A stretch of 38,893 nt of DNA from an uncultured Eubacterium sp. (GTDB lineage: Bacteria; Bacillota; Clostridia; Lachnospirales; Lachnospiraceae). Positions within the stretch are counted from its first letter, which is position 1, and the number at the start of each line of letters is the position of its first letter. The notes below the pieces were generated by a model. It ran no database searches. It saw only the letters and a program-made list of their open reading frames with translations, and was not told the origin of the DNA. This document shows positions 1 to 38,893 of this stretch, one piece after another. The translations under genes and the position numbers were made by a program. Location of the stretch: assembly GCA_900548465.1 (NCBI GenBank), contig URKY01000022.1, positions 1 through 38,893 on the forward strand, in the 5' to 3' direction.

Positions 1-5
1 GTTAC

Positions 6-62
6 AAAAAAATGTCAGCAAAAAAGTTTCTTAATTAAAAACTTTAGTACTGACATTTTTTT
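6..62. terminator. bidirectional hairpin terminator at window edge
   Basis: Arms AAAAAAATGTCAG (6-18) and CTGACATTTTTTT (50-62) are complementary, with an inner hairpin AAAGTTT/AAACTTT-like around 25-45. The A/T tails at both sides would give a U-run on either strand. It sits directly after the stop codon (65-67) of the zinc-ribbon gene on the minus strand, so it most likely ends that transcript. Confidence 0.75.
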
Positions 63-64
63 AT

Positions 65-1657
65 TTAATCTTCACCATTATTGTCATCTGTTACGTTTGA
101 ATCTGAACCACTTAAACTATATGAACCGCCACTGCTTTTAGCCGGTGAAACAGTTCCATTTTCACACGATATGGCATAAACTTCACTGGAAATATTTTTT
201 CCTTTTTTGTCTGTAACTTCATATCTTACAATGTAATACTCATCATCAGATATTTTTTCTAAAGAAACATAATCAATATATGCAATATCTCCATTTTTAA
301 ATTCCATGCTTGAATTTTCAAGTTTTCCGCTGCTTATAAGGCTGTTTTTTAAGCCTTCTACAGCTGAATTGTAAGAAATTCTGTTAGGTGAGTAGTTATA
401 GGCTCTTGTAACAACATCGCTGGTTACCCCCTCACTGTCTATTGCAATGAAATAGTAAACAGAATTTGTCTTATCAAATTTTATAGGTTTAGTATATTTA
501 TTTGACTTTTCAGTAGGTATTTTTCCATCTGTTGTGTAATATACAGTACAATCGCTATCTGCTGTAACTACAATTTCACCTGTACTGCTAAAATCACCTG
601 AATCAGGTTCTACTTTTGGAGTATTTACCTTTTTAAATGAAAGAACATACTGCTCTGACATTTCCTTACTTTCCTTTTTGTTTTTATCTACAGAATATGC
701 ACGAATTGTAGTGGTTCCTTCCGTAGATAACTTGATTGGCCCCGTGTATTCTTTCTTAGAAGAATTATCTATAGGACTTGAACCATCTAATGTATAATAA
801 ATCTTTACACCTTCACTGGCAGTAAGTGTAATCTCAAGAGGTTTAGTATATTCACCTCCCGGAATACTTGCCACAGGAATTGTACCATCAAATTTTGCCA
901 ATTCATTTTGAAATTTAGCTGGTGCCGATGCAATAAGACTGTCAATCTGTGAAGTCATATCATTATTTTGATATAGAATTATAAGATCTTTGTAATAGTC
1001 AATATTACTGTCATCAACATCAATTAATAGTTCAAGATATTTAATCTGTTCCTGATCATATCCTCCAAGTAAGCCATCGACTTTATAAACCATTTCGTAT
1101 GACTGCCTTTTCTGTCCCTTGGTAAAAGCACTATTAGAAGCGTTTATATATTGGGTTCTGGCATATTCATAGTTTTTGGACTTATAAAAGCCTTCTGCCT
1201 GAGAATAATATGAATTATATTTTTTTGTCATTATAGATTTTTTTATTTCATAAGTAGAAAAAACCGCCGCTAAAATAAGGACAAATGTAATTATAATTAC
1301 AAAAATAACTTTCTTTTTACTAAGAGGTTTTTTCGTGTAATTATTTGATACTCTGGCCGAAGTACTTTCATAGTTAGGCTTTGATGTCTTTGGTTTTGAC
1401 TTCTTCTGCTTTGGATGAACTTCCTCCATGTCATTAAAAATCTTATCATTATCTTTATTATCAACAGATTCTGCCAGAGCAATTACTTTTCCGGTATCTT
1501 CTTTTCCTGATTCGATAGTAATTCCGCCTAAATCTTCTTCTGTTTTATCAATTGGTGAAAGCGTAATATCATTTTCAAAAGAGTTTATCTTTGTTCCACA
1601 TTTTGAGCAAAACATCTGATTCTCATCGCATTCACATCCACAATTAGGACATATCAT
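65..1657 (-). CDS. zinc-ribbon, single-TM protein with chitobiase-type beta repeats
   Basis: The 530-residue protein begins with a four-cysteine zinc ribbon (C3, C6, C17, C20), followed by an acidic then lysine-rich linker and one transmembrane helix at about residues 117-136. A helical TPR-like stretch (about 145-255) follows, with motifs such as AEGFYKSKNYEYA. Two tandem CHB_HEX_C_1-type beta domains sit at about 265-340 and 350-425, each with an IYYTLDG or VYYTTDG core. A last small domain of about 95 residues is unrecognised. Topology should place the ribbon in the cytosol and the beta repeats outside. I chose the ATG at 1657 because AAGGAAGG lies 8 bases before it; the alternative TTG six bases earlier is too close to that site. 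The function is unknown; a wall-sensing or scaffold role is only a guess. Confidence 0.8.
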   Translation of the reverse strand: MICPNCGCECDENQMFCSKCGTKINSFENDITLSPIDKTEEDLGGITIESGKEDTGKVIALAESVDNKDNDKIFNDMEEVHPKQKKSKPKTSKPNYESTSARVSNNYTKKPLSKKKVIFVIIITFVLILAAVFSTYEIKKSIMTKKYNSYYSQAEGFYKSKNYEYARTQYINASNSAFTKGQKRQSYEMVYKVDGLLGGYDQEQIKYLELLIDVDDSNIDYYKDLIILYQNNDMTSQIDSLIASAPAKFQNELAKFDGTIPVASIPGGEYTKPLEITLTASEGVKIYYTLDGSSPIDNSSKKEYTGPIKLSTEGTTTIRAYSVDKNKKESKEMSEQYVLSFKKVNTPKVEPDSGDFSSTGEIVVTADSDCTVYYTTDGKIPTEKSNKYTKPIKFDKTNSVYYFIAIDSEGVTSDVVTRAYNYSPNRISYNSAVEGLKNSLISSGKLENSSMEFKNGDIAYIDYVSLEKISDDEYYIVRYEVTDKKGKNISSEVYAISCENGTVSPAKSSGGSYSLSGSDSNVTDDNNGED

Positions 1658-1757
1658 ATACAATTCCTTCCTTCAATTATTTATTACTAATCTTATATAT
1701 TATAAACCTCTAAATATAAAAAGAAATATACCATATTATCATTTGTATTGTAAACAA

Positions 1758-2375
1758 TTAATTGTTGTTTTGATTTTTTGAAAAAACACATCCACAAAAG
1801 TTTTGCCGATAAAGATTATATTCCTTTGACAATTCAATTGAACGTTTATAGCCGTTTTTCTTTTTAAAATCAGAGAACAAATATGGAATTTTGTATTCTT
1901 CTGACAAATTACCACCTATTTCGTTTAGTTTATCTGCATTTTTCAAGGGACTGATAGACAATGTAGTGGTAAAATAATCATATTTGTGTTTTTGTGCATA
2001 ATCAGCTGAACGGCAAAGTCTTAATTCGTAACATTTAAAACACCGATTTCCACCTTCCCTGCATTGTTCCAGACCTTTTACCGTGTCATAAAACTCTGTA
2101 GAATTGTACTCAGCTATTACATAATCTACCTTATTGGAGAAGTTTTTTTCATTGATGAAACGAATCAGTTCTTCTGCTCTATGCCGGTATTCTGAATCTG
2201 TATCAATATTGGGATTATAAAAAAAGGCTGTTATTTCAAAATACTCTGAAAGATATTCCAAAACATAACTACTGCAGGGAGCACAACATACATGTAGTAA
2301 AAGTTTTGGTGGCTTTTCTCTTGATAATTTATTTAATGTTTCATCTAATACTTTTTGATAATTAATTTTATTCAT
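1758..2375 (-). CDS. queH: epoxyqueuosine reductase QueH (DUF208)
   Basis: This 205-residue protein reduces epoxyqueuosine to queuosine in tRNA, the last step of queuosine synthesis. It is the cobalamin-independent, non-homologous replacement for QueG. The family's cysteine pattern is visible: LLLHVCCAPCSS near residue 30, CREGGNRCFKC near 105-115, and FCGCVF near the C-terminus, which in the family bind an iron-sulfur cluster and a second metal centre. Length matches the family. The start ATG at 2375 has GAGG 6-9 bases upstream. It lies just downstream of the Nudix gene but is separated from it by a hairpin terminator at 2387-2411, so the two are probably only partly co-transcribed. Confidence 0.93.
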   Translation of the reverse strand: MNKINYQKVLDETLNKLSREKPPKLLLHVCCAPCSSYVLEYLSEYFEITAFFYNPNIDTDSEYRHRAEELIRFINEKNFSNKVDYVIAEYNSTEFYDTVKGLEQCREGGNRCFKCYELRLCRSADYAQKHKYDYFTTTLSISPLKNADKLNEIGGNLSEEYKIPYLFSDFKKKNGYKRSIELSKEYNLYRQNFCGCVFSKNQNNN

Positions 2376-2386
2376 ATTACCTCGTC

Positions 2387-2411
2387 AAAAAAGACAGGAT
2401 TCCCTGCCTTT
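2387..2411 (-). terminator. Rho-independent terminator after the Nudix gene
   Basis: On the minus strand AAAGGCAGG (2411-2403), a 4-base loop and CCTGTCTTT (2398-2390) form a 9-bp stem with one G-U pair, followed by a run of U residues. The stem overlaps the Nudix stop codon (2410-2412) and precedes the queH start by about 12 bases. Confidence 0.7.
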
Positions 2412-2880
2412 ATAAATGTTTTTTTGAGTATGTTTTTCGTGATTTTTTTCCTGTTGGAAACAGTTTTAAGTACATTTCATAAGCCTGCTTAAGAATTTCC
2501 TTTTCGTTCGGAAATTTTAACAGATGATATGCTTCTATATACTTGTAGTAACCGGAATCATAAAAAAATTCTTCGCGTTGTGGTTTGCTATAATAGTTAT
2601 CTGACGTCATCAAATACCAGTGAACTTCCTTATCAACAACATTTTTCGGAATATTAAAGGAATAATGGCTCTTTCCAACATATTCAATAATATTTCCGCT
2701 GACACCGGTTTCCTCTTTAACTTCCCGTAGAGCAGTTTCCTCATGAGTTTCGCCTTCCTCTACAGTTCCCTTAGGTAAAACCCATCCTTCGTATCTATTG
2801 CGATAATTTTTGTATAATAATAAGATTTTGCCTCTATATATAACCACACCACCACAGCTGATTGCTTTAACCATATGCAA
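2410..2880 (-). CDS. Nudix family hydrolase
   Basis: This 156-residue Nudix enzyme cleaves a nucleoside diphosphate linked to some moiety X; the substrate cannot be read from sequence. The Nudix box is complete at about residues 38-60: GTVEEGETHEET, then REVKEETG, fitting G-x5-E-x7-REU-x-EE-x-G-U, with the glutamates that bind Mg2+. The N-terminal segment AISCGGVVIYRGKILLLYKN and LPKG are typical of the Ap4A-hydrolase or MutT-like branch. The C-terminus is a basic tail. GGAGGG lies 5 bases before the ATG at 2880; a second in-frame ATG two codons later is an alternative start. The gene lies between the PBP gene and queH on the same strand. Confidence 0.88.
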   Translation of the reverse strand: MHMVKAISCGGVVIYRGKILLLYKNYRNRYEGWVLPKGTVEEGETHEETALREVKEETGVSGNIIEYVGKSHYSFNIPKNVVDKEVHWYLMTSDNYYSKPQREEFFYDSGYYKYIEAYHLLKFPNEKEILKQAYEMYLKLFPTGKKSRKTYSKKHL

Positions 2881-2982
2881 CCCTCCATATAAAGTGTGCC
2901 AATTGAAAACTATTATAAGTATACAGTAATCTGCATATCAATGCAATATTTCATCAAAAAACAAATCAATTTAATGTTAACT

Positions 2983-4470
2983 TTAATCAAAATAATTGTC
3001 AAAAATTTCTTTTGCACAGTTTACGGCAGAATTGCTCCCTTCAGGCATTTTTTCAATAACAACTGCAATGGCAATTTTCTTTTTTCCTTTTTTTGCAAAT
3101 CCTACAAACCATGAGTTTACATTATCTTTTTTATCAATTTCTGCAGTTCCCGTTTTGCCATAGGCCTTATAATCTGCATTTGCCATAATTTTTCCTGTAC
3201 CATATGTACATACGGCAGACATATATTTTCTTAACTGTTTTGCTTCATCACTTGTCATCAAATTTTTGTACTTCTGTTCTTTCGTCTGTTTTACAATATT
3301 ACTACTGCTGTTTTCGACTTTATCAATAATGTAAGGTTTCATCAGAACACCGTCATTGGCAATAGCTGACGCAATCATTGCCATATGTGCAGGTGAAACC
3401 GTTGTTTTTCCCTGACCAATACTTGTCTGTGTAATATCAAACTGTGTTGATGTACTATCAAGTGCGAAAACACTCTGATTATAATCTATATCTAACGGAA
3501 GATCCTTATTAAATAATAAATCTTCTGCTGTTTTTCTGTATTTTGTAACATCCAGTTTATCCCCAATTGTAGAAAAGGCGCTGTTGCATGAATGAGCGAA
3601 GGCCTCTGTAAGATCTTCGCTTCCATGGGCTGTTCCATCAAAACATTTAATGGAGAACCCTTTAAATCTGGCTTTTCCATCACAGTAATAATTGAATTTA
3701 TTATAATTTTTGTTTTCCCTCATATAATCAAGGGTAGTTACTATTTTAAATATTGATCCCGGAATATACTTACCCTGAGTTGCTCTGTTTACCAGACGTG
3801 AATCACTTGAATCATTTATTATATCCTCCCATTTTGTATCAATTGTAAGTGGATCATAGGATGGACGTGAAGCCATTGCAAGAATTGCTCCCGTATCAGG
3901 ATTCATAATAAATGCCGCCCCATCATACCCTTCCAGACTTTCGTAAGCAGCCTTTTGTGTTGATACACTGAAAGTTGTATATACATCACAGCCCTTTTCC
4001 GTTGTATGAGAAAAATCATCTATAATTTTTTGGAAAGCACTGGTCTGGGAAGAAAGCAAATCATAATTGCATATTTTTTCTAAACCATATTTACCATGGG
4101 TAGTTATACCAATGGCATGTGCAAAAGTCTTTCCATACGGATATTCTCTTGTATCGTCAGATAAATCCTCATCTGTACCTTTTGTATCCGTGTATGCAAG
4201 TTTTTTGCCACTTTTACTGTATATTGTACCTCTTACAACCTTAGAAGAATTACTGTCAATTCTTTTATTATAAGGGTTATTTAATATTTTACGGCTATCA
4301 ACCACAACAAAATGAGCGTAATAGCAAATCATAAAGACAAATATTATTGAAAATACTATTGTGGTGACCATAGCTTCTTTGTTTAATTTTTTTCTATCTC
4401 TTTGAATTGATTTTGATTTCCTGCGTGTTTTCGAGTCCTGAGATTTTCGCTGTATTTCTCGCCTTGACAT
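2983..4470 (-). CDS. class B penicillin-binding protein (transpeptidase)
   Basis: This 495-residue peptidoglycan transpeptidase crosslinks stem peptides on the outer face of the membrane. After a very basic cytosolic N-terminus (residues 1-34) there is one membrane helix (about 35-57). The transpeptidase domain carries all three active-site motifs: SIFK (S239 nucleophile, K242), SCN (294-296) and KTG (439-441). It is shorter than PBP2x or SpoVD and has no PASTA domains, resembling the PbpA-type partner found next to RodA/FtsW genes. The start overlaps the upstream glycosyltransferase gene by 77 bases in another frame. GGAGG lies 9 bases before the ATG, which supports this start and suggests translational coupling. 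Confidence 0.92.
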   Translation of the reverse strand: MSRREIQRKSQDSKTRRKSKSIQRDRKKLNKEAMVTTIVFSIIFVFMICYYAHFVVVDSRKILNNPYNKRIDSNSSKVVRGTIYSKSGKKLAYTDTKGTDEDLSDDTREYPYGKTFAHAIGITTHGKYGLEKICNYDLLSSQTSAFQKIIDDFSHTTEKGCDVYTTFSVSTQKAAYESLEGYDGAAFIMNPDTGAILAMASRPSYDPLTIDTKWEDIINDSSDSRLVNRATQGKYIPGSIFKIVTTLDYMRENKNYNKFNYYCDGKARFKGFSIKCFDGTAHGSEDLTEAFAHSCNSAFSTIGDKLDVTKYRKTAEDLLFNKDLPLDIDYNQSVFALDSTSTQFDITQTSIGQGKTTVSPAHMAMIASAIANDGVLMKPYIIDKVENSSSNIVKQTKEQKYKNLMTSDEAKQLRKYMSAVCTYGTGKIMANADYKAYGKTGTAEIDKKDNVNSWFVGFAKKGKKKIAIAVVIEKMPEGSNSAVNCAKEIFDNYFD

Positions 4471-5818
4471 TTCTTCTATCCTCCACTGCCTTTTTCTTTC
4501 TTACAGGTACCTGTGTTGTTCCTACTATGGATAACCCCTGAATTATTGCAAATACAATCAGGGTACTTATAATGGAACTGCCACCATAACTTAATAACGG
4601 TAAAGTTACACCTGTAGAAGGAATCATTTTTATTGCTCCACCTACAGTTAATATTATCTGGAATGCGTATTGTATTCCTAGTCCTACACAAACTAATTTA
4701 TTAAATGTATTAAGCTGTTGCATTGCTGTTACTAAAAAGACAATGAAACATGTAAGGCATACTAATATTAAAAGCATGCCAAAAACAGCTCCAAATTCTT
4801 CTCCAACGGCTGAAAATATGAAATCCTGTTCCACCTCTGGTACATAATTTGGTTTTCCCTGATATAATCCTGTACCGGTAAAACCACCATTTCCAAGGGC
4901 AAACAATGAATGTGCAACCTGATATCCTGCACCGGAGATTGTGGACCATGGATCTTTCCAAGCAACAACTCGGGTCTGAACATGACTAAATAATTTATAT
5001 GCCACAAGTGATGCAACAGAAAATCCTGCAAATCCCAACACAAGATATCTTGCCTTGTGAGTTCCAACATACACCATAAATACATAAATCATAAAGTAGA
5101 TTAAGGCACTTCCCAGGTCTGTTGATAGAACAAGTATGATAACATGCAATCCTGCCATAATTGCCGAAAGAACTATATGTTTAAAGGATGTTGATTTGGC
5201 AAGCATTCCTGCTACAAAAAAAACAAATATAATTTTCACAAATTCTGACGGCTGGAACTGAAATCCACCTATTTTAAGTGCTAAGTAGGCACCCTTTGAT
5301 TTATCCCCAAGCAATAAAACTGCTGTTAAAAGTCCAATTCCAACAAAACAATATATCCATGTAAAGGATTTCCATGTATCATATCTGCTCATAAGAAACG
5401 GAACAATAAGAGATAACATTGACACTACGGCAACCATAATAAACTGTCTTATACTACTCTTAAAATTCAGTCGTGCAAGCATTATAAATCCAATTGTTAA
5501 AAGCATGCACATATTACTCAAAATTGCTTTGTTTATGTTCGGATAAATAATTGGGAAAATTCCAAGAACAACAATCAAATAACAAAGCTGTGCCCCACCA
5601 AGGACAATTACGCCGATATCCGTTGTGTCCGTCTGATTCATATATATCGTCACTATTCCCAATAAATACGTTAGAAAAATTATTCCGTTTTGTCTTTGAA
5701 AGATTCCTGATGCCCTGTATGGATTTTTGCATTTTAATGCGCAAAAACACTCAATAGTATAAAATAGCATCAGCAATATAAATAAATATTTAGTTACAAT
5801 GATTAGAAAAGTACTCAT
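4394..5818 (-). CDS. SEDS glycosyltransferase (FtsW/RodA/SpoVE family)
   Basis: This 474-residue polytopic membrane protein, with about ten hydrophobic helices, polymerises lipid II into glycan strands together with its class B PBP partner. SEDS hallmarks are present: KIGGFQFQPSEFVKI in the middle, STDLGSALIYF, the extracellular segment with DPWSTISGAGYQVAHSLFALG and GLYQGKPNYVPEVEQDFIFSAVGEEFG, and near the C-terminus TGVTLPLLSYGGSSI. A basic cytosolic tail follows the last helix. The partner PBP gene overlaps its 3' end. Upstream, 20 bases away, is the U32 peptidase gene. RodA, FtsW and SpoVE cannot be told apart from sequence alone; the pairing with a short PBP favours a PbpA/RodA-like pair. 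Confidence 0.93.
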   Translation of the reverse strand: MSTFLIIVTKYLFILLMLFYTIECFCALKCKNPYRASGIFQRQNGIIFLTYLLGIVTIYMNQTDTTDIGVIVLGGAQLCYLIVVLGIFPIIYPNINKAILSNMCMLLTIGFIMLARLNFKSSIRQFIMVAVVSMLSLIVPFLMSRYDTWKSFTWIYCFVGIGLLTAVLLLGDKSKGAYLALKIGGFQFQPSEFVKIIFVFFVAGMLAKSTSFKHIVLSAIMAGLHVIILVLSTDLGSALIYFMIYVFMVYVGTHKARYLVLGFAGFSVASLVAYKLFSHVQTRVVAWKDPWSTISGAGYQVAHSLFALGNGGFTGTGLYQGKPNYVPEVEQDFIFSAVGEEFGAVFGMLLILVCLTCFIVFLVTAMQQLNTFNKLVCVGLGIQYAFQIILTVGGAIKMIPSTGVTLPLLSYGGSSIISTLIVFAIIQGLSIVGTTQVPVRKKKAVEDRRNVKARNTAKISGLENTQEIKINSKR

Positions 5819-5838
5819 CTTTTATCTCCAATATTTTT

Positions 5839-7995
5839 TTACAATACACCTCTTTTAAAGTGACCTCTTGTAGAGGCATTTTCTTCTGTCACTACCACAT
5901 CTTCAAAGAAACTTTGAACTGCTTTATTCAGAATTCTTTCTGTTTCTTTTTCACTTTCCCGGGAAAACATCAACCGCACTGAAGAAGGCGACATTCTTTT
6001 AATATTTCCCGAATAACTAATTAATGATAACGGATTACAATTATACATAATGTTATAACATGAACTGCATACACATTTTGTTTTAAAAATATTACCTAAT
6101 CTGTCTTTTATTGAATAGGTTTCATTAGCATGAGTGCAGTTATCACATGTCTTCAGACAACATCCTGCTGAAATCATAACCGGTATATATCCATATACTA
6201 TGAATTCCTCTCCACTACATCCCCTGTAAATTAATTCTTTTTGATTTAATTCTATAGGTGTTGTAGTTATAACATTTTCATGTAAATTATAGTATTCTTT
6301 TGAAATTTTATTATATGCATAAACATTATAATCAAAAACATAATTAATTTCCATATCTAATGTTTTTAAATATTCATACTCTTCAATATTTCTTATAAGA
6401 ACACCATCAATAAGTTTAACGTAATTTCTCATAGTTTTATTGAAGACATCTTTTTCTTTTTTTCTAAACACATAAGGCATTGCAATATAAAGCAGTTTTC
6501 CTGCATTATGGATTTTAGAAATTAAATCCTTAATCATATTATTTTGTAATATGAAACTTTCTATATAAATAACCGAAACATATTGATTTTTTAAAGCAAC
6601 TTCAAGCTGTTTTATATCTGAAACAAGAACATTTAGTTTAAAACCCTGCTTCTGAAAGTTTTCTTCATTTAAAGCTTTTTTCTTTACGGCGTTATTTCTT
6701 TTATCTTTTTCCCTATAATAACAATATATTTTTTCAATTAATTGTCTTCGTAAATCATTTAAAGCACCTATTGGAACAAACAGTCCATCATCCATATCTA
6801 CTGTAATTTTATCTACTATAAACTCCGTATTACCTGTTTTCTTCATTTGCTTCTCAATAGTTTCCAAATCAATCGGTTTGTTTTTTGCAACAAAAGGAAT
6901 TCCCCCTTCAACAGATATTTCATTCCCCTGAACTTTAGTTGTAGCAACAATATTCTTATTTTCTTTAAATGTAATATTTATATTAATATGTTTTTTTAAC
7001 TGTTTTCCACTGTATGTTTCTTTTAAATATGTGGTAAATTCCCGGTTTTCTTCCCTAAATTCCGGTTTCTTTAAGGAAATCATATTTTTCCCATTATGAA
7101 CCTTATAATAACTACTGCTAAATCCGTTTCTGTTAAACAAATCAGCTAATAAATTAAGGTCTTTTTTATCAACTCTGTAATTGTCCGGATTGTTTAAATA
7201 TAAATCAATATATTTTCTGTAGATGCTTACAACACCTGCTATATATTCAAGTTTTTTCATTCTTCCTTCAATTTTCAATGAAAAAACACCTGCTTCAATT
7301 ATTTCAGGTAAAATTTCTAATGTGCATATATCTTTAGGACTCAAAACATATTTTGAATTGCCGGGATTGATAATTTTTCCGTCTTTTATTACATCATATT
7401 CCATGCGGCATGGCTGGGCACAACGTCCTCTGTTCCCACTTCTTCCACCAATAAAACTGCTTAGAAGACATTGTCCTGAATAGCAGTAACATAATGCACC
7501 ATGAACAAAACTTTCTATTTCTATTCCTGTACTTTTGTATATAGTAGAAATTTCTTCTAAAGATAACTCCCTTGGCATTACCAGTCTTTTTACGCCAAGG
7601 TCCTTTAAAGTGTTCGCAGTGTATTCTCCGGTAATTGTCATTTGTGTACTGGCATGAATAGCTAAGTCAGGAAAACATTCCCTAATAAAAAGCAATACTC
7701 CCATATCCTGAACAATTACAGCATCCAATCCCGCATTATACAGTGGCAACAAATAATCAAACAAGTTAGTTTCTATTTCATTGTCCTTTATTAAAGTATT
7801 AACTGTTAGATATATTTTTTTGCAATTTATATGTGCGTATTCAATAACCTCAATTAACTGTTCTTTTGTTAAATTGTTTGCACTTGCTCTTGCACCAAAT
7901 AGTTCTCCGCCAACATATACCGCATCAGCTCCTGCGTTTAGAGCCGCTATTACACTTTCGTAGGAACCACCCGGGGCTAATAACTCAACTTTCAT
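5839..7995 (-). CDS. U32 family peptidase with DUF3656 domain (RlhA-like)
   Basis: This 718-residue protein starts with the U32 TIM-barrel signature VELLAPGGSYESVIAALNAGADAVYVGG. It has the family motif around residues 165-200, ESFVHGALCYCYSGQCLLSS followed by GGRSGNRGRCAQPCR, whose cysteines are thought to hold an iron-sulfur cluster. The long C-terminal half fits the DUF3656 (collagenase-like) extension and has another cysteine cluster near 610-650 (CCLKTCDNCTH, CVCSSCYN). In E. coli the same architecture (RlhA) is needed for hydroxylation of 23S rRNA C2501; other U32 members are tRNA-modifying. An RNA-modification role is therefore more likely than proteolysis, but this is inference. GGAG lies a few bases before the ATG. 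Confidence 0.88.
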   Translation of the reverse strand: MKVELLAPGGSYESVIAALNAGADAVYVGGELFGARASANNLTKEQLIEVIEYAHINCKKIYLTVNTLIKDNEIETNLFDYLLPLYNAGLDAVIVQDMGVLLFIRECFPDLAIHASTQMTITGEYTANTLKDLGVKRLVMPRELSLEEISTIYKSTGIEIESFVHGALCYCYSGQCLLSSFIGGRSGNRGRCAQPCRMEYDVIKDGKIINPGNSKYVLSPKDICTLEILPEIIEAGVFSLKIEGRMKKLEYIAGVVSIYRKYIDLYLNNPDNYRVDKKDLNLLADLFNRNGFSSSYYKVHNGKNMISLKKPEFREENREFTTYLKETYSGKQLKKHININITFKENKNIVATTKVQGNEISVEGGIPFVAKNKPIDLETIEKQMKKTGNTEFIVDKITVDMDDGLFVPIGALNDLRRQLIEKIYCYYREKDKRNNAVKKKALNEENFQKQGFKLNVLVSDIKQLEVALKNQYVSVIYIESFILQNNMIKDLISKIHNAGKLLYIAMPYVFRKKEKDVFNKTMRNYVKLIDGVLIRNIEEYEYLKTLDMEINYVFDYNVYAYNKISKEYYNLHENVITTTPIELNQKELIYRGCSGEEFIVYGYIPVMISAGCCLKTCDNCTHANETYSIKDRLGNIFKTKCVCSSCYNIMYNCNPLSLISYSGNIKRMSPSSVRLMFSRESEKETERILNKAVQSFFEDVVVTEENASTRGHFKRGVL

Positions 7996-8013
7996 AAAAT
8001 CTCCTGATTATAA

Positions 8014-8043
8014 GAAACGACCAGACCTAAGCCTGATCGTTTC
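8014..8043 (-). terminator. hairpin between zapA and the U32 gene
   Basis: GAAACGAccag (8014-8024) and ctgaTCGTTTC (8033-8043) pair with one mismatch (a G-U pair on the minus strand) around an 8-base loop. It lies 4 bases past the zapA stop. The following U-run is weak (UUUCUUAU), so it may only attenuate read-through into the U32 gene. Confidence 0.5.
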
Positions 8044-8046
8044 ACA

Positions 8047-8445
8047 TTATTTTTTAAGTTCTGTTTGAAGCTTTACAATCTCTTTTTCAAGATTTTTAAT
8101 TTTTTCTAAAGCCTCGTTTAATTCTGCTGTTGCTGTATCCGCCTTAGAATCAGATACAATCAACTCATGCTTCAAGTCATATACTTCCTTCTCTTTTAAT
8201 TCTAAATCGTTCTCAAGCAAATCTGCCTGTTTTTTCGCTTTAAAATAATCATTTGCAATATTAATTTCAAGAAGTATTCTCTGCATATCCATACTTTGCA
8301 GACGATAATTATCATTTTGTTTAAAATCTAAGATCATATTATTGATATAAGTGGCAACTTTCTGTAAATATGCTTCACTTTCAAAACCGCCAATATTGTA
8401 AATTTTTCCATCAATAATGACATCTATGTAATTTTTTGATGACAT
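8047..8445 (-). CDS. zapA: cell division protein ZapA
   Basis: This 132-residue protein has the ZapA fold signature at its N-terminus: an NYIDVIIDGKIYNIGGFESE beta segment, then the helix with KVATYINNMI and the conserved patch around RILLEINIANDYFKAK. A long C-terminal coiled coil (about residues 70-132) is rich in K, E and L heptads. ZapA binds and bundles FtsZ filaments at midcell. The protein is longer than Bacillus ZapA (about 85 residues) but typical of Clostridia, where the zapA gene is often followed by a U32 peptidase gene as here. AAGGAGAAAG lies just before the ATG. Confidence 0.9.
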   Translation of the reverse strand: MSSKNYIDVIIDGKIYNIGGFESEAYLQKVATYINNMILDFKQNDNYRLQSMDMQRILLEINIANDYFKAKKQADLLENDLELKEKEVYDLKHELIVSDSKADTATAELNEALEKIKNLEKEIVKLQTELKK

Positions 8446-8525
8446 AACTTTCTCCTTATGTGTATAAAATCAAACACTATAATATCACAAGTTTATTAAA
8501 AATCAAAGGAATATTATTTAGCAAA

Positions 8526-9674
8526 CTATTTTACTTTAACTTTTTTAGCCTTTGACCAAACAGTATATCCAGTCTTTGTTTTTACTCTTACTCTAACATA
8601 TAATGTCTTCTTTGATTTAACATTCTTACCTTTAATCTTTACAGTAGGCTTCTTTGACTTTACAGTCTTCTTCTTTGCAAAAGATTTCTTTGTTGAATAC
8701 TGGAATTCATACAACTTAGCGCCTTTAACTTTCTTTGTTGATGCTTTAACTGCTTTCTTTAATCCCTTAACTGATTTAAGCTTTGATGTTGCTACAGGAT
8801 TATTTGAAGCTACAACCTTAAAGTCTTTAACTTCAATTGTACCCTTCATATCATTTTCGTCAGGGAAGCTGCATAATAATGCACCTGCAGCAATCATTAA
8901 ACCACATGTGTTCTGCTTGTAAGCAATGTTATCACCAGGAATTGTAAATGTGACTGTTACATCAGCATATCCATCATTTCTGCTGTCAAGTTCAATTACA
9001 TCATATTTTGTCTTTGTCTGGTCAGCCTTTGTTGTGCTAACAATGTTCTTTCCATTGTATGTAGCTGTAATCTTTGCTCCATCAATTCCAGGATCGCCAT
9101 CCTTAGTATTGTTTCTGTAAGCCTTAACGTGAATATGTTTAATATAGTTGTACTTTCCAGTTCCTACATTATATCCTGTACCATCTTCACGTTCCTTAGC
9201 TTCTTTGATTTCATTCTTAAGTGTGCTCTTAATCTTAAATGTAGCTGTGTATGTACGACCTTTTTCAATCTTAAGGATCTTCTTAGCTGTTACACCCCAT
9301 GGGTTGTTTCCTTTAGCTTCCCAGATAGCATTTCCCTTGCTGTCTTTCTTTCCTGATGGACCCCACTGTGCACTCCATCCTGTACTAACTACATTCATTA
9401 AGAAACCTGTAGAAGTCTGTGATGTAATGCTGGCATTTTCACCATAACTCTTCTTAGTGTCTTTTTCGTTCATATAAACCTGATTATCTTTCTTTAATGA
9501 ATCTTCCCAGACACCCTTATCTTCTCTTGTATGGATTGAGAAGCCCTGCCATGCTACTCCATTAGAAATATCTGTACCTTTTTTTACTGCAGCAGGTACA
9601 ACGCCTGTCATTCCAACTGCTAATGTTAAAGATAAAACTACAGCTGAAACTTTTTTGAATAAATTCTTTCTCAT
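8526..9674 (-). CDS. secreted carbohydrate-binding-like protein with basic C-terminal domain
   Basis: This 382-residue protein has a clear signal peptide (KKVSAVVLSLTLAVGMTGVVPAA, cleavage near residue 28). Residues about 35-290 form a beta-rich module with the feel of a family 4/9 carbohydrate-binding module, such as MNVVSTGWSAQWG and ILKIEKGRTYTATFKIKST; this assignment is tentative. The last 85 residues are a lysine-rich, Fn3-like domain (KLYEFQYSTKKSF, then LYVRVRVKTKTGYTVWSKAK) seen also in the two larger secreted proteins of this window. There is no LPxTG motif. AAGGAGG precedes the ATG. A promoter-like pair overlaps the end of ruvB, so it may be transcribed independently. The ligand and role are unknown. 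Confidence 0.8.
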   Translation of the reverse strand: MRKNLFKKVSAVVLSLTLAVGMTGVVPAAVKKGTDISNGVAWQGFSIHTREDKGVWEDSLKKDNQVYMNEKDTKKSYGENASITSQTSTGFLMNVVSTGWSAQWGPSGKKDSKGNAIWEAKGNNPWGVTAKKILKIEKGRTYTATFKIKSTLKNEIKEAKEREDGTGYNVGTGKYNYIKHIHVKAYRNNTKDGDPGIDGAKITATYNGKNIVSTTKADQTKTKYDVIELDSRNDGYADVTVTFTIPGDNIAYKQNTCGLMIAAGALLCSFPDENDMKGTIEVKDFKVVASNNPVATSKLKSVKGLKKAVKASTKKVKGAKLYEFQYSTKKSFAKKKTVKSKKPTVKIKGKNVKSKKTLYVRVRVKTKTGYTVWSKAKKVKVK

Positions 9675-9709
9675 TTTTGAATTTCCTCCTTAAATTTTTC
9701 CTAGTAATA

Positions 9710-9737
9710 CAATACCATTTTTATTGAATATTTTCAA
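9710..9737 (-). promoter_or_regulatory. candidate sigma-A promoter for the secreted protein gene
   Basis: On the minus strand TTGAAA (9737-9732) and TATTGT (9715-9710) are 16 bases apart. The -35 lies inside the last codons of ruvB. It would give a leader of about 30 bases ending at an AAGGAGG site. Confidence 0.35.
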
Positions 9738-10719
9738 CACCAAGATGCATATATGCACGTTCTGTTACGATTCTTCCACGTGGAGTTCTTTGTATTAATC
9801 CGTTTTGAATAAGATATGGTTCATATACATCTTCAAGTGTACCGGAATCCTCTCCTAAAGCAGCAGCTAAAGTATCAAGCCCTACCGGTCCTCCGGCAAA
9901 TTTATAAATAATGGTTTCAAGAATGCTTCTGTCCCCTTTATCTAAGCCTAACTTGTCAACTTCCAGCATATTAAGAGCCTCATTAGCTACATCATATGTA
10001 ATTATTCCATCATATTTAACCTGAGCAAAATCCCTTACTCGCTTTAAAAGTCTGTTTGCAAGTCTCGGTGTACCTCTGGAACGTCTTGCCATTTCCATAG
10101 CACCCATTTCATCTGTTTCAACTCCCAGAACATTGGCGGAACGCTTAATAATATCCTTTAATTCATCAACGGTATAAAATTCTAACTTATTAATTACACC
10201 GAATCTGTCACGAAGGGGTGCTGTCAAAAGACCGGCCCTTGTTGTAGCACCAACTAAGGTGAATTTAGGTAAATCAAGTCTAATAGATCTGGCAGCCTGT
10301 CCCTTTCCTATCATTATGTCAATAGAATAGTCTTCCATTGCGGGATATAAGACTTCTTCCACCTGTCTGTTTAATCTGTGAATTTCATCAATAAATAGAA
10401 TATCGTTTTCTGATAGATTATTTAAAATTGCAGCCATTTCGCCGGGCTTTTCAATTGCCGGTCCCGATGTGACTTTTATATTTACTCCCATTTCATTGGC
10501 AATAATTGTTGCAAGAGTTGTTTTTCCAAGCCCGGGTGGTCCATAAAATAAAACATGATCCAGAGGTTCATTCCTTGATTTTGCTGCTTCAATAAAAATC
10601 TTTAAATTATTTTTTGCCTTCTGCTGTCCTACATATTGATCTAAAGTCTGTGGACGTAGTCCTTTGTCAATTACAATATCTTCAGATGTAACATCTGTTT
10701 GAATAATTCTTTTTGCCAT
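9721..10719 (-). CDS. ruvB: Holliday junction branch migration helicase RuvB
   Basis: This 332-residue AAA+ ATPase drives branch migration of Holliday junctions with RuvA. It has Walker [10 protein letters not shown] at about residues 60-68, Walker [10 protein letters not shown], sensor 1 [10 protein letters not shown] with the arginine-finger segment APLRDRFG, and a C-terminal winged helix with [12 protein letters not shown]. Length and motifs are complete. The gene is 11 bases downstream of ruvA in the same operon, and the set is led by the NusG-II and Gx transporter genes. No ruvC is seen, as is usual in Firmicutes. Confidence 0.98.
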
Positions 10720-10730
10720 ATTTATTTCCT

Positions 10731-11315
10731 TTAAATAATATTTTTAAGTGCAAGTTTTAGTAGTTCTTCAACATCGTCAGTTATTTTGTCTACTTTATTA
10801 ACGGCATTAAATGCGGATGTTCTTGAATATCCAAGGGCTATAAGTGCTTCTATTGCATCGGATTTAACCCCTGTGTCAGCAACTGCTTCGCCGGAATTAG
10901 TGAAGATTACTTCTTCCAAATCAATCTTATCTTTTAACTCAATGATTATTCTTTGAGCCGTTTTGGCTCCTATCCCCTGTGCTTTCGAAATCGCTTTAGC
11001 ATCACCAGATATAATTGCCATCTGAAGACTGTCTCCGGGACATGCAGTAATAATTGACAAACCACCTTTAGGTCCAACTCCGCTTACACCAATTAATTTT
11101 TTGAAAAGATTCAATTCTTCTTTTGAAAGAAAACCATATAACTGCATTGCATCTTCTTTTACATTCAAATATGTATATATTTTTAATTCTTCACCCGGCC
11201 CAATCAATTCAAGTGAACTTTGTGGCATAAATATGCCATATCCCATGCCGTTATTATCTATTATTACCTTATCTTCTTCCACTTCTTCAATAATTCCTTT
11301 TATATATGAAATCAT
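10731..11315 (-). CDS. ruvA: Holliday junction DNA-binding protein RuvA
   Basis: This 194-residue protein forms the tetramer that holds the four-way junction for RuvB. The N-terminal OB fold starts [21 protein letters not shown]. The two helix-hairpin-helix segments are visible as [15 protein letters not shown] and [19 protein letters not shown]. The C-terminal domain III, which contacts RuvB, is preserved as [19 protein letters not shown]. Length is normal. The gene is 11 bases upstream of ruvB and about 8 bases after the Gx transporter gene, so it is probably in one transcript with both. Confidence 0.97.
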
Positions 11316-11322
11316 ATCAAAC

Positions 11323-11826
11323 CTACTTCCTGATTACTTTTGAAAAAACAGTATTTATTCTTTTTATAACTATATCTGAAAGAATGCCAATTACTGCCCC
11401 TGTTATAAGTCCTGAAATAATAAGAACAGGAATATAAACAACTACACTATATGTTTCAACTACAAAACCGGCAATTATAAGTTGTGCAATATTATGTGAA
11501 ACACCCCCAAGAATTGCAATAGTAATTACAGACAGTTTATTAATTTTTTTGGATATTGCCATCACGCAAAAACTAATTAATGCCCCTGAAATACTAAATA
11601 GAATTCCAAAGAGATTTCCAAACATTGCTCCAACAATAATTATCCTTAATATGTTTATAAGAATGGCCTCTTTATATCCCAATAAATATAAGGCAAGCAT
11701 TATTGCAAAATTTGCAAGTCCAATTTTCACTCCGGGTATGCCGGTAATCGGAATAAAACTTTCTATATAACTTAGTACAACAGCAAAAGCCGTAAATAAT
11801 GCTGTTAATGATATTTTTTTTGCCAT
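11323..11826 (-). CDS. Gx transporter / heptaprenyl diphosphate synthase component I family membrane protein
   Basis: This protein of about 167 residues has five or six hydrophobic helices. It starts MAKKISLTALFTAFAVVLSY and has the conserved IPGVKIGLANFAIMLALYLLG motif of the HepI/Gx family, a relative of ECF-type S components. The HepI name is historical; these proteins are now thought to be small-molecule transporters, and the substrate is unknown. I prefer the ATG at 11826, which has TTGGAG 6-9 bases upstream. A GTG at 11862, directly after the upstream stop, is also in frame. It pairs with the NusG-II-domain gene, a combination often found next to Rnf and flavinylated electron-transfer systems. 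Confidence 0.85.
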   Translation of the reverse strand: MAKKISLTALFTAFAVVLSYIESFIPITGIPGVKIGLANFAIMLALYLLGYKEAILINILRIIIVGAMFGNLFGILFSISGALISFCVMAISKKINKLSVITIAILGGVSHNIAQLIIAGFVVETYSVVVYIPVLIISGLITGAVIGILSDIVIKRINTVFSKVIRK

Positions 11827-11863
11827 AAGCACTCCAATGTATTGTTTTTTTAGTAAATTCACA

Positions 11864-12205
11864 TTACCTGGCGGTTACTTTAACTATAACTCTATGAGGA
11901 AGGCATATTATACTTTCTCCATTGGAAGAAATGCTCCCCTGCTTTACACATAATTTATCAGGACAATTGGCATCTTTCATAAAAACTTTTCCTGACCGGA
12001 CAGTAACAATGTTGGTTTTATCTTTATCTTTTATCTCATATGTCTTGTCCTTATTTATTGGAAATTCTTTCACAAGTTTATTATTTTGAAATACCTGAAC
12101 TGTAGTCCCTTCACCCTTAAAAAAAGCACTTATAAAAAAATAACTTATAATTGCTACCAGTATTATAATTGTTATAAGTATTATGTCAGTTTTTCTTTTC
12201 TTCAT
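11864..12205 (-). CDS. NusG domain II-containing protein
   Basis: This protein of about 113 residues has one N-terminal membrane helix (residues about 6-24, after MKKRKTD) and a NusG-II-type extracytoplasmic beta domain. The family cysteine motifs are visible as CPDKLCVKQG and IICLPHRVIVKV. These cysteines are conserved in the family and suggest a redox or metal role, which is unproven. The ATG at 12205 is preferred because TAGGAAAT lies 8 bases upstream; an in-frame ATG 48 bases earlier has no good ribosome site. Its stop is followed within a few bases by the Gx transporter reading frame, so they are co-translated. It has no relation to transcription factor NusG beyond the domain fold. Confidence 0.85.
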   Translation of the reverse strand: MKKRKTDIILITIIILVAIISYFFISAFFKGEGTTVQVFQNNKLVKEFPINKDKTYEIKDKDKTNIVTVRSGKVFMKDANCPDKLCVKQGSISSNGESIICLPHRVIVKVTAR

Positions 12206-12354
12206 ATTATTTCCTATATAATTCATTTCAAAAAAAGAACAAATGTTTACCATAACTGTAATGTTACCACATTAGCAAACAATATACAAATATTTATTTG
12301 CCAAGTTTTTATTAAAATATAATTATACATAAGATTGTCCACAGTATGTTTTTC

Positions 12355-12383
12355 TTTAAAGATTTTTTGTATTATGCTATAGT
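12355..12383 (+). promoter_or_regulatory. candidate promoter of apbE
   Basis: TTTAAA (12355-12360) and TATAGT (12378-12383) are 17 bases apart and 27 bases upstream of the apbE ATG. An AAAGGAGC ribosome site follows at 12395-12402. The rest of the gap back to 12206 (about 200 bases between divergent genes) shows no other convincing site. Confidence 0.4.
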
Positions 12384-12410
12384 ATTATTTAGTTAAAGGA
12401 GCGAAATCAA

Positions 12411-13442
12411 ATGTTAAAATCAAAAAAAATAACAGCTTTTATTATAATACTTGCATTAATTTTTTGTACTACTTCCTGCAAAAAAAATGAAGAAATACTA
12501 TCAAAAAATTATTTTGCATTAGACACAATTATAACAATATCTATATACTCATATTCTAATGATGCGGATGCCGAGGCCATAATGGATAAATGTTTCGATT
12601 TATGCAAACATTATGAACAGATTTTTAGCAAAACAATAAAAGACAGCGACATATATAAATTAAATCATAATGAAAAATTTGAACATAACGAATTTACGGA
12701 TAAAATTATTAATGACAGTCTTGATATTAGTGAAGCAACTGAAGGTGCCTTTGATATAACAATTTCTCCTTTGGTTGATCTTTGGAATATACCCGGCGGC
12801 AATACATCAGTTCCATCAAAGGATAAGATTAAAGATTGTCTAAAAAAAGTAAACTACAAAAACATTGTCAGTGATTCAGATTCTTTCACACTAAAAAAAG
12901 ATACACAGGTGGACCTTGGAGGAATTGCCAAAGGTTTTATCGCAGACAAACTAAAAAATTATATGGTATCAGAAGGTGTTACCTCTGCCATTATTAATCT
13001 TGGTGGAAATGTACTTACGATTGGAGACAATAATGGAGATGATTTTACTATAGGAATCAAGAAACCTTTTGCCAAAAAAGAAAATGAATATTCTGCCAAA
13101 GTAAAAATAAAAGATAAATCAGTTGTAACATCCGGTTCATATGAAAGATATTTTAAAAAGGACGGAAAAATATATCACCACATTCTCAATCCTAAAACAG
13201 GCTACCCTGTTGAAAATAATTTAAATTCCGTAACCATTATTTCAGAAAATTCTGAATATGGAGATGCATATAGCACCGCATGTTTCGTTCTTGGTCTTGA
13301 TAAAGGCATGAAATTTATAGAACAGCAAAATGATACAGAAGCCATATTTATAACAAAAGATAATAAACTTCATTTAACATCAGGGTTAAAATTTGATAAT
13401 GGAAAGAATGTTATAGTTCAAAAAGTAAATGAAAGTAATTGA
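12411..13442 (+). CDS. apbE: FAD:protein FMN transferase, lipoprotein (ApbE)
   Basis: This 343-residue lipoprotein transfers FMN from FAD onto a threonine or serine of target proteins outside the cytoplasm. A type II signal peptide is clear, with lipobox CTTSC and lipidated C23. Family motifs follow: YFALDTIITISIYS, GAFDITISPLVDLW, the flavin-binding VDLGGIAKGFIADKL, and VVTSGSYERYF with HHILNPKTGYPV, whose acidic and alanine residues coordinate Mg2+. The targets expected in this genome are RnfG and RnfD, encoded 4-6 kb away. It is alone on the plus strand in this region, divergent from the NusG-II gene. Its stop codon shares one base with the left end of the MITE-like element. Confidence 0.96.
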   Translation: MLKSKKITAFIIILALIFCTTSCKKNEEILSKNYFALDTIITISIYSYSNDADAEAIMDKCFDLCKHYEQIFSKTIKDSDIYKLNHNEKFEHNEFTDKIINDSLDISEATEGAFDITISPLVDLWNIPGGNTSVPSKDKIKDCLKKVNYKNIVSDSDSFTLKKDTQVDLGGIAKGFIADKLKNYMVSEGVTSAIINLGGNVLTIGDNNGDDFTIGIKKPFAKKENEYSAKVKIKDKSVVTSGSYERYFKKDGKIYHHILNPKTGYPVENNLNSVTIISENSEYGDAYSTACFVLGLDKGMKFIEQQNDTEAIFITKDNKLHLTSGLKFDNGKNVIVQKVNESN

Positions 13443-13635
13443 AAATTGAAAAGGTAAAGACTATATGGAAAACACGTTGTATTTCTAACTTTGCTGCGGC
13501 GTCTATTAGCAACTGCTTTCGCAAACTCGCCCTCATTGAGGGCTCAAACAGTGCTTCGCATTTGCAACTAGCCTTGCAAAGTATACGAAATACTGCCTAT
13601 TGTTTTCTCATATTAGTCTTTACCTTTTCAATTTT
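13442..13635. mobile_element. 194-bp palindromic MITE-like element
   Basis: The ends are perfect 22-bp inverted repeats: AAAATTGAAAAGGTAAAGAC-TA at 13442-13463 and its complement at 13614-13635. Similarity between the arms continues imperfectly inwards (ATATG..GAAAACA..TATTTC). The centre carries a palindrome GCCCTCATTGAGGGC at 13529-13543, and intermediate segments also pair. No transposase or real gene is inside. It sits exactly between convergent apbE and spoVAF, and each stop codon ends on the first base of an inverted repeat. It may work as a shared bidirectional terminator. No clear target duplication was seen. Confidence 0.65.
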
Positions 13636-15044
13636 TATTTTCTTTTATTTATTGATACTCTAAAAAATCTTAACATAAATTTTTTAAAATCGAATGGATA
13701 TAACGGGTATATATAACTTGTCTGAGCAATTGTTTTATTTAATACAATTGTTAGTACAGTTACACCTATTCCGATTATGAAGCCCCATATGTTAAATAAT
13801 TGGACTAATACTAAGGATATTAGCCTTAAAAATTTTATGGAGTATGCCAGTTCGTAGTTCTCGTGAGTAAAGTTTGCAATGGCAACTACTGCCATATATA
13901 ACATTGTCTGTTCTGCAAACCATCCTGTGTTTACGGCAAATTCACCAATTATTATTGCTGCAATCAAACTCAAAGGTGTATTTAATGTGCTGGGGGTGTT
14001 AATTGCTGCAATCTTTAAACCATCTATTGCCAGCTCTAATATTAAAAGTTGCCAGAATATGGGAACGTATTGCGGTTCTATCTTCGTAAACATTAACCAG
14101 TCAGGAAGCATATCAGGATTATTGGCATAAAGCAAAAATAATGGTGTTAACAAAAGGGACAAGACTGTTATGGCTGCTCTTGCAAGTCTTAAATATGTTC
14201 CTGTAATAGGGGGAAAATAATAATCATCTGCTTCTTCAATAACATCGAAGATTGTTGTTGGCAAAAGCATTGCTGCCGGTGAATTATCTACCAGAATACA
14301 TATCTGTCCTTCTAAAATTTCAGCAGCTACAGTATCCGGTCTTTCTGTATATCTGAATTTAGGAAACGGATTAAACCAATGCCCTTTGTGTAGACATTCC
14401 GAAAGGCTCTCCTGATTCATAGGCAATGCGTCTGTTTTTATGTTATTTAGCTGTTTTTTAATACGTGATAAGAGTTTTTTATCAACTCTGTCATCCATAT
14501 AGCAAATGGCAATATCAGTTCTGGAACTCGTACCTGCACGCAATATTTCACATTTGTATTCCGGACTTCTAATTCTTCTTCTAATGAGAGCCGTATTACA
14601 CACAATTGTTTCAACAAATCCATCTCTTGAACCACGTAAAACTTTATATTTTTCAGGCTCCTGCACGTTTCTGGCAGGATATTCTCTTGCATCAATTAAA
14701 AAGGCCTTATCATAACCTTCTATAACAAGACATAAAACACCGGACAATGTCATTGTTATAACATCATATTCCTGATCAAACATTTCTACTTCAAGTATGG
14801 GAATAAGTGCATCTGAAAAATCTACGGGGTTATCAGGCATTTCTTCTTCTTTAATTCCGGCAAAGAAATGTTGGACTTTTTCCAGCAGATCTTCATTACA
14901 AAAGCCATTAATAAAATACATACTCGCTTTTCTTCCACCAATTGTTGTATTTTTCTTTAACATATCAAAACTGTTTGGTATATCTAAAATTTCATCTAAT
15001 TTTTCTGTATTGCTTTTTAAATCTTTACTAATAAATTTTTCCAT
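13635..15044 (-). CDS. spoVAF: GerA-family spore germination protein, SpoVAF-like
   Basis: This 469-residue protein has a soluble N-terminal half and about four to five membrane helices from residue ~280, the GerA-family layout. Segments resembling SpoVAF more than GerAA include KASMYFINGFCNEDLL, REYPARNVQEPEKYKVLRGS, RDGFVETIVCNTALIRRRIR, NPFPKFRYTERPDT and IFDVIEEADDYYFPPITGTY. SpoVAF sits in the spore inner membrane, and in Bacillus subtilis it is made in the forespore under sigma-G and helps amplify germination. Here it stands alone behind rnfB rather than after spoVAD/E. GTGAGG 8 bases before the ATG is its only ribosome site, and it is part of a terminator stem. Its stop touches the MITE-like element. 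Confidence 0.88.
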   Translation of the reverse strand: MEKFISKDLKSNTEKLDEILDIPNSFDMLKKNTTIGGRKASMYFINGFCNEDLLEKVQHFFAGIKEEEMPDNPVDFSDALIPILEVEMFDQEYDVITMTLSGVLCLVIEGYDKAFLIDAREYPARNVQEPEKYKVLRGSRDGFVETIVCNTALIRRRIRSPEYKCEILRAGTSSRTDIAICYMDDRVDKKLLSRIKKQLNNIKTDALPMNQESLSECLHKGHWFNPFPKFRYTERPDTVAAEILEGQICILVDNSPAAMLLPTTIFDVIEEADDYYFPPITGTYLRLARAAITVLSLLLTPLFLLYANNPDMLPDWLMFTKIEPQYVPIFWQLLILELAIDGLKIAAINTPSTLNTPLSLIAAIIIGEFAVNTGWFAEQTMLYMAVVAIANFTHENYELAYSIKFLRLISLVLVQLFNIWGFIIGIGVTVLTIVLNKTIAQTSYIYPLYPFDFKKFMLRFFRVSINKRK

Positions 15045-15080
15045 AAAAAAACCTCACACTATATTCTAGTGTGAGGTTTT
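15045..15080 (-). terminator. terminator of the rnf operon, overlapping the spoVAF ribosome site
   Basis: On the minus strand AACCTCACACTA (15078-15067), loop GAATA and TAGTGTGAGGTT (15061-15050) form a perfect 12-bp stem followed by seven U residues. It follows the rnfB stop by about 22 bases. The 3' arm contains the GTGAGG Shine-Dalgarno of the spoVAF-like gene, whose ATG comes directly after the U-run. Confidence 0.9.
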
Positions 15081-15096
15081 CATTAAAAAATATTCA
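15067..15096 (-). promoter_or_regulatory. candidate sigma-G (forespore) promoter of spoVAF
   Basis: On the minus strand TGAATA (15096-15091) and CACACTA (15073-15067) are exactly 17 bases apart. This fits the sigma-G consensus gHATR-N17/18-CATHHTA with a single mismatch. The predicted start, near 15061, falls at the end of the terminator loop, so the transcript would lack the 5' arm of the hairpin and leave GTGAGG free. Confidence 0.6.
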
Positions 15097-15100
15097 TATA

Positions 15101-15919
15101 TTAATTAATTTCTTCAATTACCTTTTTCGGACATTTTTCTTTGCAGATTCCACAATTTTTACATTTGTCCTGCAATATTGTTGCAAGGTTATATTCAAAA
15201 TCTATAGCTGCATTTGGGCAGTTTTTTGCACAAAGGCCACAACCGATACATCCGGCTGTACAAGCCTGCATAACATCTTTTCCCTTATCTCTTGAACTAC
15301 ATTTAACCATATATTTTGAATCATACGGTATTATGGAAATAAGACCTTTAGGACAGGCTTCTACACATTTTCCACATGCCTTACATTTTTCCCTGTCTAC
15401 AAGTGCTTTTCCGTTTACTACGTGAATTGCATCAAATTCACATGCCTTCACACAGCTTCCAAGTCCCAGACAACCGTAAGAACATGCCTTTGCTCCACCA
15501 CCTGGAATGTTAGCAGCATCCTCACATGACATATTGCCATAATAATTATATTTATTTTTTGCCTTGTCACAGTCACCGGAGCATGAAACATAAGCCACTT
15601 TTTTTACTACCTTTGCTTCTACACCTAAGATTCCTGCAATTTTCTTTGCAACAGGTTCTCCACCAACAGGACATGCTGAAGGCTCACTTTCACCTTTTGC
15701 AATGGCTGCAGCTAAACCGTCACATCCGGGATATCCGCATCCACCACAGTTATTTCCCGGAAGTGCTTCTCTTATTGCCACTTCTTTTTCATCAACCTCA
15801 ACTGCAAGAAACTTTCCTGCAATTCCAAGGGCTATTCCAATTATCAGTCCTACACCGCCAACAATGGCAATGGCAAGTAAAATGCCTTTTAAGGTAGTAC
15901 TAATTGCTAATAATATCAT
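15101..15919 (-). CDS. rnfB: Rnf complex subunit B (iron-sulfur ferredoxin-type)
   Basis: This 272-residue subunit accepts electrons from reduced ferredoxin. An N-terminal membrane anchor (about residues 1-35) precedes the four-cysteine cluster domain CGGCGYPGCDGLAAAIAKG with ACPVGG. A cysteine-rich region (CSGDCDKAKN, KACSYGCLGLGSCVKACEF) and three ferredoxin-type motifs follow: CKACGKCVEACPKG, CIGCGLCAKNCPNA and CKNCGICKEKCPKK. Length and cluster number fit clostridial RnfB, longer than the proteobacterial form. It is the last gene of the rnf operon, 12 bases after rnfA, and is followed by a strong terminator. Confidence 0.97.
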   Translation of the reverse strand: MILLAISTTLKGILLAIAIVGGVGLIIGIALGIAGKFLAVEVDEKEVAIREALPGNNCGGCGYPGCDGLAAAIAKGESEPSACPVGGEPVAKKIAGILGVEAKVVKKVAYVSCSGDCDKAKNKYNYYGNMSCEDAANIPGGGAKACSYGCLGLGSCVKACEFDAIHVVNGKALVDREKCKACGKCVEACPKGLISIIPYDSKYMVKCSSRDKGKDVMQACTAGCIGCGLCAKNCPNAAIDFEYNLATILQDKCKNCGICKEKCPKKVIEEIN

Positions 15920-15931
15920 TCTTATACCTCC

Positions 15932-16507
15932 TTAAATTACACCTGTAAAACCTGTAAATGCTATAGCCATAAGTCCGGCAGCCACAAGAACAATCGGTGT
16001 TCCCTGAAATGCCTTTGGAATGTTGTTATTTTCTGACTTTTCCCTTATTCCTGCCAAAATAACAATAGCAATTAAAAATCCTACTGAAATTCCAAGTGAA
16101 TTTGCCATACTTTCGGCAAAACTATATTTACTGTCAATATTTGAAATTGCAACGCCCAATACAGCACAGTTAGTTGTTATAAGCGGAAGATACACACCTA
16201 GAGCTTCATACAATGGTTTAATAAATTTTTTCAAAACCATTTCAACTAACTGAACTAAAGCTGCAATAACCAGAATAAACACAATTGTCTGTAAATATTC
16301 AAGATGAAAAGGAACAAGTAAAGCATAATACAATCCATAAGTAACTGCTGAAGCAATCATAATTACAAATATAACTGCTGTTCCCATTCCGGCTGCAGTA
16401 TCTGTTTTCTTTGAAACACCAAGGAACGGACATAATCCCAAAAACTGACTAAGTACAACGTTATTTACCAATGCAGCACCAACTGCAATTAACATACAAT
16501 TAACCAT
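15932..16507 (-). CDS. rnfA: Rnf complex subunit A
   Basis: This 191-residue integral membrane subunit has six hydrophobic helices and belongs to the RnfA/RnfE/NqrD/NqrE family. Conserved family motifs are NNVVLSQFLGLCPFLGVSK near the start and VYLPLITTNCAVLGVAI in the middle; the cysteines bracket the intramembrane iron-sulfur site shared with RnfE. With RnfE it carries electrons across the membrane during ion pumping. It abuts rnfE (1 base apart) and is followed by rnfB, the normal clostridial order. Confidence 0.97.
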   Translation of the reverse strand: MVNCMLIAVGAALVNNVVLSQFLGLCPFLGVSKKTDTAAGMGTAVIFVIMIASAVTYGLYYALLVPFHLEYLQTIVFILVIAALVQLVEMVLKKFIKPLYEALGVYLPLITTNCAVLGVAISNIDSKYSFAESMANSLGISVGFLIAIVILAGIREKSENNNIPKAFQGTPIVLVAAGLMAIAFTGFTGVI

Positions 16508-17191
16508 TTATGCCTCCTCCTTTTCTTCTTTATTACATGAATCAAACTGTGCACATCCTGCACAACCACCACATTCTTCGCAATGTAACTTTCTAGGTTT
16601 CTTTCCCTTGCTTATTCTAATATGATTTTGTATTGCAATTAGAGCCGCCAGCACAAAGAATGCTCCCGGTGCCATTACGAAAATACCAATACCGTCCCAA
16701 TGTGGAATATTTATTCCTAAAATTGTTCCTGCACCTAATATTTCTCTGAAAGCACCTAATAAAGATAATGCAATTGTAAATCCCAGTCCCATTCCAAATC
16801 CGTCAAAAATTGAAGGAAGAACAGGATTTTTTGAAGCATAACTTTCTGCTCTACCTAAAATGATACAGTTTACTACAATAAGTGGAATATAAATTCCAAG
16901 CGAACTGTTAAGTGACGGCAGATAAGCTTCAAGAAGAAACTGAAGTATAGTTACAAAGCTTGCAACAATAACAATAAACGCCGGCACACGAACACTGTCA
17001 GGAATTATTTTTCTAAGCATTGATATAACCATATTAGACATTACAAGAACTGCCATTGTGCTAAGTCCCATGCCTGCACCATTAATAAGAGATGATGTTA
17101 CCGCAAGCGTTGGACACATTCCAAGTATCAGCACAAATGTCGGATTTTCTTTAATTATTCCGTTATATAAACGTTCAACACATCTGTTCAT
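16508..17191 (-). CDS. rnfE: Rnf complex subunit E
   Basis: This 227-residue integral membrane subunit is a paralogue of RnfA. It has NPTFVLILGMCPTLAVTSS near the N-terminus and IYIPLIVVNCIILGRAES in the middle, giving the cysteine pair for the shared intramembrane cluster. A C-terminal cytosolic tail carries an unusual cysteine-rich segment, CEECGGCAGCAQFDSC, which could bind a metal or cluster. Such tails occur in some clostridial RnfE proteins. The start overlaps the rnfG stop by one base, indicating coupled translation. Confidence 0.96.
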   Translation of the reverse strand: MNRCVERLYNGIIKENPTFVLILGMCPTLAVTSSLINGAGMGLSTMAVLVMSNMVISMLRKIIPDSVRVPAFIVIVASFVTILQFLLEAYLPSLNSSLGIYIPLIVVNCIILGRAESYASKNPVLPSIFDGFGMGLGFTIALSLLGAFREILGAGTILGINIPHWDGIGIFVMAPGAFFVLAALIAIQNHIRISKGKKPRKLHCEECGGCAGCAQFDSCNKEEKEEA

Positions 17192-17835
17192 TATTTACCA
17201 CCTCCCACTATATATTTAACACAGTAGACTGCAGCGTTAACACCATGAGTAACTGCATTTGATGTTATTGTAGCACTACTTATGGCATTGATTTCATTAT
17301 CTGCCGTGGCTCCACTTTTCTTATATTCAAAGAAATCAGCTTTCTTATTATTAAACTGATTTTTGAAATAATCATCCTTGGCTTTCATACCAAGTCCCGG
17401 AGTTTCGCTAAGTGATAAAAATGAAATTCCCGTAACCGTTCCATCTTTCTTTACACCTACTGTCATTTGTAAAGAACCGTCATATGCTTCATTGTCAGTA
17501 ACTGTTACAATGTATCCCAATTCATTTCCTGAACTGTCCTTTGCCAAAATAACATTGTCAATGTCTGCATTAAAAGCCTTTATTGTTGAAATATTATTAT
17601 CACTTTCATTTTTCTTAACTAAATTCTTTATATAATCAGCTGCCTTTGTGGAATCAATTACAACTTCATCAAAGCTTTCCATCTGATTCATAACTGATTT
17701 GTATGCTTCAAGTTTTGTTTTTTCTTCCTGCTTTGCTCTTGCGTCTGAAGTAACATTATATACGAAACCAAGTCCAAATCCTGCCACAAGAGTAATGGCA
17801 AACAATATTAAAGTGTTTTTTATTATTTTATTCAT
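17191..17835 (-). CDS. rnfG: Rnf complex subunit G, FMN-binding
   Basis: This 214-residue subunit has one N-terminal membrane helix (about 5-27) and an extracytoplasmic FMN-binding domain. The covalent flavin motif, usually S-G-A-T, reads ISSATIT with candidate flavinylated Thr189; Ser in place of Gly is a tolerated-looking variant. FLSLSETPGLGMKAKD is the other conserved segment of the domain. ApbE, encoded at 12411-13442, is the expected flavin transferase. The gene is one base downstream of rnfD and overlaps rnfE by one base. Confidence 0.96.
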   Translation of the reverse strand: MNKIIKNTLILFAITLVAGFGLGFVYNVTSDARAKQEEKTKLEAYKSVMNQMESFDEVVIDSTKAADYIKNLVKKNESDNNISTIKAFNADIDNVILAKDSSGNELGYIVTVTDNEAYDGSLQMTVGVKKDGTVTGISFLSLSETPGLGMKAKDDYFKNQFNNKKADFFEYKKSGATADNEINAISSATITSNAVTHGVNAAVYCVKYIVGGGK

Positions 17836-17836
17836 A

Positions 17837-18811
17837 TTATTTGCCTCCTTTCGCTTTTACAATGCCAAAGGCTTTAGGTATAGACCATTTCTCAATTAAT
17901 GGAACTAAAAGGTTACAGAAGATTATTGCAAAAGATACACCCTCTGCCGTATTTCCAAAAGTTCTGAAAATTGCCGTCAAAAGGCCTAAACATATTCCAA
18001 ATATATATCTTCCTGATTTTGTAATTGGGGATGTGGCATAATCCGTTGCCATAAAAAACGCACCAAATATAAGACCACCACCGCATAACTGCATAGCAAG
18101 GAAATTAATATCCGTACTTTTGTTAAAGAGCATTATGCAAATGCCAAATACAACAATATATGTAAGAGGAATTCTTAAATCAATAATTTTTCTTACAGTT
18201 AAATATAATGCACCGATTAAAAGAGCTATTACGCTTGTTTCACCAATTGTTCCTGCATGATTTCCAATAAACATATCAAGAAGAGATGATGAACTCTCAC
18301 CTAAATTCTTTAATGCCGTCAATGGTGTTGCAGAGGTTGCGGCATCTACACCTTTAACATCTGAAGGATAAAAAGCTGTCATATTACCTGCAAAACTTAA
18401 TGCCAAAAAGCATCTTGCACCCAATGCAGGGTTCATAAAGTTTTGTCCCAAACCACCAAATAACTGTTTTACAATTATAATGGCAAATGCTCCACCAAGT
18501 GCTGCCTTCCAATACGGAAAAGTACATGGCAGATTCAATGCAAGAATCATACCTGTAACTACTGCACTTAAATCAGATATTGTAATCTTTTGATCCGTAA
18601 TGGTTGTGTAAATATACTCTGATGCAACGCATGACAATACTGTTATAAATATCAGCAATGCTGAATGTATTCCGTATTTTATTCCGAATAAATTCGTTGA
18701 ATTATAAATTCCAAAAATTGTAGCCGGTAACATAGCAATAATGACATCCCTCATAATTGACTGAGTTGTCATTTTTGCTTTTACGTGAGGGCTGGATGAC
18801 ACATTATACAT
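17837..18811 (-). CDS. rnfD: Rnf complex subunit D
   Basis: This 324-residue polytopic subunit has about eight to ten membrane helices and belongs to the RnfD/NqrB family. It begins with the conserved SSSPHVKAKMTTQSIM segment. The covalent FMN site is TSATPL, with candidate Thr162, within DVKGVDAATSATPLTALKN. GGLGQNFMNPALGARCFL is also conserved. It forms part of the ion channel. The gene sits two bases after rnfC and one base before rnfG, so the operon is tightly packed. Confidence 0.97.
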   Translation of the reverse strand: MYNVSSSPHVKAKMTTQSIMRDVIIAMLPATIFGIYNSTNLFGIKYGIHSALLIFITVLSCVASEYIYTTITDQKITISDLSAVVTGMILALNLPCTFPYWKAALGGAFAIIIVKQLFGGLGQNFMNPALGARCFLALSFAGNMTAFYPSDVKGVDAATSATPLTALKNLGESSSSLLDMFIGNHAGTIGETSVIALLIGALYLTVRKIIDLRIPLTYIVVFGICIMLFNKSTDINFLAMQLCGGGLIFGAFFMATDYATSPITKSGRYIFGICLGLLTAIFRTFGNTAEGVSFAIIFCNLLVPLIEKWSIPKAFGIVKAKGGK

Positions 18812-18813
18812 AA

Positions 18814-20136
18814 TTATTCACTCTTACCCTTTCTTCTCATAGCCTGTACTTTTCTCTTCATTGTACGAACTGACTGAGTAATATTTCTATTGGCAGGGCA
18901 GTTGAAATTACAAGTGCCACATTCTATACATTCCATTCCGTGCATTTTTATGAAGGCATCCATGTCGTTGGCATCACTTGCCTGGGCAAGTTTTGCACAA
19001 ATAAGACCTTCAGGACATACCATGGCACATTTACCACAATTTAAACAGTTAGTTGTAACTGCGTGGGCAATTTCATCTTTCTTAAATGCAAGTAGTGCAG
19101 ATGAGCCTTTTATAACCGGAACATCCAGAGTAAACATAGCCTGCCCCATCATAGGACCACCGGATAATATTTTCTCGACATTTTCATCAATTCCTCCGGC
19201 TTCTTCTACCAACTTTGCATGGCTTGTTCCAAAAGGTACCTGTAAATTACATGGTTCATTTATTCCATCGCCGGATATTGTTACAATTCGTTCAGTTAAC
19301 GGTTTTCCCAGAGCAACTGCACGATAAATGTTGTATACTGTATCAACATTGTCAACAATACATCCTGCATCAGCAGGTAACATAGAGGAATTAATTTTTC
19401 TTTTTGTTACTGCATAAATAATATGTCTTTCTGAACCTTGAGGATATTTTGTCTTGAGTTCCGCAACGGAAATTCTATCCTCGTTTTTTGTTAATTCTTT
19501 TAAGTTCTTTATAACATCAGGTTTATTATTTTCGACTGCTATAACTCCTTTTGCATTGTCAAAAAGTTTAAGGACTATCTTTAAGCCTTCAATAACTTCT
19601 TTGGGCTGTTCTACAAGCCTTCTGTAATCAGCCGTTATGTAAGGCTCGCACTCAGCTGCGTTAACAATGACATGGTCAATTGCGTTTTCATCCTTTGGTG
19701 CTAATTTGACATGAGTTGGAAAACATGCCCCACCAAGTCCCACAACTCCGCAATTAGCAACTGCTTCTCTGATATATTCCTTTGTCCATTTATTAGGAAC
19801 TTCATAAGGTTTAATTTCTTCATACTCTTCATCATTTTCAATAACAATTGATAAGACTTTGCTGCCGTTTGGTACTAATCTTTTTTCTATTTTTTTCACT
19901 GTACCTGAAACGGATGAATGGATATTGGACGAAACAAATCCGGTTGCTTTACCGATTAACTGACCCTTTAATACCCTTTCACCAACCTCAACTGTTGGTT
20001 GTGCCGGTGCCCCGATATGTTGCGACATAGGGAATACCAGTTCTTTTCCGGGTAATATTTTTCTAACAGCTTTGTCTTTTGACAGTTCTTTTCCATCATA
20101 TGGATGAACACCGCCCTTAAATGTTAGAATAGACAT
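18814..20136 (-). CDS. rnfC: Rnf complex subunit C (NADH-binding)
   Basis: This 440-residue subunit binds NAD(H) and FMN at the cytosolic face. An N-terminal barrel-sandwich domain includes HIGAPAQPTVEVGERVLKG. The Nuo51-like flavin and NAD fold has GVVGLGGACFPTHVKL and VNAAECEPYITADY, and an SLBB-type stretch follows. Two ferredoxin motifs, CLNCGKCAMVCPEG and CIECGTCNFNCPAN, lie near the C-terminus. It is the first gene of the rnf operon, with GAGAGG before its ATG and a good promoter 38-66 bases upstream. Confidence 0.97.
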   Translation of the reverse strand: MSILTFKGGVHPYDGKELSKDKAVRKILPGKELVFPMSQHIGAPAQPTVEVGERVLKGQLIGKATGFVSSNIHSSVSGTVKKIEKRLVPNGSKVLSIVIENDEEYEEIKPYEVPNKWTKEYIREAVANCGVVGLGGACFPTHVKLAPKDENAIDHVIVNAAECEPYITADYRRLVEQPKEVIEGLKIVLKLFDNAKGVIAVENNKPDVIKNLKELTKNEDRISVAELKTKYPQGSERHIIYAVTKRKINSSMLPADAGCIVDNVDTVYNIYRAVALGKPLTERIVTISGDGINEPCNLQVPFGTSHAKLVEEAGGIDENVEKILSGGPMMGQAMFTLDVPVIKGSSALLAFKKDEIAHAVTTNCLNCGKCAMVCPEGLICAKLAQASDANDMDAFIKMHGMECIECGTCNFNCPANRNITQSVRTMKRKVQAMRRKGKSE

Positions 20137-20173
20137 TTTTTTACCTCTCTTTTCTTTGAATTACATACCTTAT

Positions 20174-20202
20174 ATAATAATACTTTTTAGCCATTTGTTC
20201 AA
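20174..20202 (-). promoter_or_regulatory. sigma-A promoter of the rnf operon
   Basis: On the minus strand TTGAAC (20202-20197) and TATTAT (20179-20174) are 17 bases apart, giving a leader of roughly 30 bases before rnfC. No riboswitch or operator palindrome was recognised in the leader. Confidence 0.6.
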
Positions 20203-20234
20203 TGTAAATAACATCCAATCCTGAAAAATAAGAA

Positions 20235-20283
20235 AAGGCTTATACTATTTAACAGATTACTTTGTTTTGTTAGCATAAGCCTT
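20235..20283 (-). terminator. terminator of the B12-riboswitch-controlled secreted protein gene
   Basis: AAGGCTTAT (20235-20243) and ATAAGCCTT (20275-20283) pair perfectly and enclose a long, partly paired loop. On the minus strand the 3' arm runs into UUUUCUUAUUUUU. It lies 14 bases past the stop at 20297. Confidence 0.6.
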
Positions 20284-20296
20284 ATTAAAATTAGCT

Positions 20297-23200
20297 TTAT
20301 TTAGTTGTTATAGTCTTCCATTTTCCATAAAATTTTACATTATTTATTATCTTATAAGCTCTGATTTTAATTCTATATTTGTACTTTTTCTTTAATGTAA
20401 ATTTATTCTTTTTGTTTGACTTAAGAATAATCTTTTTATACTTTTTCGATTTACTTAAAGCTCTATATTTAATAACATAGCCTGAACTATAAGTATTCTT
20501 TTTCCATTTAATACTTATCTTCTTCTTTGCCTTTTTAGTTTTAAGACCTTTAACAGTTAATTTTTTCTTTGAAATGCCGGAATCAGTTGTTGTTTTCTTA
20601 GAATTATCTGTTGTAGCCTGAATATTATTATTTCCAGTTGTATCAGGTTGTGTTGCTGTCACAGTTTCAGGCTGTATAGTTGTTACTTTCTCTGTTATTG
20701 GATTTTCGGTAGTTGCCGGTTCTACAGTTGTAGGTGCAACTGTTGTTGGTGCTTCCATTGTAGTCGGTACTTCACCTTTTTCTCCCTTTACTTTAAGGTC
20801 TACTGTAACTGTCTGATCTGCAAGCTGTGCAAATTTAGGACCATAAACTTCATTGTCAGCATAACGTTTTGCATAGTTTTCATACACTTCATGTGAAATT
20901 AATGCACCAACTGTTACTACTGTATCATATTCAGGTACTGTAACTCTTAAAGTCTCATCATCAACAATGTTTTTATCTGAAGAAATCCAGTATCTCTGAT
21001 TATCAGGAACAGGTTCTTCAGGATTATGTATTTTAACTATAATACCATTGTTGTTTGGTTTATTTACATAAGTTGAAGAATATACAGAACCATCTTCATT
21101 TTCGTAAATTCCGTAGAAAGTTTTTAAATCTCCTGTAATGTTATCCCTGTCAGCATTATTGTTTTTAATAAACTCAAAGAAATTATTTTTAGCATTATTC
21201 ATAAATGTAATTGCATCATCAATTTCCTTATCCGTCAAAGGAGCAACCCTAAGTTTGATATCTCTTGTAGCCTTAATGTTAGGATTTTCTTTACTTGACA
21301 CTGTCACATTAAGAGTAACTTCTTTTGCTTTTTCTCCTGGAAGCGGTCTGTAGGTATATGTTCTGTAACCATATACTTCCATTACACTTGTATCGCTGCT
21401 CTTAACATCAAAACTATAATATTTTCCATCAAGATCCAGCTTTCTTGGAGTTGCAAGTAAAACATCACCTTTTACATTTTCAAAATCAAGAGTACCACCT
21501 GTTGTAAAATCAGACATGTTATCTTTGTAGGCATTTAATTTTTCATCAAGTTTTTTACTTTCTTCCTTTACTTCATCGTAAGCTAAAACTTTAACTTTGA
21601 TTTCTTTTGTAAAAGTTTCAGTAACGCCTGATGCTTCTGTGGAATCATTAAATCTTTCAAATGTAAATGTAGCTGTAATTGTAACATCTGTATCTTCATT
21701 CTGTCTGTAAACAGAGGCTTTATAATACATGTTATTATAATCGTTGTCCCAGTCTGCATTTTTTGCAATGGAAATCACATCAGTATCACTTGATGTGTAA
21801 GTTGTTTTAATCCATTTACATGTTGTATTTTTTTCATTGTATTTTACAGTAGGATATGTTGGTAACTGTAAATTTGAGACAACTGCATCTAAGTTTTCAT
21901 TTTCACCTAAAATCTGTTCACTTTCATAGTTAGAAGCAACAGTATTTAAGTCGTCTTTTACTTTGTCTAAATCCCAGCGTAACTGTACACATGATGGTGT
22001 GTATTCAACTGTTACATTATTAAGTGTAAGGTTAAATACTACATCAACATTTTCAAAGTTCATATTGCTTCCCGGATTTTCAAACATATTTTTATAATAA
22101 TAGTGAAGTGTTCCGTCAGACTCAACGAAAGTTTTATCAGTATCAAATCTGTTAGAAACTGATTTAATCGATACTTTAATTCCCTTGTCCCTGTACTCAT
22201 CCTTTGCATTAATAAGATTTGAAATATATGTAACTATATTTTTTACTTCGTTGAATTTTGGTCTTATAACACCACTTGGCAAGACTTTAACTAATTCATT
22301 AAGGCTTTCTGTATCTTCTTCGTCAGTGTTAGTGTTTGCTTCCCAACTAAGAACTGGATATCCATTAGTCTCATCATCAACATATGCCTCACCAAGTTTT
22401 TCTGCCAATGTTTTTAATTCATCTGTTGAAATCATTGTTATACCTGAAACATCAACTTCATTTCCAAAACCATATGATTTTTCGTGAGTGTTTTCTACAT
22501 AGTATATGTTTGATGAATTTGTTGTTTTTGTAAGGAATCCATAGATACTTCCAACCTGTCCGTTTCCTGTAATCACTCCGGAATTGTAACAGTTTTTAAT
22601 GTCACTTGAAAGTGTTGATGTTGTGTTTGCATATCCAACGATTCCGCCAACTCTCTGAGCAGATGCCAATGTTGTTGAAATTTCTGCTGTATTATAGCAG
22701 TTTGATACATTAGTATTTTTCTGAATCTGTCCGATAATTCCTCCGCAATATTTGATTTTTCCTGAAATTGTTCCCTTTGAATAGCAGTTTGATACAGTAC
22801 TGTTTTCTGCATAACCTGTTATTCCACCAATGTTTGATGCAGTGATATCAGTAAGTTTAATTGTAAGGTCTGCACCACAATTTTCAATTTTTGAATTAAC
22901 GGCTTTAGGTGTGATTCCTGCAACATATCCTCTTGTTGAAGTGATACTTCCCTTTACAACAACGTTTTTAACTGTTGCTCCATTAATTGTACCAAATAAT
23001 CCCTGATAAGTTTTTTCAGCATTAATATTAAGTGTTACGGCATGTCCATTTCCATCAAATGTTCCCGTAAAACTGTCAGGATAAGTGTTTTCAGTCTGTC
23101 CGATTGTAAAAGTTACATTGTCAATATCATTTTCCAATGTGTAATTACCATCTAAGGGATAGTTTTCGTCCTTTCCTATTAATGCTAACTGTTCAGCTGT

Positions 23201-23320
23201 TGATATTTTTATGGAATCTGCATCATCTGCTTTAGCATTGTCTGCCTGCAAATTAATTCCCGTAAATATCAACGCAAGTGATAATAAAACTGAAATAATT
23301 CTGCGTGTTATTCTGTTCAT
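20297..23320 (-). CDS. large secreted GLUG / Ig-like protein under cobalamin riboswitch control
   Basis: This 1007-residue protein has a signal peptide (RRIISVLLSLALIFTGINLQA). Residues about 40-330 hold GLUG-type beta-solenoid repeats, such as GIIGQIQKNTNVSNCYNTAE and GGIVGYANT, each with NCYN turns. Two or three atrophied-Ig-like modules follow (about 440-720), marked by TYTSSDTDVISIAKN and DVKSSDTSVMEVYGY. A Thr/Pro-rich linker (about 850-915, repeats of TTVAP/TTVEP type) leads to an 85-residue lysine-rich Fn3-like C-terminal domain. There is no LPxTG motif or transmembrane tail. The only upstream gene control seen is a cobalamin riboswitch with terminator, which suggests a role linked to B12 shortage such as surface capture, but no B12-binding motif or DUF4430 domain was recognised. 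AAGGAGG precedes the ATG. Confidence 0.85.
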   Translation of the reverse strand: MNRITRRIISVLLSLALIFTGINLQADNAKADDADSIKISTAEQLALIGKDENYPLDGNYTLENDIDNVTFTIGQTENTYPDSFTGTFDGNGHAVTLNINAEKTYQGLFGTINGATVKNVVVKGSITSTRGYVAGITPKAVNSKIENCGADLTIKLTDITASNIGGITGYAENSTVSNCYSKGTISGKIKYCGGIIGQIQKNTNVSNCYNTAEISTTLASAQRVGGIVGYANTTSTLSSDIKNCYNSGVITGNGQVGSIYGFLTKTTNSSNIYYVENTHEKSYGFGNEVDVSGITMISTDELKTLAEKLGEAYVDDETNGYPVLSWEANTNTDEEDTESLNELVKVLPSGVIRPKFNEVKNIVTYISNLINAKDEYRDKGIKVSIKSVSNRFDTDKTFVESDGTLHYYYKNMFENPGSNMNFENVDVVFNLTLNNVTVEYTPSCVQLRWDLDKVKDDLNTVASNYESEQILGENENLDAVVSNLQLPTYPTVKYNEKNTTCKWIKTTYTSSDTDVISIAKNADWDNDYNNMYYKASVYRQNEDTDVTITATFTFERFNDSTEASGVTETFTKEIKVKVLAYDEVKEESKKLDEKLNAYKDNMSDFTTGGTLDFENVKGDVLLATPRKLDLDGKYYSFDVKSSDTSVMEVYGYRTYTYRPLPGEKAKEVTLNVTVSSKENPNIKATRDIKLRVAPLTDKEIDDAITFMNNAKNNFFEFIKNNNADRDNITGDLKTFYGIYENEDGSVYSSTYVNKPNNNGIIVKIHNPEEPVPDNQRYWISSDKNIVDDETLRVTVPEYDTVVTVGALISHEVYENYAKRYADNEVYGPKFAQLADQTVTVDLKVKGEKGEVPTTMEAPTTVAPTTVEPATTENPITEKVTTIQPETVTATQPDTTGNNNIQATTDNSKKTTTDSGISKKKLTVKGLKTKKAKKKISIKWKKNTYSSGYVIKYRALSKSKKYKKIILKSNKKNKFTLKKKYKYRIKIRAYKIINNVKFYGKWKTITTK

Positions 23321-23360
23321 TTTTTGTTATCCTCCTTAGTTTTATACTTGAAGCAACACG

Positions 23361-23392
23361 AAAAAAGCCCCGAAACAATCTGTTTCAGGGGC
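23361..23392 (-). terminator. riboswitch-associated terminator
   Basis: On the minus strand GCCCCTGAAACA (23392-23381), a 3-base loop and TGTTTCGGGGC (23377-23367) form a stem with a single bulge, followed by UUUUUU. It lies between the cobalamin aptamer and the secreted protein start (23320), where a transcriptional riboswitch would need it. A small hairpin, AAGGCT/AGCCTT, at 23430-23446 lies between aptamer and terminator. Confidence 0.85.
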
Positions 23393-23464
23393 AAAGAATA
23401 ATCTGAATAAAATATTTGCACAGCAAAACAAGGCTTATGCAGCCTTTCTTTTATTTAGAAGTCC

Positions 23465-23675
23465 TTTATCAATTCCCCGTGATACAACTCCAGAACTCTA
23501 TGCAGGTCTCCTGGCTTACAGATCATTGCCTCATCTTCCCTTCCCGGTTTCCCAGTGGGTGACATAGTCATAAGAATCAGCTCCCTGCTTACAGTGGCGG
23601 GACCGTACAGGATTCTCACCTGTTTCCCTCTTAGCCAATTTTTACATTGGAACATAAAGTCTTTTTTTATTATCA
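23465..23675 (-). ncRNA. cobalamin (adenosylcobalamin-type) riboswitch
   Basis: The minus strand shows the conserved cobalamin aptamer core: AGGGAAACAGGTGAGAATCC, then TACGGTCCCGCCACTGTAAG, and further on the B12 box AAGCCAGGAGACCTGCAT (23518-23501). P13-like arms (GAGTTC and GGACTTC) flank the segment near 23465-23505. The aptamer is followed by a terminator and then the start of the secreted GLUG/Ig protein, so cobalamin should switch that gene off. The region 23321-23739 contains no credible gene apart from this leader; reading frames across it are by-products of the RNA. Confidence 0.93.
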
Positions 23676-23681
23676 ACGCCT

Positions 23682-23710
23682 ATAATAGCATTCCCCTATT
23701 CCATTGTCAA
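23682..23710 (-). promoter_or_regulatory. promoter of the riboswitch transcript
   Basis: On the minus strand TTGACA (23710-23705) and TATTAT (23687-23682) are 17 bases apart, a near-consensus sigma-A promoter. The expected start near 23675 is just before the aptamer. Its -35 box overlaps the -35 of the divergent plus-strand promoter. Confidence 0.75.
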
Positions 23711-23732
23711 TTTCCTATTATTTTGATAGAAT
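23704..23732 (+). promoter_or_regulatory. divergent promoter of the RNase H-like gene
   Basis: TTGTCA (23704-23709) and TAGAAT (23727-23732) are 17 bases apart. The predicted transcription start falls at about 23739, next to the ATG at 23740, so the messenger may be leaderless. No Shine-Dalgarno is present before that ATG. Confidence 0.5.
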
Positions 23733-23739
23733 AAAACCT

Positions 23740-24840
23740 ATGTTAGTGATAAGAAATAAAGCAGATATAAAAATTGAATATCCAATAGAAAAAATTGCAA
23801 ATAAAGATAAGGTTTTATTTTTTGATATTGAAACAACAGGTTTTTCAAGAAAATACTGTATTGTTTATCTCATTGGCTGTATGTATTATGCAGGAAATGA
23901 ACTTTGTTATACACAGTGGCTTGCAGAAAATTTTAATGATGAAGCCAATGTACTTATGGCATTTCATAAATTTGTTCAGGGCTTTGATACAATTATACAT
24001 TTTAACGGCAACGCTTTTGATATGCCTTTTGTAAAGGAGCGTGGGGAAAAATACAAGCTAAATTTTGACTTTGATAACTTTAAAAGTGTTGATATTTACA
24101 AGCCTGTCTCCAAATTAAATCATATTTTAAATATGGAAAATCAAAAGCAGAAATCTTTTGAAAAATTACTTGGAATTAAACGACAGGATCCTTTTAGCGG
24201 CGGTGATTTAATTGAAGTGTTTAAGCAATATGTAGAATCAAAAGATGAACGATTACTAATACCGTTGTTATTACACAATAAAGAAGATGTATTTTATATG
24301 GGAAAACTTTTATCCTTACTTTCGATTTCAGATATTTTTCTTGGAAAATATAATGTTAGGAATTACCGGTTTAATGAATTTACAGACTTAAATGGAGATA
24401 GAGCAAAGGAACTTTGCATTGAACTAGACTTAAATTCATCCCTTCCAACAAAATTATCCTATAATCTGGAGGGAGTTCATTTTAACGCTGACGGAAATCT
24501 GGCTCATATATCTGTTTCCCTTAAAAATGGAACATATAAATATTTCTACAATAATTATCAGGATTACTACTTCCTTCCACTGGAGGATAAAGCTGTACAT
24601 AAATCTCTTGCAAAATTTGTAGATAATAAACATAAAACAAAAGCTACGGCTTCTACATGTTACGAAAAGGTAACCTCTGAATTTCTTCCATTGTTTGATT
24701 TTAAAAATGAATTTTTTACAAAATATCTCTTAAATGAATTTAAAGATAAAACCGGATATATAAAAGCAGATACTCTAAATAATAACAACATCAAAGAATA
24801 CACTACTATGATTCTTAAATTTATTGAAAAAAAGCACTAA
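23740..24840 (+). CDS. YprB-type ribonuclease H-like 3'-5' exonuclease domain protein
   Basis: This 366-residue protein (378 if a TTG at 23704 is used) carries a DnaQ-like RNase H fold. Exo I is LFFDIETTGFS (D29, E31), Exo II is IIHFNGNAFDMPFV, and Exo III is LLLHNKEDVFYM, supplying the acidic residues for two metal ions. It matches the YprB/RNase_H_2 family found in Firmicutes, often next to a helicase gene, which is not the case here. A C-terminal region of about 150 residues is not recognised. I prefer the ATG because the TTG start would lie inside the -35 box of its own promoter. The substrate is unknown; a nucleic-acid repair or processing role is inferred. Confidence 0.85.
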   Translation: MLVIRNKADIKIEYPIEKIANKDKVLFFDIETTGFSRKYCIVYLIGCMYYAGNELCYTQWLAENFNDEANVLMAFHKFVQGFDTIIHFNGNAFDMPFVKERGEKYKLNFDFDNFKSVDIYKPVSKLNHILNMENQKQKSFEKLLGIKRQDPFSGGDLIEVFKQYVESKDERLLIPLLLHNKEDVFYMGKLLSLLSISDIFLGKYNVRNYRFNEFTDLNGDRAKELCIELDLNSSLPTKLSYNLEGVHFNADGNLAHISVSLKNGTYKYFYNNYQDYYFLPLEDKAVHKSLAKFVDNKHKTKATASTCYEKVTSEFLPLFDFKNEFFTKYLLNEFKDKTGYIKADTLNNNNIKEYTTMILKFIEKKH

Positions 24841-24869
24841 ACTTTTATATAAACCAGCTTTGCCCAAAG

Positions 24870-24903
24870 AAAGAGACCCACAATTAAGTGAGTCTCTTTT
24901 TTT
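24870..24903 (+). terminator. terminator between the RNase H-like gene and SASP gene
   Basis: AAAGAGACCCAC (24870-24881) and GTGAGTCTCTTT (24888-24899) form a 12-base stem with one mismatch around AATTAA, followed by a T-run on the plus strand. On the minus strand the mismatch becomes a G-U pair, so it may also end the convergent SASP transcript. Confidence 0.8.
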
Positions 24904-24921
24904 GATTTTTGCAATCAAATG

Positions 24922-25122
24922 TTATTTACCACTCATCTGTCTTTCCTGAGCTTCAATCATCTTTTTAACCATCTGTCCACCAACAGATCCAGCCTGAGCT
25001 GATGTTAAGTTACCATTGTAACCATCTGTAAGCTGAACACCTACTTCTGATGCACATTCCATTTTAAATCTGTTCATAGCACTCTTAGCTTCAGGAACAT
25101 TAACTTTGTTTGTGTTGCTCAT
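24922..25122 (-). CDS. alpha/beta-type small acid-soluble spore protein (SASP)
   Basis: This 66-residue DNA-binding protein coats the chromosome in dormant spores and protects it from UV and hydrolysis. Family signatures are present: EAKSAMNRFKMECASEVGV with the GPR protease cleavage region, and YNGNLTSAQAGSVGGQMVKKMI. The start ATG at 25122 has GGAGG 7 bases upstream; a longer frame to 25176 has no ribosome site and does not match the family. Its candidate sigma-G promoter and an inverted repeat covering the ribosome site are described separately. Upstream on the same strand is murF, with no ordinary terminator between. Confidence 0.96.
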   Translation of the reverse strand: MSNTNKVNVPEAKSAMNRFKMECASEVGVQLTDGYNGNLTSAQAGSVGGQMVKKMIEAQERQMSGK

Positions 25123-25129
25123 AACAATA

Positions 25130-25216
25130 CCTCCATTTTTCATAAAAGAAAATTTTTGCTTGTAACGAAGCTTCAATTGAATTTTTGTTACAGTAGTATT
25201 ATGTGAAAAATGGAGG
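25130..25216. repeat. 13-bp inverted repeat covering the SASP ribosome site and promoter spacer
   Basis: CCTCCATTTTTCA (25130-25142) and TGAAAAATGGAGG (25204-25216) are perfect complements 61 bases apart. A nested 6-bp pair, GTAACG-type (TGTAAC/GTTACA on the minus strand), lies between them. On the minus strand the distal arm contributes CCTCC and the proximal arm GGAGG, the SASP Shine-Dalgarno. There is no U-run, so it is not a terminator. Confidence 0.75.
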
Positions 25217-25224
25217 ATTATAAA
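25194..25224 (-). promoter_or_regulatory. candidate sigma-G promoter of the SASP gene
   Basis: On the minus strand TTTATA (25224-25219) and AATACTA (25200-25194) are 18 bases apart, close to the forespore consensus gHATR-N17/18-CATHHTA with one mismatch in each box. The anti-Shine-Dalgarno arm (25204-25216) lies wholly in the spacer, so it is absent from a transcript started near 25187. Confidence 0.5.
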
Positions 25225-25261
25225 CTGGTAAGTTGTTGTTTTTCTGACAAAATTTGAGAAT

Positions 25262-26629
25262 TTATTTTCTTAATAATTCTACAATTTCTTTAAACTTCAT
25301 ACTGTTAGATGCTTTCACTAAAACAGTGTCATCTTTTTTTATAAGATTTTTAATTTCTTTCTCAAAATCTTCTTTATTTTCATAATACAAAACTTCATTG
25401 TCAGAAGTTTTTGCTTTATTTGCAATGTTTTTCGCAAGACTTCCAATGCAAATTACAAGATCAATGCCTAAAACAGCTGCTTTCTCACCTACTTCTTCGT
25501 GAAGCTGTACTTCTTTAGCTCCAAGCTCAAACATATTACCTAATATTGCGACTTTTCTTCCGGTAGCATTTGAAAGTACTTCAAGACTTGCTTTCATTGA
25601 CATTGGATTGGCATTATAGCAGTCATCTATTACTGTTATGCCATTATTTACAAAAATATTGTTTCTACCGCTAATTGCTTTAAGTTTTCTTATTCCACTA
25701 TCAATTTCTTCCAAAGTCATTCCAAAGTGAACACCAATACATGTTGCTGCCAAGGCATTATAAAGCATATGATATCCCGGAATTGGAATTAATGTATCAA
25801 AACATCTTCCGTCATAATTTATTGTAGCCTCAGTACCTAAAACGCCAATCTGTTTATATGTTTTAACTGTAACTTTCTGATCAGTATCAATACCGAAGAA
25901 TACAGGCTTATTACCATTAACTTCCTTCACATTTATCAACTTATCATCATCACCATTTAAAACAATAAAGCAATCTTTCTTCGCGTAATCAAACATTTCT
26001 GTTTTTGCCTTAAACACGCCATCCCTATCACCTAAATTTTCTAAATGGCAGGTGCCGATATTTGTTATTACACAAACATCAGGCTTTGAAACCTTCGCCA
26101 GTCTGTGCATTTCTTCAAAATCACTGATACCCATTTCAATAACTGCAATATCATGATTGTCTCTTATTTTCAAAATAGTAAGTGGCATGCCTATTTCATT
26201 ATTATAGTTACCTTCTGTTTTTAACACATCAAATTTTTCGCTTAAAACAGATGCAATTATTTCTTTTGTACTTGTTTTTCCAACACTGCCGGTAATGCCA
26301 ATAATCTTGCAATCAAGCTGTTCCCTGTAAAATTCTGCAATGTCTTTTAATGCCTGCGGAACTGACTTAACCTTTATGTATGGTCCGGCAGGGTTCTCTA
26401 AATCCTTTTCTGATAATGTAGCTAATGCTCCTTTTTCAAAAACCTGCGGAATAAAATCATGTCCGTCAACCCTTGCACCTACAAATGGGAGATATAAATA
26501 TCCTTTTTCAATAAGACGGCTGTCTTTTTCCACCCCCGTAATTTCTTCATTAAGTATAGAATCGTCTCCAACATAATTTCCGTTACAGGCTTCTGTTATA
26601 TTTTTAAGTGTCATATTTTTCAACTTCAT
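25262..26629 (-). CDS. murF: UDP-N-acetylmuramoyl-tripeptide--D-alanyl-D-alanine ligase (MurF)
   Basis: This 455-residue cytosolic ligase adds D-Ala-D-Ala to the UDP-MurNAc-tripeptide, completing the peptidoglycan stem. The N-terminal substrate domain includes SRLIEKGYLYLPFVGARVDG. The P-loop is GITGSVGKTSTKE at about residue 115. The central domain has AVIEMGISDFEEMHRLA and ITNIGTCHLENLG, and the C-terminal domain starts near VIDDCYNANPMSMKASL. Length is normal. It follows ddl by 15 bases, so the two consecutive steps of the pathway are in one operon. Confidence 0.97.
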   Translation of the reverse strand: MKLKNMTLKNITEACNGNYVGDDSILNEEITGVEKDSRLIEKGYLYLPFVGARVDGHDFIPQVFEKGALATLSEKDLENPAGPYIKVKSVPQALKDIAEFYREQLDCKIIGITGSVGKTSTKEIIASVLSEKFDVLKTEGNYNNEIGMPLTILKIRDNHDIAVIEMGISDFEEMHRLAKVSKPDVCVITNIGTCHLENLGDRDGVFKAKTEMFDYAKKDCFIVLNGDDDKLINVKEVNGNKPVFFGIDTDQKVTVKTYKQIGVLGTEATINYDGRCFDTLIPIPGYHMLYNALAATCIGVHFGMTLEEIDSGIRKLKAISGRNNIFVNNGITVIDDCYNANPMSMKASLEVLSNATGRKVAILGNMFELGAKEVQLHEEVGEKAAVLGIDLVICIGSLAKNIANKAKTSDNEVLYYENKEDFEKEIKNLIKKDDTVLVKASNSMKFKEIVELLRK

Positions 26630-26644
26630 ATGCTATCACTCCAT

Positions 26645-27658
26645 TTATTTCATAGATAATTTTACAAGGTTATCACACAGTGTAGGATAATCAATTCCTA
26701 TTGCCCTTGCCTCATCAGGAATAAGACTTGTTTTGGTCATTCCCGGTAATGTATTTACCTCGAGGCAGTACATATTGTTGTCTTTATCCATCATGACATC
26801 TGCTCTTGCATAAGGTTCACATCCGATTGCTGCACATGCATCTTCAGCAACTTTCTGCATTTTTTTAGTTAAATCTTCGTCTAAATTGGCAGGACATACA
26901 TGATCTGTTGCTCCCGGTGCATATTTATTCCTGTAATCATACCAGCCTGTTTTTGGAATAATTTCAACAACAGGTAATGCCTTATTGTCTATTACTCCAA
27001 TTGAAAATTCTCTTCCTTCAATATAATCTTCCACAAGGACTGTGTCATCAAGGGCAAAACACTCTTTAAGTGCTTCATCATATTCTGATTCATCCTTTAC
27101 TAAAACCACACCAACACTGGAACCGCCATTACATGCTTTTACAACAACAGGAATCTCCATTCCTATAGTCTTCAAATCAGAAGGTTCACCTTTCTTAATC
27201 CATGCACTTTTTGCTGTAGGAACATTTTTTGAAAGGAAAATCTGTTTTGTAACAGCCTTATCCATTCCAATCGCACTGGCAAGTGGTCCGGAACCTGTGT
27301 ATTTAATTCCAAATAAATCAAGAGTTGCCTGACATTTACCGTCTTCACCATTTTTTCCGTGAAGCGCCATAAACACAATATCTGCCTTAGAACAGATTTC
27401 TATAACATTTTTTCCAAAGAATTCTCTTCTGTTTTCATCCACATGTTTTGAAAGTTCCTGTATCTTTTTCTTTTCTTCTTCTACTCTATACTCTCTATCT
27501 GATTTTTCAAAAATCTCTATGTCATCAAGACCAAAATATACATCAATAAGAATAGCATTGTGTCCTTTGCTTCTAAGTGCTTCACACACATTAGATCCGG
27601 AATCAATGGATACTTCTCTCTCTGTACTATTTCCGCCACATAAAACTACAATATTCAT
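26645..27658 (-). CDS. ddl: D-alanine--D-alanine ligase
   Basis: This 337-residue ATP-grasp enzyme joins two D-alanines. It begins MNIVVLCGGNSTEREVSIDSG, the typical Ddl N-terminus. ATP-grasp landmarks are FMALHGKNGEDGKCQATLDL, VVVKACNGGSSVGVVLVKDE, EDYIEGREFSIGVID and, for Mg2+ and product binding, YCLEVNTLPGMTKTSLIP. An insertion of about 25 charged residues follows the first domain strand (EEEKKKIQELSKHVDENRRE). The ATG at 27658 is chosen because AAGGAG lies 10 bases upstream and the protein start matches the family; an in-frame start 33 bases earlier is less likely. murF follows. Confidence 0.96.
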   Translation of the reverse strand: MNIVVLCGGNSTEREVSIDSGSNVCEALRSKGHNAILIDVYFGLDDIEIFEKSDREYRVEEEKKKIQELSKHVDENRREFFGKNVIEICSKADIVFMALHGKNGEDGKCQATLDLFGIKYTGSGPLASAIGMDKAVTKQIFLSKNVPTAKSAWIKKGEPSDLKTIGMEIPVVVKACNGGSSVGVVLVKDESEYDEALKECFALDDTVLVEDYIEGREFSIGVIDNKALPVVEIIPKTGWYDYRNKYAPGATDHVCPANLDEDLTKKMQKVAEDACAAIGCEPYARADVMMDKDNNMYCLEVNTLPGMTKTSLIPDEARAIGIDYPTLCDNLVKLSMK

Positions 27659-27731
27659 ATTATTTACGCTCCTTTTGAAGTATTTCAACACAAATAATTA
27701 TATAGCATATTATATTTAATACAATACAAAA

Positions 27732-29756
27732 TTATATATTAATTGAATTACATTGTATATCTGATAAGGTCTGTTTTTCTTCACCGGTAACAGAAAGTTT
27801 ACCTTTTTCTACTAAATCAGCAGCCATTGCAGCATCTTTTAGTAAGTCTGCATCATTCATAATGTCTCCCAGTTTAAATTCAAAATCACCACTTTGTCTT
27901 ACGCCAAAGAAATCACCGGGACCTCTTAATTTCAGATCTTCATTTGCAATAAAAAATCCATCATTTGATTTATTTAATATTTCAAGACGTTTTTCGGCAT
28001 CTTTTTTTCCACTTCCATTAATAAAAATACAATAAGACTGATATTGTCCTCGTCCTACACGTCCTCTTAACTGGTGCAATTGTGCCAGACCGAAACGTTC
28101 GGCATTTTCCACCATCATAACAGTAGCATTAGGAACATTAACGCCTACTTCAACAACTGTGGTAGATACTAATACCTGAATTTCATTTCGGGCAAATCTT
28201 TCCATAATTTCATTTTTCTCCGAAGGTTTCATTCTGCCATGTAAATATTCTACTTTAATTCCCGGATGAAGAATTTTATTTAATTTTTCACTATACTCAA
28301 TAACGTTCTCCCCTTCTACAGCTTCGCTATATTCAACCGTTGGGCAGATAATGTATACCTGTCTTCCGCTATCAACCTGTTTTTCTATGAAATTATATGC
28401 TTTAGGACGATATTCCGTTCCAACCACACAGTTTGCAATTGGTTTTCTTCCTGCAGGCAGTTCATCTATAACGGAAATGTCCAAATCACCATACATTATA
28501 ATCGCCAGCGTTCTCGGAATTGGTGTGGCACTCATAACCATAATATGCGGATGATTTCCCTTTTCAGATATCATTTCCCTTTGCCTTACACCAAATCTGT
28601 GTTGTTCATCAGTAACTGCTACAGCCAGATCTTTAAAATGAACTTTTTCCTGAATTACCGCATGAGTTCCAATTACAATATCCGTTTCACCGCTCTCAAT
28701 TTTTTCGTATGCAAGACGTTTTTCTTTTGCAGTTAATGAACCTACAAGAATTGCTACATTTAATTTTAAATTATTTTTTATAATCAACTCTGTCACAAAC
28801 TCAAAATGCTGCCTTGCCAGAACTTCTGTCGGTGCCATTATTGCTCCCTGCTTACCATTAAGAGCCGCCGTTAAAACAAGTAATACCGCAAGTATTGTCT
28901 TTCCTGAACCTACATCTCCCTGTACCAGCCTGTTCATGACTCTGTCCGAAGCGATATCTTCTTTAATTTCATTCCATGTTCTAAGCTGTGCGTTAGTCAG
29001 TTTAAAAGGCAGATTATTAATTAAATCTGTTATTTCTTTTGGTTCCTCTAATTTATTTTCATTAACTGTAATATCATTTTTTTCTTTTAAATTTCTAAGT
29101 GTTATAATAAAATAAAAAAACTCGTCAAATATCAACCGATTTCTTGCAAGCCGCATGTCCTCATAGTTTTTTGGATAGTGTATCGCCTTAATGGCAACGG
29201 ACTTATCTATAAGATTAAATTTTTCTTTAACTGATTTCGGTATATTCTCTGTTGGCTCTGTCAGATTAAAAGCCTGTTTAATGGCTTTTTGCACCATATT
29301 ATTAGTCATTCCTGATACAAGTGGATACACCGGTTGCATTTCTCCCATTTTTTTATTATATTCCCTTATACCATATATCTTAGGTTGACTAATTTCAAAA
29401 CCACCACGGCTTTCTTTTACAAATCCTCTGAACACAAAGGTATCTCCTATATGGAGTTTTCCTTTTAAATATGCAGAATTAAACCAAACGGCTCTTAAAG
29501 CAAACCCTTCTGAATCTCTTAAATATCCGGTTATTATCTGCAGATTTCCAATACGTTTCACCTCTACATTTCTAACAACTGTGGCATATATTGCCTGAGT
29601 TCTGTCACATTCCAGATTTCTAACCAATACAGGCTCTTCAAAGGTATCATAATACCGTGGATAATATGTCAATAAGTCCTCAACCTTTTCAATACCGGCA
29701 CGATAAAATATTTTTTCAGTTTTCTCACCTATTCCATTAATTTCATTTAATCTCAT
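27732..29756 (-). CDS. recG: ATP-dependent DNA helicase RecG
   Basis: This 674-residue superfamily 2 helicase reverses stalled forks and branches recombination intermediates. The N-terminal wedge and OB domain include GIGEKTEKIFYRAGIEKVED and YPRYYDTFEEP. Helicase motifs are Walker A GDVGSGKT, the DEQH-box in AVTDEQHRFGVRQRE, motif III MSATPIPRTLA, and motif VI QLHQLRGRVGRGQ. The C-terminal hook GPGDFFGVRQSGDFEFKLGD is intact. Length is typical. The ribosome site before the ATG is weak (GATGGTGAT). Confidence 0.97.
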   Translation of the reverse strand: MRLNEINGIGEKTEKIFYRAGIEKVEDLLTYYPRYYDTFEEPVLVRNLECDRTQAIYATVVRNVEVKRIGNLQIITGYLRDSEGFALRAVWFNSAYLKGKLHIGDTFVFRGFVKESRGGFEISQPKIYGIREYNKKMGEMQPVYPLVSGMTNNMVQKAIKQAFNLTEPTENIPKSVKEKFNLIDKSVAIKAIHYPKNYEDMRLARNRLIFDEFFYFIITLRNLKEKNDITVNENKLEEPKEITDLINNLPFKLTNAQLRTWNEIKEDIASDRVMNRLVQGDVGSGKTILAVLLVLTAALNGKQGAIMAPTEVLARQHFEFVTELIIKNNLKLNVAILVGSLTAKEKRLAYEKIESGETDIVIGTHAVIQEKVHFKDLAVAVTDEQHRFGVRQREMISEKGNHPHIMVMSATPIPRTLAIIMYGDLDISVIDELPAGRKPIANCVVGTEYRPKAYNFIEKQVDSGRQVYIICPTVEYSEAVEGENVIEYSEKLNKILHPGIKVEYLHGRMKPSEKNEIMERFARNEIQVLVSTTVVEVGVNVPNATVMMVENAERFGLAQLHQLRGRVGRGQYQSYCIFINGSGKKDAEKRLEILNKSNDGFFIANEDLKLRGPGDFFGVRQSGDFEFKLGDIMNDADLLKDAAMAADLVEKGKLSVTGEEKQTLSDIQCNSINI

Positions 29757-29795
29757 AATAAATCACCATCTGAAATATTTTATCACATCAAACTG

Positions 29796-29832
29796 AAAAA
29801 GGGAACCGGACAATATATGCCACAGTTCCCTT
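29796..29832 (-). terminator. terminator of the double beta-helix protein gene
   Basis: AAGGGAAC (29799-29806) and GTTCCCTT (29825-29832) pair perfectly around an 18-base loop. On the minus strand the stem is followed by U residues. It lies about 20 bases past the stop at 29854. Confidence 0.7.
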
Positions 29833-29853
29833 ATATCTGATTATTTTAAGTTG

Positions 29854-32487
29854 TTATTTTACTTTTTTAATCTTTTTAACCTTGCTATATTTTCCGTAAA
29901 CATATTTCTTGTTTACCTTCTTATATGCACGAACCTTAAGGTAATATGCACCTTTTCCTTTTCTCTTGAAAGTGAATTTTGTCTTCTTAGTATTCTTAGC
30001 AACTTTCTTTTTGAACTTCTTATTCTGTGCATATACAATCTGATATCCGCCGGCGCCTTTAACTTTATTGTATGTTAATTTAACTTTTTTCTTTGTTGCC
30101 TTAACTTTCTTAACTTTAACCCTTGCCGGTGTAATCTTAAATTTAATTGTGTTTGTATCTTTAAAGTTGTTGATACCTTTGACATAAATCTTAGCTGTAC
30201 CAATCTTCTTAGTATCTTTATATGAGATTGTATAATCAACACCTTCTCTTAAAGTTATACCTTTGTACTTTACAGTCATTTTAGGTTTATAATCTTTTCC
30301 TGTATAAACCTTATTTCCAACGCTGTTTGTTGTAGCACTCCAGATTACCTTTTTGCCTCTGTCACCCATCTTGTCTGATGTATATTTGCCGTTTGAGTAT
30401 GACATAATCTTACACATTTCACCATTGGCAAGTACACTGTAACCTGCTTTGTTAATAGCGTAATCAATACCACCATTACCACTTAAACTGTATGTACAAA
30501 CATTTGTGAATTTAACTCCATCTGTGTCAGGACATTCGATACCTGACTTAACAAAGCACTGTGCTGCCTGATAGCATGAATAAATTCCAATACCATATCC
30601 TTCATGTGTCTTAACTGAAGAAGATACCTTGTAATCTGCATAACCATATGTGTCCTTTGCATTCCATTCATTCTGGCTTGCAATGTCATATGGTAATTCA
30701 CTCTGGTACATGTAGCACTTTCCGCCATTTCCATTCCAGATTGTCTGATACTTCTGGAAATGTTCTACCATAAGACCATATGTTGTTATATTATCACCAT
30801 TGAAGATAACACCTGTATCACATGTATTCTTTGTCCAGCCTACTCCCATACCGTGGTCAGCTCTCCAGATCCAGAAGTTATCGCCGATTACATTATTGCT
30901 GTTAATAATTACACAGTTAGTTGTCTTACATGGTGTATTGTCGGCACCACCAACTCTGTAGAATGTATCAATTAATGAAATAGGATTATCTACATTATTG
31001 TCATCATTTTTCTTTGTACCAACTGTAAGTAATGAATTAGAGTTCTTTCTTCCTGCATCAAAGAGGATTCCTGCAACCTTAACTCCGGCAACATCACCTA
31101 TTGTCATACATTCATTTCCATTAGTTGGCTTAAGTGTTGCATAACCAAGTCCTAAAACTACTGTGTCTTTATTTGTAATCTTAATAGGTTCACTTACTTC
31201 ATAAATTCCCGGTGTTAACAGAAGGTTCTTTCCATCTTTAATTTCTTCGTTAATTTTTGCAGCTGAATCACCAGGCTTAGCAATATAGAAATCATCTAAA
31301 CTGATTGTTTCGCCTTTAATTGAATCTCCATCCCATGAAACACCTGATGAATCTTTTCTAAGTTCAGGAACAAATACTCCGTATTCTCCCTTATCATCTA
31401 CTGTAAGAAATGGCTTTTCCTGAACCTCAGGAGATTTTGTAACCTTAGTGTACTGTGCGACAGGCCATTCTCCATCAGGACCATTCTTAACTGTATTGTT
31501 TGTATCGTATAATGATTTAAATTCACATCCTACGAAAACATAATTCCATACGCTACCTTCCCAGCTATTTGCTTCAACGTTACGTGATAACCACTGCTGT
31601 TGTGAGCCACCCGAAATACCTGATTCAGCATTTACTATCTTTCCTGTTTTATTGTCTTTATATGTATATTTTCTTCCTGCGATTTTAGAATCAGCAAGGA
31701 ATCCGCCACTTGCATAACCACCATTCTGATGTAATGAAAGTGAACCCTTAATATTCATTCTTCTCATTGATGTAGCCTGAGATACAGCCCACATAGTACT
31801 ATCAGCTGTTGTAGTAAGGTTTTCAACTGAACGCCAGAAATTGCAAAGTGCGTTAAAGTTAACTGAACCATCATATTTTATGCCCTTCATCCATTCAGCC
31901 TTACAATTGATATTTCCAAGAACTGTATCTTCCGGTGAAATTCCCATACCTGCTACCTGTGTATAAAAACCGATTTCAACCTTTAAATCGTTGCTATATG
32001 TACCAGGTGCAAAAAGTAATGCATTTCTATCTGAAATGAACTGTCCGCTTTCTGTTTTCTTGTAAATGTTATCTATTGTTGACTGGATTTCTTTTGCATT
32101 ATCAGTTGGCTCAAAAATGTTAGTATTATAACCAAATGTCTCTATTTCGTATGAAGTAGGTGCTGACATTTCATAGTCTTTTCCATCCTGAACATACTGT
32201 ACTTTGTAATATCCGCCATCATAGTTTTTATCCTGATAACTGTTTTCAGATGTAGTATCAATCTTTGTGTAAGTTGAATATCTACTATCTGCTCTGTAGA
32301 CATTGTATGAACCATTTCCAAGTTTATCCCATGAAATAGTACATGTCCCATCTGTATTTTCCTGGAATTTTAAGTTTGTTATTGCTGTTGATGCAGCTGA
32401 TGTCTTTGATGGAGTTACAGCAATACTTGTTACTATCAATGCACAAACTAAAAGCAAAGAAAATACTTTGTTTTTAAAATTTTTCAT
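29854..32487 (-). CDS. large secreted double beta-helix protein (GH55-like layout)
   Basis: This 877-residue protein has a signal peptide (KVFSLLLVCALIVTSIAVTP), then an Fn3 module (about 35-115) with YNVYRADSRYSTYTKI. Two right-handed beta-helix regions follow. The first (about 125-385) starts with IQSTIDNIYKK and ALLFAPGTYSNDLKVEIG; the second (about 400-700) with LLLTPGIYEVSEPIKI and continues to NVIGDNFWIWRADHGMGVGW and GLMVEHFQKYQTIWNGNGG. Two tandem helices recall GH55 beta-1,3-glucanases and a related actinobacterial family often misnamed adenylyl cyclase. After it come an Ig-like domain (ITLREGVDYTISYKDTKKIG) and a lysine-rich Fn3-like C-terminal domain. The substrate is unknown; a glycan is likely. 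AAGGAGAAG precedes the ATG. Confidence 0.82.
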   Translation of the reverse strand: MKNFKNKVFSLLLVCALIVTSIAVTPSKTSAASTAITNLKFQENTDGTCTISWDKLGNGSYNVYRADSRYSTYTKIDTTSENSYQDKNYDGGYYKVQYVQDGKDYEMSAPTSYEIETFGYNTNIFEPTDNAKEIQSTIDNIYKKTESGQFISDRNALLFAPGTYSNDLKVEIGFYTQVAGMGISPEDTVLGNINCKAEWMKGIKYDGSVNFNALCNFWRSVENLTTTADSTMWAVSQATSMRRMNIKGSLSLHQNGGYASGGFLADSKIAGRKYTYKDNKTGKIVNAESGISGGSQQQWLSRNVEANSWEGSVWNYVFVGCEFKSLYDTNNTVKNGPDGEWPVAQYTKVTKSPEVQEKPFLTVDDKGEYGVFVPELRKDSSGVSWDGDSIKGETISLDDFYIAKPGDSAAKINEEIKDGKNLLLTPGIYEVSEPIKITNKDTVVLGLGYATLKPTNGNECMTIGDVAGVKVAGILFDAGRKNSNSLLTVGTKKNDDNNVDNPISLIDTFYRVGGADNTPCKTTNCVIINSNNVIGDNFWIWRADHGMGVGWTKNTCDTGVIFNGDNITTYGLMVEHFQKYQTIWNGNGGKCYMYQSELPYDIASQNEWNAKDTYGYADYKVSSSVKTHEGYGIGIYSCYQAAQCFVKSGIECPDTDGVKFTNVCTYSLSGNGGIDYAINKAGYSVLANGEMCKIMSYSNGKYTSDKMGDRGKKVIWSATTNSVGNKVYTGKDYKPKMTVKYKGITLREGVDYTISYKDTKKIGTAKIYVKGINNFKDTNTIKFKITPARVKVKKVKATKKKVKLTYNKVKGAGGYQIVYAQNKKFKKKVAKNTKKTKFTFKRKGKGAYYLKVRAYKKVNKKYVYGKYSKVKKIKKVK

Positions 32488-32521
32488 CTTTTAACTTCTC
32501 CTTTTTTACAAATTTGCTCTT

Positions 32522-32550
32522 ATTGTAACATATATACACAATCATTCCAA
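32522..32550 (-). promoter_or_regulatory. candidate promoter of the double beta-helix protein gene
   Basis: On the minus strand TTGGAA (32550-32545) and TACAAT (32527-32522) are 17 bases apart, about 35 bases upstream of the start codon at 32487. An AAGGAG site follows. Confidence 0.45.
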
Positions 32551-32689
32551 TTATAAAAATGTTTTTATGCACATTATATAAGATTTTCTTCTTGTATCTT
32601 TATATTAATTGGGGGATTTGAATAATTATTGTTAAAAGTCGTGGTCGGCTTATAAAATATACACGGTTTTTACATTACTTCTTTAGATT

Positions 32690-33085
32690 TTCCTGTAATT
32701 TTAGAAGTTTTAATTTCTTTCACTTCTCACCCTACAGGGGCGCATCCATTTTAATCTTCTAATCCCTGTAATCACAATTCCTTTGTTAGGGGTACGACTT
32801 GTAAAATTACAGGGATTTGAGAATTATTTCTTTATAATCCCTGTCTTTCCATTATTAATTATTGAATTTTTAATGTTTAACCCCTTAAGCCTGTACTAAA
32901 ACTACAAGGCTTTGTCTGAAAATAGATATATTCCCTGTAGAACAAAAATTTTGAAATTAAAATAAGCTTTTTTTACAGGGATATGGGTAGATAATTTCAA
33001 TTATCCCTGTAAACTACCTGATTACAAATTTATAATCTTTACTTTCTACATGAATTTCAAAAAATATCTCTTCTCTGTAAATTTC
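32690..33085. repeat. non-coding stretch with recurring inverted motif ATCCCTGTAA
   Basis: The 0.7-kb gap between the beta-helix gene and groEL has no credible gene. The motif recurs with variations near 32690 (TTTCCTGTAAT), 32762, 32817 (inverted), 32845, 32931, 32974 (inverted), 33003 and weakly near 33077. Two pairs are perfect inverted repeats: AATCCCTGTAAT (32761-32772) with ATTACAGGGATT (32816-32827), and TTACAGGGATA (32973-32983) with TATCCCTGTAA (33002-33012). A separate hairpin, AAGCCTGTA/TACAAGGCTT, is at 32886-32911. The nature of the repeats is unknown. Confidence 0.65.
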
Positions 33086-33125
33086 CACAAAAAACTTATA
33101 AACATACAGAAAGTATAACCAGAAC

Positions 33126-33167
33126 AAAAAAGCAGGACCGTTGCCTCAAGACAACCAATCCTGCTTT
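33126..33167 (-). terminator. terminator of the groES-groEL operon
   Basis: AAAGCAGGA (33129-33137) and TCCTGCTTT (33159-33167) pair perfectly, enclosing a second small stem GTTG/CAAC (33140-33155). The minus strand continues into a U-run. It lies about 33 bases past the groEL stop. Confidence 0.85.
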
Positions 33168-33199
33168 ATTTATTCTAATATTCTATTAACGAACTATTC

Positions 33200-34835
<1,636 letters not shown>

Positions 34836-34846
34836 TAAAAAAATAA

Positions 34847-35134
34847 TTACTGTTCAACAATAGCCAGAATATCTGACTGTTTAACAATTATATATTCTTC
34901 ATCTTCTAATTTAACTTCATTGCCGGCATATTTTGAATAAATTACCATATCTCCCGGTTTTACATTCATAGTTATTTCTTTTCCGTCAACCATTCCTCCA
35001 GGACCAACTGCAACAACTTCTGCCTGCTGTGGCTTTTCCTGTGATTGACTTGTTAATATAATTCCTGATTTTGTTTTTTCTTCCGGAGTAGACTGCTTTA
35101 AAACTACTCTATCTGCTAATGGTACTAATTTCAT
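34847..35134 (-). CDS. groES: co-chaperonin GroES
   Basis: This 95-residue lid subunit of the chaperonin forms a heptamer over GroEL. It has the typical start MKLVPLADRVVLKQ, the mobile loop EEKTKSGIILTSQSQEK and the roof segment VKPGDMVIYSKYAGNEV. The ATG at 35134 is chosen because GGAGG lies 7 bases upstream; a frame starting six codons earlier overlaps that site. It heads the operon, with CIRCE in its leader. Confidence 0.98.
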   Translation of the reverse strand: MKLVPLADRVVLKQSTPEEKTKSGIILTSQSQEKPQQAEVVAVGPGGMVDGKEITMNVKPGDMVIYSKYAGNEVKLEDEEYIIVKQSDILAIVEQ

Positions 35135-35158
35135 TTTATTACCTCCAATCATATTTTG

Positions 35159-35185
35159 TTAGCACTCCTAAAAATCGAGTGCTAA
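35159..35185. promoter_or_regulatory. CIRCE operator (HrcA site)
   Basis: TTAGCACTC (35159-35167), nine bases, then GAGTGCTAA (35177-35185) is a perfect CIRCE inverted repeat. It lies in the groES leader, so the operon should be repressed by HrcA and induced by heat. hrcA itself is not in the window. Confidence 0.97.
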
Positions 35186-35197
35186 TCGCTAATACTT

Positions 35198-35225
35198 ATA
35201 GTATCACTTTTTTCTTCAAATGCAA
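35198..35225 (-). promoter_or_regulatory. sigma-A promoter of groES-groEL
   Basis: On the minus strand TTGCAT (35225-35220) and TACTAT (35203-35198) are 16 bases apart, just upstream of CIRCE, so that HrcA bound to CIRCE would block the early transcript. Confidence 0.55.
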
Positions 35226-35260
35226 CCCTAATAACAAAAATTTAACAAATTCGTTACATT

Positions 35261-36136
35261 TTACTTTCCTACTTTATTATCCCTTCCGTAGCAAAACAGA
35301 TATTGCTGTGCATAGCCACCATATTCCCCATAATTTTCCTTTGCAAACTTTGCAATTACATCCTTTGATGTTTCTTCTCCATTAAAATACAATTCTTCCA
35401 TAATCCTTTTAATCCATACGTCAATTGGGAAGGCTGCTCTGTAGCCAAGGGAAAACAACATAACGCAATTTGCCACTTTTTCCCCTACACCTTTAACTGT
35501 CATAAGTTTTTTTCTGGCTTCTTCTTCCTCTACACCTTTAAAAACAGTTTCTTTAAGTTCACCTGAGCTTAATTTCAAAACAGCATCGGCAAGATACGGA
35601 GCCCTGAATCCGGTCTTCATTTCCCTGAAATCTTCTTCAGTAATTGTTCCTAGAACGCTACAACTCGGAAATGAATAATAGTCCTCTCCATTTACACTTC
35701 CAAGATAGGAACCATAATTTTCACTTATTCTCCTTACTAAATGCTTTATATGGGGAATCTGTTTATTTTGTGAAATAATAAATGAAATTAAGGTTTCGTG
35801 AAATTCCTGATTAAGAATACGTACACCCCATTTTTCTTCAATTGCAGGTTTTAACACCTTATCCTTTCGAAGAAGAAACTTCTTTATTTTGTCATAATCT
35901 CTGTTTAAATCAAAATAATTTATCCAACCTTCTATTTCATTTTCGCTACAGTTAAAAAATATTAAATTATTGCCCTCCTGTTTTATATGCAAAAGTTTGT
36001 TATATGCTACTACCACATAGTCATTTTCATCCTGCTTATAAAATCTGAAGCACTGTCCGCACTCCAAAGTCTGAGACAAATCAAAATCTTTTACATCCTC
36101 TATAATTGTATTACCTTTTTCTTCACGTATTCTCAT
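35261..36136 (-). CDS. OGG1-type 8-oxoguanine DNA glycosylase/lyase
   Basis: This 291-residue protein excises oxidised guanine from DNA and can nick the resulting abasic site. The N-terminal OGG_N-type domain includes LSQTLECGQCFRFYKQ, comparable to the GQSFRW region of OGG1. The helix-hairpin-helix is LMTVKGVGEKVANCVMLFS with catalytic Lys220. The GPD-type aspartate is Asp239 in AAFPIDVWIKRI. Clostridial members of this family are often simply annotated as DNA-3-methyladenine glycosylase 2; the paired lysine and OGG_N favour the 8-oxoguanine activity. It is 11 bases downstream of the HAD gene. Confidence 0.9.
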   Translation of the reverse strand: MRIREEKGNTIIEDVKDFDLSQTLECGQCFRFYKQDENDYVVVAYNKLLHIKQEGNNLIFFNCSENEIEGWINYFDLNRDYDKIKKFLLRKDKVLKPAIEEKWGVRILNQEFHETLISFIISQNKQIPHIKHLVRRISENYGSYLGSVNGEDYYSFPSCSVLGTITEEDFREMKTGFRAPYLADAVLKLSSGELKETVFKGVEEEEARKKLMTVKGVGEKVANCVMLFSLGYRAAFPIDVWIKRIMEELYFNGEETSKDVIAKFAKENYGEYGGYAQQYLFCYGRDNKVGK

Positions 36137-36147
36137 TTTGTTTTCCT

Positions 36148-36948
36148 TTATATTAAATTAAATTTCTTAAGTGCTTCTAATATTCCACCTTTATCATAAT
36201 CCTTTGTTACAAAAGGAACTTCAGCCTTCAATTCTTCGTTGGCATTTCCCATGGCGCAGCCGTATTTCACGTATTTAAGCATATCAATATCATTAAAGCT
36301 GTCACCAAAAGCATATGTGTTTTCTCTGTCTATACCTAAACATTCAATTAATTTTTCTATTCCCGTGGCTTTGCTAAAAGGCTTTGGAATCATTTCAAGT
36401 ATATGCCCGTTGTGATTTACAAATGTATATTTATCCTTGTACCTTTCAATTATTGCTTCTTCATTACTTGTTGCAGAATATAGCGCACTGACTTTTGATA
36501 TGTGCATCTCCTGATTAGTATATATAATTAAATCATCAGCAATTTCTTCCTGATAATAATTTTCAAGACATTCCCTGTATTTTCCCGTAAGTATGAATTT
36601 ATTATTTCCAAGAAAAATGTCAGCATATCCCTCCCCTACAGGCAAAAAATCATTTTCCATCAGTTCATTAAACATCTCTTTTGCATCGGCACTTTCCATT
36701 TCATAAAGATATTTGCTTTCTCCATTTATTTCTATATTTGTTCCGGCACCTGACACAATGTAGTTAAAGCCCGGAGCCAGATGTTCGCTGTACACCATCT
36801 TTCTTGAACGCCCTGTACAGATTACCGGAATGTGACCATTTTCTTTTAATTTTCCAATTGCATCACAAGTATCATCCGGTACGCCCTTTCCGGATTTATA
36901 TATTGTGCCGTCAATGTCAAAAAAAATAATTTTTGTATTTTTGTTCAT
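36148..36948 (-). CDS. Cof-type HAD family hydrolase
   Basis: This 266-residue HAD phosphatase has a type II cap. Motif I is FFDIDGTIYKSG, with two aspartates (nucleophile and acid/base). Motif II is VICTGRSR, the lysine motif is IPKPFSKATGIEKL, and motif IV is YAFGDSFNDIDMLKYV. Members dephosphorylate sugar phosphates, flavin or pyridoxal precursors, and the substrate cannot be predicted. It is upstream of and probably co-transcribed with the OGG1-type glycosylase. Confidence 0.93.
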   Translation of the reverse strand: MNKNTKIIFFDIDGTIYKSGKGVPDDTCDAIGKLKENGHIPVICTGRSRKMVYSEHLAPGFNYIVSGAGTNIEINGESKYLYEMESADAKEMFNELMENDFLPVGEGYADIFLGNNKFILTGKYRECLENYYQEEIADDLIIYTNQEMHISKVSALYSATSNEEAIIERYKDKYTFVNHNGHILEMIPKPFSKATGIEKLIECLGIDRENTYAFGDSFNDIDMLKYVKYGCAMGNANEELKAEVPFVTKDYDKGGILEALKKFNLI

Positions 36949-37015
36949 ATCAATCTCCTCACAACAGATAGACTATCATTTTTTATTTTTTTATTCAAGT
37001 TTAACGTATTTCTGC

Positions 37016-37044
37016 TTTATTTTAGGCTAAAATAGTATTATAAT
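37016..37044 (+). promoter_or_regulatory. promoter of the amphipathic-repeat protein gene
   Basis: TTTATT (37016-37021) and TATAAT (37039-37044) are 17 bases apart, followed by a leader of about 32 bases that ends with GGAGG (37070-37074). Confidence 0.5.
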
Positions 37045-37082
37045 GACTTCAAAGAATTTATAATTAAATGGAGGATATTTTT

Positions 37083-37739
37083 ATGGGATTTTTTAAGAAA
37101 TTATTTGGCACAGCTGCTGTTGCCGGAGCTGCAGTGGGTAGTGCATTATACGTAAAGAAACGCAAGGACGAAAGAGATTCACTTGTTGATGAATTTGAAG
37201 ATTTTGATGATGAGAAGGCTTTTGATATTAATAAAAATGATGACGGACAGGAAACAAAAGTTACTATTACAATTAATAAGCGTAAAGTAAAAAACATGGC
37301 TGACAGTGCCGCTGATAAAGTTATTAATGTTACTGACAAGGTTAAGGATACAATAACTGAAAAAGTCGGCGAAGAAAAAATGGATATATTAAAGGACAAA
37401 ATTGATACGGCCAAAGATAAGATTTCTGAAGTATCAGACATTGCTATCGACAAAGTAAATGATGCTAAAGATAAAGTCGTTGAAAAAGTTGGAGAAGAAA
37501 ACATTGAAGCCGCTAAAGATAAAGTAAAGGATGTTGCTTCTACTGCTAAGGAAAAGGTTGAGGAAACAATTAATAAAGTCATTAAGAAAGACGATGAATT
37601 TGAAGATGATTTTGTTGATGAGTCAGCACCTGAAACACAGGAAGATGTATCTGCTGAAGATATTGAGACGGAAGATGATGTAACTATTGATGAAGATGAT
37701 GATGATGAATATCTCGCTGATGAATTAAAAGATTTATAA
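37083..37739 (+). CDS. YtxH/apolipoprotein-like amphipathic-helix repeat protein
   Basis: This 218-residue protein begins MGFFKKLFGTAAVAGAAVGS, a short hydrophobic stretch (about 8-24) that may anchor it in the membrane, like YtxH proteins. After an acidic segment, residues about 80-175 are alternating Lys/Asp amphipathic repeats with a rough 11-residue period (DKVKDTITEKVGEEKM, DKVNDAKDKVVEKVGEEN, KDKVKDVASTAKEKVEE). Such repeats occur in LEA-like, stress and lipid-binding proteins. The C-terminus is extremely acidic. The ATG at 37083 is chosen for the GGAGG 8 bases upstream; an earlier ATG overlaps that site. The function is unknown. Confidence 0.8.
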   Translation: MGFFKKLFGTAAVAGAAVGSALYVKKRKDERDSLVDEFEDFDDEKAFDINKNDDGQETKVTITINKRKVKNMADSAADKVINVTDKVKDTITEKVGEEKMDILKDKIDTAKDKISEVSDIAIDKVNDAKDKVVEKVGEENIEAAKDKVKDVASTAKEKVEETINKVIKKDDEFEDDFVDESAPETQEDVSAEDIETEDDVTIDEDDDDEYLADELKDL

Positions 37740-37746
37740 AAAGTAA

Positions 37747-37797
37747 AAAATAACAAGCCCTCTGTCTATCACTACCTGACAGAGGGCTTGTTATTTT
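37747..37797. terminator. strong bidirectional terminator
   Basis: The arms at 37747-37766 and 37778-37797 are perfect complements over 20 bases (AAAATAACAAGCC...; key core AAGCCCTCTGTC / GACAGAGGGCTT) around an 11-base loop, with A/T tails on both sides. It ends the amphipathic-repeat gene and may also stop transcripts from the minus strand. Confidence 0.92.
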
Positions 37798-37815
37798 CCA
37801 ATATAACTTTTAGCT

Positions 37816-37999
37816 TTACTGTACTATAAATGTATATCTATTTTCATTTGCCCATGTTTCTGCATATGAGCCTTTCGATCCTTTTGTTTGTTACGCTATC
37901 CGGGATATTAACTTCCTGTAAATTTGAACATCCCTTAAATGCACAATCTTCTATACTAATAACACTATGTCCAAAAAAGGCAGTAGCATTTGAATTAAA
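37816..37999 (-). pseudogene. remnant of a BspA-type leucine-rich-repeat surface protein
   Basis: The minus strand encodes the end of a BspA-like LRR_5 protein in two frames. One frame reads ATAFFGHSVISIEDCAF then KGCSNLQEVNIPDSVT, a classic TpLRR repeat. After a frame break near 37890-37905 another frame reads KGSYAETWANENRYTFIVQ followed by a stop at 37816-37818, which is the usual C-terminal end of these proteins. An in-frame stop lies at 38000-38002 before the first part. No start or signal peptide remains, so this is a decayed 3' fragment, possibly left by recombination among paralogues. Confidence 0.75.
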
Positions 38000-38029
38000 T
38001 TACTACCACCTTTTTTTAACATATATAAT

Positions 38030-38893
38030 TTATTTTGGCAATTTAAATGAACTCTTTAATGAAACAATTCTGTTAAATACAGGTTCTTCTTTCGTGTAAT
38101 CCTTTAAGTCGGCACAGAAATAACCCTGACGTACAAACTGGAATTTATCTTCCGGCTTTACATCGGCAATATTTGGCTCAATGTAGCAGTCCTTTAAAAC
38201 AGTTAATGAATTCGGATTTAAGTTAAGTGTTCCATCTTCGTTGAGTTTTCCTTTTTCTTCATCAACAATGTTTTCGTAAAGACGAACTTCTGATTTGATA
38301 CCGTGTCTTGCTGAAACCCAGTGAATTGTTCCTTTTACTTTTCTTCCTGTAAATCCACTTCCACTCTTTGTTTCAGGATCGTATGTTACATGTATTTCCG
38401 TTACATTTCCGTTTTCGTCTTTTTTGTAATCAACGCATTTAACAAAATAAGCATTCATAAGACGAACTTCATTTCCAGGGAAAAGTCTGAAATACTTTTT
38501 AGGTGGCTCTTCCATGAAATCATCTCTGTCAATGTATAATTCCCTGCAGAATGGAACTTTTCTTGTTCCAAGTTCAGGACATTCAACATTGTTTGTAACT
38601 TCAAGCCATTCAACCTGATCTTCCGGATAATTGTCAATTATTACTTTTATTGGATCAAGCACAGCCATTAAACGTGGCTTCTTTGCTTTCAAATCTTCTC
38701 TTATACAATATTCAAGCATTGCATAGTCAACAGAACTCTGGCTTTTTGACACACCACAAAGTTCAACAAACATTTTAATTGATTCAGGTGTAAATCCACG
38801 TCTTCTTAAGGCTGCTATAGAAACAAGTCTTGGATCATCCCATCCGTCAACAATTCCATCTTCAACAAGCTTCTTAATATATCTCTTACCTGT
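38030..38893 (-). CDS. glnS: glutaminyl-tRNA synthetase, C-terminal part (5' end beyond window)
   Basis: The last 287 residues of a class I aminoacyl-tRNA synthetase that charges tRNA-Gln are present; the frame is open through the window edge. The segment begins [20 protein letters not shown], then [20 protein letters not shown], matching the catalytic-core end of GlnRS. Then come [20 protein letters not shown] and REDL, and the two anticodon-binding beta barrels ([68 protein letters not shown]). The HIGH motif is outside the window. No terminator was recognised between its stop and the LRR remnant. Confidence 0.96.

Follow-up and report, generated by a model that had tools for sequence, protein, structure and literature searches.

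The locus described here raises the question of how growing cells might avoid making an α/β-type SASP, a protein that would coat their DNA, when its gene stands behind the cell-wall genes ddl and murF. In the window (the whole stretch of 38,893 nucleotides that was analysed, contig URKY01000022.1 of an uncultured Eubacterium sp.) the SASP coding sequence occupies 24922..25122 on the minus strand, which also carries all other features of the locus given below. Its 66-aa product is identified as an α/β SASP by a match to PF00269 far above the family cut-off (E 2.8e-29; 101.3 bits vs 22). Upstream, on the same strand and separated from it by 139 nt, lies murF (25262..26629), the presumed source of read-through, which is itself preceded by ddl (26645..27691). 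The initial annotation had placed no terminator between murF and the SASP gene, and this agrees with our results: a scan of low sensitivity returned 0 terminator-like sites in 24850-25400, and no hairpin with a U-tract is seen by eye between the two genes. The scan result is weak, because the same scan overlooked a terminator-shaped hairpin 3' of the SASP gene (about 24871-24900, by eye).

The central feature is a perfect inverted repeat of 13 bp joining the promoter spacer to the SASP ribosome site, which had been pointed out in the initial annotation and is confirmed by complementarity and by shuffle counts. The proximal arm, UGAAAAAUGGAGG (25130..25142), includes the Shine-Dalgarno GGAGG (25130..25134), and the distal arm, CCUCCAUUUUUCA, lies at 25204..25216; the two are exact reverse complements over 13 bp and remain 89% complementary over 18 bp. 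Such a repeat was present in only 23 of 20000 local shuffles of the region 25110-25262, and the entire window holds four perfect inverted repeats of at least 13 bp with a loop of 3-100, whereas 30 block shuffles contain 0.13 on average. The duplex has a predicted energy of -25.8 kcal/mol (shuffle mean -13.1) and was equalled in 0/400 shuffles and by 0/193 swapped intergenic regions. Elsewhere in the window, near its right end, a 20-bp perfect inverted repeat (37747-37797) is probably an ordinary terminator.

The distal arm is situated in the -35/-10 spacer of a candidate promoter, GTTTA-N17-CATAATA (25197..25225), which we take to be a σG promoter from its likeness to the consensus. The window shares the -10 CATAATA with 13/13 relatives; the -35 is variable among them, with a spacing of 17 where counted by eye. 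By the usual rule of 6-7 nt past the -10, transcription would start at 25187..25190, and a forespore message beginning near 25187 would, as had been proposed, lack the distal arm, which lies 5' of this start. Around and just past the predicted start (25161..25192) the leader can form a hairpin, UGUAAC...GUUACA, coinciding with the presumptive 5' end of the SASP message. By eye the relatives show similar pairs (L001-L011, L021, L022), with U-A replacing C-G in L021 and L022, and it is possibly an mRNA-stabilising 5' hairpin. An STTWCCAG-like block, located 5' of the -35 and overlapping it (25225-25232), also seems by eye to be kept in the relatives and is a possible activator site or extended promoter element.

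Predicted folding separates the two kinds of transcript. In the minimum-energy fold of the read-through RNA the helix, which encloses a 61-nt loop, is lengthened by 9 pairs between an extension of the distal arm that overlaps the -35 (GUUUAUAAU, 25217..25225) and the region of the SASP start codon (25117..25125), giving 22 pairs in total with a 4-nt bulge. The energy of this fold is -28.8 kcal/mol, a value reached by 3/200 shuffles, while the RNA from 25187 folds with -12.8 kcal/mol, as do 150/200 shuffles. Opening the Shine-Dalgarno is predicted to cost 14.5 kcal/mol in the read-through RNA (0/300 shuffles as high) vs 2.0 kcal/mol in the short RNA that begins at the predicted start, where a weak pairing of the Shine-Dalgarno with the leader remains in the minimum-energy fold. 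The corresponding values are 14.3 vs 3.3 kcal/mol in the relative L101 and 11.8 vs 2.4 kcal/mol in L102. The earlier proposal that the arms pair in read-through mRNA is supported by the computed fold and opening energy, which predict strong pairing of the ribosome site in that RNA only.

We consider it probable (roughly 70%) that the SASP promoter serves both as the start of the forespore message and as a mask over the ribosome site and AUG in read-through RNA, and that this arrangement recurs at spoVAF, spoVT, sigG and spoIVA. As DNA, the promoter would start the forespore message; as RNA, in transcripts reading through from ddl-murF, its -35/-10 region would fold onto the start codon and ribosome site of the SASP gene, so that no SASP would be translated from them in growing cells. 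As the forespore message would start 3' of the distal arm, its ribosome site would be open. The sigma factor, the start site, the read-through and the block to translation are here deduced from sequence. The same design would operate in this group at spoVAF, spoVT, sigG and spoIVA, which follow housekeeping operons or operons expressed earlier, and where a U-tract follows the stem (spoIVA and part of spoVAF) the hairpin would probably also terminate the upstream operon.

The best full-length MurF matches to the window (76-77%) come from uncultured Lachnospiraceae and Eubacterium genomes. The comparison set comprises the nearest genomes, namely 12 of the genus of G003 and two outside it (G011 and G012), together with the window where the gene is present. 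The SASP gene occurs in 12/23 genomes of the G003 genus, and PF00269 gave a single match per genome in 13 of the 20 genomes searched. The 11 genomes of the genus that yielded no match measure 1.1-1.9 Mb and the 12 with a match 1.8-2.9 Mb; the former may represent a partial loss of sporulation or incomplete genomes. The CCTCC of the distal arm is found in the window only, and the arm letters vary among the relatives. Three (L094, L095, L098) have TTTTCATTTTTCA, which forms 13-14 pairs thanks to G-U; in L100-L102 the partner is TCCTTCATA, 5' of the -35, with 9-12 pairs; and in L090 and L093 the -10 itself (TCCATAATAA) serves as the arm, with 10 pairs. The helix has 7 pairs in L096 and L099, and in L097, L103 and L104 the best helix lies off the Shine-Dalgarno, with opening costs of 3.6, 2.3 and 3.6 kcal/mol, near the short-RNA values. 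Since distinct arms share one partner, they point to repeated evolution rather than to one inherited sequence. In L096 (G025) the SASP gene stands behind an RNase_H_2-like gene and faces murF; its promoter is conserved and its arm weak.

Across the window and nearest genomes the SASP duplex reaches a shuffle p<=0.05 in 6/14 cases, and in 6/14 also under the swap null; the opening energy of the Shine-Dalgarno exceeds that of shuffles in 7/14 leaders (p<=0.05). If only the 60 nt before the start are considered, 5/14 duplexes stay at p<=0.05, and among post-start leaders 0/14 pair at this level. We further compared the pairing of each promoter region with its own ribosome site to its pairing with the sites of relatives, using a permutation p. 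Own sites pair at -16.9 kcal/mol on average vs -13.2 for those of relatives (p 0.0002, 14 genomes), with the own site being the top partner in just 4/14. Omitting the window and taking one of the 13 relatives per clade, the median p is 0.0010 (7 clades, 36 choices; clades drawn by eye from genome similarity, no tree). This preference resides in the part before the start (p 0.0008) and not in the leader (p 0.63).

To extend the comparison, sigG, gpr, sigF and spoVAC were picked by name, ahead of any inspection of their leaders, and spoVAF was taken over from the initial annotation. The spoVT gene was the sole strict σG-like promoter match in the G025 sample, where its own pairing has p 0.075, and a search for it in 14 genomes followed; spoIVA, a mother-cell gene that we take to be transcribed by σE, was first noticed in a scan of G003 and then tested in 30 genomes. 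At p<=0.05 against shuffles, pairing is found for sigG in 13/14 (swap null 11/14), for spoVT in 7/11 (swap null 4/11; e.g. L266, CCTCCACATACTAA vs TTAGTATGGGAGG), for spoVAF in 7/14 (swap null 7/14), and for spoIVA in 12/14 nearest and 13/16 further genomes. In sigG an arm of the AAAGAGCC type pairs with ATGGCTCTT in 11/14, and in 11/14 codons 1-4 lie within the best helix. There is no enrichment at gpr (2/14) or spoIIR (1/8); the gene upstream of spoIIR is on the opposite strand in 8/8, and the neighbour call for gpr is mixed. The anticipated excess of promoter/Shine-Dalgarno complementarity over shuffles is therefore present at sigG, spoVT and spoVAF and absent at gpr and spoIIR. At the same threshold sigF gave 1/12, spoVAC 0/12 and spoVAE 0/12; sigF, spoVAE and most spoVAC genes are operon-internal and for that reason do not test the rule. 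These and ytfJ, with a gap of 14-21 nt in the 8 loci with a correctly placed start, were set aside as support on this account, and PF06866 matched only gpr again. Some rows were left out: 3/14 spoVT loci owing to the start pattern, the spoVAF locus L114 of G025 with a misplaced start, in which no spoVAF-type hairpin was seen, and those without a start in sigF (2/14), spoVAC (1/13) and spoVAE (1/13).

The preference for the own ribosome site extends to several of these genes at the clade level, with median p 0.0002 for sigG, 0.0022 for spoVT, and 0.0008 for spoIVA (0.0002 in its 16 further genomes), compared with 0.17 for gpr. For spoVAF the median p is 0.063, or 0.12 with the window omitted, which denotes conservation without clear co-variation; its alignment, which includes one stray 2-nt row, likewise shows weak covariation, with a two-sided change in 1/7 pairs. 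Pairing at p<=0.05 by the part before the start is seen in 7/11 spoVT, 24/26 spoIVA and 7/11 spoVAF cases (4/30 spoIVA and 3/14 spoVAF sequences had no -10 match and were left out of this split), and by post-start leaders of testable length in 0/7 for spoIVA and 0/2 for spoVT. A CATA..TATG anchor is present in 21/30 spoIVA sequences; the spoIVA alignment covers 20/30 and was kept out of the statistics. The general rule suggested in the initial annotation hence stands in part: it gains from enrichment over controls at sigG, spoVT, spoVAF and spoIVA and from co-variation at SASP, sigG, spoVT and spoIVA, and it fails at gpr and spoIIR and for SASP in 29 other genomes (see below). Its restriction to forespore genes does not hold, as the presumably σE-dependent spoIVA has similar pairing.

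The strongest competing explanation, to which we give somewhat less than even odds, is that these hairpins act chiefly as intrinsic terminators for the operons upstream, the ribosome site being hidden only incidentally, through the overlap. It derives its force from spoVAF and spoIVA. The GerXA/SpoVAF-like gene of the window (13635..15044, minus strand; NF052514, E 9.9e-52, under the family cut-off) lies behind rnf genes, and its hairpin AAAACCUCACACUA/UAGUGUGAGGUUUU (15048..15080, minus strand) holds a candidate -10, CACACTA, in the 5' arm and the ribosome site in the 3' arm. Seven U follow the stem and are in turn followed by AUG, so that by sequence the rnf-spoVAF junction has the stem and U-tract of an intrinsic terminator. 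The architecture said to be shared by spoVAF and SASP is thus real as regards the pairing of the ribosome site with the promoter region, but the spoVAF hairpin is also shaped as an rnf terminator. A run of at least four U within the 9 nt before ATG occurs at spoIVA in 13/14 and 12/16 genomes and at spoVAF in 8/14, compared with about 6% of 608 background genes. Against this explanation, the same run is rare at SASP (2/14), spoVT (2/11) and sigG (3/14); the SASP stem of the window is followed by UAUUGUU, no U-tract, and closes the long loop noted above; and the best sigG helix mostly extends over the first codons. As compared with terminators that overlap the ribosome site of the next gene, spoIVA and the rnf-spoVAF junction of the window are alike, with stem and U-tract directly before AUG, whereas most SASP, spoVT and sigG leaders differ. 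From their sequences, spoIVA and part of spoVAF look like terminator and ribosome-site lock in one, with the promoter -10 in the stem, and SASP, spoVT and sigG would mostly be ribosome-site locks only. With a U-tract at its spoVAF hairpin and none at SASP, the window has one of each flavour.

We regard it as unlikely that the true start lies further upstream, such that the hairpin would be part of the spore message and regulate translation within the forespore. The start sites are inferred, and in B. subtilis a small hairpin at the sigG ribosome site is also present in the gene's own leader (PMC5942855). On the other hand, the -10 is consistently placed in 13/13 relatives, and the SASP leader after the predicted start shows no preference for its own ribosome site.

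About equally improbable is chance, that is, a match between AT-rich intergenic DNA and a purine-rich ribosome site, selected from a scan of 38.9 kb. It would fit the lack of conservation of the distal-arm letters and the results outside the nearest genomes: in 29 other genomes, mostly with Blautia or Lachnospiraceae labels, 4/30 SASP loci pair at p<=0.05 and 0/30 at p<=0.01 (second PF00269 matches left out, save one), and the own-site test gives p 0.019. Sorting the Blautia-type SASP loci by the orientation of the upstream gene, called crudely, gave no significant difference (p 0.058). Background genes also pair at times; among controls of G025, p<=0.05 against shuffles was reached by 11/139 codirectional genes with a gap (6/139 under the swap null), 4/90 without a gap and 4/54 divergent genes with a gap. 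What argues against chance is the rarity of such a repeat in local shuffles, the own-site preference that persists without the window and is confined to the part before the start, and the enrichment at four further sporulation genes. By the clade-level own-site test, evolution has maintained the SASP pairing in the relatives, but it is not retained in the 29 other genomes.

A scan of 1310 genes of G003 places these pairings in a wider context. With z<-2.5 in both tests it retained 25/608 codirectional genes with a gap, 6/494 with a gap<40 and 4/208 divergent ones; at z<-3.5 the figures are 12/608 with a gap, 0/494 without and 1/208 divergent. By reading and partly by Pfam, the 25 include spoVAF, sigG and genes for a CwlD-like amidase and for LysM-GH18, DUF1540 and DacF-like proteins, besides IS200, enolase, mutL, argF, agr-like and surface-protein genes; SASP and spoIVA narrowly miss this group (z -2.3). 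In the DUF1540 gene (C1:521171-521497) the arms CTCCACAATATTT/AAATATTGTGGAG pair perfectly over 13 bp, and a σG-like -10 lies within the arm, and at the enolase gene (C3:294734-295999), among the strongest matches of the scan, CCTC...GGGAGG pairs over the ribosome site. A 66-aa protein with no clear family (C1:554838-555038), whose gene has arms CTCCCACAAAATGT/ACATTTGTGGGAGG over the ribosome site, may be a new small spore protein. In transposase genes of the IS200 type the ribosome site is masked in transcripts that enter from outside, and one such gene (Y1_Tnp) is among the best matches in G003; there the arrangement protects a mobile element and does not serve development. A strict σG-like pattern, applied to the genes of G003, G025 and the window, had 13 matches, of which about 6 could be recognised as spore genes, too few for statistics.

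Least likely of all is that the palindromes are DNA operators of a regulator acting on sporulation promoters: the arms of spoVAF and spoIVA do overlap the -10 with high symmetry, but by eye the arms have no common sequence between genes, their spacing ranges from about 5 to more than 60 nt, and one of the two arms is formed by the ribosome site or start codon of the gene itself.

The promoter that doubles as a mask in read-through RNA has known counterparts. In B. subtilis, sigG (spoIIIG) lies behind spoIIGA-sigE, and PMC5942855, citing Masuda 1988 and Sun 1991, describes a large hairpin (20+ bp) proposed to block translation of the read-through RNA. According to the same text, it would act on read-through from PspoIIG and cannot form in the transcript from PsigG. 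In phage T4 the ribosome sites of e, soc and other late genes are hidden in early and middle read-through transcripts, such genes reside on long early transcripts, and the position of the late promoter of I-TevI prevents the structure from forming in late transcripts (PMC2988022). At the SASP gene, too, the partner of the ribosome site is upstream of the gene's own predicted start, as in the sigG and T4 late hairpins. The notion of an undescribed regulatory system has therefore to be given up, the principle being already known from B. subtilis sigG, T4 late genes and I-TevI, which work alike. The relatives' sigG has its own version of the B. subtilis hairpin, with the arms given above; B. subtilis offers a single gene, while several are involved here, among them a mother-cell gene and a SASP gene that follows a cell-wall operon, and the arms differ per gene; and the T4 cases belong to a phage time course with T4 late promoters, as opposed to cell differentiation with sporulation promoters. 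In the open-access literature we found no description of this design at SASP, spoVAF, spoVT or spoIVA, nor of its recurrence over several sporulation genes or of its repeated evolution.

A broader reading, on which we would place an even bet, is that, at sporulation genes of this group which follow housekeeping or earlier operons, promoters of three sigma regulons (E, F and G, as judged by consensus) have been built into the 5' arm of a hairpin whose 3' arm is the start codon or ribosome site of the same gene. Translation would then be limited to transcripts from sporulation promoters, outside transcripts would at some genes also be terminated, and the arms would arise anew in separate lineages; by virtue of the latter this would be a layer of control, evolved many times over, by which developmental genes escape the effects of read-through. 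Several sporulation genes in these bacteria directly follow growth genes, and termination of transcription is leaky. Were promoter and anti-Shine-Dalgarno to use the same bases, tight developmental silence would be obtained with no added sequence, and this would account for the gene-specific spacer sequences of some sporulation promoters.
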